A stretch of 42,080 nt of DNA, taken from Parvibaculum sp. (GTDB lineage Bacteria; Pseudomonadota; Alphaproteobacteria; Parvibaculales; Parvibaculaceae). Made by a program: the position numbers and the translations under genes. The DNA lies in NCBI GenBank assembly GCA_019635975.1, contig JAHBYM010000009.1, positions 1 through 42,080 on the forward strand, read 5' to 3'. This document shows, in pieces, positions 1 to 42,080 of this stretch. The notes below the pieces were generated by a model. It was given only the letters and a program-made list of their open reading frames with translations. It was not told the DNA's origin and did no database searches. Position 1 is the first letter of the stretch. Each line of letters opens with the position of its first letter.

Positions 1-86
1 CCGTGCTCCGCGGCAATGCGGGCGGCACGCACACCGCCCGAGCCCGCACCGATGACGAATAGGTCATAGTCGTATTTGCCGGCCAT
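1..86 (-). CDS. gor: Glutathione-disulfide reductase, N-terminal start only
   Basis: Only the first 28 codons lie in the window; the rest runs off the left edge. The peptide contains DYDLFVIGAGSGGVRAA, which is the FAD-binding Rossmann motif (GxGxxG) typical of the pyridine nucleotide-disulfide oxidoreductase start. The wording closely matches alphaproteobacterial glutathione reductases, which use NADPH to reduce oxidised glutathione in the cytoplasm. The redox-active CxxxxC motif is beyond the edge, so a related dihydrolipoamide dehydrogenase or mercuric reductase cannot be fully excluded. It lies 16 bp downstream of rpiA on the same strand, an rpiA-gor arrangement common in alphaproteobacteria, so it is probably cotranscribed. 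Confidence 0.8.
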   Translation of the reverse strand, partial: MAGKYDYDLFVIGAGSGGVRAARIAAEH

Positions 87-102
87 GCTTTGCTCCCGAA
101 AC

Positions 103-801
103 TTATTTCTTTTCGATGATATCGGTGCCCGACGGCGTTCCTACAATGGCCAGCGACGCGATGCCGACGAACAATCCATTGTCGACGACACCCGGAATGC
201 GGTTCAGCGCGGGCGCCAGCGCGTCCGCATCGGGGATCGCGCCGAAAGCGCAATCATAGATGAAGTTGCCGTTGTCGGTGAAATAGGGTTCGCCGTACTC
301 GTCGGCGCGGCGCGACATCCTGCCGGTGCAGCCAAGCGCGCCCGCCACTTCGGCGATCTTGCGCGCGGTGACCGGGGCGCCGAAGGGCACCACCTCCACC
401 GGCAGCGGAAAGGCGCCGAGCGTCTTCACGACTTTCGAGGCATCGGCAATGACGATCATGCGGTCCGACGCCGTCGCCACGATTTTCTCGCGCAGCAGCG
501 CGCCGCCGCCGCCCTTGATGAGCCGCAATTCGATGTCGAGCTCATCGGCGCCGTCGACGGTGATGTCGAGATGCGGCGTGTCGTCGAGATTGGTCAGCGA
601 GATGCCGAGGCTTTCGGCAAGTTTGCCCGTGCGCTCCGATGTCGGCACGCCAACAATTTCGAGCCCCTCCTTCACACGCGCGCCGAGTGCGCGAACGAAA
701 TGCTCGGCGGTCGAGCCGGTGCCGAGACCGAGCTTCATGCCGGGCTCGATGAAATCCAGCGCGCGGACGGCCGCCGCCTTCTTCTGTTCGTCGGCATTCA
801 T
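103..801 (-). CDS. rpiA: Ribose-5-phosphate isomerase A
   Basis: This 232-aa protein interconverts ribose-5-phosphate and ribulose-5-phosphate in the non-oxidative pentose phosphate pathway. The family signatures are all visible: [12 protein letters not shown] near residues 24-35 (phosphate binding), DGADE at 83-87 and [11 protein letters not shown] at 96-106, which contains the catalytic-base glutamate. Length is normal for RpiA. The ATG lies 3 bp beyond the gabD stop, with a purine-rich GGGG about 9 bases upstream inside the gabD end. This points to a gabD-rpiA-gor transcript with translational coupling. Nothing is unusual in the sequence. Confidence 0.97.
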
Positions 802-804
802 GCG

Positions 805-2265
805 TCAGAGCCCCGCCATTGCGACATATTTGATTTCGAGAAATTCCTCGAGACCCCAGGGCCCACCTTCGCGGCCAAGCCCGGATTCCTTGTAGCCGCC
901 AAAGGGCGCGACCTCGGTGGAGATCAGCCCGGCATTGACGCCGACAAGACCGCATTCGAGTGCCTCGGCGACGCGCCAGACACGGCCGATGTCGCGGCTG
1001 TAGAAATAGGATGCGAGACCGAACGGTGTGTCGTTGGCGAGTGCGACCGCTTCATCCTCTGTGTCGAAGCGGAAGACCGGGGCAAGGGGGCCGAAGGTTT
1101 CCTCGCGCGCGGCCTTCATGTTTTGCGCCATGCCCGAAATGACCGTCGGCTCGAAGAAGGAGCCGCCTCTCGCGTGGCGCTTGCCGCCGGCGCGGATTGT
1201 CGCGCCGCCGGCGACCGCATCCGCCACATGCTCCTCGACCTTCTCGACCGCGGCCATGTCGATCAGCGGGCCCTGCACGACGCCGTCCTCGAAGCCGGAG
1301 CCAACTTTCAGGCCCGCGACCTTCGCCGCCAGCTTTTCGACGAATTCGTCATGGACGCCCGCCTGTACCAGAAAGCGATTGGTGCAGATGCAGGTCTGGC
1401 CGGTGTTGCGGTATTTCGAGGCGACCGCGCCTTCGACCGCCGCGTCGATGTCGGCATCGTCGAAGACAATGAAAGGTGCGTTGCCGCCGAGTTCGAGCGA
1501 GATCTTCTTGACGGTGGAGGCCGCCTGTTTCATCAGCTCCTTGCCGATTTCGGTGGAGCCGGTGAAGGTCAATTTTCGCACGAGCGGGCTCGACGTCATT
1601 TCGCCGCCGATGGCGCCGGCCTTCCCGGTGATGACACTGAGCAGACCGGCGGGCAGACCGGCGCGTTCAGCAAGCTCCGCCAATGCAAAGGCCGAGAGCG
1701 GCGTCGCGGTGGCCGGCTTCACCACCATCGCGCAACCGGCGGCGAGCGCCGGCGCGGCCTTGCGAGTGATCATGGCGGCCGGAAAATTCCACGGCGTGAT
1801 GGCCGCGCAAACACCGATGGGTTGTTTCAGCACGACGATGCGGCGGTCGGACGTCGGCGCCGGCACGGTCGAGCCGTAAACGCGTTTGGCTTCCTCCGCG
1901 TAAAATTCGATGAAAGCGGCGGCATAGGCGATTTCGCCCTTGGCCTCGGCGAGCGGCTTGCCCTGCTCGGCCGTCAGAATCGCGCCGAGATCGTCCTGGT
2001 TCTGCATCATCAGATCGAACCAGCGCCGGAGCACGGCCGAACGCTCCCTCGCCGGACGCGCGCCCCACGCCTTTTGTGCGCGCGCCGCGGCTTCGAGGGC
2101 GCTGCGCGTCTCGGCTTCACCAAGCGATGGGATCGTCACAATCGTCTCGCCCGTTGCCGGGTCGGTCACGGCGATCTGCGGCGCCTTGTCGCCCACCCAT
2201 TTTCCGTCGATATAACAACGGCTTTTCAGCAGGGATTTGTCCTTGAGGCGATCGGCAAGCGTCAT
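805..2265 (-). CDS. gabD: NAD(P)-dependent succinate-semialdehyde dehydrogenase
   Basis: A 486-aa aldehyde dehydrogenase of the GabD type, oxidising succinate semialdehyde to succinate in the GABA/4-aminobutyrate route. Visible signatures are TPWNFP near 158-162, VVKPA (Lys183, cofactor binding), FTGST near 234-238, the general-base Glu258 in ELGGNAPFIV, and the nucleophile Cys292 in GQTCICTNR, followed by EETFGPLAPV and the C-terminal PFGGYKESGLGREGG. The CIC arrangement around the nucleophile is typical of SSADH. The ATG has AAAGGA seven bases upstream. Related semialdehyde dehydrogenases share these motifs, so the exact substrate is family-level inference. It appears to be the first gene of the operon with rpiA. 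Confidence 0.92.
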   Translation of the reverse strand: MTLADRLKDKSLLKSRCYIDGKWVGDKAPQIAVTDPATGETIVTIPSLGEAETRSALEAAARAQKAWGARPARERSAVLRRWFDLMMQNQDDLGAILTAEQGKPLAEAKGEIAYAAAFIEFYAEEAKRVYGSTVPAPTSDRRIVVLKQPIGVCAAITPWNFPAAMITRKAAPALAAGCAMVVKPATATPLSAFALAELAERAGLPAGLLSVITGKAGAIGGEMTSSPLVRKLTFTGSTEIGKELMKQAASTVKKISLELGGNAPFIVFDDADIDAAVEGAVASKYRNTGQTCICTNRFLVQAGVHDEFVEKLAAKVAGLKVGSGFEDGVVQGPLIDMAAVEKVEEHVADAVAGGATIRAGGKRHARGGSFFEPTVISGMAQNMKAAREETFGPLAPVFRFDTEDEAVALANDTPFGLASYFYSRDIGRVWRVAEALECGLVGVNAGLISTEVAPFGGYKESGLGREGGPWGLEEFLEIKYVAMAGL

Positions 2266-2362
2266 AAGAAGTCCTTTGGAATAACCGGCGGCGGTCTGTA
2301 TCCTGCCCCCTTGTTAGCACTCCGGCCCGATGCCGGAAAGAGGCCGGAAAAGACCCCAGCGC

Positions 2363-3505
2363 ATGAAGGCTACCGCATTCTTTTCAGAGACTTACGCCGA
2401 AGCCCGCGCGCGCTTTCTGACGGCGGCGGATGCGGCGGGCGGGCGCATTGCGACTTACGAGAACATGTCGGCGCGCGGACCGGGCGATGCGCGGCTTTTC
2501 ACCGATAGTGCGTGGTTCGGACCTGCGGATGCCGGAACGGTGTTGCTCAATACTTGCGGCACACACGGCGCGGAGGGCTATGGCGGATCGGCGGCGCAAC
2601 TTGCCTGGATCAGCGATGGCGGGCCCACGCGGATGCCGCATGGTGTCGCGGTGCTGATGGTGCATGCGGTCAACCCGTTCGGCTTCGCCTGGGGATTGCG
2701 CGGCACCGAGAACAATGTCGATCTCAACCGAAATTTTCTCGATCACAACGCGCCGCATCCCGAAAATCCGTTTTACGACGAGTTGCATCCGTTGCTTTGC
2801 CCCGAGCGGATCGACGACGCGGCGATCCAGAAAATGCTGGTGGCGGGCGCGCGTTTTATCGAACGCCACGGACAATGGGCGCTTGAGGATGCGATCAGCC
2901 GCGGGCAGTACACGCATCCGGACGGCTATCATTTCGGCGGGCTGGCGCCCGAGTGGTCTAACCTGACGATGCGGCGCATTGTGCGCGAGGAATTGCCCCG
3001 CGCGCATCGCGTCGGCTTCATCGACTGGCATTCGGGCCCGGCGGGCGACGGCGAGCTGATCCATCTTTGTTTTTCGGACCCCAAGGGTGCCGGGTTCGCG
3101 CGCGCCGCCTCATGGTGGGGGCGTGAGGCGCTGGACCCCAAGACCGTCGATACGATGTGGGGGTCGAAGCGGCCGACGCGGCGCGGCATCATGTTCTGGG
3201 GGCTTGAAGCGCAGCTGGGCCCGAGGGCCGAATTTGCCGGCGCCGTCATCGAATTTCGTTCGGCGCAAACGAAAGGCAATGCGGCGAAGGCAATGCGTGT
3301 GCCGATGCTCGAACGCTGGCTGCGCTTCGTGGGCGGCTTCGATGCGCCGGAAGCGCCCGGCTATTTTGAGGAAATCCGCGACGACTACGCGCCGCGCCGG
3401 CAATCCTGGCAGGAGAATGTCGTCGCCAATGCGCTTGCCTGCTACGAGACGACGCTTGCCGGGCTTGGGCAATGGGAACGCGAAGGATTGCGCGCAGCGG
3501 ATTGA
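2363..3505 (+). CDS. M14-like zinc carboxypeptidase family protein (DUF2817)
   Basis: A 380-aa predicted zinc metallopeptidase or amidohydrolase. The M14 pattern is recognisable: HGAE (His68, Glu71) supplies the first two zinc ligands, LNRNF (Asn122-Arg123) is the substrate carboxylate-binding pair, DWHSG (His222) is the third ligand and IEFRS (Glu296) is the likely catalytic glutamate. This layout matches the DUF2817 branch, whose substrates are unknown. An in-frame ATG lies 33 bp upstream, but the chosen start has the more typical family N-terminus and follows a purine-rich stretch. It runs convergently into the broken GNAT gene, ending only 3 bp from it. No signal peptide is visible. Confidence 0.8.
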   Translation: MKATAFFSETYAEARARFLTAADAAGGRIATYENMSARGPGDARLFTDSAWFGPADAGTVLLNTCGTHGAEGYGGSAAQLAWISDGGPTRMPHGVAVLMVHAVNPFGFAWGLRGTENNVDLNRNFLDHNAPHPENPFYDELHPLLCPERIDDAAIQKMLVAGARFIERHGQWALEDAISRGQYTHPDGYHFGGLAPEWSNLTMRRIVREELPRAHRVGFIDWHSGPAGDGELIHLCFSDPKGAGFARAASWWGREALDPKTVDTMWGSKRPTRRGIMFWGLEAQLGPRAEFAGAVIEFRSAQTKGNAAKAMRVPMLERWLRFVGGFDAPEAPGYFEEIRDDYAPRRQSWQENVVANALACYETTLAGLGQWEREGLRAAD

Positions 3506-3508
3506 TCG

Positions 3509-3999
3509 TCAGTCCAGCGCGAAGTCGTAGCGCACTTCCATGATGTGCGGATAGCGGGCGAAGCCGACGGGACGGCGCGCAGCGAGGCGGCCGCCCATGC
3601 GTTCGTAGAAATGACGCGCTTTCGGATTTTCCTCCAGCACCCAGAGATGCGCCGTGCGGTGGCCGAGACATCCGATCTCGTCGAAGAGATGCGTCAACAA
3701 TTCGCGGCCGAGGCCATGCCCGTGGTCCTGCCGTCTCACATAAAGCGTCGTTACCTCGGCATCGCGCATATGACCGAAACCGACGGATGCACCCGATTGT
3801 TCGGCGATCCAGGCGATACCTTCACCGAGCGCGCGGCGCCATTCGGCCGTCGAACGGGCGACATCGAGCCCGCCGAGGATCGGCCGCGGCAAGATGCCGG
3901 ATAGGCCTCCCGCCAGCAGGCGACTTTCAGGCGCGCGATCGTCTCTTCGTCGGCGCCGGGCCGGGCCATCCGCATCCGGTATCGGGTCAGCACGTTCAT
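3509..3999 (-). pseudogene. GNAT N-acetyltransferase disrupted by a one-base frameshift
   Basis: Two frames together encode one GNAT protein. The first 34 codons, from the ATG at 3999, read MNVLTRYRMRMARPG through CWREAYP. The remaining C-terminal 130 residues, starting around LPRPILGG, continue in another frame and contain the acetyl-CoA-binding R-x-x-G-x-G/A-like stretch RRQDHGHGLGRELL and the late NPKARHFYERMGG motif. GNATs of this type normally read AYPGILP across the junction. Restoring one G at 3897-3898 in a G/C run restores this reading, giving about 163 aa. The gene is therefore either a recent pseudogene or contains a sequencing error. Its substrate is not predictable. Confidence 0.75.
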
Positions 4000-4101
4000 G
4001 GCGCCATCATGCCGCAAAAGCGGCCCCCTGCCGATGGCGAAATGGACCTGTTGCAAGTGGCGGCGCCGGCATATGGAAGACCGCCGGAAAATGAGGCTGA
4101 C

Positions 4102-4692
4102 ATGACCGAAACGATATGCGCCGTGCCGCTCGAATGTGGCGATATGCGGCTGGAGCCGCTGGCGGAAGGCCATCGGACCGGGCTCGAGGCGGCGGGCGAC
4201 GCCGCTGACATCTGGGCTTTCATGCCCTATGACGGACGAGGCGCCGGCTTTGCACGATGGTTCGACTGGTCCCTCGACCTGAATACCGGGAATCGGGAGG
4301 CGGTGTGGGCAGTTCGCCGGATCGGGGACGACGCCCTTGTCGGCAGTACACGCTACCTCAACATCGCGTCGCACGACCGGCGGGTTGAGATCGGCGGCAC
4401 ATGGTATGCGCCGGCGGTCTGGGGCAGCCGCGTCAACCCGGCCTGCAAGCTGATGCTGCTTGCGCATGGGTTCGAGACGCTGGGGCTCAACCGCATCGAG
4501 TTCAAGACCGACGCCCGCAACGCCCGCTCGCAGGCCGCCATCGCCAAGCTCGGGGCGACGCGGGAGGGCGTTTTCCGCCGCCACATGGTGCTGCATGACG
4601 GGCATGTCCGCGACACGGTTTATTTCTCGATCATCCGCGAGGAATGGCCGGACGTTAAGGCGCGGCTTGAGGAGAGACTTGCCAGCGCCTGA
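4102..4692 (+). CDS. GNAT family N-acetyltransferase, RimJ/RimL type
   Basis: A 196-aa acetyltransferase of the Acetyltransf_3 group. It has the N-terminal RLEPLAEGHRTGL segment, the central GSTRYLNI strand, IGGTWYAPAVWGSRVNPACK leading to the acetyl-CoA site, and the C-terminal LNRIEFKTDARNARSQAAIAKLG followed by EGVFRRHM, which is diagnostic of RimJ/RimL-like proteins. Substrates in this group range from ribosomal protein N-termini to small amines, so no specific one is assigned. The reading frame is open further upstream, but the ATG at 4102 is preceded by GGAAAATGAGG and matches family N-termini. It lies 43 bp before the phosphatase gene on the same strand, so the two may be cotranscribed. 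Confidence 0.88.
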   Translation: MTETICAVPLECGDMRLEPLAEGHRTGLEAAGDAADIWAFMPYDGRGAGFARWFDWSLDLNTGNREAVWAVRRIGDDALVGSTRYLNIASHDRRVEIGGTWYAPAVWGSRVNPACKLMLLAHGFETLGLNRIEFKTDARNARSQAAIAKLGATREGVFRRHMVLHDGHVRDTVYFSIIREEWPDVKARLEERLASA

Positions 4693-4735
4693 GGCCCATG
4701 CGAGACAGACCGGGCCGCAACTATCCCGGACGAAC

Positions 4736-5422
4736 ATGACCCGCCCCACCCTGCTTTTCGATCTCGACGGTACGCTGGCCGACACCGCGCTCGATCTCTG
4801 CGAGACGATGAACGTCATTCTGGAGATGCATGGGCGCGCGCGCGTGCCGCAGGAGCGCGTGCGGCATCTCGTGGGCGGCGGTGCGCGGCTGCTGCTGGAT
4901 CGCGGCTTTCGCGAAACGGGCGCGCCGGCCGACCCGGCGCAGCTCGACCGGAGCTTCAATGAGTTCATCGACTATTACGGCAAGCATATCGCCGACCACA
5001 CCAAGCTCTGGCCGGGCGTGCGCGACCAGCTCGACTGGCTTGCGGAGCGGGATGCGCTGCTCGGCGTCTGCACCAACAAGCCCGAGCAGCTGTCGCGGCA
5101 ATTGCTGGAGATGCTCGGCATCGACCGCTATTTCCCGGTGGTGATCGGCGGCGATACGCTGCCGGTCAAGAAACCCGATCCCGAGCATCTTTTCGAGGCA
5201 ATCCGCCGGCTCGACGGCGATGCCGGCCATTCGGTGATGGTGGGCGACTCGGCAGCCGATATCGAGGCGGCTAAAAATGCGCGCATTCCGTCGATCTGCG
5301 TCAGCTTCGGCTATACGCAGGTGCCGGTGGCCGAACTCGGTGCCGACCTGGTGATCGACCATTTCGACGCGTTTCCGGCGGCGTTGACGAAGCTGCTGCC
5401 GGGGCATTTCGGCCGGACTTGA
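4736..5422 (+). CDS. gph: Phosphoglycolate phosphatase (HAD family)
   Basis: A 228-aa haloacid-dehalogenase-fold phosphatase that would hydrolyse 2-phosphoglycolate, a by-product of DNA repair and oxygenation reactions. The HAD motifs are complete: DLDGTLADT with nucleophile Asp9 and acid/base Asp11, CTNKP with Thr113, the motif III lysine in PVKKPDP near 143-149, and GDSAADIEAA with Asp171 and Asp175. The helical cap spans about 20-85. The fit to Gph is good, although other small HAD phosphatases look similar. The start has no long purine-rich leader, but the frame and N-terminus match the family. It is followed 36 bp later by the tRNA-Val gene. Confidence 0.88.
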   Translation: MTRPTLLFDLDGTLADTALDLCETMNVILEMHGRARVPQERVRHLVGGGARLLLDRGFRETGAPADPAQLDRSFNEFIDYYGKHIADHTKLWPGVRDQLDWLAERDALLGVCTNKPEQLSRQLLEMLGIDRYFPVVIGGDTLPVKKPDPEHLFEAIRRLDGDAGHSVMVGDSAADIEAAKNARIPSICVSFGYTQVPVAELGADLVIDHFDAFPAALTKLLPGHFGRT

Positions 5423-5458
5423 CCGGCCAAAGCCGCCGCCCTATAGACGGGCTCTTCC

Positions 5459-5534
5459 GGACGGTTAGCTCAGTTGGTAGAGCACTGTGTTCACATCGCA
5501 GGGGTCACTGGTTCGAGTCCAGTACCGTCCACCA
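5459..5534 (+). tRNA. tRNA-Val(CAC)
   Basis: The 76 bases fold as a complete cloverleaf. The acceptor stem pairs GGACGGT with ACCGTCC, the D-arm is GCTCAGTTGGTAGAGC, and the anticodon stem CTGTG/CGCAG encloses the loop TTCACAT with anticodon CAC (reads GUG). The T-arm is ACTGG-TTCGAGT-CCAGT, the discriminator is A and CCA is encoded. The 3' end from 5517 is also the left attachment site of the island, and its duplicate is at 31826-31845. The tRNA stays intact because integration regenerated its 3' end. Confidence 0.97.
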
Positions 5535-5536
5535 TC
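5517..5536 (+). repeat. attL: 20-bp direct repeat inside tRNA-Val
   Basis: GTCCAGTACCGTCCACCATC, covering the T-arm 3' strand, acceptor 3' strand, CCA and two further bases of the tRNA gene. It is identical to 31826-31845. A tRNA 3' end is the commonest crossover target of tyrosine recombinases. Confidence 0.92.
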
Positions 5537-5606
5537 GCCAACTAAGGCGTTGAAATTCCAGCAACCCACTGAATGCTAAGCGCTTTTTCTTCCGAAAGTA
5601 CCGCCA

Positions 5607-5618
5607 AACTGGTACACA
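5607..5618 (+). promoter_or_regulatory. Candidate integrase arm-type site (left)
   Basis: AACTGGTACACA occurs here, between attL and the integrase start, and again exactly at 31753-31764, 62 bp inside attR. A shorter copy, TTGGTACACA, is at 31742-31751. Repeats placed near both ends of an element resemble arm-type binding sites of tyrosine recombinases. Function is inferred from position only. Confidence 0.4.
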
Positions 5619-5624
5619 AAGCGG

Positions 5625-7334
5625 ATGGAAGAGATGGCGAAACATCCATGGTTGTTTAGGCGCGGAGACCGCTATTACCTTCGCGCTCGGATACCGATCG
5701 ATCTTGTCGCCAGCTATCAGAAATCCGAGATCAAACGATCCTTGGGGACCGCCGACAGGCGCGAAGCGGAGAAGCGTGTCCGCATCGAAAGTGCGAAAGT
5801 CGAGCGAGAGTTTGAGGACCGGAGGCGGGCGCTCGAAACCCGAAACCAGCCGATAGAAACCGTCCCCAGCTACATCCTCGATAGCATTGTCCAGGAGTGG
5901 CTGTCGGAGCATCTCCGGAAGATGGAAGCCAATGATGAGACTTTCATGGCAACCAAAGAGGAACTGGCCGAATGGCGCACTACCGCCGAACAGGACGTTT
6001 CGGAGCTCCAGAATGCTCTGGTTCGGCGGGATACGAGCCTCGTCTATTCGGAAGCAAAAGAACTTCTGGTCAGCAGGAAGATAGGCCCAGAAACCGACAG
6101 GACGGCTTTCAGGCGGTTTTGCCTTCTACTACTTCGTGCCCGGCTGTTCGCGGCCCAGAAAGGTTTACAGGAGCTCCAGGGCGCACATCCGGCGTCATTA
6201 CCAGTCCCGTCTTTCAATGCACAAGGCGTTCGCGTGCAGGGGGCTCAGATAGGCAACGGCGCAGAAAGAACCCTAAAGGCCTCTGTTACTCTCGGCGAGC
6301 TGATTAAACGCCATGCGGAGGACCCCCGGCGAAAAGACCTAAGCCCAAAAACGATCATCGGATACAGGATCGTACTCAAAACTCTGGAGGAAGTGTTCTC
6401 CCGCGACAAGCCGATAAGAGAGATTTCGAAGGATGATTGCCGTGAGGTGTTCAAACTTCTCGAACGTCTGCCGGTCAACGCGAGCAAGCTCTATCCGGGG
6501 ATGACGGTCAGAGAATGGGCGGCTCTGGAGGATGCAAAACGCATTAGCGCAAAGACCGTAGCGACCCATATGGGAAACTTAAGTGCGCTCTTTCGCTTTG
6601 CTGTCGACGAGGGTCTCCTGGAGAGAAACCCAGCAAGCAAAATCTACTCGATCCCTAAAGGAGCCAGAGGAAAGCGAAAGCCCTTCTCTGCAGATCAACT
6701 CAACAGAATTTTCAGGCATGCGCCGTTCCACAGGCCTTTTGTCCAGTGCAATTCGAAAAGGGATGAAACTAAGGCCCATCAATTCTGGGCCCCTCTCCTC
6801 GCCCTGTGGACAGGGATGAGAGCCAATGAAATTCTGCAGCTCGGTACCGCTGACGTTCGGGTGGTCTCTGGCATCGCTGTAATAAGGGTCGCCTTTGACG
6901 AAACCCGCGACGACATGCGTCTCAAAAGCGAGGGAGCCACGCGGATTATCCCCATACATCCCGAGCTTGAGCGGTTGGGCTTCCTAAAGTTCGCTCAGGC
7001 GCAGCAGGACAGCAAAAATCAGCTCCTGTTTCCAGAGACAAGGCTGGACGCGCACGGATACCGGAGCGACGACTTCAGCAAGTGGTTCGCGCGACACCTG
7101 AAAGCGGCCGACGCGAAGGAGGCGCGCACGTCCTTTCATTCGTTTCGACACAATTTTCGCGATGCGCTACGCAATGCCGGTGTTCCCCAGGAGAGGTCCA
7201 GACGGCTTGGTGGCTGGGCGGGAGACGGCAGCGCTGACGAAGGGTACGGAGATGGTTTCAGCGCGGCAGAGCTGCACAAGGAAATCTGCAAGATCGCCTA
7301 TCCGGGGATCGATCTATCACACTTGGCAACGTAG
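5625..7334 (+). CDS. Tyrosine recombinase (site-specific integrase)
   Basis: This 569-aa integrase most likely catalyses insertion and excision of the island at tRNA-Val. The N-terminus HPWLFRRGDRYYLRARIP is the DUF6538-type domain common in proteobacterial island integrases. A SAM-like core-binding domain covers about 220-340 (SVTLGELIKRH, GYRIVLKTLEEVF). The catalytic domain carries the first arginine in LWTGMRANEI, HSFRHNFRDAL (the HxxR box), GGWAG where Trp replaces the usual His, and a likely nucleophilic Tyr in DEGYGDG. An alternative ATG nine bases downstream has GGAAGAG directly before it, so the first three residues are uncertain. The gene is adjacent to attL, as expected for an active integrase. 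Confidence 0.93.
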   Translation: MEEMAKHPWLFRRGDRYYLRARIPIDLVASYQKSEIKRSLGTADRREAEKRVRIESAKVEREFEDRRRALETRNQPIETVPSYILDSIVQEWLSEHLRKMEANDETFMATKEELAEWRTTAEQDVSELQNALVRRDTSLVYSEAKELLVSRKIGPETDRTAFRRFCLLLLRARLFAAQKGLQELQGAHPASLPVPSFNAQGVRVQGAQIGNGAERTLKASVTLGELIKRHAEDPRRKDLSPKTIIGYRIVLKTLEEVFSRDKPIREISKDDCREVFKLLERLPVNASKLYPGMTVREWAALEDAKRISAKTVATHMGNLSALFRFAVDEGLLERNPASKIYSIPKGARGKRKPFSADQLNRIFRHAPFHRPFVQCNSKRDETKAHQFWAPLLALWTGMRANEILQLGTADVRVVSGIAVIRVAFDETRDDMRLKSEGATRIIPIHPELERLGFLKFAQAQQDSKNQLLFPETRLDAHGYRSDDFSKWFARHLKAADAKEARTSFHSFRHNFRDALRNAGVPQERSRRLGGWAGDGSADEGYGDGFSAAELHKEICKIAYPGIDLSHLAT

Positions 7335-7674
7335 CGCTCAGGCAGTCTCAGCACGCGAAGTGACGCAGATTTCCGCAGATTTCCGGAGAGTATGGTCTTC
7401 AAAAAATTGATCAATTCATCGACTCTTTCGCAGTTGCAAAATTCGTTAGGTGAAGCGGCACGGAGCCAAGCAGGTACGAAGCCGTCCCGCGCCCTCGAAG
7501 CCATTCGTCTTGTGGCATCGCCTAATGTCGGTCCAACCGATATTGTTTTCGCTGTCGCAAGCGCATCTGGTTGGGGAGTTGGCGCCGATCCGATCACTCT
7601 GCATTCCGCACCCCGGATCGGGAAAACGTATGACTGTTCGGCAGACCTCAGGTTTCAGCTGTTGGCGCTGTCGG
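7335..7674. other. Gap between integrase and the 468-aa gene; no gene called
   Basis: This 340-bp stretch has overlapping short open frames on both strands, but none has a convincing ribosome-binding site or a recognisable domain. A tandem GCAGATTTCC repeat occurs at about 7374-7394. The two neighbouring genes end toward this stretch (convergent), so it probably holds transcription ends, but no clear T-tract hairpin was found. Confidence 0.4.
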
Positions 7675-9081
7675 CTAGGGCTGGAAATCTATTGCCTGAC
7701 GTAATACTTCGAGAAAAGGCCGGTAGCGTTGAGTGAGAACGTACCTCCGTCGTGGATACCGTACAGACATCTGTGTTCGCCTCAATACGCGCGCCCGCGT
7801 GCTGACGAGATACTCACAAGCCGCTCGGAGATGCGGAGCGTTTTCGGGCTCAACGCCGCCTTCTCGAACTAGAAGGGTGACCAAGTCGGTCAGAACGCGA
7901 CGGTCCCCGCTTGCGGACTGAGAAATGTAATAGAGCAAGTTCACCAAGGTTGGCAGTCGCCGCGGGCCAGTCTGCAATACCGGCTCTACCTCCCGAAATA
8001 CGCGATCCAACCGGCCGGCGGCATCCTCCATCGCAACTGCCAGCAACTCAAACACCCCGTCGACATCGGAAACGCCCCAGCTTCGGCGTGGCGCGCTTCG
8101 TCCCAAGAGACGGCGGAGGTTGTTCTTGTATCGGACCTCGTAGCGCGTCCTATCTGTGGTCTTGGCATATAGGCTTAGCTCCACGTCTTGGCGGCCGAGA
8201 GCTACGGTCACGCTCGGTGCATTCGAAACACGCTCCCGCGAAGCTATGAGCGGCGATTGCGCGGACGCTTGATCATGTGAGATTGCGTAATCGCGCCTTT
8301 GCGCGGCAAGAGATTGCGCCGCCAGCACCGGCGCCACTCTGTGCACATGATCTATGGCTTCAGGCGTATCAAGTTCCGTATAGATTTCGCAGCGGTAGAT
8401 TGTGCACTCAGTCCAGTTAAATCGCCGAACATGATCTTCCTCCGGTTCATCGTCTTCGTCGGACAGCATCATGTTCATGACGTGACCATCCCGCATCATG
8501 CGCGAGAGACGACCATCTCGAACTTCAATCATGTTGGCGATTTCGAAAAGATAGTGATCAATAAATTCAAATGCGGCTTCCACATATCGGCGCGCGAGCG
8601 CCATGTGGTCTTGGGGCGACAGCCGCCTGTCGTCCGGAATGAAGTTGTTGGCCCCATCCAGAGTTGCCACTTCGCCCGCCACGGGAGGTGCCTCAGGTGC
8701 GATGAGGGTCAGAGCATCTAGCGTCAGCAGTTCGGTTGGGTGATATGGGTGCGCGCCCTGCAATCGCGATGGGTTGAGGTTCAAACGGGCAGTGAAAGTC
8801 GCTATTCCACCGCGTGCGGCGCGGAACAGGAGCTCACCTGTCAGAAACGGTGTTGCAACAATTGCAAGTGTTGAGCGCTTGTTGCCGCGCCCGCGCTGAA
8901 AATAAGGTAGCGCATTTGCGCTCTCCAGGAATGTTGCGAGTGCTACTCCTGGGTTGAGGGCGAAGCGGTTGTCCGCGCAGAAGAGGCGTAGTGCATCGAT
9001 ATGTAGAGGGGTGCTTTGCGCTATGGAGGGGGTCTGGGGTTCTTGGGCTGGCCGTCTACTTGTTCGTCGTGGTGATCGCAT
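7675..9081 (-). CDS. Hypothetical protein, 468 aa, island-encoded
   Basis: I do not recognise this family. The frame is open from 9192, giving up to 505 aa, but the ATG at 9081 is preferred because the message just upstream has GGGGGA and AGGAGG; ATG 9132 is the alternative. The chain is mostly soluble and arginine-rich. It has an acidic patch DEDDEPEEDH near the middle, and VELSLYAKTTDRTRYEVRYK, whose wording resembles the core strand of some rolling-circle or phage replication proteins; this is too weak for a call. No membrane segments are visible. It lies directly downstream of the serine recombinase on the same strand; its upstream start codons overlap or abut that gene. Confidence 0.7.
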   Translation of the reverse strand: MRSPRRTSRRPAQEPQTPSIAQSTPLHIDALRLFCADNRFALNPGVALATFLESANALPYFQRGRGNKRSTLAIVATPFLTGELLFRAARGGIATFTARLNLNPSRLQGAHPYHPTELLTLDALTLIAPEAPPVAGEVATLDGANNFIPDDRRLSPQDHMALARRYVEAAFEFIDHYLFEIANMIEVRDGRLSRMMRDGHVMNMMLSDEDDEPEEDHVRRFNWTECTIYRCEIYTELDTPEAIDHVHRVAPVLAAQSLAAQRRDYAISHDQASAQSPLIASRERVSNAPSVTVALGRQDVELSLYAKTTDRTRYEVRYKNNLRRLLGRSAPRRSWGVSDVDGVFELLAVAMEDAAGRLDRVFREVEPVLQTGPRRLPTLVNLLYYISQSASGDRRVLTDLVTLLVREGGVEPENAPHLRAACEYLVSTRARVLRRTQMSVRYPRRRYVLTQRYRPFLEVLRQAIDFQP

Positions 9082-9090
9082 TAGTCCCCC

Positions 9091-9123
9091 TACCCTCCTT
9101 AGCAGCTCCCCTTTAGGAGGGTA
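9091..9123 (-). promoter_or_regulatory. Hairpin covering the Shine-Dalgarno region of the 468-aa gene
   Basis: TACCCTCCT at 9091-9099 and AGGAGGGTA at 9115-9123 form a perfect 9-bp inverted repeat with a 15-nt loop. In the minus-strand message, the 3' arm contains the AGGAGG that lies 12 nt before the ATG at 9081, so folding would mask it. This could control translation or block readthrough initiation. A second inverted repeat, TGTTGC-N6-GCAACA, lies just upstream at 9132-9149. Confidence 0.5.
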
Positions 9124-9172
9124 ACGAAGCATGTTGCAGTCTCGCAACACTTGGGCAGGTATCAAGTGAGAT

Positions 9173-9763
9173 TTACACGTTGCCGGCTTCAAGAGCCCGG
9201 TAGACGGTTCCGACGCCGACCTTGCAATCCCGGGCTATCTTCTTAATTCCGTGGCCGTGCGCACGAGCTTCCAAGATTTGACCGCGCACATACTTGGATA
9301 GCGGAGGGCGTCCCAGCCTTTTCCCGTTCGCACGGGCCCGCGCAAGGCCCGCATGCACGCGCTCTCGGATCATCGAAGCCTCGAACTCGCCAAATATGCT
9401 AAGCATCCCGAACATCGCTCGTCCGGTCGGAGTGCTCGTGTCCAACGCCTGCTGGTAGAGAAAGAGATCGATCCCTTGAGCTTGGATATCAGTTAAGAAC
9501 CCGATCAAGTCCTTCAAGGAGCGTCCTAGTCTATCGACCGACCAGGCCGCGATGACATCGAACTTTCCTCTGGTAGCGTCTTTCAACAGCGCGTCAAACT
9601 GGGGTCTCTGGCTACGCCCCTTTGTTCCCGAAACGCCATGGTCGACGTATTCAGCTACGACCTGGCAGTTCTTTCGTGAAAGAGCTTCGATGAGAGCCAG
9701 GTGTTGATTTTCGACGGTCTGACCAGATGTGGAAACACGCAGATAAATTGCAACTCGTTTCAT
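9173..9763 (-). CDS. Serine recombinase (resolvase/invertase family)
   Basis: A 196-aa small serine recombinase. The N-terminal catalytic domain starts MKRVAIYLRVSTSGQT with nucleophile Ser11. It continues with the arginine-containing DRLGRSLKDLI and FGMLSIFGEFEASMIRERV, leading into the long E helix. The C-terminal GRPPLSKYVRGQILEARAHG and IKKIARDCKVGVGTVYRAL form the helix-turn-helix that reads the crossover site. Length and order match Tn3 resolvases and DNA invertases. GGAA sits in an A-rich leader before the ATG. No invertible segment was proven, but a 15-bp repeat flanks the gene (9179-9193 and 9912-9926). It may act in resolution of dimers or of a former transposon. Confidence 0.94.
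   Translation of the reverse strand: MKRVAIYLRVSTSGQTVENQHLALIEALSRKNCQVVAEYVDHGVSGTKGRSQRPQFDALLKDATRGKFDVIAAWSVDRLGRSLKDLIGFLTDIQAQGIDLFLYQQALDTSTPTGRAMFGMLSIFGEFEASMIRERVHAGLARARANGKRLGRPPLSKYVRGQILEARAHGHGIKKIARDCKVGVGTVYRALEAGNV
9179..9193 (+). repeat. 15-bp direct repeat, copy 1
   Basis: GTTGCCGGCTTCAAG, inside the last codons of the serine recombinase gene. The same 15 bases in the same orientation occur at 9912-9926, upstream of the recombinase start. Confidence 0.7.
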
Positions 9764-9911
9764 TTTTTATTTCCTTCTGTGTACGGAACTATATCACAGA
9801 ATCCCCCTTTGGTGGAGACATTTCGAAAGAATGCTGTCCGAAAGCGATTGTTGCAGTGCGCCTACTTTCTCGCAGACGCCCGGCGTTTGAGATGTCCGCA
9901 TTGCGCCATGA

Positions 9912-9926
9912 GTTGCCGGCTTCAAG
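9912..9926 (+). repeat. 15-bp direct repeat, copy 2
   Basis: Identical to 9179-9193. It lies between the serine recombinase start and the end of the radC-like gene. The two copies bracket a 733-bp unit containing the recombinase, which could mark an insertion footprint or a recombination site. Confidence 0.7.
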
Positions 9927-9938
9927 GAGATATACCAA

Positions 9939-10646
9939 TTACATCAGTCCCCGCTCCTTGAAGCTTAGATGCCGGGACCTGCTGATAATGAGATGATCCA
10001 ACACCCGTAGGCCGAGCGGCTCGGCCAGTCTGATGATGGAGTTTGTTGTACGTATATCTTCCGACGATGGGCAAGGATCGCCTGAGGGATGGTTGTGAAC
10101 CAGGATGATCGATGACGCGTTGAGGACGAGCGCACGTTTTATTATTTCCCGCGGAAAGACCGGGACATAAGCCGGCATGCCCCTTTGCTGGAGTTCATCC
10201 GCGATCAACGCATTCTTGCTGTCGAGGAAAAATACCAGAAATCGCTCAAGACGCTGGTACCCCAAGACAACCCGACAGTAATCCACCAGTTCTCTGGTCG
10301 AGGAGATGACCGTTCGGGTCCGGACCTGCTCCCGCGTCAAGTGCGTCGCGATTGAATGCGCCAACCGAAACAGGAGAATGGCCTTTTCGTCCATGCAGGG
10401 CGTTTCGAGCAACAGTTCGGCGTCTTCGCTGATGACCCCGCCCAGCGATCCGAACCTCTCCAGCAGCCTCTTGGCCTGGCGCGAGACATTCCGGCGCTGC
10501 CGCTTGCCACGGGCAAGCAACGCTTCCAACAGCTCATGCTCAGTCAGCGTGTTCGTTTCGCCTGCGAGAAGCCGCGCTTCAACACTGTCGCGCGCTACCG
10601 GGCCCAGGACTTTGTTCGACACTGACGCGCCCCTAATTCGACGCAC
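9939..10646 (-). CDS. radC: RadC-family JAB/MPN domain protein
   Basis: A 235-aa RadC-like (UPF0758) protein. The N-terminal half has the helix-hairpin-helix-like region LTEHELLEALLARG and RLLERFGSLGGV. The C-terminal half is a JAMM metallo-domain: ILVHNHPSGDPCPSSED supplies His184, His186 and Asp197 as metal ligands. Despite the name, RadC proteins have no proven repair role, and extra copies are common on islands and plasmids. The frame opens with a GTG at 10646, and an out-of-phase ATG overlaps it, so the exact start is uncertain. The last helices (LDHLIISRSRHLSFKERGLM) are complete. It is probably mobile-element baggage associated with the adjacent recombinase. Confidence 0.9.
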   Translation of the reverse strand: MRRIRGASVSNKVLGPVARDSVEARLLAGETNTLTEHELLEALLARGKRQRRNVSRQAKRLLERFGSLGGVISEDAELLLETPCMDEKAILLFRLAHSIATHLTREQVRTRTVISSTRELVDYCRVVLGYQRLERFLVFFLDSKNALIADELQQRGMPAYVPVFPREIIKRALVLNASSIILVHNHPSGDPCPSSEDIRTTNSIIRLAEPLGLRVLDHLIISRSRHLSFKERGLM

Positions 10647-10740
10647 ATGCTCACTCTGAGCGCCTATGCGGACGCCCCGATTTGATCACTTGCGAACTCT
10701 GAACACATATGGAGAGAGGTACTGGGATTCAGAAACCGCT

Positions 10741-10748
10741 ATCCGGCG
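10741..10748 (+). repeat. 8-bp target site duplication, left
   Basis: ATCCGGCG directly abuts the left inverted repeat and is repeated at 11975-11982. Eight bases is the duplication size known for IS1595-family elements, and identity indicates a fairly recent insertion. Confidence 0.9.
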
Positions 10749-10769
10749 AAGGCTTATCCCGTTGTCCCA
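10749..10769 (+). repeat. IS1595 terminal inverted repeat, left
   Basis: These 21 bp are the exact reverse complement of 11954-11974. The repeat begins AAGGCTTATCCCGTTG. Confidence 0.95.
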
Positions 10770-10819
10770 TCTAATCAAGATGTTGAATCGGCCGGTTGGC
10801 CTGGTGCCGACGGTCGTAT

Positions 10820-11881
10820 CTAACCGGCTCCGGGCGCCGGCGATACGGACGAAGCGCCATCCGGCCGCATCCCCATCGCGGTCTTCCGCCTCCGCGGGCC
10901 GCGGCGCACGGGGACATCGTCCTTACGCGGATTCTCTCGCCCGATGATTTGCCAGTAGCTGGCAGGTGCATGCCGGGCCGAGAGGCCAAGGATGGTCTCG
11001 AACGAGACACGGCGGTAGTAGCGCCGGTTGTAGCGGAAGGCGAACTCCTCGAGGTAGGTGTCGATGTGCTTCCGCCGCAGGCCGTGATAGGTGCCGAGCC
11101 CCCAGCGTTTCATGAGCGAGAAGACGCGATGTATCCATTGAAGCGGGATATGCGCCGCCATCTTGCCGACGACGCGCGGGTCGTGGCGGTAACCGGTGAG
11201 GCCATTATATGAAGGATGGCCGTCGGTGATGAGCGTCGAGCCCGCCTTGACGGTCCGGCGAATGAAGGCGTGGATGTGCTTCGCCTCGTTCGATGGAATA
11301 GCCTGGAGACGGCATCGGCCTGACATCGTGTCGAGATATTTAGCCCCGATTCTCTTGGGCTTCTGCGCTTTCCCGGTCTTTCGATCGCGCACTTCGACGG
11401 CGCCGATGACGATGATTTTTCCCGCGTTCGGCCCATTCGATTTCTGGCCGTCACGATATGGCAGCTCGGTCTGGTCGACCTCCACGACGCCCTCAAGCAA
11501 TTCCCTATCCGGGTCGGGCATCGAGCGGCGAAGCTTCTGCGCGAGCAGCCAGGCCGTCTTGTAAGTGATGGAGAGCTGGGATGAGAGCTGAAGCGCCGAT
11601 ATGCCGTTCGAATGCGTCGCCATGAGATGCGCCGCCCAGAACCAGACGGTCAGCGGAAGCTTTGTCCGATGAAACACAGTCCCCGCTGTGACCGAGGTCT
11701 GCCGCCGGCAACCGGCGCAGACCCACACCCAGGCGCGGCTCTTGAGCTCGTGCGCTTGTCCCCCGCCACACTCGGGGCAGATGAACCCCTTCGGCCAGCG
11801 CCGCCTGGCGAGAAACGCGGCACATGCCGCCTCGTCGGGAAAGGCCTTCTGAAAGGCCGCAAGGGAACGCGGCTTGCGCAT
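10820..11881 (-). CDS. IS1595-family transposase (ISXO2-like)
   Basis: The 353-aa transposase moves the enclosing element. An N-terminal zinc ribbon uses Cys35/Cys38 (CPECGG) and Cys55/Cys58 (CAGCRR), followed by the conserved TSVTAGTVFHRTKLPLTVWF. The catalytic RNase-H-like domain has VVEVDQTE (first Asp), LITDGHPSY (second Asp) and the C-terminal LEEFAFRYNRRY with a Glu, matching the ISXO2-like DDE family. A TTG eight codons upstream also opens the frame, but the ATG at 11881 has GGAG seven bases before it. That GGAG lies inside a hairpin (11885-11903), which should limit translation from readthrough transcripts. Confidence 0.95.
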   Translation of the reverse strand: MRKPRSLAAFQKAFPDEAACAAFLARRRWPKGFICPECGGGQAHELKSRAWVWVCAGCRRQTSVTAGTVFHRTKLPLTVWFWAAHLMATHSNGISALQLSSQLSITYKTAWLLAQKLRRSMPDPDRELLEGVVEVDQTELPYRDGQKSNGPNAGKIIVIGAVEVRDRKTGKAQKPKRIGAKYLDTMSGRCRLQAIPSNEAKHIHAFIRRTVKAGSTLITDGHPSYNGLTGYRHDPRVVGKMAAHIPLQWIHRVFSLMKRWGLGTYHGLRRKHIDTYLEEFAFRYNRRYYRRVSFETILGLSARHAPASYWQIIGRENPRKDDVPVRRGPRRRKTAMGMRPDGASSVSPAPGAG

Positions 11882-11884
11882 CGC

Positions 11885-11903
11885 GGGGCTCCACTGGAGC
11901 CCC
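11885..11903 (-). promoter_or_regulatory. Hairpin sequestering the transposase Shine-Dalgarno
   Basis: GGGGCTCCA and TGGAGCCCC form a perfect 9-bp stem with one base between them. The minus-strand arm contains the GGAG that precedes the ATG at 11881. A single-base loop cannot close, so about 3-5 loop bases would open, leaving a 7-8 bp stem. Similar leader hairpins protect other insertion sequences from activation by outside transcription. Confidence 0.55.
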
Positions 11904-11953
11904 AAGCCTAGCCCGGAAAGGCTAATCGAGTCCTACTACCTGTGGTAGGTGGT

Positions 11954-11974
11954 TGGGACAACGGGATAAGCCTT
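11954..11974 (-). repeat. IS1595 terminal inverted repeat, right
   Basis: These 21 bp are the exact reverse complement of 10749-10769. The identity ends at the target duplication. Confidence 0.95.
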
Positions 11975-11982
11975 ATCCGGCG
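11975..11982 (+). repeat. 8-bp target site duplication, right
   Basis: ATCCGGCG, identical to 10741-10748, directly next to the right inverted repeat. Confidence 0.9.
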
Positions 11983-12175
11983 GCCAGTTTAGTCTTATGT
12001 CTGGTCCGTCTTCTGCCTTAATTACAATAAATGCCGTCCGTATCATTTACAATCATTTATATACATAGAATCCCTATTTTCGAACATTTGGTTTCACTGA
12101 CAACTACTTAGCGAAGCCACAGGCGCGCGCAGAGACTGTCTGACCGTCTTTCAGGATGTGCGGCGGATGCCGCTT

Positions 12176-13618
12176 CTAACTGCGGGCGCGATCCGTATCC
12201 AGCCCGGCATTCGTTTGCACGCTGACGGACGATGCGGCCGCGGCAGTGCGCTGCAGGTACTGGCGGAGGAAGGGGAGCGCCAGCGTCGCCAGACAGAGCG
12301 ATGCCACGAAAGCCAGATGCAGGGACCCGGTGACAGCAATCGATCCCGTCAATGTAGCGGCACCGACTGCGGTGCCGATGTTGCGCGACATCGAGAGGGA
12401 CCCCGAAGCCAGTCCGGCATCCTTGGGTGCGACGGATATGATGGCCCCAAACGTTGCATAGCTGAGCACGAAGGCAGCCCCGGTACCTTGCAGCGCAATC
12501 GCTGCCGCTGCGATCGCAAATGAAGGTTGCGGAAGCGCAAACAATGCAGCACCCGTTAAAGCCGGCGTGATGATCGCCGTCATAACGGCAGCGATCAGAC
12601 CAAAGCGGCTCAAGTTTGTTCGACGCTGGGCGAGACTTCCCGCATAAGGCATCAGGGCCGCGACCATGACCATGCCCGGCACAAATATCCAACTGGTCAG
12701 TGCGGCATTTGCGGCACCTTGCGCTTGCATCACCGCAAGACTGATCACAGCGACGGTGCCGGCGCTCGATGCATTCATCGCGAATACCGCGAGGCAAGCG
12801 CGCGCGATGCTACGATTGGCAAGAATGTCAGGTCCCACGAGAAAGGCCGCCACCGATTGATCCCGCCTCTCGCGCCTGTACCAGAACGCCAGTATCGCTA
12901 CACCGGCGGCAAGTCCCGCCGCGCCGATCGGCTCGCCCCGAAAGCCGGGTCCGAGCGCGGCCACAATCAGGCCGGCGCCCGTAGCCAACATAAGTGCGCT
13001 TGCGATCGGCAGTGCCGGGCGACCGGTCGCAACGGTGGGCACCGGCCGCTTTGGTACAGCGACAAGGAATCCCGACAATGCGAGCAAGCCGAGCGGCAGA
13101 TTGACGAGAAATATCCAGCGCCAGTCAAGGTAGCTCAGCACAAGACCGCCAATGATGGGCCCGAGCAACATAGCGGCAGCCGACAACGCGCCCCAGACCC
13201 CAATCGCCAAACCCCGCCGGCTGGCGCCGAGGGCCGTGGCGGCCGCGTTCAACGTCTGCGGCGAAATCAGAGCCGCACCGCATCCCTGGAGAAAGCGCCA
13301 AAGGATCAACTGGTACATGGTATCGGCAGTCGCACAGAGCAATGCGCCGGCGACGAGCAGTACCACCCCGCATGAGAACAGACGGCGGACGCCGTATCGG
13401 TCGCCCAGCGCCCCGAAAATCAGCGGCAGCGCGGCAAGCGGCAGGACATAGGCGCCGATAATCCAGCCCATATGCTCCGGCTTCATCTGAAAGGCTTCGA
13501 GGAGATGCGGTGTCGCGATCGAGATCATGAATCCGTCGATCAAGACAAGTGACACCGCGAAGCCCGACACAACAAGAGCCGGCCAGCCGCCGAGAGCGTC
13601 ATCAGGATGCTTTTTCAT
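12176..13618 (-). CDS. MFS drug-efflux-type transporter (DHA2/EmrB-QacA-like)
   Basis: A 480-aa integral membrane exporter with a run of about 14 hydrophobic segments, the number expected for the DHA2 group. Family signatures include the opening helix SLVLIDGFMISIATPHL, the loop motif GALGDRYGVRRLF between helices 2 and 3, LQGCGAALISPQTL, and GPIIGGLVLSYLDWRWIFLVNLPLGL, which is typical of proton-driven multidrug exporters. The ATG at 13618 is chosen over a TTG 14 codons upstream. It lies 34 bp downstream of the first of two GNAT genes and is probably cotranscribed with them, downstream of a divergent LysR gene. The substrate is unknown; an acetylated compound is an attractive guess. Confidence 0.9.
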   Translation of the reverse strand: MKKHPDDALGGWPALVVSGFAVSLVLIDGFMISIATPHLLEAFQMKPEHMGWIIGAYVLPLAALPLIFGALGDRYGVRRLFSCGVVLLVAGALLCATADTMYQLILWRFLQGCGAALISPQTLNAAATALGASRRGLAIGVWGALSAAAMLLGPIIGGLVLSYLDWRWIFLVNLPLGLLALSGFLVAVPKRPVPTVATGRPALPIASALMLATGAGLIVAALGPGFRGEPIGAAGLAAGVAILAFWYRRERRDQSVAAFLVGPDILANRSIARACLAVFAMNASSAGTVAVISLAVMQAQGAANAALTSWIFVPGMVMVAALMPYAGSLAQRRTNLSRFGLIAAVMTAIITPALTGAALFALPQPSFAIAAAAIALQGTGAAFVLSYATFGAIISVAPKDAGLASGSLSMSRNIGTAVGAATLTGSIAVTGSLHLAFVASLCLATLALPFLRQYLQRTAAAASSVSVQTNAGLDTDRARS

Positions 13619-13652
13619 CGCCGTGTTTCTCTGTTGCACTTGGTGCTTCAAT

Positions 13653-14318
13653 TCACCCAACCGGATTCGTCGCGCCCCGAGCTGCCGATAGTTCGAGGAT
13701 ACCCGGAGCCGCCCATGCGCCTTCCGGCCGCAACAAAACCAGCGGATCGCTCGCCTTCATGTCGAGCGCGGCCACACGCGGCGCGAGCTGGCAGCACATC
13801 TCGACATATTCATGATCGGACCAGACGAGTGGCGCGGCGCGGCGGTCCATCGGTTCGAACCCAAACTGCCGCCAGAAAGGCACGAGGCGTTTCTGCGCCT
13901 GGGCATAGAGACTGCCATACCCTTTCTCTGCGCAGAGCCGGAGCGCTTCCTCGACGATTGTCCTTGCGGTACCGAATCCGCGCATTTGCGGCATGACAGC
14001 GAGACGGCCCACATGACCGAACCCGGCAAAGAACCGGAGGCGGATGGTCGCCACCGGCTCGCCGGACATCTCGGCAAGCAGATGCGTACTGCCGGCATAG
14101 TCGTTGCCGTCGAACTCTTCTTCATAGGGACATTTTTGCTCGGCCATGAAAACCACCGCACGAATGGCAACGACACGCATGAGATCCTCGGCCGACCGGA
14201 CGACACGAACCGAAACCGTCGGCTGGTTGGCCTCCGATATCTGTCCGCGCCGGCGGACAGTCTCGCGAGGCGACGGATCCTCAACCGGCGCGAAAGCGTC
14301 ATACTCACACATGGACAT
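13653..14318 (-). CDS. GNAT family N-acetyltransferase
   Basis: A 221-aa acetyltransferase. The core reads VRVVRSAEDLMRVVAIRAVVF, then CPYEEEFDGNDYAGSTHLLAE, GEPVATIRLRFF, VGRLAVMPQMRGFGTARTIV (strand beta4 plus the acetyl-CoA pyrophosphate-binding turn) and YAQAQKRLVPFWRQFGFEP at the end of the fold. An additional C-terminal tail of about 50 residues follows. The ATG at 14318 is chosen because GGGAGG lies six bases upstream; the open frame extends further but lacks such a site. It overlaps the end of the upstream GNAT gene by 14 bp, so translation is likely coupled. The substrate is unknown. Confidence 0.88.
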   Translation of the reverse strand: MSMCEYDAFAPVEDPSPRETVRRRGQISEANQPTVSVRVVRSAEDLMRVVAIRAVVFMAEQKCPYEEEFDGNDYAGSTHLLAEMSGEPVATIRLRFFAGFGHVGRLAVMPQMRGFGTARTIVEEALRLCAEKGYGSLYAQAQKRLVPFWRQFGFEPMDRRAAPLVWSDHEYVEMCCQLAPRVAALDMKASDPLVLLRPEGAWAAPGILELSAARGATNPVG

Positions 14319-14904
14319 GTGCAGCCTCCCGGCGACCCGGATAGCGAAGCAATACGGGCTCAACGGAGCGTCTGATAACGCAGAGATCGCCAAGTTCGAT
14401 TTCCGGCGCCCCCGAGACGGAATTGAAGCCGAATTTCTGCATCAGACGGCGCCCGCTCTCGGTTGCCGGCCGCCCATAGAGATCGGTTCGCGCATAAACC
14501 GCAGCATCGAACTGGGTGAGAATTTGCGGCAGAGCGCCGGCCACCCTCTTTTCTGCGACGATCGCCCAGATATAGACAGCGTGCGGCGCTTCACCCGTCC
14601 GGCACAGAGCGTCCATCGCCGGATTGCGCGTATCGAGCTCCGCGGACACGAGTTTCTCCGTACCCGGCCGATTGAGCATCAGGAATGCAAAAAACCCGGC
14701 GAGCGTGTCTTCGCCGGCATAGACGCCCCACAGCGAGTCGGCATTGCGCCGGTGAATGCGACGAAACGTTTCGAGGCTCGCGATGTCGGCGCCGATCTTT
14801 TCCGCGCCGAGCGCTCTTATACGAACGACGTCGCTGTCGGTCGGACGCCCGACCCGAAGCGGCACTTCGTCCGCATTAACCATCTTGTCGATTGTCTGTG
14901 ACAT
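14305..14904 (-). CDS. GNAT-like N-acetyltransferase, first gene of operon
   Basis: A 199-aa GNAT-like protein: VPLRVGRPTDSDVVRIRALG at the start, GVYAGEDTLAGFFAFLML in the central sheet, AVYIWAIVAEKRVAGALPQIL at the acetyl-CoA-binding turn, and ATESGRRLMQKFGFNSV near the end. The canonical glycine pattern is weak, so the catalytic assignment is less sure than for its downstream partner. The ATG at 14904 is preceded by AGGGGG. It opens an apparent three-gene unit (GNAT, GNAT, MFS) facing away from a LysR gene, with 114 bp between the two starts. The reading frame stays open far into the LysR gene, but that part is an antisense shadow. Confidence 0.78.
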   Translation of the reverse strand: MSQTIDKMVNADEVPLRVGRPTDSDVVRIRALGAEKIGADIASLETFRRIHRRNADSLWGVYAGEDTLAGFFAFLMLNRPGTEKLVSAELDTRNPAMDALCRTGEAPHAVYIWAIVAEKRVAGALPQILTQFDAAVYARTDLYGRPATESGRRLMQKFGFNSVSGAPEIELGDLCVIRRSVEPVLLRYPGRREAAHVHV

Positions 14905-15018
14905 AAAACGCCCCCTACCTACTGTTACTTGCTGTACCCTCATTAGTTGTATGCGGTTGCAGCGACTCAAACCTTGGCTCAAAATCTGCATTTGTCTTGA
15001 GCGAATCTGTGAATAGGG
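14905..15018. promoter_or_regulatory. Divergent LysR/GNAT-MFS intergenic control region
   Basis: These 114 bp separate the LysR gene from the leftward GNAT-GNAT-MFS unit. LysR regulators usually bind such divergent regions at T-N11-A type sites. The stretch is more A/T-rich than its surroundings, but no single promoter is convincing by eye. Confidence 0.5.
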
Positions 15019-16020
15019 ATGACAAAGAATCCTCCTAGCAACGAGGCACCGGGTACCAAGTCGATTCCGACGTGGGATCGCGACGAGCTGCGTTTTGTTC
15101 TTGAGGCCGCCGCAACGCGGAGCCTGAACAGGGCGGCCACGCATCTCGGTGTGTCGAATGCGACGATCGGTACACGTATCGCGCAGCTTGAAGATCGCCT
15201 GGGCTACCGGATATTCGACCGATCGCCGCGCGGCGTGTTCTTGACCAGCCGGGGCGAGGCCATCGTCGCCGCCGCACGCAACGCGTATGTGGCCTTGGAG
15301 AAGCTCGAATTCACGGCAGCGAACATTGAAGTCCCGAACGTATCCCATGTCCGCCTTTCGATAACCGACGGCATCGCGACGTTCTGGATCGCGCCGAAGG
15401 TCGGCGCGTTCCATGCCGAGCATGCCGAGATCGTGCTCGAATGCAGCATTGGCGAGGAACCTGCCGATCCATTTCTCGCTCAGACGGATCTCAGTATCCG
15501 CATGCGCGCGCCCGACACGGAGGAATTTGTCGTTCGTCCGCTCGGGCATCTTCACTTGATCCCCTATGCGTCGAAAGACTACCTGGCGCGTCACGGGACG
15601 CCGCGCGACATGCGCGAACTCGCGCAACATCCGGTCGTCGATCACACCAGCTATCGGAACGCTCAGGGTCCCTGGTACACGTGGGACAATGCCGCGCGCT
15701 TGAGCGGACCGACCGCCCTGCGCACCAATATCGGCGCGATGACCGTCACGGCGGTCGAGCACGGGGCGGGAATCGGATTGCTGCCTTCCTATGTCAGTCT
15801 CATTAGCGATAGGCTGGTGCCGATCGATCTCAACTTCCATATGCGCAGTGACCTCATCCTGTGCTATCTGCGCGATGTCGGCGACGCCGTTGGCAAACGC
15901 GCCGTCGCAAACTGGCTGCAGGATGTTTTCGACCCAACCGTCTATCCCTGCTTCCGCGCCGAATTCGTTCATCCCCGAGATTTCGGCCGCGCTGGCGTGC
16001 CGGCCCCGCGTCGGCCATAG
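15019..16020 (+). CDS. LysR-family transcriptional regulator
   Basis: This 333-aa regulator has an N-terminal winged helix-turn-helix (about 22-80: LRFVLEAAATRSLNRAATHLG, SNATIGTRIAQLEDRLG, IFDRSPRGVFLTSRGE). A linker helix and the periplasmic-binding-protein-like effector domain follow (about 100-300). The HTH helix has SNATIGTRI where many LysR proteins read SQPAVSRQI, a normal variation for the branch acting like AmpR/GcvA relatives. The gene is divergent from the GNAT-GNAT-MFS unit and is most likely its regulator and autorepressor, by standard LysR logic. The effector is unknown. The purine-rich GGG is close to the ATG, so the start could be slightly different. Confidence 0.92.
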   Translation: MTKNPPSNEAPGTKSIPTWDRDELRFVLEAAATRSLNRAATHLGVSNATIGTRIAQLEDRLGYRIFDRSPRGVFLTSRGEAIVAAARNAYVALEKLEFTAANIEVPNVSHVRLSITDGIATFWIAPKVGAFHAEHAEIVLECSIGEEPADPFLAQTDLSIRMRAPDTEEFVVRPLGHLHLIPYASKDYLARHGTPRDMRELAQHPVVDHTSYRNAQGPWYTWDNAARLSGPTALRTNIGAMTVTAVEHGAGIGLLPSYVSLISDRLVPIDLNFHMRSDLILCYLRDVGDAVGKRAVANWLQDVFDPTVYPCFRAEFVHPRDFGRAGVPAPRRP

Positions 16021-16246
16021 AACCGGCGCTACGCATTCCCGACAGGTTCACGTCCGCAAAGCGCGCGCTTCGAACGCGCCGGCCTGCATCCGCGGCAGGC
16101 CGCTTCGTGATCGAGCGGCTACCCCTGTCGGCTTTTTGATAAAGGTGAATGGCGCCGGTTGAGCGAGAATCGACATGAAAGTTCGGTTCGGCACCCCCGG
16201 GGACAGTTTACGTTCGCCGGGCGGTGAGATGCAGGCTCCCCCGCTC

Positions 16247-16660
16247 ATGCCACGTGTACTGATCTTCGACGACGACACGGCGATCCTGGACGTTGTCACG
16301 AGGCTGTTGACGGACGCTGGCTATGACGTTGTCAGAGGTCAGCCCGGCCGAGGAGCCCGCAAGCAGGTTGGCCGCAGCAACTACGATATACTTCTCACCG
16401 ACATCTATATGCCCGATATCGACGGCATCGAGCTCGTTCGCGCCGCGCGGGAAGCGCGGCCCGATGTCCCCATTGTCTGCATGTCAGGCGGAACCTACAA
16501 GCTTTCGGCCGAGTTCAGCCTCAGTCTCTCCGGCGCGTTCGACGTCGAACAACTGCCAAAGCCGTTTGGGCGGACAGAATTATTGTTGGCGCTACAGACC
16601 GCATTGGGCCGTGGTGGCACTCAACCCGGTGCTTCGAAATCCTGCCACGCATCTCGCTAG
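16247..16660 (+). CDS. Single-domain response regulator (receiver)
   Basis: A 137-aa CheY-like receiver without an output domain. VLIFDDD supplies the acidic pocket (Asp8-Asp9), ILLTDIYMPDIDG holds the phosphoacceptor Asp52, CMSGG has the conserved Ser/Thr position, and LPKPFGRTELL carries the lysine of motif K-P-F. The open frame extends 24 codons upstream. ATG 16229, preceded by GGGCGGTGAG, is an equally possible start. Single-domain receivers work in phosphorelays or bind target proteins. No partner histidine kinase is encoded in the window. It is followed at some distance by a small gene and two MucR homologs. Confidence 0.88.
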   Translation: MPRVLIFDDDTAILDVVTRLLTDAGYDVVRGQPGRGARKQVGRSNYDILLTDIYMPDIDGIELVRAAREARPDVPIVCMSGGTYKLSAEFSLSLSGAFDVEQLPKPFGRTELLLALQTALGRGGTQPGASKSCHASR

Positions 16661-16949
16661 GCCGCCGGATGGCAAATTCGCTTCGGACCGGGGTTAGCCA
16701 GAATCCTAAAACCCCCTGATGGAACTGCGAGCAAGACATCACCCGAGGGCTCGGCGATCCTTGGGGGCGCTGGCCGGTCGTTTGCGGCAATTCGGCCGGT
16801 CGGCATCGCCGCGACAGGCGGTCGATTGTGCGGCGAGGCCAGTTCTCCCGATCGCGCATTGCATCGCCATCGCTCTGCGGGCCGTGGCGGCTAATTGCCG
16901 AAAGATTTCCCGACGCCACGACGGCGGCAAGACAGGACCCTGCATAAAA

Positions 16950-17234
16950 ATGTCGAACCCGGACATGCCCATCGCCCCTACGCCGGAAGCCGACGAGGCG
17001 GAAACCATAAGCATGTTGCGGACAATCCTGGGCGAATTGCAGGTGATCGAATGCCGGTTCGGCGCCTTATCAGATCGATTGTCGCCCGAGGACTTGAAGA
17101 TGATGTCCCTCTTTATCGGCATGGCGACATTGCGCACTTCGGCGATCATTGACGACGCGATGACTGAGGCGACGCACCAGCGCCACCGGGACCCTTCCTC
17201 ACATCTGCATGAGTTCACCGCCTCACAAGCATGA
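16950..17234 (+). CDS. Hypothetical small protein, 94 aa
   Basis: Not recognised. The ATG at 16950 opens a 94-residue acidic protein (SNPDMPIAPTPEADEAETISM), then predicted helices TILGELQVIECRFGALSDRL and SPEDLKMMSLFIGMATLRTSAIIDDAM, with a His-rich end. There are no membrane segments or cysteine motifs. AGGA lies 12 bases upstream, a weak ribosome-binding site. The frame is open further upstream, but that part is arginine-rich and looks like antisense shadow. It sits between the response regulator and the first MucR gene. Coding status is moderate. Confidence 0.5.
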   Translation: MSNPDMPIAPTPEADEAETISMLRTILGELQVIECRFGALSDRLSPEDLKMMSLFIGMATLRTSAIIDDAMTEATHQRHRDPSSHLHEFTASQA

Positions 17235-17308
17235 GCAGCCGCGCGGGGCGGGGAATGCAGCGCGCCGGCAGCGGAGACACGGTCGCCGCTATTCGGCTTG
17301 CCGAGGTT

Positions 17309-17758
17309 TCACTTGCGGCGTGTTTTGCGGGTCCGCGACGGCGGGCTCTTTTTTACGCGGCCAAGTCCGGTGTTCTTGGCGATTTTCGACCGCGCCAGCG
17401 CATAAGTGGGCGCTGTTAGGGGATAGTCGGCCGGAAGATTCCATTTCTGCCTATACTGGGCGGGCGCCAGTCCGTGTACCGTCCGCAGGTGGCGCTTGAG
17501 CATCGTCAACCCGACGCCGCATTCGAGGCAGATTATCTCGTCGTTCGAGATCGACTTGCTCACAGCGACGGCCGGCGCAAGCGTCGTGCCGCCGGCACAG
17601 GCGTCCTGCATTGCGGCATAAACCGTTTTCACAAGCGCCGGCACCTCATCGGCACTCAGATCGTTGCGCCCGACAAAGGCCGTGACGACCTGGGCGGCGA
17701 GTTGCATCAAAGTTCCCGGATCCGAATGCGACTTCGCAAAGCCAGACTGCATGTTCAT
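17309..17758 (-). CDS. MucR/Ros-family zinc-finger transcriptional regulator
   Basis: A 149-aa member of the alphaproteobacterial Ros/MucR family of nucleoid-associated repressors. The N-terminal helical oligomerisation part is QLAAQVVTAFVGRNDLSADEVPALVKTVYAAM. The zinc finger has Cys77 and Cys80 (CLECG) with His90 and His95 (LKRHLRTVHGL), followed by the diagnostic QYRQKWNLPADYPLTAPTYA and a basic tail. The ATG at 17758 is chosen, with a G-rich leader upstream; the longer frame begins with unrelated residues. It is divergent from a second MucR homolog starting at 18071, so the two may share a control region. MucR proteins often act on surface polysaccharides, virulence and foreign DNA. Confidence 0.92.
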   Translation of the reverse strand: MNMQSGFAKSHSDPGTLMQLAAQVVTAFVGRNDLSADEVPALVKTVYAAMQDACAGGTTLAPAVAVSKSISNDEIICLECGVGLTMLKRHLRTVHGLAPAQYRQKWNLPADYPLTAPTYALARSKIAKNTGLGRVKKSPPSRTRKTRRK

Positions 17759-18070
17759 GCACAGCACCCCCCGCCGAAGAGGCACGAGCCTCATCGCTGT
17801 TTCCCATGCGGCTACACTACGCCGCCGCGATCCCGGCGGCGACAAAAAACACGTATAGGTCGTGCTCGGTTGTATTTTGAGAACGTTTCATGCACAGACG
17901 GGCACAGCGCTACCGGCGTATTCGCACCGACCAACCGCGCAACTGATCGATCCTGTCATTTTGGTCTGACTTCGGCTCTTCTTGGTCCGATTTGGTTGTA
18001 ATTCTGGTAATTTCGGCGAGACCAAAGTCAAAGGCGAGTGATCGGGGTTTCAGGTGATCGCGGGGGTTGC

Positions 18071-18586
18071 ATGCGGGGGAGTGCCGTGACCAGACGGGCG
18101 GAGGACAGGGAGAGTCCGGATACGGCCGATCTGCTGGTTCTCACATCGATGATCGTCAGGGCACATGTCCGGAATAATTGGACGAGCCCGGAAGACCTTC
18201 CGCCGATGATCCGGGCGGTTCACGGTGCGCTCGCGACGCTTGGGGCACCGTCACTCTGCGCAGACCTGCAACCGGCGGTTCCCATCAAAAAGTCGGTTAC
18301 GCCTGAGTATCTCATCTGTCTCGAGGACGGGGCGCGGCTCAAGACATTGACCAGATATCTCCAACGTCGCTTCGGACTGACGCCTGAGCAGTACCGCGCG
18401 AAGTGGAAACTGCCGGTCAATTACCCGATGACCGCGCCGAATTCGGCGCGGCGATATCGTCAAGCGGCGCGTAACAATCGGGCCGGCAGACAGCGGAAGT
18501 CGGATCCGGATTCTCTGCGTCGGCACTTCGAGGGACGGATGACGGAACTTGATGACGCCATGCGCGGAGCGTACGACATCGGTTGA
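18071..18586 (+). CDS. MucR/Ros-family protein with degenerate zinc finger
   Basis: A 171-aa Ros/MucR homolog. It retains the N-terminal helices LLVLTSMIVRAHVRNNWTSPEDLPPMIRAVHGAL and the diagnostic FGLTPEQYRAKWKLPVNYPMTAPN. The finger is altered: Cys83 remains and Asp86 replaces the second cysteine (CLEDG, seen in other family members), but the two histidine positions are Tyr96 and Phe101. It therefore probably lacks structural zinc, as described for some Mesorhizobium homologs. A C-terminal extension of about 40 residues is extra. Start choice is uncertain: ATG 18071 has GGGGG upstream; GTG codons at 18038 and 18083 are alternatives. It may form mixed oligomers with the neighbouring intact MucR. 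Confidence 0.85.
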   Translation: MRGSAVTRRAEDRESPDTADLLVLTSMIVRAHVRNNWTSPEDLPPMIRAVHGALATLGAPSLCADLQPAVPIKKSVTPEYLICLEDGARLKTLTRYLQRRFGLTPEQYRAKWKLPVNYPMTAPNSARRYRQAARNNRAGRQRKSDPDSLRRHFEGRMTELDDAMRGAYDIG

Positions 18587-19006
18587 TCTGCTGTCGTTCC
18601 GTCAGACATATCGTCAGTCTCCCGGTTATATCTATTTCTAGCAAAGCTCAGGGTCGGCAAGACGTAGCGTACAAATTGGGAGCATAGTCGATTGCCGTTG
18701 AGGGGTGTTCGACGAACGTGATTCTGTTTCTGAAGCCGGCTATTCGGATACCTGCTTCATTTATCTTCGTCGACAAGCCAGATAAGCACCGGCAGCGGTG
18801 ATTTTGCGGGTGGGTTTGTTTCCTCAAGTCACGGTTCCGAAGACTGAGCACGACGTAGCATGATCTCTCGCAACGCTGCGTTTCAGCAGTTGGTTGTTGT
18901 CTTCAATGCGCCAAAAGCGGACAGATCGAGATTTGAACAATGAGGGCGGTCACCGATCTTCCCGACATTGCCGAGCAGGAAATCGGGGTGGAGGAAGACG
19001 ACGAAA
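18587..19006. other. 420-bp region without a supported gene
   Basis: Short minus-strand frames exist here (for example 18648-18851), but their composition is unlike the neighbours and no domain is recognisable. The stretch has the mosaic look of decayed DNA between the MucR gene and the end of the DUF4238 gene. No terminator was identified with confidence. Confidence 0.4.
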
Positions 19007-20113
19007 CTAAACAGGACCACGCCGCTTCGCATCCCAAACTTCCATAGCCTCCAACGCTTTCTCGACACGGGCAATGCAAGCTGGATCGCGAACCGGTGGG
19101 ATCTCATACAAGCCTAGCGTCGACGGTGTGGGAAGAATCGTCCTCACGAATTCTAGATCCAGCGTGATGGCGTAGGGAATATGTCCTGAACCATGACGCG
19201 TTCGCACCTCCTCGGGGGATCGCTCGACGATTTCCTCGCGGAATACGGTTCGCCCGGACTGACGCCGCAATTTCCAATACGCTGCATTAGAAGAAAACTG
19301 ATCCGGCGGCGTATCTGGATATCCAAGCAGGACGGCGTGAGCAGCTTCCCACTGAAGATCATTGAGGAGGCGGATCTGGGCTGGATTGTCGACGCTTACG
19401 ACATCGCTATCACGGCCTTCGATGGCGTAAGCGCCGGCATCATAGCCGAACAGTGCCAAACGCGGCCCAAGCGGTAGAAACAGCTGCAGACCGATATTTG
19501 CATATCCGATAACGCTGATAGGCAGGTTTTCATAGAGCCGGTTGTGGAGGACGACGGGCGTGTCCGAAGCGATAAACAGTGCGTCGCTCTCGTTGCGAAT
19601 GAGGACAAACGTCAGGTCCGTGAGTAAGCTCGCGCCGATCGTGGCATAGCGTACCACCTCGGCAACAGCGTTCGTCCGCCTAATCTGCACCTTGTCGAGA
19701 GCATCGAGAATTCTTCTGTCGTCTTCGAGTTCAGCCTTTCGTCGCAGCATCGCCTTGGCGAGCTTTTCCGAACGCTCATTGTGCTGTTCTGCGGCGCCCA
19801 TCGTCCGTGAATGCTGGATGCCGAGATAGAAGATCAGCCATTCATGCTCTTCGCTGTCAGGAGTCGGTAACCGATTATGTTCGACGGTATCAGCAAAGAT
19901 TTGGGCGGCGTGGCCCTCGATCGCACCGAATGCATTCTCCACGCAGGGATTTTTGCCGTAGAAATAGTCGCGGCAGGCTTGGCCGCGGATTGGTGCTTTG
20001 GGAATGAACTTCCCGCGATCGATGACATAGACCCCAACGTAATTCTCGTTCGGCCGCGCGAAAAGCCGCATATACATCTGGGGTACGAAATGATGGCGTT
20101 TGTGTTTGGGCAT
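19007..20113 (-). CDS. DUF4238 family protein, 368 aa
   Basis: The N-terminus KHKRHHFVPQMYMRLFA is the hallmark of DUF4238, a widespread family of unknown function, often on mobile DNA. Further conserved pieces are HEWLIFYLGIQHSRT, the Leu-rich LTDLTFVLIRNE, and FIASDTPVVLHN with the SDTP motif. No transmembrane segment is seen. The ATG at 20113 fits the domain start, but its GGGAG is directly adjacent. The frame stays open further, and an ATG at 20194 would overlap the end of the DUF6527 gene by 17 bp, implying coupling. It is the last gene of the leftward ubiquitin-like operon by position and strand; whether it belongs to the system is inference. Confidence 0.8.
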   Translation of the reverse strand: MPKHKRHHFVPQMYMRLFARPNENYVGVYVIDRGKFIPKAPIRGQACRDYFYGKNPCVENAFGAIEGHAAQIFADTVEHNRLPTPDSEEHEWLIFYLGIQHSRTMGAAEQHNERSEKLAKAMLRRKAELEDDRRILDALDKVQIRRTNAVAEVVRYATIGASLLTDLTFVLIRNESDALFIASDTPVVLHNRLYENLPISVIGYANIGLQLFLPLGPRLALFGYDAGAYAIEGRDSDVVSVDNPAQIRLLNDLQWEAAHAVLLGYPDTPPDQFSSNAAYWKLRRQSGRTVFREEIVERSPEEVRTRHGSGHIPYAITLDLEFVRTILPTPSTLGLYEIPPVRDPACIARVEKALEAMEVWDAKRRGPV

Positions 20114-20177
20114 CTCCCTATGGGGGCCTATCTGAATCTCATGTGTTCGAGGACGAATGGTAACGGGAACTCGCGCG

Positions 20178-20576
20178 TCAAAGTTGGAGACCATCGCCGT
20201 CGTAAGGCTTCCCGGTACCGGGACACCAATCGACGTGGCCATTTCGTATCCAAAAATGGCTGAAACAGCCCGTCCGTTGCCATATCGAGGGCGCAACGGT
20301 TGGCCGCCCGAAACAATCGGTGGAGACATACCATGAAGGTCTGCGGTTTGGGGTCAACGACAGAGAGATTTTCTCTCCACAACCGCACGGGCAACAGAAG
20401 CAGGCCCATTTCAGAAAATCGCCCGAACGTACGACTACAAAATCAGATTCCGATATCTCTGCTTTTGCGGGATTGGTTTCAGACACACGTACAATAAAGC
20501 GCGGCTTGGCGATAAAGCCGAATGTCGCCAGAAGCGATACGAGCCAAACCTTTAATGCCATGATGAAAGTTGTCAT
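20178..20576 (-). CDS. DUF6527 family metal-binding protein of the Ubl operon
   Basis: A 132-aa protein with a cysteine cluster WACFCCPCGCGE (Cys59-Cys66) and the conserved strand pattern ISLSLTPNRRPSWYV, PTVAPSIWQRTGCFSHFWIRNGHV. This matches DUF6527, a predicted zinc-binding family that recurs with multi-ubiquitin, Prok-E2 and ThiF-JAB genes. Its role is unproven; an adaptor or ligase-like part has been suggested from context. The N-terminus (6-22) is hydrophobic, possibly a membrane or hydrophobic contact helix. The start ATG at 20576 is 4 bp past the E1 stop, so coupling is likely; ATG 20561 is the alternative. Its end is antisense-free and close to the DUF4238 gene. Confidence 0.85.
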   Translation of the reverse strand: MTTFIMALKVWLVSLLATFGFIAKPRFIVRVSETNPAKAEISESDFVVVRSGDFLKWACFCCPCGCGEKISLSLTPNRRPSWYVSTDCFGRPTVAPSIWQRTGCFSHFWIRNGHVDWCPGTGKPYDGDGLQL

Positions 20577-20580
20577 GAAG

Positions 20581-21978
20581 TTAGCCCACGATGTCGAGGA
20601 ATGGATCGGTATCGCCAAGTCCCCATGCGTCGCGCACGCCGCAGACCGGGCAGGTATGCCGTGGCCTAGCAGTGGTAGCGCGATCCTCGGAGAACAAAAA
20701 TCGGCGGCGGATTTCGAAGCCCATGTTGCGTTTCCGGAAACCAACGATACGGTTCAGGAACTCATTCACAGCCATGCATGCGACTTCGGTAGTGAAGGTT
20801 ACAACCGCGGGGTTGGGATTTCCTTCGCCGCGGACATAGGCCTCGCGCTTGCGCCGCTCGTACTCAGTCGGCTCCTGGCGGCGAAGGTCCTCCTCGCGCG
20901 CAACCTCAACGTCGACGGCACCACGGCAAAGCAGGCAAGCCTCCGGCGGCATTACCGTTGTGACCCGCGCCGAGATGTCAGCCATACCGGCTACGGGCGG
21001 CTCGGCGACCGCCATAGCGAGGCCCATGTCGAATACCGGGATCAGATAGTAGTAGGCAAGACGGTTGAGGAACACGCGCCCGGCATGATCATCGGTACAA
21101 CAGAAAATCACGTCACAAGCTTTCAGCGCGTCGCGAACGTCCGGCGCGCTAACCCAACCGCGGAGAGGCAGGACACGCGCGCCGAGTGCCATGCGCGCGA
21201 CCTCTCGGGCGACGACTTCGGCCTTCGGTCGCATCGCATCAGCATCCATTTGCGTCGCGCCGTGCAAGCGGTTGAGGTTTGTAATTTCAACAATATCGTC
21301 GTCCACAATTAGAATCTGGCCCACGCCAGCCCGTGCCAGCAATGGCGCGGTCGCGCTGCCCGTGCCGCCCGCACCGATGACCCCAATGCGAAAATTCTTC
21401 AACTGATGAATTAAGGTAGGGCCGAAAGCAAGAATCTGACGAGCGAAGGCGGCTGACGCTGGTGCGGCGTCCGGACGATGAAACTGGATGCGCTCGCCGA
21501 TGAACATCACCGAGCGAACCGTTGATTGATGTTGGGGATACTGCCACACCCGCGCCAGCACTGTGCCATCGCCGCTAAAAAGCAGGCTTACCAGCTTTGC
21601 CGCAGCGCCATTTCGATTACACGCTGTGCGGAGCAATTCTGCCTCGTTGGCATCATCCTGCGCGGAAAATTCTGCCGGCCCCTTGGGGTGGCTGTGCGCG
21701 ATACCCAGAATTAGTTCCTCACGCTGCGCACGCTGCAAAAGCGCGACGTAGCTCACGGTATCCCAAGTGACGTGCATGCCGTCCGCTGAAACTGATTGGA
21801 TCGGGATGACCTCGCGGACGAGAAGCTTCGTATGCCTCCGCCGGTCCCACGGATCGTTGGTCATCTGCGCTTCCCGGAACAGGACGTAGGCCGCACCCTC
21901 AATGCCGGCGTTCTCGAAAAGCGCCGCACGCAATGCCGCCTCGTGCTCTTCGAGGCCGGTGATGCTGAACGTGGTCAT
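20581..21978 (-). CDS. JAB-ThiF fusion: JAMM deubiquitinase-like domain plus E1-like enzyme
   Basis: A 465-aa two-domain protein. Residues about 1-160 form a JAMM metallopeptidase: GIAHSHPKGPAEFSAQDD gives His95, His97, Ser105 and Asp108, the zinc site used to trim or remove ubiquitin-like tags. Residues about 190-440 form a ThiF/E1 adenylation domain: GVIGAGGTGS (ATP loop, 199-208), an acidic triad DDD at 226-228, NLNR with Arg237, and CCTDD near 293-297. Cys348/Cys351 (CLLC) and Cys443/Cys446 (CPVC) look like a structural zinc site. The E1 would adenylate the C-terminus of the tandem Ubl protein. It overlaps the E2 gene by 4 bp (ATGA). Confidence 0.93.
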   Translation of the reverse strand: MTTFSITGLEEHEAALRAALFENAGIEGAAYVLFREAQMTNDPWDRRRHTKLLVREVIPIQSVSADGMHVTWDTVSYVALLQRAQREELILGIAHSHPKGPAEFSAQDDANEAELLRTACNRNGAAAKLVSLLFSGDGTVLARVWQYPQHQSTVRSVMFIGERIQFHRPDAAPASAAFARQILAFGPTLIHQLKNFRIGVIGAGGTGSATAPLLARAGVGQILIVDDDIVEITNLNRLHGATQMDADAMRPKAEVVAREVARMALGARVLPLRGWVSAPDVRDALKACDVIFCCTDDHAGRVFLNRLAYYYLIPVFDMGLAMAVAEPPVAGMADISARVTTVMPPEACLLCRGAVDVEVAREEDLRRQEPTEYERRKREAYVRGEGNPNPAVVTFTTEVACMAVNEFLNRIVGFRKRNMGFEIRRRFLFSEDRATTARPRHTCPVCGVRDAWGLGDTDPFLDIVG

Positions 21979-22352
21979 GCGGCCGCCTCCAGCGCGGCAT
22001 CCAACCGCCGTAGCATTGTCCAGATTCCGTCAATGCCGGGACGCCACTGGTCCTGATGCCGCGACCACCGTTGCCAGCGCTGGCCGCTGAAGTCGAACGG
22101 TTGGTCCGCGCAGTTGGGATAGCGGTCACCCTTTACCAGCTTGAGCCACGGCAGTGCGTAGAACATGTCAGGGCGGACGTCCGGGTAACCGTTAGGCAGG
22201 ACGATCAGAAAATCCGCTTTCTCGACGTTGAAGCGGCCCGACGGTACAGGATAGGCCCGCAGAATAATCGCTTTCTGCGGGCCATCGACTTCTTCGAACG
22301 CCACCGCGTGCTCGTCAAGATATTTGCGACAGCGTGACGGTAGGACGCTCAC
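21975..22352 (-). CDS. Prok-E2_E family ubiquitin-conjugating-enzyme-like protein
   Basis: This 125-aa protein matches the Prok-E2 family E fold: KADFLIVLPNGYPDVRPDMFYALPWLKL (the UBC sheet and proline-rich strand) and the family-specific GQRWQRWSRHQDQWRPGIDGI. Cys81 in RYPNCADQ is the only cysteine in the likely active-site segment and is the candidate thioester residue, though family E is divergent and this is not proven. The start is GTG at 22352, overlapping the Ubl stop codon (GTGA), and the end overlaps the E1 start (ATGA). Such double overlap shows tight coupling. It would accept the Ubl from the E1 and pass it to a target. Confidence 0.88.
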   Translation of the reverse strand: MSVLPSRCRKYLDEHAVAFEEVDGPQKAIILRAYPVPSGRFNVEKADFLIVLPNGYPDVRPDMFYALPWLKLVKGDRYPNCADQPFDFSGQRWQRWSRHQDQWRPGIDGIWTMLRRLDAALEAAA

Positions 22353-22846
22353 AGCAAGCCCTCCGTAGTGTGCTTCATCACCGTGTAGAAGCGCTCAAGA
22401 CCCTCGGGGCTGAGTTGCGCCGGATGTCCTGCCGTGATCTCTTCGTCGGGCTTCTTCTGGAACTCCTGCCAGACTGAGAACTTCGCAGGGTCCTGCTGCG
22501 CGATTGCCAGCAGCACTTCCCGCGCGATCGTCTTGTCGGGCCACGAGTGCCGCTTGCCGTCGATCTCGAATTTGAAAAGCTGGCTGCTGCGGGCGACGAT
22601 AAAGCGCTCGGCCCCCGGTGCGCGGAGGTCGGTGGTTTCATCCAGTTCCAGTTCTTCGAGATCGCCGTCCTTCAGCCATTCAAGGACAATGAACTCGGCC
22701 GCCGGACGGCCTGCTGCGACTTCAATGATCTGGCGCCCGGTGGGAACTGGATCGGACACCTGATAATCGTGGAACTTGAGATCGGTGCCTGCCACAAGGA
22801 TGCGAAAGGCGAGTGATTCCGGGGTAAGGGATTGATTCTGCTGCAT
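22349..22846 (-). CDS. Tandem ubiquitin-like (multiubiquitin-domain) protein
   Basis: This 165-aa protein contains two beta-grasp ubiquitin-like domains: about 13-86 (FRILVAG, TGRQIIEVAAGRP, LRAPGAERFIVAR) and about 89-165 (FKFEIDGKRHSWP, REVLLAIAQQDP, FYTVMKHTTEGLL). The spacing of TGRQIIE and the G-x-E-RF strand matches the multiubiquitin family. The C-terminus ends Gly163-Leu-Leu, not a bare glycine, so removal of two leucines by the JAMM domain would expose Gly163; this is inference. AGGAG lies eight bases before the ATG. It is the first gene of the leftward operon, and the next gene starts within its stop codon. Confidence 0.9.
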   Translation of the reverse strand: MQQNQSLTPESLAFRILVAGTDLKFHDYQVSDPVPTGRQIIEVAAGRPAAEFIVLEWLKDGDLEELELDETTDLRAPGAERFIVARSSQLFKFEIDGKRHSWPDKTIAREVLLAIAQQDPAKFSVWQEFQKKPDEEITAGHPAQLSPEGLERFYTVMKHTTEGLL

Positions 22847-22960
22847 TTCGGAAACTCCTGATCGTTTTACCGGAACGACTTTACACTATTCATATTTTGC
22901 TTGTCAATTAGGCAATATTGCTTTACGTATTTCGGAAGTTGCATGACATGGAGGACTGGC
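22847..22960. promoter_or_regulatory. Divergent promoter region of the Ubl and AAA-protease operons
   Basis: A 114-bp A/T-rich stretch drives both operons. On the minus strand TTGACA (22907-22902) is followed after 16 bp by TGTAAA (22885-22880), a fair promoter match for the Ubl operon. The perfect palindrome GCAATATTGC at 22912-22921 is a candidate operator. A rightward promoter is not clear. The AAA protein has a C-terminal helix-turn-helix and could bind here. Confidence 0.5.
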
Positions 22961-24091
22961 GTGCCGATTGACCCAAAAGACTTGATTGAACTGATCGATG
23001 CGGCACTGGCGGCGGACTACACACGTGTGCGTCGAATGGCGACCGGCGCTGCGCGGACGCTGGAAAAGGATGGCGCTGTCGATGCAGCGACGGAGCTTCG
23101 CGCGCTCGTTAGGAAGCGCGGGGTACCGCTGCGCGCATCCGGATACATGGAATCGTTACCAGTGGACGCGAAATCTCGACTGCCCTTAGTCGAGGAACAG
23201 CCATGGCCAGGAAACCCACTGTTCCTAAACGAAGAAGCGGCGCGCACCTTTCAGGATTTTCTCGGCGATGTAGAGAACATCGACAAGCTCAGCAGCAAGG
23301 GGCTCGCCTCGCGCCTTGCACTCATGCTCTCTGGCCCCCCCGGCACCGGCAAGACCTTGCTCGCCGGGCACGTCGCCGCGCGCCTAAACCGACCTTTCTA
23401 CGTCGTGCGTCTCGATTCTGTCATTTCGTCACTGCTGGGCGATACCGCGAAAAACATCCGCACCGTGTTCGACTATGTCCCTTCGAAAAATGCCGTTCTC
23501 TTTCTTGATGAAATGGACGCAGTCGCGAAGTTGCGCGATGACCGACACGAGCTTGGTGAACTCAAACGCGTCGTCAACACCGTAATTCAAGGTTTGGATT
23601 CGCTCGACGAACATGCAGTTGTTGTTGGTGCGACCAATCATCCGCAACTGCTTGACTCCGCAATCTGGCGGCGTTTTCCCTACAAGATCGAATTGAAAAC
23701 TCCCGAGACAGAAGTGCGTGCCGATTTGTGGCGCTACTTCTTGTTCGAAGACAAGGATGACGACGCGCGAGCAGAAGATCTAGCCGTGATCTCGGATGGC
23801 CTGTCAGGCGCCGATATCGAGACCGTGGCGCTAACTGCGCGCCGCCATGCCCTGCTGGACAACCGGGAACTTGACCTCGGTACGGTCGCGCTCGCGATCA
23901 TGAACACGCGCGCTGGCCGCACATCTATGCCGCAAAAAGAACCTCTAGAGTCCGATCAGAAGCGCCAGCTTGCAATTGCGCTCAAGGACAAAGGAGAGCT
24001 TACAGTCACCAACATCGCGCGGCTACTCAATGTCACCCGCCAATCCGTCTACCTCTATCTGAAACCGGAGGGCGATACATCCCATGGCTGA
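22961..24091 (+). CDS. AAA+ ATPase with C-terminal helix-turn-helix
   Basis: A 376-aa AAA+ ATPase. It has an N-terminal helical part (1-110), Walker A GPPGTGKT at 125-132, Walker B AVLFLDEMD (Asp183-Glu184), sensor 1 in GATNH (Asn226) and arginine-finger candidates RR at 237-238. The small helical lid includes DGLSGADIETVALTARR. The last 30 residues, ELTVTNIARLLNVTRQSVYLYL, form an HTH, unusual for an unfoldase and suggestive of DNA binding. GTG 22961 is preferred because GGAGG lies six bases upstream; ATG 22943 with GGAAG is the alternative. It overlaps the protease gene by 8 bp, so the two probably form one complex or pair. Confidence 0.9.
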   Translation: MPIDPKDLIELIDAALAADYTRVRRMATGAARTLEKDGAVDAATELRALVRKRGVPLRASGYMESLPVDAKSRLPLVEEQPWPGNPLFLNEEAARTFQDFLGDVENIDKLSSKGLASRLALMLSGPPGTGKTLLAGHVAARLNRPFYVVRLDSVISSLLGDTAKNIRTVFDYVPSKNAVLFLDEMDAVAKLRDDRHELGELKRVVNTVIQGLDSLDEHAVVVGATNHPQLLDSAIWRRFPYKIELKTPETEVRADLWRYFLFEDKDDDARAEDLAVISDGLSGADIETVALTARRHALLDNRELDLGTVALAIMNTRAGRTSMPQKEPLESDQKRQLAIALKDKGELTVTNIARLLNVTRQSVYLYLKPEGDTSHG

Positions 24092-26327
24092 TGATCGACC
24101 GCTGTTAAATCCCGTTCTTCGACTGAAGATGGACGGCAAACCTGAGCCCCAAGCCGGCGGCGGAAAAGGACGCGCAAGCATCGTAGTCGAGCGCCTCGCA
24201 GCGCAGCAACGCGTTTTGTCCGCGGCGGCACGCAATTTGTATCGTGACCGGGAGCGACTTCCGACATATGGCGGACGCACCCATTTACTCGTGCGTATGT
24301 TCGCAGAAGATTCGCTCGCACCTTCGCACACGCCCGACGATCTGTTCTCGAACGTGACCGGCTGCCAGTTGGTCGCACCATACCGGCACGGATATGTGGT
24401 GGAAGCGGAGATCGCGGCACTGCCGCGCTTAACAGCTGCGATTGAGAATCCTGTGAGCTTCGCGGTGCAATCGGACATCTCACGAGTATCGACCCTTGCT
24501 GCGTTTTCTACCGATGACCGGTTGCGCCATCACTCCGTCGAGCAACTCTGGAATGCCGCTCCTGCAAACGATGACGGCCGGTTGTTCGTGGTGTGGCTTG
24601 CGCCATTTCGCAATCGAGAAGCGCAAGAAGAAGTCTTGCGCGAGGTCGAAACACTGTCCAACCGCATCATGCTTCCGACCTTCACCGCGATCCAACTTAC
24701 GAGCCTTGGTGCCCCCGCGCCACCGGGTAGCCTGCCTACCACGCAGCGACAATCCAGCATCGCCCGCGCTATGCGTATGTACCGCAATACCGGGATCGGG
24801 CGTGCCACGGTGCGCATTCCGAGGATGGAAGCTCTGAACCAACTCGTCGCCTCGGGTGTTTCGCATCGTATCGATCCGGTAAGACCCATCCGGGTCGCAG
24901 CACCCGGCGAGGGGACCGAGCCACCGCCGCCATCGGTACCAGCGGATGCACCGATCGTAGGCGTGGTGGATGGCGGACTCCATGCGGCGAGTTATTCCGC
25001 AGCGGAAGCGTGGCGCGCGCCGCCGCTCGTTTCAGATGCGCAGGCGGACAGGCGGCACGGCAACGCCATCACCTCCCTCATCGTGCAGGGGCACGCTTGG
25101 AATACGAACCGTCCTCTCCCGGCGCTCACCTGTCGGGTCGGCACGGTTCAGGCAGTGCCGCATGAAACCGCAAACCGACGTTTCGATGAGCGCGAACTGA
25201 TCGAATACCTTGCTGCCGTGGTGCGCGCCCATCCCGAAACACATGTCTGGAATATCTCCGCCAATCAAGAAGGTCCGCAATTTGACCCAGACGAGATCAG
25301 CGTTCTTGGTCATGAAATTACCGAACTAGCGCGCGCGGCAAACATCCTTCCGGTGGTATCGGTCGGCAATGTGCGCAGCGGAACGCGCACTCGACTTAGC
25401 CCACCGGCCGATAGTGAAGCAGCTATCACCGTCGGGGGCCGTCAAGCGGACGCGCAAGGCCACCCGGCAGGCGCCTGCCCGCGATGCTTAACCGGGCCCG
25501 GCCCCGACGGCATGCTGAAGCCTGATGTCGCATGGTTCTCGGAACTTCGTATGATCGGCGGTGCGGTTGGCGCCGCGAGCAGCTATCCAACTGCACTGGT
25601 TTCTTCGCTTGCTGCACATACGTTTGCCAACCTCCGTGAGCCAACACCTGACCTTGTGAAGGCGTTGATGATCGACACAGGCGAGCGCAATGAGCATGAT
25701 GCGGGGCTCGGCTGGGGTACACCCTTTCACGGCACGCTGCCATGGTTATGCGAACAAGGGAGCGTCACGCTGGCTTGGCGGGCAAAGCTTCAACCAGGTG
25801 CCAACTATTACTGGAGTGGCATTCCGATCCCTCCGGAATTGGTCCGCAACGGCAAGCTCTATGGCCGCGCAAGTCTCACTGCGATCTTGCGCCCCCTAAT
25901 TTCGCCTTTCGCCGGCGCGAATTATTTTGCCTCGCGTCTGCAAACCTCGCTCCGGTATCCGACCGGCGCCGATGATTGGGAGCCGCTCGTCGGCAAGATG
26001 CTGGAATCGACGCTTAGGGAGCAGGACGCGCGAGAGGAACTCAAGAAGTGGCAGCCGGTGCGGCGTCATACCCGCGATTTCACGCACCGTGATGGCATCG
26101 CGTTCAATGGCACCCACCTACAACTCTACGCGCGCGTTTTTACACGGGATCTGTACCAATTCGGCTGGAACCATCACAGCCAGGTGGGCGAGCAGGATGT
26201 CGCGTTTGTGCTTACCCTCTGGAGCGGCGACGGCGGCAGTTCAATCTACAATTCAACCGTCAATGGACTTGGCAACTTCGTTGAAAGTGCGGTGATAAAC
26301 CAGGACATCGAATTGAAGAATGACTAG
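24084..26327 (+). CDS. Subtilisin-like (S8) serine protease paired with the AAA ATPase
   Basis: A 747-aa protein. About 290 residues precede the S8 domain, without a signal peptide, so it is likely cytoplasmic. The catalytic triad is Asp296 (VGVVDGG), His325 (RRHGNAITSLI) and Ser500 (ASSYPTALVSSLAAH, where the usual GTSMAAP is altered but alignable). An oxyanion Asn is probable in WNISANQ. VSVGNVRSG and AITVGG fit the S8 core. A C-terminal portion of about 200 residues (from WRAKLQPGANYYW) is beta-rich and may bind substrates. It overlaps the AAA gene by 8 bp. AAA-subtilase pairs occur on many mobile elements; their targets are largely unknown. Confidence 0.88.
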   Translation: MADDRPLLNPVLRLKMDGKPEPQAGGGKGRASIVVERLAAQQRVLSAAARNLYRDRERLPTYGGRTHLLVRMFAEDSLAPSHTPDDLFSNVTGCQLVAPYRHGYVVEAEIAALPRLTAAIENPVSFAVQSDISRVSTLAAFSTDDRLRHHSVEQLWNAAPANDDGRLFVVWLAPFRNREAQEEVLREVETLSNRIMLPTFTAIQLTSLGAPAPPGSLPTTQRQSSIARAMRMYRNTGIGRATVRIPRMEALNQLVASGVSHRIDPVRPIRVAAPGEGTEPPPPSVPADAPIVGVVDGGLHAASYSAAEAWRAPPLVSDAQADRRHGNAITSLIVQGHAWNTNRPLPALTCRVGTVQAVPHETANRRFDERELIEYLAAVVRAHPETHVWNISANQEGPQFDPDEISVLGHEITELARAANILPVVSVGNVRSGTRTRLSPPADSEAAITVGGRQADAQGHPAGACPRCLTGPGPDGMLKPDVAWFSELRMIGGAVGAASSYPTALVSSLAAHTFANLREPTPDLVKALMIDTGERNEHDAGLGWGTPFHGTLPWLCEQGSVTLAWRAKLQPGANYYWSGIPIPPELVRNGKLYGRASLTAILRPLISPFAGANYFASRLQTSLRYPTGADDWEPLVGKMLESTLREQDAREELKKWQPVRRHTRDFTHRDGIAFNGTHLQLYARVFTRDLYQFGWNHHSQVGEQDVAFVLTLWSGDGGSSIYNSTVNGLGNFVESAVINQDIELKND

Positions 26328-26513
26328 CCGAGAGCAGCAGTGCGAGCTCGTTGCGCTCGTTAATCTGATATGGACAACTCTTTGGAGAGACAATAGGAAC
26401 GTCCGCTTCTGGCGCGAACCCGCCATTCGTCCGGCGGGAAACGACAGTCCGCCTTGGGTGAAAACTAAACCCTGAACATTTGGACCGTTGTGTGAAACCA
26501 ATGACAGCTTCCC

Positions 26514-26543
26514 GGGTTCCGAAAACAAATCTTTTCGGAACCC
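26514..26543. terminator. Perfect 12-bp inverted repeat downstream of the protease gene
   Basis: GGGTTCCGAAAA and TTTTCGGAACCC are separated by CAAATC. The stem lies 187 bp after the protease stop. It has no T-run after the stem, so it may be a Rho-dependent pause, an attenuated terminator, or an end of a decayed element. Confidence 0.4.
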
Positions 26544-26650
26544 TCCGCACCCTGTCAATTGCCCCAGCTTTTCTGCGCATTTCACGGCGGACAATCTGGG
26601 GGGTTTTTGGAACCCTTAGGTGCCAACTCCGGTCGTGACATTCGCGTCAC

Positions 26651-26730
26651 TGACCGGCCCCCTGAGTTGTCCAGGTTCGGTGTTAGTTCAAGCCCTGCGG
26701 TAGCGCCAGCGTGTGCGCGCCCGGGTAGCG
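26651..26730 (+). repeat. Imperfect 80-bp direct repeat, copy 1
   Basis: It starts TGACCGGCCCCCTGAGT and includes TAGTTCAAGCCCTGC. About 80% identical by eye to 27244-27323. The two copies bracket the small minus-strand gene pair. It may be a remnant of an insertion-sequence end or an element duplication. Confidence 0.65.
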
Positions 26731-26732
26731 TC

Positions 26733-27014
26733 CTAATTTGAAAACGTGGACAAGACAGACGAGAGCGCGCCAAACGTTATTGAAATGGCGGTCCAAGTGG
26801 CGGCCCTTACATTGAGGGCGCCTGCTTTCCTGATCGTTTCAACAGTGGCGACTATCCAATGTGCCGCGCTCTGAGAGGGGTCAACGGGCTTCATCTGCTC
26901 GTATTCTTCCCACATAGGAATAACGTGCACCTTACTTGCTTTGTACCAATATCTCGCGGCAATGACCCCCGACGCAAAGGCTGCCATCGCAAGGGAGACA
27001 ACGAGGTACCTCAT
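26733..27014 (-). CDS. Hypothetical small membrane protein, 93 aa
   Basis: Not recognised as a named family. The N-terminus MRYLVVSLAMAAFASGVIAARYWY is a clear transmembrane segment or signal anchor. A soluble middle follows (KVHVIPMWEEYEQMKPVDPSQSAAH), and a second hydrophobic segment AATWTAISITFGALSSVLSTF ends the chain. The topology is therefore likely two-helix with the short loop on one side. The ATG overlaps the TGA of a smaller gene upstream (27011-27181) as ATGA, so the two are translated together. Possible small toxin, holin-like protein or accessory protein; no evidence selects among them. Confidence 0.7.
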   Translation of the reverse strand: MRYLVVSLAMAAFASGVIAARYWYKASKVHVIPMWEEYEQMKPVDPSQSAAHWIVATVETIRKAGALNVRAATWTAISITFGALSSVLSTFSN

Positions 27015-27181
27015 TTTGCCCTCTGCTCCACTACGGCAGCCGCTCGCACCGCGTCCTGAGGCGTGTTGATCGGAGGTACTAGCTCCACGGCAATGACCCG
27101 GCGCTTGCCGTCGTCTCGCTCATTGGACCATGCGAAGGCCCGTATAACCTTTGGATGCCCGGCTAGGTCAAGGACATGCAC
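27011..27181 (-). CDS. Hypothetical very small protein, 56 aa
   Basis: A GTG start at 27181 is preceded by GGGAGGG (27192-27186) at good spacing. The product starts MHVLDLAGHPKVIRAFAW and is charged and soluble, with NERDDGKRRVIAVELVPP as a strand-like middle. Its stop overlaps the start of the 93-aa membrane protein gene by 4 bp (ATGA), which supports real coding. The frame remains open upstream to 27281 without other start codons, and part of that overlaps the second 80-bp repeat. Function unknown. Confidence 0.55.
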   Translation of the reverse strand: MHVLDLAGHPKVIRAFAWSNERDDGKRRVIAVELVPPINTPQDAVRAAAVVEQRAK

Positions 27182-27243
27182 GGTTCCCTCCCGGACGGTT
27201 TCGCCTTTGAAGATCTCTGTAACGGAGGCAGACTGGACAAGCG

Positions 27244-27323
27244 TGACCGGCCCCCTGAGTGGTCCAAGTACAATGCTAGTTCAAGCCCTGCAGTAACGCT
27301 AGCGTGCGCGCGACGAGATAGCA
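27244..27323 (+). repeat. Imperfect 80-bp direct repeat, copy 2
   Basis: Second copy of 26651-26730, sharing TGACCGGCCCCCTGAGT and TAGTTCAAGCCCTGC with scattered mismatches. Confidence 0.65.
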
Positions 27324-27451
27324 CAAGCAGACGCTTTTCCGCTTCCAAGGTATTGTGAATACGACTAAGGGGAACTGATTCGGCGCCGCGCAGCTCGGGA
27401 TGGGCTGTAATCGTGCTGTCCTAACAACGCGTTCCGCACAGCGAGGATGCA

Positions 27452-29197
27452 ATGTCAATCGAGACCGTTGTTGCGCGCGTTCATGCTTCTCTCGACGAAA
27501 TCGAGAACATGGTATCAGGCGGGATAAATTTTCCGCTGGAAGCATATGTCGACGCGATAAGCCTCAACGCACTGTGTGGCGCACTTAGGGTCGCTCCGAA
27601 AGACTGGCGCGCAGACGAGTTGATGCGGATTCTTCTGATTCGCGACGGCCTGTACGACACTCGGAATCGGCTACGCGATGTAGGCGATGATGCCGAGCAC
27701 TCGCTCGAACGGCTCCTATCGGTCACTGACCGGCTCTATGCAGACCTTGAACGGGCACTTCGCGATCTGGACAAGAACGAGTTGGACGCAGCGCAGGGTA
27801 GTCTCGCAGAAATGCGGCGTGGACCGCAGATACCGTCCGCGACCATCGCGGGGACTCTGTCCAACATTGGTCAAGAGGCGAACGCTTTACTCGCGCAGAC
27901 CAGCGTCACGCACAACCACATCGAAGTGAACCTCCTTAGGATCGAGCGATCACAATTGAATGTTGATGTGAATGTCGTCGTTGAGCTTCTGAAGTCCGCT
28001 CAGCTAAAAATCAGACGACTGAGCGCCAATGTTTTCGCAATCAAGCTTCAGCTAGAACAGACTGTCATCTTTCAGGGGATTTATAAGTTCCTCACGAACG
28101 GCGCGGATAAAGTCGTCTCGGAATTGAAGGAGCTGGTCACTGAGATTAAGCGGGCATACGCAACGGCGACCGACTTCGTTTCAGATATAGTCAATTTGGC
28201 AGAGAAAGGGGGGCGCTTCTCGCGTCTAGTGGCGGACATGCTCGGTCACGCGTTCGGCGATGATACCGGCCCCGCCCCACGACACGTTGATTTTAGAGTC
28301 CAGAAATATCAACAAAGCGACGCTATTTTGAGTGGCTTGCATGCCGACGGGGCAAACGTGCTCCTCGGGAATAAGGACGGCTACTTGTGGACCATGGACG
28401 TTGATTCCGGAGCAGTGACGGAGCAAGAGAGGCTTGCCAACGCCGGAATAACGAGCATCGCAAAATTCGATTCGCAGTTTGAAAAGTACTTCGCCATCGG
28501 CACCGAGGATGGACTAGAGGTTACTTTCGCTGTCGGTCGGGCGCGAACTGGCTTTCAGGCCCCATATCGCGAGCACGTCGCGGCGGTCGCAACTCCTCGG
28601 TGGGGGGACGCCATAGTAACGGGGACACGCGACGGCATCGTGCGCCGTTGGTCGTTGGCTGGCGGCTTGTCGCAACACTCCCCGGAATCGACCCGGAAAA
28701 TCGACCGGAGTATTCAGCGGATGACCGTCCACGGGGAGCGCCTCATTGCTGCATCTGGCGAACATTTGCAGTTCTTAGACGAAGACCTGAATACGGTGCA
28801 ACGTGTCGGCGTTGACTTCAAAATCAGCGATATGGTGTTCGTGGGTAGAGATGCGATGATCGTCTGTGGCGCGGGGCACATTGCGCATGTGAATTTGCAG
28901 GGTGGTATCTATTCACGTTTTCTCATCTCGTCGTCCGAAGTCAAGTACTCCAGTCTTGCCGTTTTGGATGACGGGATTTTCTGCGTAGGCACGGAAGATG
29001 GGTTCATTTCTGCAATTGACTTTAGTTCCGGCGAAGAGATTGGACGCGTTGATGTAGGCTTTCCGGTGCGCGGGCTGCTAACTGCAAAGGGCAAGCTCAT
29101 TGCCTACGGCGGCGATTGGAAACGACGCGGCCGCTCCGCAGCAATCTTGAACTGGCGAGAGGTGATGGACGCCGACGCTGCGCGTGGTCTCGCTTAG
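27452..29197 (+). CDS. Helical-domain plus beta-propeller (WD40-like) protein, 581 aa
   Basis: No named family is recognised. Residues 1-290 are strongly helical, with coiled-coil-like LERLLSVTDRLYADLERALRDLDKNELDAAQGSLAEM and a stretch LEQTVIFQGIYKFLTNGADKVVSELKELVTEIK. Residues about 291-570 contain repeats of about 40 residues (ANVLLGNKDGYLWTMDVDSG, DAIVTGTRDGIVRRWSLAGG, DGIFCVGTEDGFISAIDFSSG) that fit a WD40/PQQ-like beta-propeller. No signal peptide is visible. GAGG lies six bases before the ATG. It could be a sensor-effector or scaffold encoded in the island, a layout seen in some bacterial conflict systems, but this is inference. A terminator-like hairpin lies about 200 bp downstream. 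Confidence 0.8.
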   Translation: MSIETVVARVHASLDEIENMVSGGINFPLEAYVDAISLNALCGALRVAPKDWRADELMRILLIRDGLYDTRNRLRDVGDDAEHSLERLLSVTDRLYADLERALRDLDKNELDAAQGSLAEMRRGPQIPSATIAGTLSNIGQEANALLAQTSVTHNHIEVNLLRIERSQLNVDVNVVVELLKSAQLKIRRLSANVFAIKLQLEQTVIFQGIYKFLTNGADKVVSELKELVTEIKRAYATATDFVSDIVNLAEKGGRFSRLVADMLGHAFGDDTGPAPRHVDFRVQKYQQSDAILSGLHADGANVLLGNKDGYLWTMDVDSGAVTEQERLANAGITSIAKFDSQFEKYFAIGTEDGLEVTFAVGRARTGFQAPYREHVAAVATPRWGDAIVTGTRDGIVRRWSLAGGLSQHSPESTRKIDRSIQRMTVHGERLIAASGEHLQFLDEDLNTVQRVGVDFKISDMVFVGRDAMIVCGAGHIAHVNLQGGIYSRFLISSSEVKYSSLAVLDDGIFCVGTEDGFISAIDFSSGEEIGRVDVGFPVRGLLTAKGKLIAYGGDWKRRGRSAAILNWREVMDADAARGLA

Positions 29198-29391
29198 CTC
29201 GCAGACCCGTTGCATGCCGTGCGCTCCTCGCTAAATGATAAACGGCATCGGCAGCAGCCCATAATGAACTCAGCGCTGTAAGATCGGCGATCTGAGCATG
29301 CATCGATCCATTCAAATTTGTTTGCAACCTGTTGCAAAGCGCAAGACTCATTGTTCGCAGCAGGCCCCGAACGCCTTTCGACAAAGCCAAT

Positions 29392-29417
29392 AAAAACCTC
29401 CCTAGTGAGGCTTTTTT
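29392..29417. terminator. Probable intrinsic terminator
   Basis: AAAAACCTC-N6-GAGGCTTTTTT forms a stem with one A-C mismatch and ends in T-runs on both strands, so it may act in both directions. It lies about 195 bp after the propeller gene and faces the replication-remnant frame from the other side. Confidence 0.6.
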
Positions 29418-29459
29418 CTTCAGGCCCGGTGGGGCACCAAAGAGCATGAACGTCCCCTG

Positions 29460-29741
29460 TCAAGCTTTGCCGGGGTTCTGGGAGCGTGTTTCTACGATGT
29501 CGTATAGTTGCCGGCGCGATTGCCGCTGATCGATCCGCACGCGGCCAAACAAAACTCTCCAACTCTCTCGCACTTTCGCGTTGTCGATGATTTCCACTAC
29601 CGACGCCGAAGGCGAGCGGCTTTCTAAGTTCTCTTCTCTAGAAGTTCTATTCTTATAGGGGGCAATTTTTGACCCTCCGGGGGTCAAATTCTGACCTAAG
29701 TATGGGGCAAGATTTGACTTACGTTTGCGTGTTTTGACCAC
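29460..29741 (-). pseudogene. Possible remnant of a replication-initiator-like protein (about 93 aa)
   Basis: The frame encodes KRKSNLAPYLGQNLTPGGSK, then IAPYKNRTSREENLESRSP, then VVEIIDNAKVRESWRVLFGRV. The motif S/Q-N/K-L/I-A/T-P occurs three times, at nucleotide spacings of 21 and 24 bases. Such short SN.TP-type repeats are familiar in linkers of some phage and plasmid replication proteins. Only this fragment is open; a stop is nine codons upstream, and no intact DNA-binding domain is present. The assignment is tentative, and a genuine small gene starting with GTG at 29741 is possible. The DNA repeats (29659-29719) could instead be iteron-like. Confidence 0.35.
29659..29719. repeat. Three iteron-like GGGG-N-CAA..TTTGAC repeats
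   Basis: Copies at 29659-29674 (GGGGCAATTTTTGACC), 29680-29696 (GGGGTCAAATTCTGACC) and 29704-29719 (GGGGCAAGATTTGACT). Spacing is a multiple of three, so protein-level repetition explains them as well as a DNA-binding array does. Confidence 0.5.
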
Positions 29742-29770
29742 CCATTCTTGTCGCTCTTACTCGGAGCGTG

Positions 29771-30400
29771 TCAGCAGCAAAGCGTGGTCGCAATGCTTGA
29801 AATCCCTCCTGTACAATCTCGCGCGCTCACTTTCTTGCGGAGCCCTATAATGATGCGCCGTGGACTATCTCTCCATCCGATGTTGAAAGTCGCGCACTGG
29901 CGAAAGAACATGATGCGATCAAAAGGCAGATGCTCCGAGGCCCAACCAGCTACTACCACCCCCGCATCATCGCGGTCTCCTGCCCGGCTCATAAGTGCAG
30001 GCAAAACAACGCACGCGCTTGCCCCCCTGTTGCCGTGTGCGTCGAGATGGTCCCAAATATGCGCCGCATAGTTTCGGCTGTTCGATGCACATTTCAGACC
30101 ATGAGCGTGTCCGAACGCGTTGAGTTCGGCGGAGCGGTATCCTGACCTTACGCGGATCGTGCCGAAGTGTTTTTGAAGCGGCTCCAAAATCTCAACGCAA
30201 AGCCGAGTGCCGTTTTCAACCGCGAGGTTGAGATCGTCCGGCTTGTTGATCATGCCGTGGGATTGAGCAATTTCGCTGTGCAGAAAGTCTCGCAGAAAGA
30301 ACGAAGGCGAAAGCCTAATTCGACCGATACGTTCCAGTTCACGAAAGAGCTTCAGAGACGTTGATGTAACCGCCTTAGAACCCTTCTCTCTCGTCAGCAT
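29771..30400 (-). CDS. M15-like peptidase (D-Ala-D-Ala carboxypeptidase-like fold)
   Basis: A 209-aa protein. FFLRDFLHSEIAQSHGM, then LCVEILEPLQKHFGTIRVRSGYRSAELN is the typical entry into the M15 peptidase domain (Peptidase_M15_3-like), where RSGYRS marks the strand before the zinc site. AAHIWDHLDAHGNRGASACVV carries the candidate zinc ligands (His, Asp), a variation on the usual SxHxxGxAxD. The last 35 residues are unlike the family and end in Cys-Cys, possibly a changed C-terminus. No signal peptide, so the role may be endolysin-like or cytoplasmic. The ATG overlaps the zinc-ribbon gene end by 7 bp, so both are cotranscribed. Confidence 0.7.
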   Translation of the reverse strand: MLTREKGSKAVTSTSLKLFRELERIGRIRLSPSFFLRDFLHSEIAQSHGMINKPDDLNLAVENGTRLCVEILEPLQKHFGTIRVRSGYRSAELNAFGHAHGLKCASNSRNYAAHIWDHLDAHGNRGASACVVLPALMSRAGDRDDAGVVVAGWASEHLPFDRIMFFRQCATFNIGWRDSPRRIIIGLRKKVSARDCTGGISSIATTLCC

Positions 30401-31170
30401 CCATCCTTCCCGCAGTCGTTGAGCTGCCGCTGGGCATGCACCCAGACTGCCACTGCGGCATTTATTTCGGCGTCGGTCATAGGAATGGACTTGGCGGCTT
30501 TTTTCTCGTCATCCCATATCCAAACGTTGCAAGCGGTTCGTGCGCCACAGGCCGAAATGCCCCCAGCGCGCCAGTCTGCGGCAGTTGAGCCTGGTTCGCA
30601 GGCCAAGAACTTGACGGCTCCAGCGTCTCCTATCGCCGAACATCGTGATGGCTGACCGTTCTCGGCAGCATCCGCACGCGCTTGTTCTGATCTGCTTATC
30701 GAGGTGGCAACCAAACTCATTGAAGCCGGGAACAACAAGTACAGAAACCACCCGAATGAGATAGCCACGAGTGCCCCCATGCCAAGGATCGGCAGCAGTC
30801 CGATTTTTGCGGCGGCATCATTCACGCTGCGTGGTTGCAATCCGCTGGACGGTTGGTCATTGGCCGCCAGACTAACCGTCGCATCGTGAGTATCGTTGGC
30901 AAGGACGCTTGTCAGGTCACCGCCGCAGAACCTGCAAACTCTGGCGTCGCGCCTGACAATCTCAGCGCAATGTGGGCATTTTTGTCCGCCCTGTCTGATC
31001 GCGCGGGCATCTATCTGGTCCTGATTTTTCGAAAGCAGGATCGAATGCGGGAAGGCGACGATCCAAAGCAGCGCTCCGTAGAGCCACCACACACCAAAGC
31101 TGCGCCCTTTTTCTCGGGCAATCACAGCCGGGATCAAACCTAAGACAATTGGCAACAGCAGGTAGATCAC
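30394..31170 (-). CDS. Zinc-ribbon membrane protein, 258 aa
   Basis: The N-terminus has two hydrophobic segments (MIYLLLPIVLGLIPAVIA and FGVWWLYGALLWIVAF), then a zinc ribbon with Cys65/Cys68 (CPHCAEIV) and Cys79/Cys82 (CRFCGGDL). A third transmembrane segment follows around 122-150 (IGLLPILGMGALVAISFGWFLYLLF). The C-terminal soluble domain contains several cysteines (SRCSAIG, LACEPG, SACGARTACNVW). Function is unknown. The start is GTG at 31170 with AAGGAG about nine bases upstream. The following M15-like gene overlaps its end by 7 bp. The XRE gene is divergent. Confidence 0.8.
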   Translation of the reverse strand: MIYLLLPIVLGLIPAVIAREKGRSFGVWWLYGALLWIVAFPHSILLSKNQDQIDARAIRQGGQKCPHCAEIVRRDARVCRFCGGDLTSVLANDTHDATVSLAANDQPSSGLQPRSVNDAAAKIGLLPILGMGALVAISFGWFLYLLFPASMSLVATSISRSEQARADAAENGQPSRCSAIGDAGAVKFLACEPGSTAADWRAGGISACGARTACNVWIWDDEKKAAKSIPMTDAEINAAVAVWVHAQRQLNDCGKDGC

Positions 31171-31261
31171 GGCCTGCCTCTCCTTAACAAGCTAGCCCCA
31201 TACCGGACTACAATACGGTTTTCTTTAATATAACACAGTACACTCCGTTCCCGAAAGATTT

Positions 31262-31282
31262 TCTCGGAACGAAACTCCGAGA
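31262..31282 (+). promoter_or_regulatory. Candidate XRE autoregulatory operator
   Basis: TCTCGGA-ACGAAAC-TCCGAGA: perfect 7-bp arms, 7-bp spacer, ending directly before the ATG of the XRE gene at 31283. XRE repressors commonly bind such dyads over their own ribosome-binding site or promoter. A TATAAC -10-like box lies at 31229-31234. Confidence 0.5.
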
Positions 31283-31675
31283 ATGGACACTAAACACGCA
31301 GTCGGCTCTAAGATTAGAATGCTCCGTAAACGGCGGATGCTTACGCAACCCGAATTGGCGGAAGCCATTGACCGGAGCGTCGATGCACTCTCAAACCTTG
31401 AGCGTGGCATTAGCTTGCCGAACTTCGAGACTTTGGAGCGGCTAAGTGCTGCGCTCGGCGTGCCGGTCAGAGACTTCTTTCCAGCCAGCCCGGAAGAGGA
31501 ACGCGACCCGAAGCGCGCAGCTCTGTTTGCACAGCTGAACGACTTGGCCCGCTCACTTCCGAACTCAGAGCTTGAATTGGCTGTGGCACAAATTGAGGTG
31601 TTGGCGAAGCGGCGACCGCAGACCACTCAGAAAGGCGCTAAATCTCCGGCGGCACGAAAACGCAGCGCTGATTGA
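31283..31675 (+). CDS. XRE-family helix-turn-helix regulator
   Basis: A 130-aa regulator with a standard HTH_3 domain at about 8-65: GSKIRMLRKRRMLTQPELAEAI, SVDALSNLERGISLPNFETLERLSAALG. A short dimerisation and linker region follows (LNDLARSLPNSELELAVAQIEVLAKRR) and a basic Ala/Lys tail. The family normally acts as a repressor. It sits 150 bp inside the right island edge and is divergent from the zinc-ribbon gene, so it may control that pair or the island. A 7-bp dyad directly before the start is a likely autoregulatory site. Confidence 0.93.
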   Translation: MDTKHAVGSKIRMLRKRRMLTQPELAEAIDRSVDALSNLERGISLPNFETLERLSAALGVPVRDFFPASPEEERDPKRAALFAQLNDLARSLPNSELELAVAQIEVLAKRRPQTTQKGAKSPAARKRSAD

Positions 31676-31741
31676 TACGTCCAGGCCTCAAAGACCGCTC
31701 TCGCACAGCCCCTCTTAGAGATCACCATTTGCGCTTCACAA

Positions 31742-31764
31742 TTGGTACACAGAACTGGTACACA
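31742..31764 (+). promoter_or_regulatory. Candidate integrase arm-type sites (right)
   Basis: TTGGTACACA (31742-31751) and AACTGGTACACA (31753-31764) are tandem copies. The second is identical to 5607-5618 near attL. They lie 62-84 bp inside attR, as expected for arm-type binding sites of the integrase. Confidence 0.4.
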
Positions 31765-31825
31765 TCAGGCTGGTTTTTGGTCGAAAAAGCGCAGAAAATA
31801 AGCCCTTTCGGGTTGCCTTGGGCTG

Positions 31826-31845
31826 GTCCAGTACCGTCCACCATC
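31826..31845 (+). repeat. attR: 20-bp direct repeat of the tRNA-Val 3' end
   Basis: GTCCAGTACCGTCCACCATC, identical to 5517-5536, without any tRNA body before it. This marks the right island boundary. Confidence 0.92.
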
Positions 31846-31863
31846 CTACGCCCTGCGGGCTTC

Positions 31864-31903
31864 GGATGGCGGGCCATCCCCCCGCCGACCGACCTTCGGT
31901 CGG
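31864..31903. terminator. Two hairpins just outside the island, likely original tRNA terminator region
   Basis: GGATGG-CGGG-CCATCC (31864-31879) and CCGACC-TTC-GGTCGG (31889-31903). Before island insertion they lay 19 and 44 bp past the tRNA-Val CCA. They are also just past the stop of the leftward SDR gene, so they may serve both directions. T-runs are weak. Confidence 0.5.
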
Positions 31904-31921
31904 AATATCTCCCAATTTCCA

Positions 31922-32659
31922 TTAGAGGATCAGACCGCCATCGACCGGCAGGGTCTGGCCGACGACATAGGCCGATAGCGGCGAGGCGAGGAAGAGCGCG
32001 ACGCCGGCCATGTCGGCGGGCGTACCGAGGCGGCCGAGCGGGATGTTCTGCAGGCTGGCGGCGAGGCGCTCGGGGTTTTCGGTCGTGACCTTCGTCAGCT
32101 TGGTGTCGACGAGGCCGGGCGCGATGCCGTTGACGCGGATGCCCTCGCCCGCCCAGGCCTCGGCCAGCGTGCGCGTCAATCCGACGGCGCCGGTTTTCGA
32201 GGCGTTGTAGGCCGGGTTGCCGCGCGTCGAATGATAGGCGGCGGTCGAACTGATGGTGATGAGCGAGCCTTTGGAGGCCGCCAGCATGTCGCGGAATTTC
32301 AGCGCGCAGGCCATCAGGCTGTTGAGATTGACGTCCATCACCTTGGCGAAACCGTCCATGCGGAACTCGCCCTTGCGGTAGATGACCGTGCCTTGCGCCA
32401 GCACCAGCACATCGAGCGTGGCGAAGGGCGGCTTGTGGGCCTCGATGGCGGCGAAGTCCGAGACGTCCATTTGCGTGTATTGAAGGCCCGTCATGTCGGA
32501 GCCCTCATCCGCCTTGTAGTCGGCCACAGAGGCGCGCGTCCCCCAGACGTGAACCGCCGCGCCGTGTGCCCGGAAAGCCTGCGCGATGCCATTGCCGATG
32601 CCGCTTGAACCGCCGACCACCAGAACCGTCCTGCCGGTGAAATCCAGTGCCTCTTTCAT
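31922..32659 (-). CDS. SDR family oxidoreductase
   Basis: A 245-aa classical short-chain dehydrogenase/reductase. GGSSGIG at 16-22 binds NAD(P), LAQG at 87-90 replaces the usual NNAG, NLNS at 111-114 is the structural Asn motif, and the catalytic Ser138, Tyr151 and Lys155 (YNASK) are all present. The C-terminus APGLVDTKL and VVGQTLPVDGGL are standard. Substrate is unknown; 3-oxoacyl-ACP reductase-like or sugar/steroid dehydrogenase activity are possible. Start ATG at 32659, with GAGGAG in its leader. It is the first core gene past the island. Confidence 0.93.
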   Translation of the reverse strand: MKEALDFTGRTVLVVGGSSGIGNGIAQAFRAHGAAVHVWGTRASVADYKADEGSDMTGLQYTQMDVSDFAAIEAHKPPFATLDVLVLAQGTVIYRKGEFRMDGFAKVMDVNLNSLMACALKFRDMLAASKGSLITISSTAAYHSTRGNPAYNASKTGAVGLTRTLAEAWAGEGIRVNGIAPGLVDTKLTKVTTENPERLAASLQNIPLGRLGTPADMAGVALFLASPLSAYVVGQTLPVDGGLIL

Positions 32660-32831
32660 TCGCTCCTCCCCGCGGCCGGGTCTCGCGCCCGTGCCCGTTC
32701 TGCTTGCTGAATGCCTCGATACCCCTGTCTCTACGATTTTGCAGGCCAGAGAGGCAATGGCCGGCGTCGGCGCGCCAGCGCCTGCCGGGGCCGACGCTGC
32801 GGCATCTCCGCCCAGGTCTGTTAATTTTTGT

Positions 32832-32859
32832 TAATTCGCAACGGGATTCACACGAATTA
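32832..32859. promoter_or_regulatory. Inverted repeat in the A/T-rich leader of the patatin gene
   Basis: TAATTCG (32832-32838) and CGAATTA (32853-32859) with a 14-bp spacer. The stretch also has three TTAA half-sites between 32821 and 32866. It lies 94 bp before the patatin-like start and is a plausible operator or promoter region. Confidence 0.4.
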
Positions 32860-32952
32860 GCGTTAATTGGTCATGAGGGAGTGCGACCCTAAACTGGCAT
32901 TTGAGGCCCGGCTGCCGCGGCGGCGCCGGAACGTCCGACGGGCGGAAGGACG

Positions 32953-35463
32953 ATGAAGGAAAAAGAACTCAGGCTCGCGCTGGTTTGCTACGGCGGCGTT
33001 TCGCTCGCCGTGTATATGCATGGCGTGACCAAGGAAATCCTGAAACTCGTGCGTGCGTCGCGCGTCTATCATCAGGATCTCGCCCGCTCGCATCGACCCT
33101 CGGCTTCATACAGCGACGTCGACCATGGCGATGCGCGCGAGACCGATACCGAAAAGCTTTATTTCGAACTCATTCAGGCGATCGGCGAAACCGTCGAGCT
33201 GCGGATATTCATCGACACGATCGCCGGCGCATCGGCCGGCGGCATCAACGGTGTGCTGCTGGCACGCGCGCTCGCCCACGACCTGCCGATGGACGCACAT
33301 CGCAAGATGTGGCTTGAGCAGGCCGATATCGTTGCGCTGATGGACGAGGCGCATCTCGCGAAGCGCTGGGACAAGCTGTTCATGAAGCCGCTCTTCTGGG
33401 GCTTCACCGACAAATGGCTGGCGCGCTTCGCGCCCGATGTCGAGATGCGCCAGAAATTGCAGCTGTTCACGCGGTCGCGCTGGTTCCAGCCGCCCTTCTC
33501 CGGCGAGATCATGAGCGGGATGCTGCTCGACGCCTGCATGGCGATGGAAGACGACGTGGCGCCGACAAGCTCGCTGCTGCCGGGCGGGCACCGGCTCGAC
33601 CTGATGGTGTCGGTGACGGATTTTCACGGTTACAGCCAGAACATTCCGCTGCACGACCCCGTGTCGATCCGCGAACGCGAACACCGGCACATTCTGAAGT
33701 TCAGCTATTTCCGTCATCCAAGCGGGTTGGTCGAAAGCGACTTCGACCGTGACCACATTCCGGGGCTTGCTTTCGCCGCGCGCGCAACATCGTCGTTTCC
33801 GGGCGCTTTTCCGCCGGCGCGGATCGGCGAAATCGACAAGGCGCTGGCGGCGCGCGAGATGGAATGGCCGACCCGCGATGCTTTCCTGCACGGAAACTTC
33901 AAGCCGCTGATCGCGGCCGGCTCCGACCCCGTGAAAGCCTCGTTCATCGACGGCAGCGTGCTCAACAACAAACCCTTCGCCGAAGCCATTGCCTCGATCC
34001 GCGGGCGGCCGGCCTACCGCGAAGTTGACCGCCGGGTCGTCTATATCGATCCCGACCCGAAAGGCGGGCATGTGGAAGCCGGCGGCGCAGCGCCCGGATT
34101 CTTCCAGACCATTCGCGGCGCGTTGTCGGACATTCCGCGCAATCAGCCGGTGCGCGACGAACTCGAATCCCTGCACGATTTCTCCGAGCGCGTGCGCCGC
34201 TACCGGCAGATCGTTTCGGCGACGCGGCCGCACGTGACCGAGTGTGTGCGGCAACTCTTCAACGGCGATGCCGAGACCCCGCCGACGCCCGCGCTTCTCG
34301 CCAAGCTGCGTAACAGGGCCAACGCGCAGTCGGCGCTGGAAGCCGGCTATGCCTACGACGCTTACATCCAGCTCAAGGTCAGCTCGGTTCTCGATCAGAT
34401 CACGGAAGTCGTCGCCAATCTTTCGGAGGCGGTGCATCACCCGAGCGACCGGCTGGCGCTGTCGCGCGCCGTCGAAGCCTGGGCGAAGCGGCAGAGCATA
34501 TTTCCGGTGCTTTGGGCCCATCATGCGGGCGAAGGCGTGGAGCCCAGCAAGGAAGATGCGTGGGTGCGGTTCCTGCGCGAATTCGACATCAATTTCCGTG
34601 TGCGGCGCCTGCGCTTCGTCATTCGCCGCCTCAATGAACTTTATGAGCACAATGGCGAGGCTGACGCCGCCGAATGCGATGCGGACGCGCTCGACGATTT
34701 CAAGGCGAGCCTCTATATGAGCCTCGAGCGCCTGCAATCGGAATCCGCGAAGCGCCTCAGAACGCCGGAAGTGCGCGCGATCTGCAAGGCGATCTATGAG
34801 GGCGGTATCGCAGAGACCAAAGAAATCGATCACTTTGCCAGCTTTGTCGCCTCGAAACTCGACCTTGTGGGCCTCGACCGCGAAACCGACGAAACTTTTG
34901 CGGAGATGGCGACGACCTGTCTGCCGCCCGCGGCGCGCACCGAGCTGGTGCAGGCCTATGTCGGCTTTCCCTTCTTCGACGTGCTGACGCTTTCGCTCAA
35001 CAAATGGCAGGATCTCGACGATGTCGACACGGTGCAGGTTGACCGCATCAGCCCCGAGGATGCCAGGGCGCTGCGCGAAGGCGGCGCGCCGGCGACGCTG
35101 ATGGGGCGCGATCTCGGCTACTTCGCCGCGTTCTTCAGCCGGCGGGCGCGCGAGAACGACTATCTGTGGGGAAGACTGCATGCCGCCGACCGGCTGGTCG
35201 ACATCGTGGCAAGCGCCGCGCCTGCGGCCATCCATGCCTCCGACCTCGATCTCGACCAGTTGAAGGCGCGGCTTTTCCGGTCGATCCTGAAAGCGGAATT
35301 GCCGTTTCTCGAAAACATCCCCGATCTCTTCGACGATCTCGGACGCGAAATCGCCATCCGCTTCGGCGAGGAAAGCGCAACGGAAAAGGCGCCTGCCGTG
35401 GACGTGCAGGCGCCCGAAGACGATGACGAGGATCGCGACCAGCCGGTGCCGCGGCGCGCGTGA
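32953..35463 (+). CDS. Patatin-related phospholipase-like protein (DUF3376 type)
   Basis: An 836-aa protein of the patatin-related family. Opening ELRLALVCYGGVSLAVYMHGVTKEI is the oxyanion-loop strand. The nucleophile elbow is IAGASAGGING, Ser94 in G-x-S-x-G, and the second catalytic residue is Asp333 in IDGSVLNNKPF. A large C-terminal helical region (about 400-836) is characteristic of this subfamily. Activity would be lipid acyl hydrolysis; the physiological substrate is unknown. No signal peptide is visible, so it is cytoplasmic or peripheral. AAGGA precedes the ATG. It is convergent with hsp20, with 3 bp between the stop codons. Confidence 0.9.
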   Translation: MKEKELRLALVCYGGVSLAVYMHGVTKEILKLVRASRVYHQDLARSHRPSASYSDVDHGDARETDTEKLYFELIQAIGETVELRIFIDTIAGASAGGINGVLLARALAHDLPMDAHRKMWLEQADIVALMDEAHLAKRWDKLFMKPLFWGFTDKWLARFAPDVEMRQKLQLFTRSRWFQPPFSGEIMSGMLLDACMAMEDDVAPTSSLLPGGHRLDLMVSVTDFHGYSQNIPLHDPVSIREREHRHILKFSYFRHPSGLVESDFDRDHIPGLAFAARATSSFPGAFPPARIGEIDKALAAREMEWPTRDAFLHGNFKPLIAAGSDPVKASFIDGSVLNNKPFAEAIASIRGRPAYREVDRRVVYIDPDPKGGHVEAGGAAPGFFQTIRGALSDIPRNQPVRDELESLHDFSERVRRYRQIVSATRPHVTECVRQLFNGDAETPPTPALLAKLRNRANAQSALEAGYAYDAYIQLKVSSVLDQITEVVANLSEAVHHPSDRLALSRAVEAWAKRQSIFPVLWAHHAGEGVEPSKEDAWVRFLREFDINFRVRRLRFVIRRLNELYEHNGEADAAECDADALDDFKASLYMSLERLQSESAKRLRTPEVRAICKAIYEGGIAETKEIDHFASFVASKLDLVGLDRETDETFAEMATTCLPPAARTELVQAYVGFPFFDVLTLSLNKWQDLDDVDTVQVDRISPEDARALREGGAPATLMGRDLGYFAAFFSRRARENDYLWGRLHAADRLVDIVASAAPAAIHASDLDLDQLKARLFRSILKAELPFLENIPDLFDDLGREIAIRFGEESATEKAPAVDVQAPEDDDEDRDQPVPRRA

Positions 35464-35466
35464 CGC

Positions 35467-35967
35467 TCAGCTCTTGCCGATCGCAATGCGCCGTCCCGCC
35501 GGGGCGGCATTCGGGTTCTTCGGCATCGTTACCTTCAGCACACCCTTATCGAATTTAGCGTCGATCTTCGCTTCATCGACCGAGGACGGCAACGTGAAGG
35601 AACGCTCGAAGCTGCCGTAGTGGCGTTCGACCACACGGGCATTTTCCTCGCCGGATTCCTTTTCGTAGCGTTTTTCGCCTTTCAGCGTCAGAACGCCATC
35701 GTGGACGTTGAGTTCCACATCCTTTTCATCGAGGCCGGGCAACTCGGCCGTCAGCGTATAGGCCGTCTCGCTCTCGTGCAGGTCGATGCTGGGGGTAACG
35801 TAGCCATTGCCGAAACGTCCGAGCGATGGCGCGTCGAAGAGTCCGAAGCCAGGACCGAAAGCCCGGTTCATCAGGCTGTTCATTTCCTCGCGAAAGCTCG
35901 CAAAGGGGTCTCGGGAGAACAGAGAACCGTGTTCTCCGCTGCCGGTTTTGGTGACTTGATTGGGCAT
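35467..35967 (-). CDS. Hsp20/alpha-crystallin small heat-shock protein
   Basis: A 166-aa ATP-independent chaperone that holds unfolding proteins in large oligomers. The alpha-crystallin domain spans about 58-155: PSIDLHESETAYTLTAELPGLDEKDVELNVHDGVLTLKGEKR, then RVVERHYGSFERSFTLPSSV and the closing FDKGVLKVTMPK (G-V-L motif). The C-terminal tail lacks a clear I-x-I anchor, although RRIAIGKS includes I-A-I, which fits it. The frame is open upstream, but the ATG at 35967 has AAGGAGG five bases before it, clearly the true start. A heat-shock promoter was not resolved by eye. Confidence 0.95.
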   Translation of the reverse strand: MPNQVTKTGSGEHGSLFSRDPFASFREEMNSLMNRAFGPGFGLFDAPSLGRFGNGYVTPSIDLHESETAYTLTAELPGLDEKDVELNVHDGVLTLKGEKRYEKESGEENARVVERHYGSFERSFTLPSSVDEAKIDAKFDKGVLKVTMPKNPNAAPAGRRIAIGKS

Positions 35968-36049
35968 TTTTTCCTCCTTGCCGCCGATCAAGAAAATACG
36001 GATGCAAAGAGCGGGCATTGATCCCGCCCGCGATGAATCTAGGCGCGTT

Positions 36050-37054
36050 TCAACGAGGTGCAAGTGCGCCGCAAGGCCGCAGGTCGTCGCGATCCGGGGC
36101 GATTTCATCGCCGTCTATCCAGGCCTCGATATCGCGCCATACCGTCTCGCGCTGCAGGTCGCGCAGCAGCATGTGCCAGCCTTCCGGATAGCAAAGCGCG
36201 GTGACCGGGCCCACGCCGCCGCGCATGGCCGCGAGAACGGCCGCTGTGGGCCGCGCCGGGATCAACTGGTCGTTCGCGCCGTAGAGCAGCAGCACCGGCA
36301 CGCCGACGCGGCCGGCGGCCTCATAGGCGCGGTCCATGAGGCCTACCAAACCGTAGAGGGCGTCGATCCGCGTTTCCTTGATGACCAGCGGATCGCGGCC
36401 GAGGGCGCGCAGCATCTCGATATTGTCCGACGGCCAGATGTCGAGGCCCTGCCCGGTGAGGCGGCGGCCGGGGACGGTATGCGCGGCGATGCGCAGCGTC
36501 GTCGCGTAGAGGCCGTTCATCGCCGTCCAGCCCCAGACCGCGGGCGCCGCGAGGATCAGGCCGTCGACGGCGGGCGGATGCGGCAATATCATGGCGCGCA
36601 TGGCGACGGCACCGCCCATGCTGGTGCCAAGCAGGTAGACCGGCAGGCCCGGATGGCGCGCACGCAGCAGCCCGACTATCGCGGCGAGGTCTTCGGCCAT
36701 GCGGGTGTCGCCCGCCCAAAGCCCGCGGCCCGGCGCACGGCCGAAGCCGCGCTGGTCATAGGCATAGAGTGCAAGCCCCTGCGCGGCGAACCAGGGACCG
36801 GGGCCCGGCTCGGCGAAGGCATTGCCGTAGTCGTTGAAGCCGTGCAGGCCGACGACGATGGCGCGCGGGCTTTCCGGCACGAAAGCAAACACGGGGAGGC
36901 GCGCGCCGTCGGCCATGATGGCGGCAGTGACGGCCGAGCCATGTTCGAGGCGCGGCGCGAAGACAGAGTCGCCCACCGTCATCTGGCGCGGGGCGCAGGC
37001 GGCGGAAATCAAGCCGGCGGCGAGGACCGCCGCGAGGAGAACATATCGCTTCAT
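36050..37054 (-). CDS. Alpha/beta-hydrolase lipoprotein (monoacylglycerol lipase-like)
   Basis: A 334-aa hydrolase. MKRYVLLAAVLAAGLISAAC is a signal sequence ending in a lipoprotein-like Cys20, although position -3 is Ser, so the lipobox is imperfect. The fold is that of the serine aminopeptidase S33/monoacylglycerol lipase group: HGFNDYG (oxyanion region), nucleophile Ser145 in GTSMGG, acid Asp in YGANDQLIP and His in PEGWHMLL. It would hydrolyse esters or acylglycerols in the envelope. The frame is open 26 codons upstream, but the ATG at 37054 gives a proper signal peptide. It lies 37 bp after the CPBP gene and 82 bp before hsp20 on the same strand. Confidence 0.88.
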   Translation of the reverse strand: MKRYVLLAAVLAAGLISAACAPRQMTVGDSVFAPRLEHGSAVTAAIMADGARLPVFAFVPESPRAIVVGLHGFNDYGNAFAEPGPGPWFAAQGLALYAYDQRGFGRAPGRGLWAGDTRMAEDLAAIVGLLRARHPGLPVYLLGTSMGGAVAMRAMILPHPPAVDGLILAAPAVWGWTAMNGLYATTLRIAAHTVPGRRLTGQGLDIWPSDNIEMLRALGRDPLVIKETRIDALYGLVGLMDRAYEAAGRVGVPVLLLYGANDQLIPARPTAAVLAAMRGGVGPVTALCYPEGWHMLLRDLQRETVWRDIEAWIDGDEIAPDRDDLRPCGALAPR

Positions 37055-37091
37055 GTCGAGATTGTGACACCGGACGGCGCCACACGCCATG

Positions 37092-37820
37092 TCAGGCCAT
37101 TGGCATCGCGATAAGCAGGATCGCCGTGCCATGCGTCAGCGCCGCAGCCCAGATGCCGTAACGCATGCGGACGAGGCCGCAGGCGATGCCCTCGATCGCG
37201 GTAAAGGCGAGGATCGGCCAACCACTGTTCGTGACCGTGATTGCCAGATATGAGTGACAGGCGGCGAAAATGAGACCGCTCAGCAGTGCGGCACGAACGG
37301 GCGTAACATATGCCTCGAGACGGCCCTGCAGGTAGCCGCGGAAAAGGACTTCCTCGAGCAGATTTCCGCCGTAGACGAGGATGACGAGCGCAAGGATGAA
37401 TCCGGGCGCGAAATCCCAAAGCAGGGGTGAAAGGCCAGAGATAGAGGCAGCGCCGAGGCCGATCGCAGCGCCGGCACCGAGGCCGACGGCGGCGCCTCCG
37501 GCGAGCGTGCCCTTTCGCCAGACGAGGAGAGGACGCATGTCGCGTTCGACAGAGACGATAAAGACAACGCCGAGGACCGAGCTTATGCCGAGCGTCGCGA
37601 GCAAGGCCGGGTTATTGAAGAATGAAATCCGGAGGTCGTCGAAGTTCCACAGGCCGGTTGGCGTCATCGCGTCCCGGACCAGAATGAAGATCGCGATATA
37701 GAGCGCAATGCGAACGCCGACAGCGGCGCGCGGCAGAAGCACCAGGCAGAGCGCAAAGGCAAGCAGGCCGGGCGCCATGCGCAGGTTGTAGGTTGCGAGC
37801 AAATCCACGCCCTCGGCCAT
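37092..37820 (-). CDS. CPBP-family intramembrane metalloprotease
   Basis: A 242-aa multi-pass membrane protein of the CAAX protease/bacteriocin-processing (Abi) group. The three motifs are present: EE in NLLEEVLFRGYLQG (Glu156-Glu157, Arg161), His189 in FAACHSYLAI and His230 in ALTHGTA. About seven to eight hydrophobic segments are visible. The bacterial substrates are mostly unknown. The start at 37820 is chosen because GGGGA lies eight bases upstream; ATG 37835 is an alternative. It is divergent from the TetR gene and upstream of the lipase-like gene, probably cotranscribed with it. Confidence 0.9.
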   Translation of the reverse strand: MAEGVDLLATYNLRMAPGLLAFALCLVLLPRAAVGVRIALYIAIFILVRDAMTPTGLWNFDDLRISFFNNPALLATLGISSVLGVVFIVSVERDMRPLLVWRKGTLAGGAAVGLGAGAAIGLGAASISGLSPLLWDFAPGFILALVILVYGGNLLEEVLFRGYLQGRLEAYVTPVRAALLSGLIFAACHSYLAITVTNSGWPILAFTAIEGIACGLVRMRYGIWAAALTHGTAILLIAMPMA

Positions 37821-37936
37821 CGTTCGTTTCCCCATGTTTCACTATCGTTGACAGACCGAAAGTCCTGCCACCAAGATCAACCAGAGAATAGGAAGCGAAG
37901 ACAGTTCGCTCTACTCGCGTTTGGCGGAGGAAGAAC

Positions 37937-38584
37937 GTGGCGGCCGGGTCAGCAAAAAAGCGCGTCAGAAAGCCGGTGCAGCGGCGTTCCGAAGCGACCG
38001 TCGACACGATACTCGAGGCGGCGGCTCAGATTTTCCGGACGTATGGCGCGAAGGGCGCGACAACCAACCGGATCGCGGAGCGCGCGGGTGTTTCCATCGG
38101 TTCGATCTATCAGTATTTCCCGAACAAGGAAGCGCTGCTCGTCGCGCTGATGGAACGGCATATCGGAAGCTCAATCGATCTGCTCGGCGAAGTGCTGCAG
38201 GCGAGCGAAGGCGCGGCGCCGAAAGAGCGCGTGCGGGCCGCCGTCGCTTGCGTGCTCGATATCCATATGGAGGACCCGGAACTGCATCGGGTGATCTTCG
38301 AGGAGGCGCCGCGCCCGCCGCATGTGAACCGGAAGCTCGAAGACGGCGAGAAGCTGATGCGCGCGGCATTGGAGGACTTGCTAGGCAGCTTCCCGCGCGC
38401 CACCTGCGCCGATCCGAAGCGCAGCGCCTATATGACGCTGGTACTGGTCGAGAGCATGGTGCATCGCTATGTGACGGCGCGCGACCGGCCGATGGAGCCC
38501 GCCGCCTTCGCCGATCACCTGACGGAACTGGCGATGCGCGAGATGGCTCTCAGCTCACCGCCCGGAGCAGGTTGCGCGCAATGA
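37937..38584 (+). CDS. TetR-family transcriptional regulator
   Basis: A 215-aa repressor-type protein with an N-terminal HTH (about 16-65): RRSEATVDTILEAAAQIFRTYG, TTNRIAERAGVSIGSIYQYFPNKEALL. The C-terminal ligand domain is helical (ELHRVIFEEAPRPP, MTLVLVESMVHRYV). The start is GTG 37937 with GGAGG eight bases upstream. The 3' end overlaps the convergent acyl-CoA dehydrogenase gene by 35 bp, which gives antisense coupling. By position it may control that gene or the divergent CPBP gene; the ligand is unknown. Confidence 0.92.
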   Translation: MAAGSAKKRVRKPVQRRSEATVDTILEAAAQIFRTYGAKGATTNRIAERAGVSIGSIYQYFPNKEALLVALMERHIGSSIDLLGEVLQASEGAAPKERVRAAVACVLDIHMEDPELHRVIFEEAPRPPHVNRKLEDGEKLMRAALEDLLGSFPRATCADPKRSAYMTLVLVESMVHRYVTARDRPMEPAAFADHLTELAMREMALSSPPGAGCAQ

Positions 38585-39701
38585 TGACCTGCTGCACCTG
38601 GCTGGTGCCTTCGTAGATGCGGAAGATGCGGACGTCGCGATAGAAGCGCTCGATGCCGTAGTCGGCGACATAACCCGCGCCGCCATGCACTTGCACCGCG
38701 CGGTCGGCGATGCGGCCGACGGCTTCGGAGCAGAACAGCTTGCAGCAGGAGCTTTCGGTCGCCACGTCCTCGCCCGCGTCGCGGCGGCGGGCGGCGTCGA
38801 TGACCATGCAACGCCCGGCATAGGCTTCCATTTTCGAATCCGCGAGCATGGCCTGCACAAGCTGGAGATTGCCGATGGGCGCACCGAACTGCTTGCGCTC
38901 GGCGGCGTATTTCACACTGTCCTCGACGAGCCGGTCGGCGACGCCGATGCAGACGGCTGAAATGTGCAAACGTCCGCGCTCCAGCACCTGCATGGCGGTG
39001 ACGAAGCCCTTGCCCTCCTCCGCCCCGAGCAGGCAGTCGGCCGGAATGCGCGCGTCCTCGAAAACCACGTCGCAGATATGCGCGCCCTGCTGGCCCATCT
39101 TCTTTTCGGGTTTGCCGATATGGATGCCTGGAATGTCGCGCGGCACGACAAAGGCCGAAACGCCCCTGGCGCCCGGCGTCTTCGGATCGGTGCGCGCCAT
39201 CAACGTGAAGGCATGCGCCTTGTTGGCGTTGGTGATGTAGCGCTTGGTGCCGTTGACGATGTAGTGATCGCCGTCGCGAATGGCGGTCGCCTTCAACGAG
39301 GCGGCATCGGAGCCGGCATCGGGCTCGGTCAAGGCGAAGCTGACGATGACCTCGCCGCTGGCGATTTTCGGCAGCCAGTATTCCTTCTGGTCCTGGCGGC
39401 CATGCATCACGATGCCCTGGCTGCCGATGCCGACATTGGTGCCGATGACCGAGCGGAAGGCCGGCGAGGTGCGGCCGAGCTCGAACATCAGCAGGCATTC
39501 CTCCTCCATGGTGAGGCCGAGGCCGCCATACTCCACAGGAACGGAGATACCGAATAGGCCCAGGTCGCGCATTTCCTGCACTATTTCTTCGGGCACCCGG
39601 TCGGTCTCCGACACCTTGTCCTCGATAGGGCGCAGGCGTTCGTCGACAAAGCGGCGGACGGAGGAAATGAGCTGTTCACGTGTTTCGGCGTCGAGGGCCA
39701 T
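38550..39701 (-). CDS. Acyl-CoA dehydrogenase
   Basis: A 383-aa flavoprotein that introduces the alpha-beta double bond in an acyl-CoA. N-terminal helices LISSVRRFVDERL, the middle sheet FALTEPDAGSD (FAD-contact), YIVNGTKRYITNA and the C-terminal helical domain with MQVLERGRLHISAVCIG, KQFGAPIGNLQ, QVHGGAGYVADYGIERFYRDVRI are all typical. The catalytic base is Glu364 in IYEGTSQVQ. The ATG at 39701 has GGGA about six bases before it. Chain-length preference cannot be read from sequence. It overlaps the end of the TetR gene. Confidence 0.95.
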   Translation of the reverse strand: MALDAETREQLISSVRRFVDERLRPIEDKVSETDRVPEEIVQEMRDLGLFGISVPVEYGGLGLTMEEECLLMFELGRTSPAFRSVIGTNVGIGSQGIVMHGRQDQKEYWLPKIASGEVIVSFALTEPDAGSDAASLKATAIRDGDHYIVNGTKRYITNANKAHAFTLMARTDPKTPGARGVSAFVVPRDIPGIHIGKPEKKMGQQGAHICDVVFEDARIPADCLLGAEEGKGFVTAMQVLERGRLHISAVCIGVADRLVEDSVKYAAERKQFGAPIGNLQLVQAMLADSKMEAYAGRCMVIDAARRRDAGEDVATESSCCKLFCSEAVGRIADRAVQVHGGAGYVADYGIERFYRDVRIFRIYEGTSQVQQVIIARNLLRAVS

Positions 39702-39792
39702 GGGATTCCCGCTGGTCAGTGACAAGGCTGCGGGAATTTAGGCCATTCAAGGCGGCGCGGTCAAAAGCCGTGGCGGACCCGAAGGTCGTGGA

Positions 39793-40314
39793 TCAGACTG
39801 AGGCGACGGGCCGCGCGATCGAGGCGCCCAGAATTCGGTCCGCCCGCTCACCGCCGATCGAAAGCGGCAGATAGACGCCTTCGAATGTGACATCGCCTCG
39901 ACCCGGATAATTCATGCGGCCGCGGGCGGCATAAGGCCGGCGCGCTTCGGCGACAAATTTGTAGAAGTCGAAAAGCAGCGAACCGAAGCCGGACTTGTGT
40001 TCGTTGACGTCAAGCACACAGCGGCCGCGGAAATTGGCACCGTGCGCCGCGACGATATCTTCGCCGAGAAGGCGATAAGTCAGATCGAACGGCTCCCAGT
40101 TGACCTGCAGCATCAGCAGATTGGGCATGAAGCGGGCGAACTTGATCGGGTCCATGTCGTCGGGACGCGGCATGTCGCGCGAACCGCGGACGCTTTTCCA
40201 ATACTCGAGCATGTGAATGCAGAGCGGCTCCTTCAACTCCTTCAGGCGAAGGAACTCGACCGACTCCGCACCGATCCCGTCGATGACGTCTTTGTAATCC
40301 GCAATCTGCGCCAT
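39793..40314 (-). CDS. PAS_5-domain protein (single-domain PAS), copy 1
   Basis: A 173-aa protein with an alphaproteobacterial PAS_5 (PF07310-type) fold: FLRLKELKEPLCIHMLEYWKSVRG, MPRPDDMDPIKFARFMPNLLMLQV, FDLTYRLLGEDIVAAHGANFRG, and the C-terminal EGVYLPLSIGGERADRILG. The family binds unknown ligands or partner proteins; one example, MopJ of Caulobacter, is a single-domain PAS cell-cycle regulator, although orthology is not established. The ATG at 40314 is chosen by domain fit. It is paralogous to the gene at 40939-41502, with a thioesterase between them. Confidence 0.82.
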   Translation of the reverse strand: MAQIADYKDVIDGIGAESVEFLRLKELKEPLCIHMLEYWKSVRGSRDMPRPDDMDPIKFARFMPNLLMLQVNWEPFDLTYRLLGEDIVAAHGANFRGRCVLDVNEHKSGFGSLLFDFYKFVAEARRPYAARGRMNYPGRGDVTFEGVYLPLSIGGERADRILGASIARPVASV

Positions 40315-40487
40315 TGGTCTCGCGCCCCACCTGCCCGCGACTCTCGCCGTTCGACTCACAGCATGGGCCCAAGCTGCTAACGGATTATGAATCTCCCCTG
40401 AAATCCTGTGGAAAAGCGCGGAGTTTGGAAAAGACGCCGTTCCTGATAGAAACGCGCATCCGAAATTCGCAACCTGCGGACCTGTTC

Positions 40488-40931
40488 ATGAATATCGAGG
40501 CGCCGGGCCGGCTGTCCGGCTATGAAACATGGGATGGCCATGACCCTTTCGAGGACCATGCCGGACCGTTCTATTTCCGCCAGCATCCGGACGGGCGCGT
40601 CACCAGCGCCTTCGAGGCCAAACCGCATCATTGCAATGGCGGCGGCTTCCTGCATGGCGGGCTGCTGCTGACTTTTGCCGATTTTTCGTTGTTCGCGATC
40701 GGCCGGTCGGTTCTCCAGGGGCCGTCGGTCACGCTGTCGCTGAACGGCGAATTCACGGCGGCGGCAGGCGCCGGCGAATTCATCGAAGCGCGCGGCGACA
40801 TCGTGCGCAATACGGGAAGCATGGTCTTTCTGCGCGGGCAAGTGTTCACGGGACGTGACGCGGATGAACGCATCCTGCTCAACTTTTCAGGCATCGTGAA
40901 GCGCGTGAAAAAGAGACCGCTTTCGGCCTGA
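40488..40931 (+). CDS. PaaI/YigI-type hotdog thioesterase
   Basis: A 147-aa hotdog-fold acyl-CoA thioesterase. PHHCNGGGFLHGGLLLTFADF is the central helix signature (HGG plus Asp), followed by VTLSLNGEFTAAAGAGEFIEARGDIVRNTGSMVFLRGQVF, the sheet typical of PaaI-like enzymes. They release the acid from aryl- or short acyl-CoA. The start ATG 40488 has a weak leader; the frame is open upstream. It stands between two leftward PAS_5 genes and is divergent from the first. Confidence 0.9.
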   Translation: MNIEAPGRLSGYETWDGHDPFEDHAGPFYFRQHPDGRVTSAFEAKPHHCNGGGFLHGGLLLTFADFSLFAIGRSVLQGPSVTLSLNGEFTAAAGAGEFIEARGDIVRNTGSMVFLRGQVFTGRDADERILLNFSGIVKRVKKRPLSA

Positions 40932-40938
40932 CGTCCGG

Positions 40939-41502
40939 TCAGAGCACGCGCGGCATCGCATGCGGCAGCGATGTCGTGGTCCAACGCTCCGCCGCCCCGG
41001 TGTTGGAATAGTAGACGGTGGCGGCGATAATGCGGTCGACATGTTCGCCGTCGCTCGACAATGGCAGGTAAATCGCTTCGTAGTTGTTGTAGCTCCTGTC
41101 GACCAGGTCCTGCGTTCCGCCCGCGCCGACCGCGCGACGCGCCGTTGCTATCCATTTGAAGAATTCATGCAGCAACGTACCAAGACCCGGAAGTTCCTCG
41201 TTGAGCGACAACAAGGAGCGTCCTTTCGGATTGAAACCGAAATTGGCGATCACGTCCTCGCCGACCAGGCGGAATGTCAGGTCGAACGGATCGCGGTCGA
41301 CCTGAACGATGAAGATTTTCGGCGCATATCGCGCGAAGTCCACGAGATTCAGGTCGGCAAGGGCCGGCATCGGCCGGTCTCCCTTTTTCAGGGTCCAGTA
41401 GTCGAGCATGAACTTCGTCATCGGATCCGCCAATTCGGACAGGCGGATGAATCGCGTCGTCGTCGCCCTGGCGGCTTCGATCATCTCCTCCCTGGTCGTC
41501 AT
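40939..41502 (-). CDS. PAS_5-domain protein (single-domain PAS), copy 2
   Basis: A 187-aa PAS_5 protein, similar to the one at 39793-40314: DPMTKFMLDYWTLKKGDRPMPALADLNLVDFARYAPKIFIVQV, FDLTFRLVGEDVIANFGFNPKGRS, EAIYLPLSSDGEHVDRIIAA. Start ATG 41502 has AAAGGA six bases upstream; ATG 41508 is too close to it. A near-perfect CtrA-type box (TTAA-N7-TTAAC) lies 69 bp upstream at 41571-41586, so cell-cycle control is possible. The C-terminus has an additional 25 residues compared with copy 1. It is convergent with the thioesterase gene, with 7 bp between the stops. Confidence 0.85.
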   Translation of the reverse strand: MTTREEMIEAARATTTRFIRLSELADPMTKFMLDYWTLKKGDRPMPALADLNLVDFARYAPKIFIVQVDRDPFDLTFRLVGEDVIANFGFNPKGRSLLSLNEELPGLGTLLHEFFKWIATARRAVGAGGTQDLVDRSYNNYEAIYLPLSSDGEHVDRIIAATVYYSNTGAAERWTTTSLPHAMPRVL

Positions 41503-41570
41503 TGGCATTCCTTTGATTTGCGGCGACGCGCGCAACATCGTCCACCTCTGTCGATGATGGATCGCGGCGG

Positions 41571-41586
41571 TTAACGCGGTTTTAAC
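41571..41586. promoter_or_regulatory. Candidate CtrA-binding site
   Basis: TTAA-CGCGGTT-TTAAC matches the CtrA consensus TTAA-N7-TTAAC exactly in its fixed positions. It lies 69 bp before the PAS_5 gene start at 41502 and 139 bp before the oxidoreductase start at 41725. Confidence 0.5.
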
Positions 41587-41724
41587 GCGCGGCAAGGCGC
41601 ATCGCGGCGAATCGCCCCGTTTCGATTTGGAAAGGTCACACGCCCTGCTACAAACGCGCATTGCGGCAAGCACACGGCCTAGCCCTGGCGCAGACGGCGC
41701 CACTGGAACAAGGAAAGATTTCCC

Positions 41725-42080
41725 ATGGTGACATTGAGCGTCCTCGACCAGTCGCCAATCCGTCAGGGTGGCAGCGCGGCCGAGGCCATCGCCAATACGA
41801 TCGAGTTGGCACGTGCCGCCGAGCGCTTCGGCTATCGTCGCTACTGGCTGGCCGAGCATCACAACACATCGTCCTTCGCGGGCTCGGCGCCGGAAGTGCT
41901 GATCGGCGCGGTTGCGGGCGCGACATCGCGCATACGCGTCGGTTCGGGCGGCGTGATGTTGCCGCATTACAGCCCATTGAAAGTTGCCGAGTGTTTCCGT
42001 TTGCTCGAAACGCTCTATCCCGGACGGATCGATCTCGGCCTCGGCCGCGCACCGGGCGGCGACCTGCGCACGACGCGGGC
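41725..42080 (+). CDS. LLM-class (luciferase-like) flavin-dependent oxidoreductase, N-terminal part
   Basis: Only about 118 codons are in the window. [22 protein letters not shown], then [20 protein letters not shown] and [44 protein letters not shown] are typical of the MsnO8-like luciferase-type monooxygenases, TIM-barrel proteins that use reduced FMN. AAGGAAAG lies seven bases before the ATG. The substrate is unknown. The right end runs off the window. Confidence 0.92.

Follow-up and report, generated by a model that had tools for sequence, protein, structure and literature searches.

Results

Gene content of the locus

The window, i.e., the whole stretch of 42,080 nucleotides analysed here, contains seven genes that were confirmed by family scans at the positions assigned in a previous sequence-only reading of the same DNA, five of them oriented leftward and two rightward around a spacer of 114 bp (Table 1). 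The family set proposed in that reading (tandem-Ubl, Prok-E2_E, JAB-ThiF, DUF6527, DUF4238, AAA+, and S8) was recovered member by member with Pfam. The Ubl and E2 genes as well as the E2 and JAB genes overlap by 4 bp each, the JAB and DUF6527 genes are separated by a gap of 4 bp, and the rightward genes ietA and ietS overlap by 8 bp. Both halves of the locus, a Bub-type operon and IetAS, are complete and have retained their catalytic motifs. The whole set resides on a genomic island of 26 kb, which carries an integrase gene (5625-7334), is bordered by 20-bp direct repeats (5517-5536 and 31826-31845), and shows a lower G+C content inside than outside.

Table 1. Positions of the genes and other features in the window, with the evidence for each.
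Feature	Position	Strand	Evidence
Genomic island with whole gene set	5517-31845		tRNA-Val end, integrase, direct repeats
DUF4238 protein, variable cargo at the 3' end of the Ubl operon	19007-20113	-	Pfam 1e-30
DUF6527 protein, Cys-rich, probably metal-binding	20178-20576	-	Pfam 2e-22
BubCD-like JAMM peptidase-E1 (ThiF) fusion, 465 aa	20581-21978	-	Pfam Prok-JAB 7e-12, ThiF 6e-39
BubB-like E2 (Prok-E2_E), 125 aa	21975-22352	-	Pfam 2e-45
BubA-like tandem ubiquitin-like protein, 165 aa, C-terminus TTEG|LL	22349-22846	-	Pfam Multi_ubiq 6e-29, two stretches
Shared divergent promoter region, 114 bp	22847-22960		Sequence and alignments
Promoter-like site in Ubl direction, TTGACA-18-TAAAGT, inside the element	22878-22907	-	Consensus scan
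Tripartite element, 47 bp, TTTAC-N16-TTGTCAA-N14-TTTAC	22880-22926	+	Spacing conserved across loci
IetA, AAA ATPase of the Cdc48/FtsH type, helix-turn-helix at the C-terminus (antitoxin by relatives, putative regulator)	22961-24091	+	PADLOC IetA 5e-102
IetS, subtilisin-family (S8) protease (toxin by relatives)	24084-26327	+	PADLOC IetS 9e-60; Pfam Peptidase_S8 4e-11

The ubiquitin-like protein matches two solved multi-ubiquitin structures (PDB 8u38 and 9d5b, about 6e-27). Many of its homologues terminate exactly at TTEG, and in others a short tail follows, as in the window protein with TTEG-LL, suggesting possible removal of this tail by the JAMM domain. The E2 matches the Citrobacter BubB structures 9eae and 9eav (E about 7e-12 to 8e-12); in an alignment with eight homologues it shows no invariant cysteine, and the motif WQRWSRH..WRPG.DG is invariant. 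The JAB-E1 fusion matches Citrobacter BubCD (9ea4, 8e-37) and contains an intact JAMM motif (HSHP-x6-SxxD at residue 95) and an intact E1 adenylation loop (GAGGTGS at residue 202). DUF6527 proteins were matched by phmmer in 87 loci; the protein has no solved relative by sequence search and likely corresponds to protein Y of Iyer et al. (2006; PMC1779556, table row 6e). With a Ubl of the multi-ubiquitin family, a BubB-type E2, and a BubCD-type JAB-E1 with intact motifs, the leftward operon is, as judged from its sequence, a Bub-type (polyUbl) operon of a known kind. The E2 had matches in none of 50,697 phage records and in one partial viral contig, and a phage-borne origin of the Ubl operon was therefore rejected.

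The DUF4238 gene, whose start most likely lies at 20113, should not be regarded as a core member of the operon, because phmmer detected no counterpart in any other E2 locus compared. A universal effector slot at the 3' end of Ubl operons is likewise unsupported, since many of them have no co-directional gene there. Some Ubl operons are followed by DarT plus macro genes (locus L044) or by a dCTP deaminase gene, the latter in 10 loci that belong to a single, mostly rhizobial clade.

The rightward pair is, by family assignment, IetAS, a known toxin-antitoxin/anti-phage module recognized by PADLOC, and a reading as an undescribed AAA-S8 protease pair was rejected. The NCBIfam equivalog scores stay below the cut-offs (313 of 510 bits for IteA and 189 of 900 bits for IteS), which marks the pair as a divergent member. 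The AAA domain of IetA (Pfam AAA, 4e-28) contains intact Walker motifs, with the Walker A sequence GPPGTGKT at residue 125, and its C-terminal helix-turn-helix (HTH) is indicated by Pfam HTH matches and by the homologue alignment; in the AlphaFold2 model, the C-terminus forms a bundle of three helices (331-343, 349-356, and 360-367). The closest solved relatives by sequence are Cdc48/p97, and the nearest structures by fold are the AAA folds of FtsH, Vps4, p97, and the proteasome. The predicted catalytic triad of IetS, D296, H325, and S500, proved right and is invariant in 14 IetS homologues. No solved structure related to IetS was found by sequence search, and its AlphaFold2 model (mean pLDDT 52.9) was too poor for use. 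The relatives of the pair from SGI1 and from a mycoplasma are a toxin, IetS, and an antitoxin that neutralizes it, IetA (PMC5006074; PMC8562856), and the mechanism of IetAS has been called unknown (PMC9958689).

Linkage of Bub-type operons and IetAS in other genomes

An alignment search with the E2 yielded 80 genome loci (the best 80 of 161 matches), which together with plasmid loci comprise 87 distinct Ubl loci. Complete IetA and IetS genes were found within 10 kb in at least 18 of these 87, a value that is probably a lower bound, given the shortness of some contigs and the restriction to the best 80 of the 161 matches. Four geometries can be discerned. In the first (a), the two operons diverge from a spacer of about 100 bp, as in the window, in a metagenome-assembled genome whose E2 is 90% identical to that of the window (L047), on a plasmid of Bradyrhizobium quebecense (L038), and in B. 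lablabi (L048). In the second (b), IetAS is co-directional and located downstream of DUF6527, as observed in one Rhodovulum and two Paracoccus loci of the Rhodobacterales (L071, L072, and L092), with the IetS match of L072 spread over several frames. The third (c) comprises ten beta- and gammaproteobacterial loci (Burkholderiales, Azoarcus, Aquitalea, and Dokdonella), in which IetAS comes first in a long operon of the order IetA-IetS-sigma70_r4-like protein-197 aa-M78/UvrD/PDDEXK-[Ubl-E2]-[JAB-E1]-DUF6527; the genes of one such operon (L113) are joined by 4-bp overlaps and gaps of less than 60 bp. The fourth (d) is a loose arrangement in a single Rhodocyclales metagenome-assembled genome (L093), with IetAS upstream and converging on HTH/ImmA genes. 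Linkage is retained over considerable divergence, as indicated by identities of 67% for the E2 between the window and L038, and of 75% for IetA and 64% for IetS between the window and L048.

Most Ubl operons occur without IetAS, and the nearest rhizobial IetAS without a Ubl operon; each half is commonly encountered alone, and thus neither needs the other. Stand-alone IetAS loci also adjoin restriction, Shedu, and integrase genes. Many other Ubl loci contain HTH plus ImmA/IrrE genes in the promoter-side slot, which by likeness resemble CapH+CapP. The IetAS-bearing loci of the Rhodobacterales and L093 have HTH/ImmA genes as well, so a regulatory role of IetA is not required in these loci, and their retention in the Rhodobacterales indicates that the role of IetAS goes beyond that of a substitute regulator.

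The shared intergenic region

The spacer measures 114 bp if IetA starts at the GTG codon at 22961, and its earlier assignment as a shared control region is borne out by sequence comparison. It can be aligned among the four divergent loci and with the spacers of stand-alone ietAS on pRi1724, pRL8, and pRetNIM1c, with local alignment scores of 20-25 vs. maxima of 15 for shuffled sequences. The 47-bp element inside it consists of three blocks at exact 21-bp steps, which places the blocks on one face of the helix, and the spacing is identical in the four divergent Ubl-linked loci and the three stand-alone rhizobial ones. At up to one mismatch, the element occurs as a single copy in the 3.26-Mb assembly, with zero occurrences of the control. 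Among the loci compared, it is absent from the other Ubl loci and confined to these seven ietAS loci. As it is present at stand-alone ietAS and missing from other Ubl loci, the element belongs to ietAS, with the Ubl operon placed on its divergent side. The C-terminal HTH makes IetA the obvious candidate for binding it. The consensus scan returned one promoter-like site in the Ubl direction vs. 0.3 expected, which is weak when taken alone. The gene divergent from the three stand-alone rhizobial ietAS codes for a DUF2188 protein; genes of this family are also present in the Bradyrhizobium operons and, in several further loci, immediately 5' of the Ubl gene, and thus tie both worlds together.

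Independent joinings and their frequency

In the JAB-E1 tree (INDEPENDENCE), the loci of geometries a, b, and c each form one clade (starred), and all four linked groups are apart from each other; in the IetAS tree, the linked groups branch at four separate positions, interspersed with stand-alone IetAS. A single clade containing all linked rows, imposed as a constraint, was rejected by the AU test with p 1e-103 for JAB-E1 and p 1.6e-7 for IetAS, values that are indicative since the trees are quick and their branches long. Parsimony counts do not distinguish gain from loss, but loss alone is an insufficient explanation because the IetAS partners come from different lineages. The number of separate events that joined the Bub-type operon and IetAS is therefore at least three or four. 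Adjacency limited to close relatives, which the earlier reading had named as a refuting outcome, is not what the genomes show: the adjacency extends over four separate clades of Ubl operons with IetAS from four lineages.

Among 50 Ubl-bearing genomes, 18 strong IetS loci (75 bits or more) were detected, 12 of which are linked to the Ubl locus and 6 located elsewhere. The 20 kb searched around a Ubl locus amount to about 0.4% of a genome, and random placement would yield well under one linked copy, a contrast softened by the clustering of such genes on islands, which would not easily produce three tight and differing arrangements. In a sample of 385 genomes of the class, about 12 contained IetS at 75 bits or more; the three Ubl operons over the cut-off in this sample are too few for adjacency statistics. 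When the neighbouring genes were clustered into families and counted by 70% JAB-E1 clusters (n = 30), the recurrent neighbours beyond the core were HTH/ImmA/GNAT genes (10-13 clusters), integrases (5), IetA (4), and IetS (4). The count for IetA and IetS ties with a few smaller families, which are further regulator-like pairs or occur at scattered distances.

Discussion

The repeated separate joinings suggest that both systems work together, and a functional link between the Ubl operon and IetAS appears moderately probable. Recurrent linkage supports the link proposed from the sequence, and the existence of each half alone speaks against it. Whether the locus is a composite anti-invader or stress module, consisting of a Bub-type operon and IetAS with IetA as a switch controlling both, is about evenly balanced, and the specific switch model evenly balanced at best. 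The evolutionary linkage is evident from the genomes, and the biochemistry that we infer may be pictured as follows. IetA, Cdc48-like and with a C-terminal HTH, would keep the IetS protease in check as an antitoxin and would bind the 47-bp element, restraining both divergent promoters. Infection or damage would remove or occupy IetA, so that IetS and the Ubl cascade are freed together. The JAMM domain would cut the Ubl back to TTEG, the E1 would activate it, and the E2 would pass it to targets, from which the JAMM domain would remove it again. Conjugation might either tune the toxin by tagging IetA or IetS, or constitute a second attack on the invader. That Ubl conjugation directly gates IetAS, or feeds substrates to it, with IetA acting as antitoxin and promoter-bound switch of the Ubl operon, is less likely than not.

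A rather unlikely alternative is that two independent defence modules share one defence island, with the common promoter reflecting compact packing only. Both halves lie on the tRNA-Val island, and location on mobile islands raises the chance of co-location, which counts against the composite reading; the restriction, Shedu, and integrase neighbours of stand-alone IetAS, the loose arrangement of L093, and the many Ubl halves without IetAS agree with such independence. It accounts poorly for tight joins that arose independently at least three times and in differing geometries, for an association retained through large divergence, and for a Ubl operon placed on the exact ietAS control element. 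Moreover, once regulators and mobility genes are set aside, IetAS ranks first among the gene families in the neighbourhood of Ubl operons, tied with a few smaller ones. A degradation route similar to the ubiquitin-proteasome system, in which the Cdc48-like IetA recognizes and unfolds Ubl-tagged proteins and IetS cuts them, is improbable. It would fit the Cdc48/p97 relatives and FtsH-, Vps4-, p97-, and proteasome-like folds of IetA and the recurrent pairing of IetAS with Ubl conjugation, but the likeness to p97 is confined to the generic AAA core, the sequence of IetS is not that of a compartmental protease, IetA neutralizes IetS in the relatives (PMC5006074; PMC8562856), and stand-alone IetAS function without an adjoining Ubl operon. 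Finally, it is very improbable that IetAS is purely a regulator of the Ubl operon replacing CapH+CapP, with IetS removing the repressor IetA as the ImmA-type CapP cleaves CapH: IetAS occupies the same divergent promoter-side slot as the HTH+ImmA genes that the window's clade lacks, and an HTH in IetA, a protease partner, and a common control element are present, but IetS alone is toxic in relatives (PMC5006074; PMC8562856), Rhodobacterales and L093 have HTH/ImmA plus IetAS, and the beta- and gammaproteobacterial IetAS are co-directional rather than divergent.

The repeated joining provides Bub operons, of which hundreds are known (PMC13373217), and IetAS with each other's context. It predicts substrates (IetA, IetS, or their targets), a regulator (IetA on the 47-bp element), and a phenotype suitable for scoring in a laboratory strain (toxicity). 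If direct, the link would provide an example from bacteria in which modification by a ubiquitin-like protein is coupled to a protease that acts as a toxin. A literature search whose coverage excluded the main Bub papers found no paper linking Bub operons with IetAS; the combination is likely new, and an earlier mention may exist.

In 2006, Iyer and colleagues anticipated polyUbl operons with an inactive E2, a JAB-E1, and a metal-binding protein (PMC1779556), and the window agrees with their row 6e in containing a Ubl, an E2, a JAB-E1 fusion, and a metal-binding protein of the DUF6527 type. Bub operons often carry CapW, CapH+CapP, or CapK+CapS at the promoter, regulators of these types being present in 219 plus 59 of 544 operons, and their protection against phages has not been demonstrated (PMC13373217). 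Such regulators therefore do not define Bub membership; none of them occupies the promoter-side slot of the window, L047, L038, or L048, which contains IetAS instead, and the window has its own 3' DUF4238 gene. Bil (BilABCD) and CBASS Cap2/Cap3 likewise combine E1, E2, and JAB functions in the context of defence. However, Bil has a separate E1 (BilD) and JAB (BilC; PMC11354881), whereas a single fusion protein of 465 aa contains both JAB and ThiF in the window, and type II CBASS combines an E1-E2 fusion (Cap2) with a CD-NTase, whereas the E2 of the window is a separate, Cys-poor Prok-E2_E; the locus therefore belongs to neither. Of the JAB-E1, only the ThiF part is recognized by the E1-E2 models of PADLOC, and the genes scanned at the window include no CD-NTase. 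With the IetAS modules of pTiC58, SGI1, and mycoplasma TA132/3, the window shares an AAA ATPase and an overlapping S8 protease of the same families. As both halves are already known, the finding proper is that they have been joined repeatedly and that they share the control element of ietAS, which is the same as in stand-alone rhizobial ietAS, where the divergent gene codes for DUF2188 in place of the Ubl operon found here.

Genomic context of the Ubl operons and ietAS

Genes for DUF2188 proteins adjoin stand-alone ietAS loci and are also found within or ahead of Ubl operons, and DUF2188 may represent a third part common to both types of loci. The copy in L038 (divergent Ubl/IetAS locus on a Bradyrhizobium quebecense plasmid) scores under the Pfam cut-off.

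The genomic island in the window is indicated by a tRNA-Val, a phage-type integrase, att-like repeats and a lower G+C content within its bounds. It also contains a RadC-like JAB-fold gene, which is adjoined by a resolvase and an IS1595-type transposase. On its 3' side, the Ubl operon is immediately followed by two Ros/MucR regulators. The gene adjoining ietS codes for a 581-aa protein with beta-propeller-like C-terminal repeats, which give weak WD40-type matches.

Locations of the features (L-numbers, compared loci)
Feature	Location	Strand	Remark
Ros/MucR regulator	window 17309-17845	-	
Ros/MucR regulator	window 18038-18586	+	
581-aa protein	window 27452-29197		
RadC-like gene	window 9939-10646		
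Genomic island	window 5459-31845		
Phage-type integrase	window 5625-7334		inside island
20-bp att-like direct repeats	window 5517-5536 and 31826-31845		
DUF2188 genes	L128:5519-5743; L043:8486-8713; L038:11158-11403		
Eight-gene operon	L113:1117-12130		nine further loci similar
Conserved unknown protein + dCTP deaminase	L041:11626-13181		nine related loci likewise
DarT + macro-domain genes	L044:11246-13032		Paracoccus marcusii plasmid

Together with IetAS, the eight-gene operon of L113 encodes a sigma70_r4-like protein, a fusion of M78, UvrD and PDDEXK, a Ubl-E2 fusion, JAB-E1 and DUF6527. In the mainly rhizobial group of L041 and its relatives, the Ubl operon is followed by two genes, one for a conserved unknown protein and one for dCTP deaminase. 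In L044 it is followed directly by DarTG-like genes.
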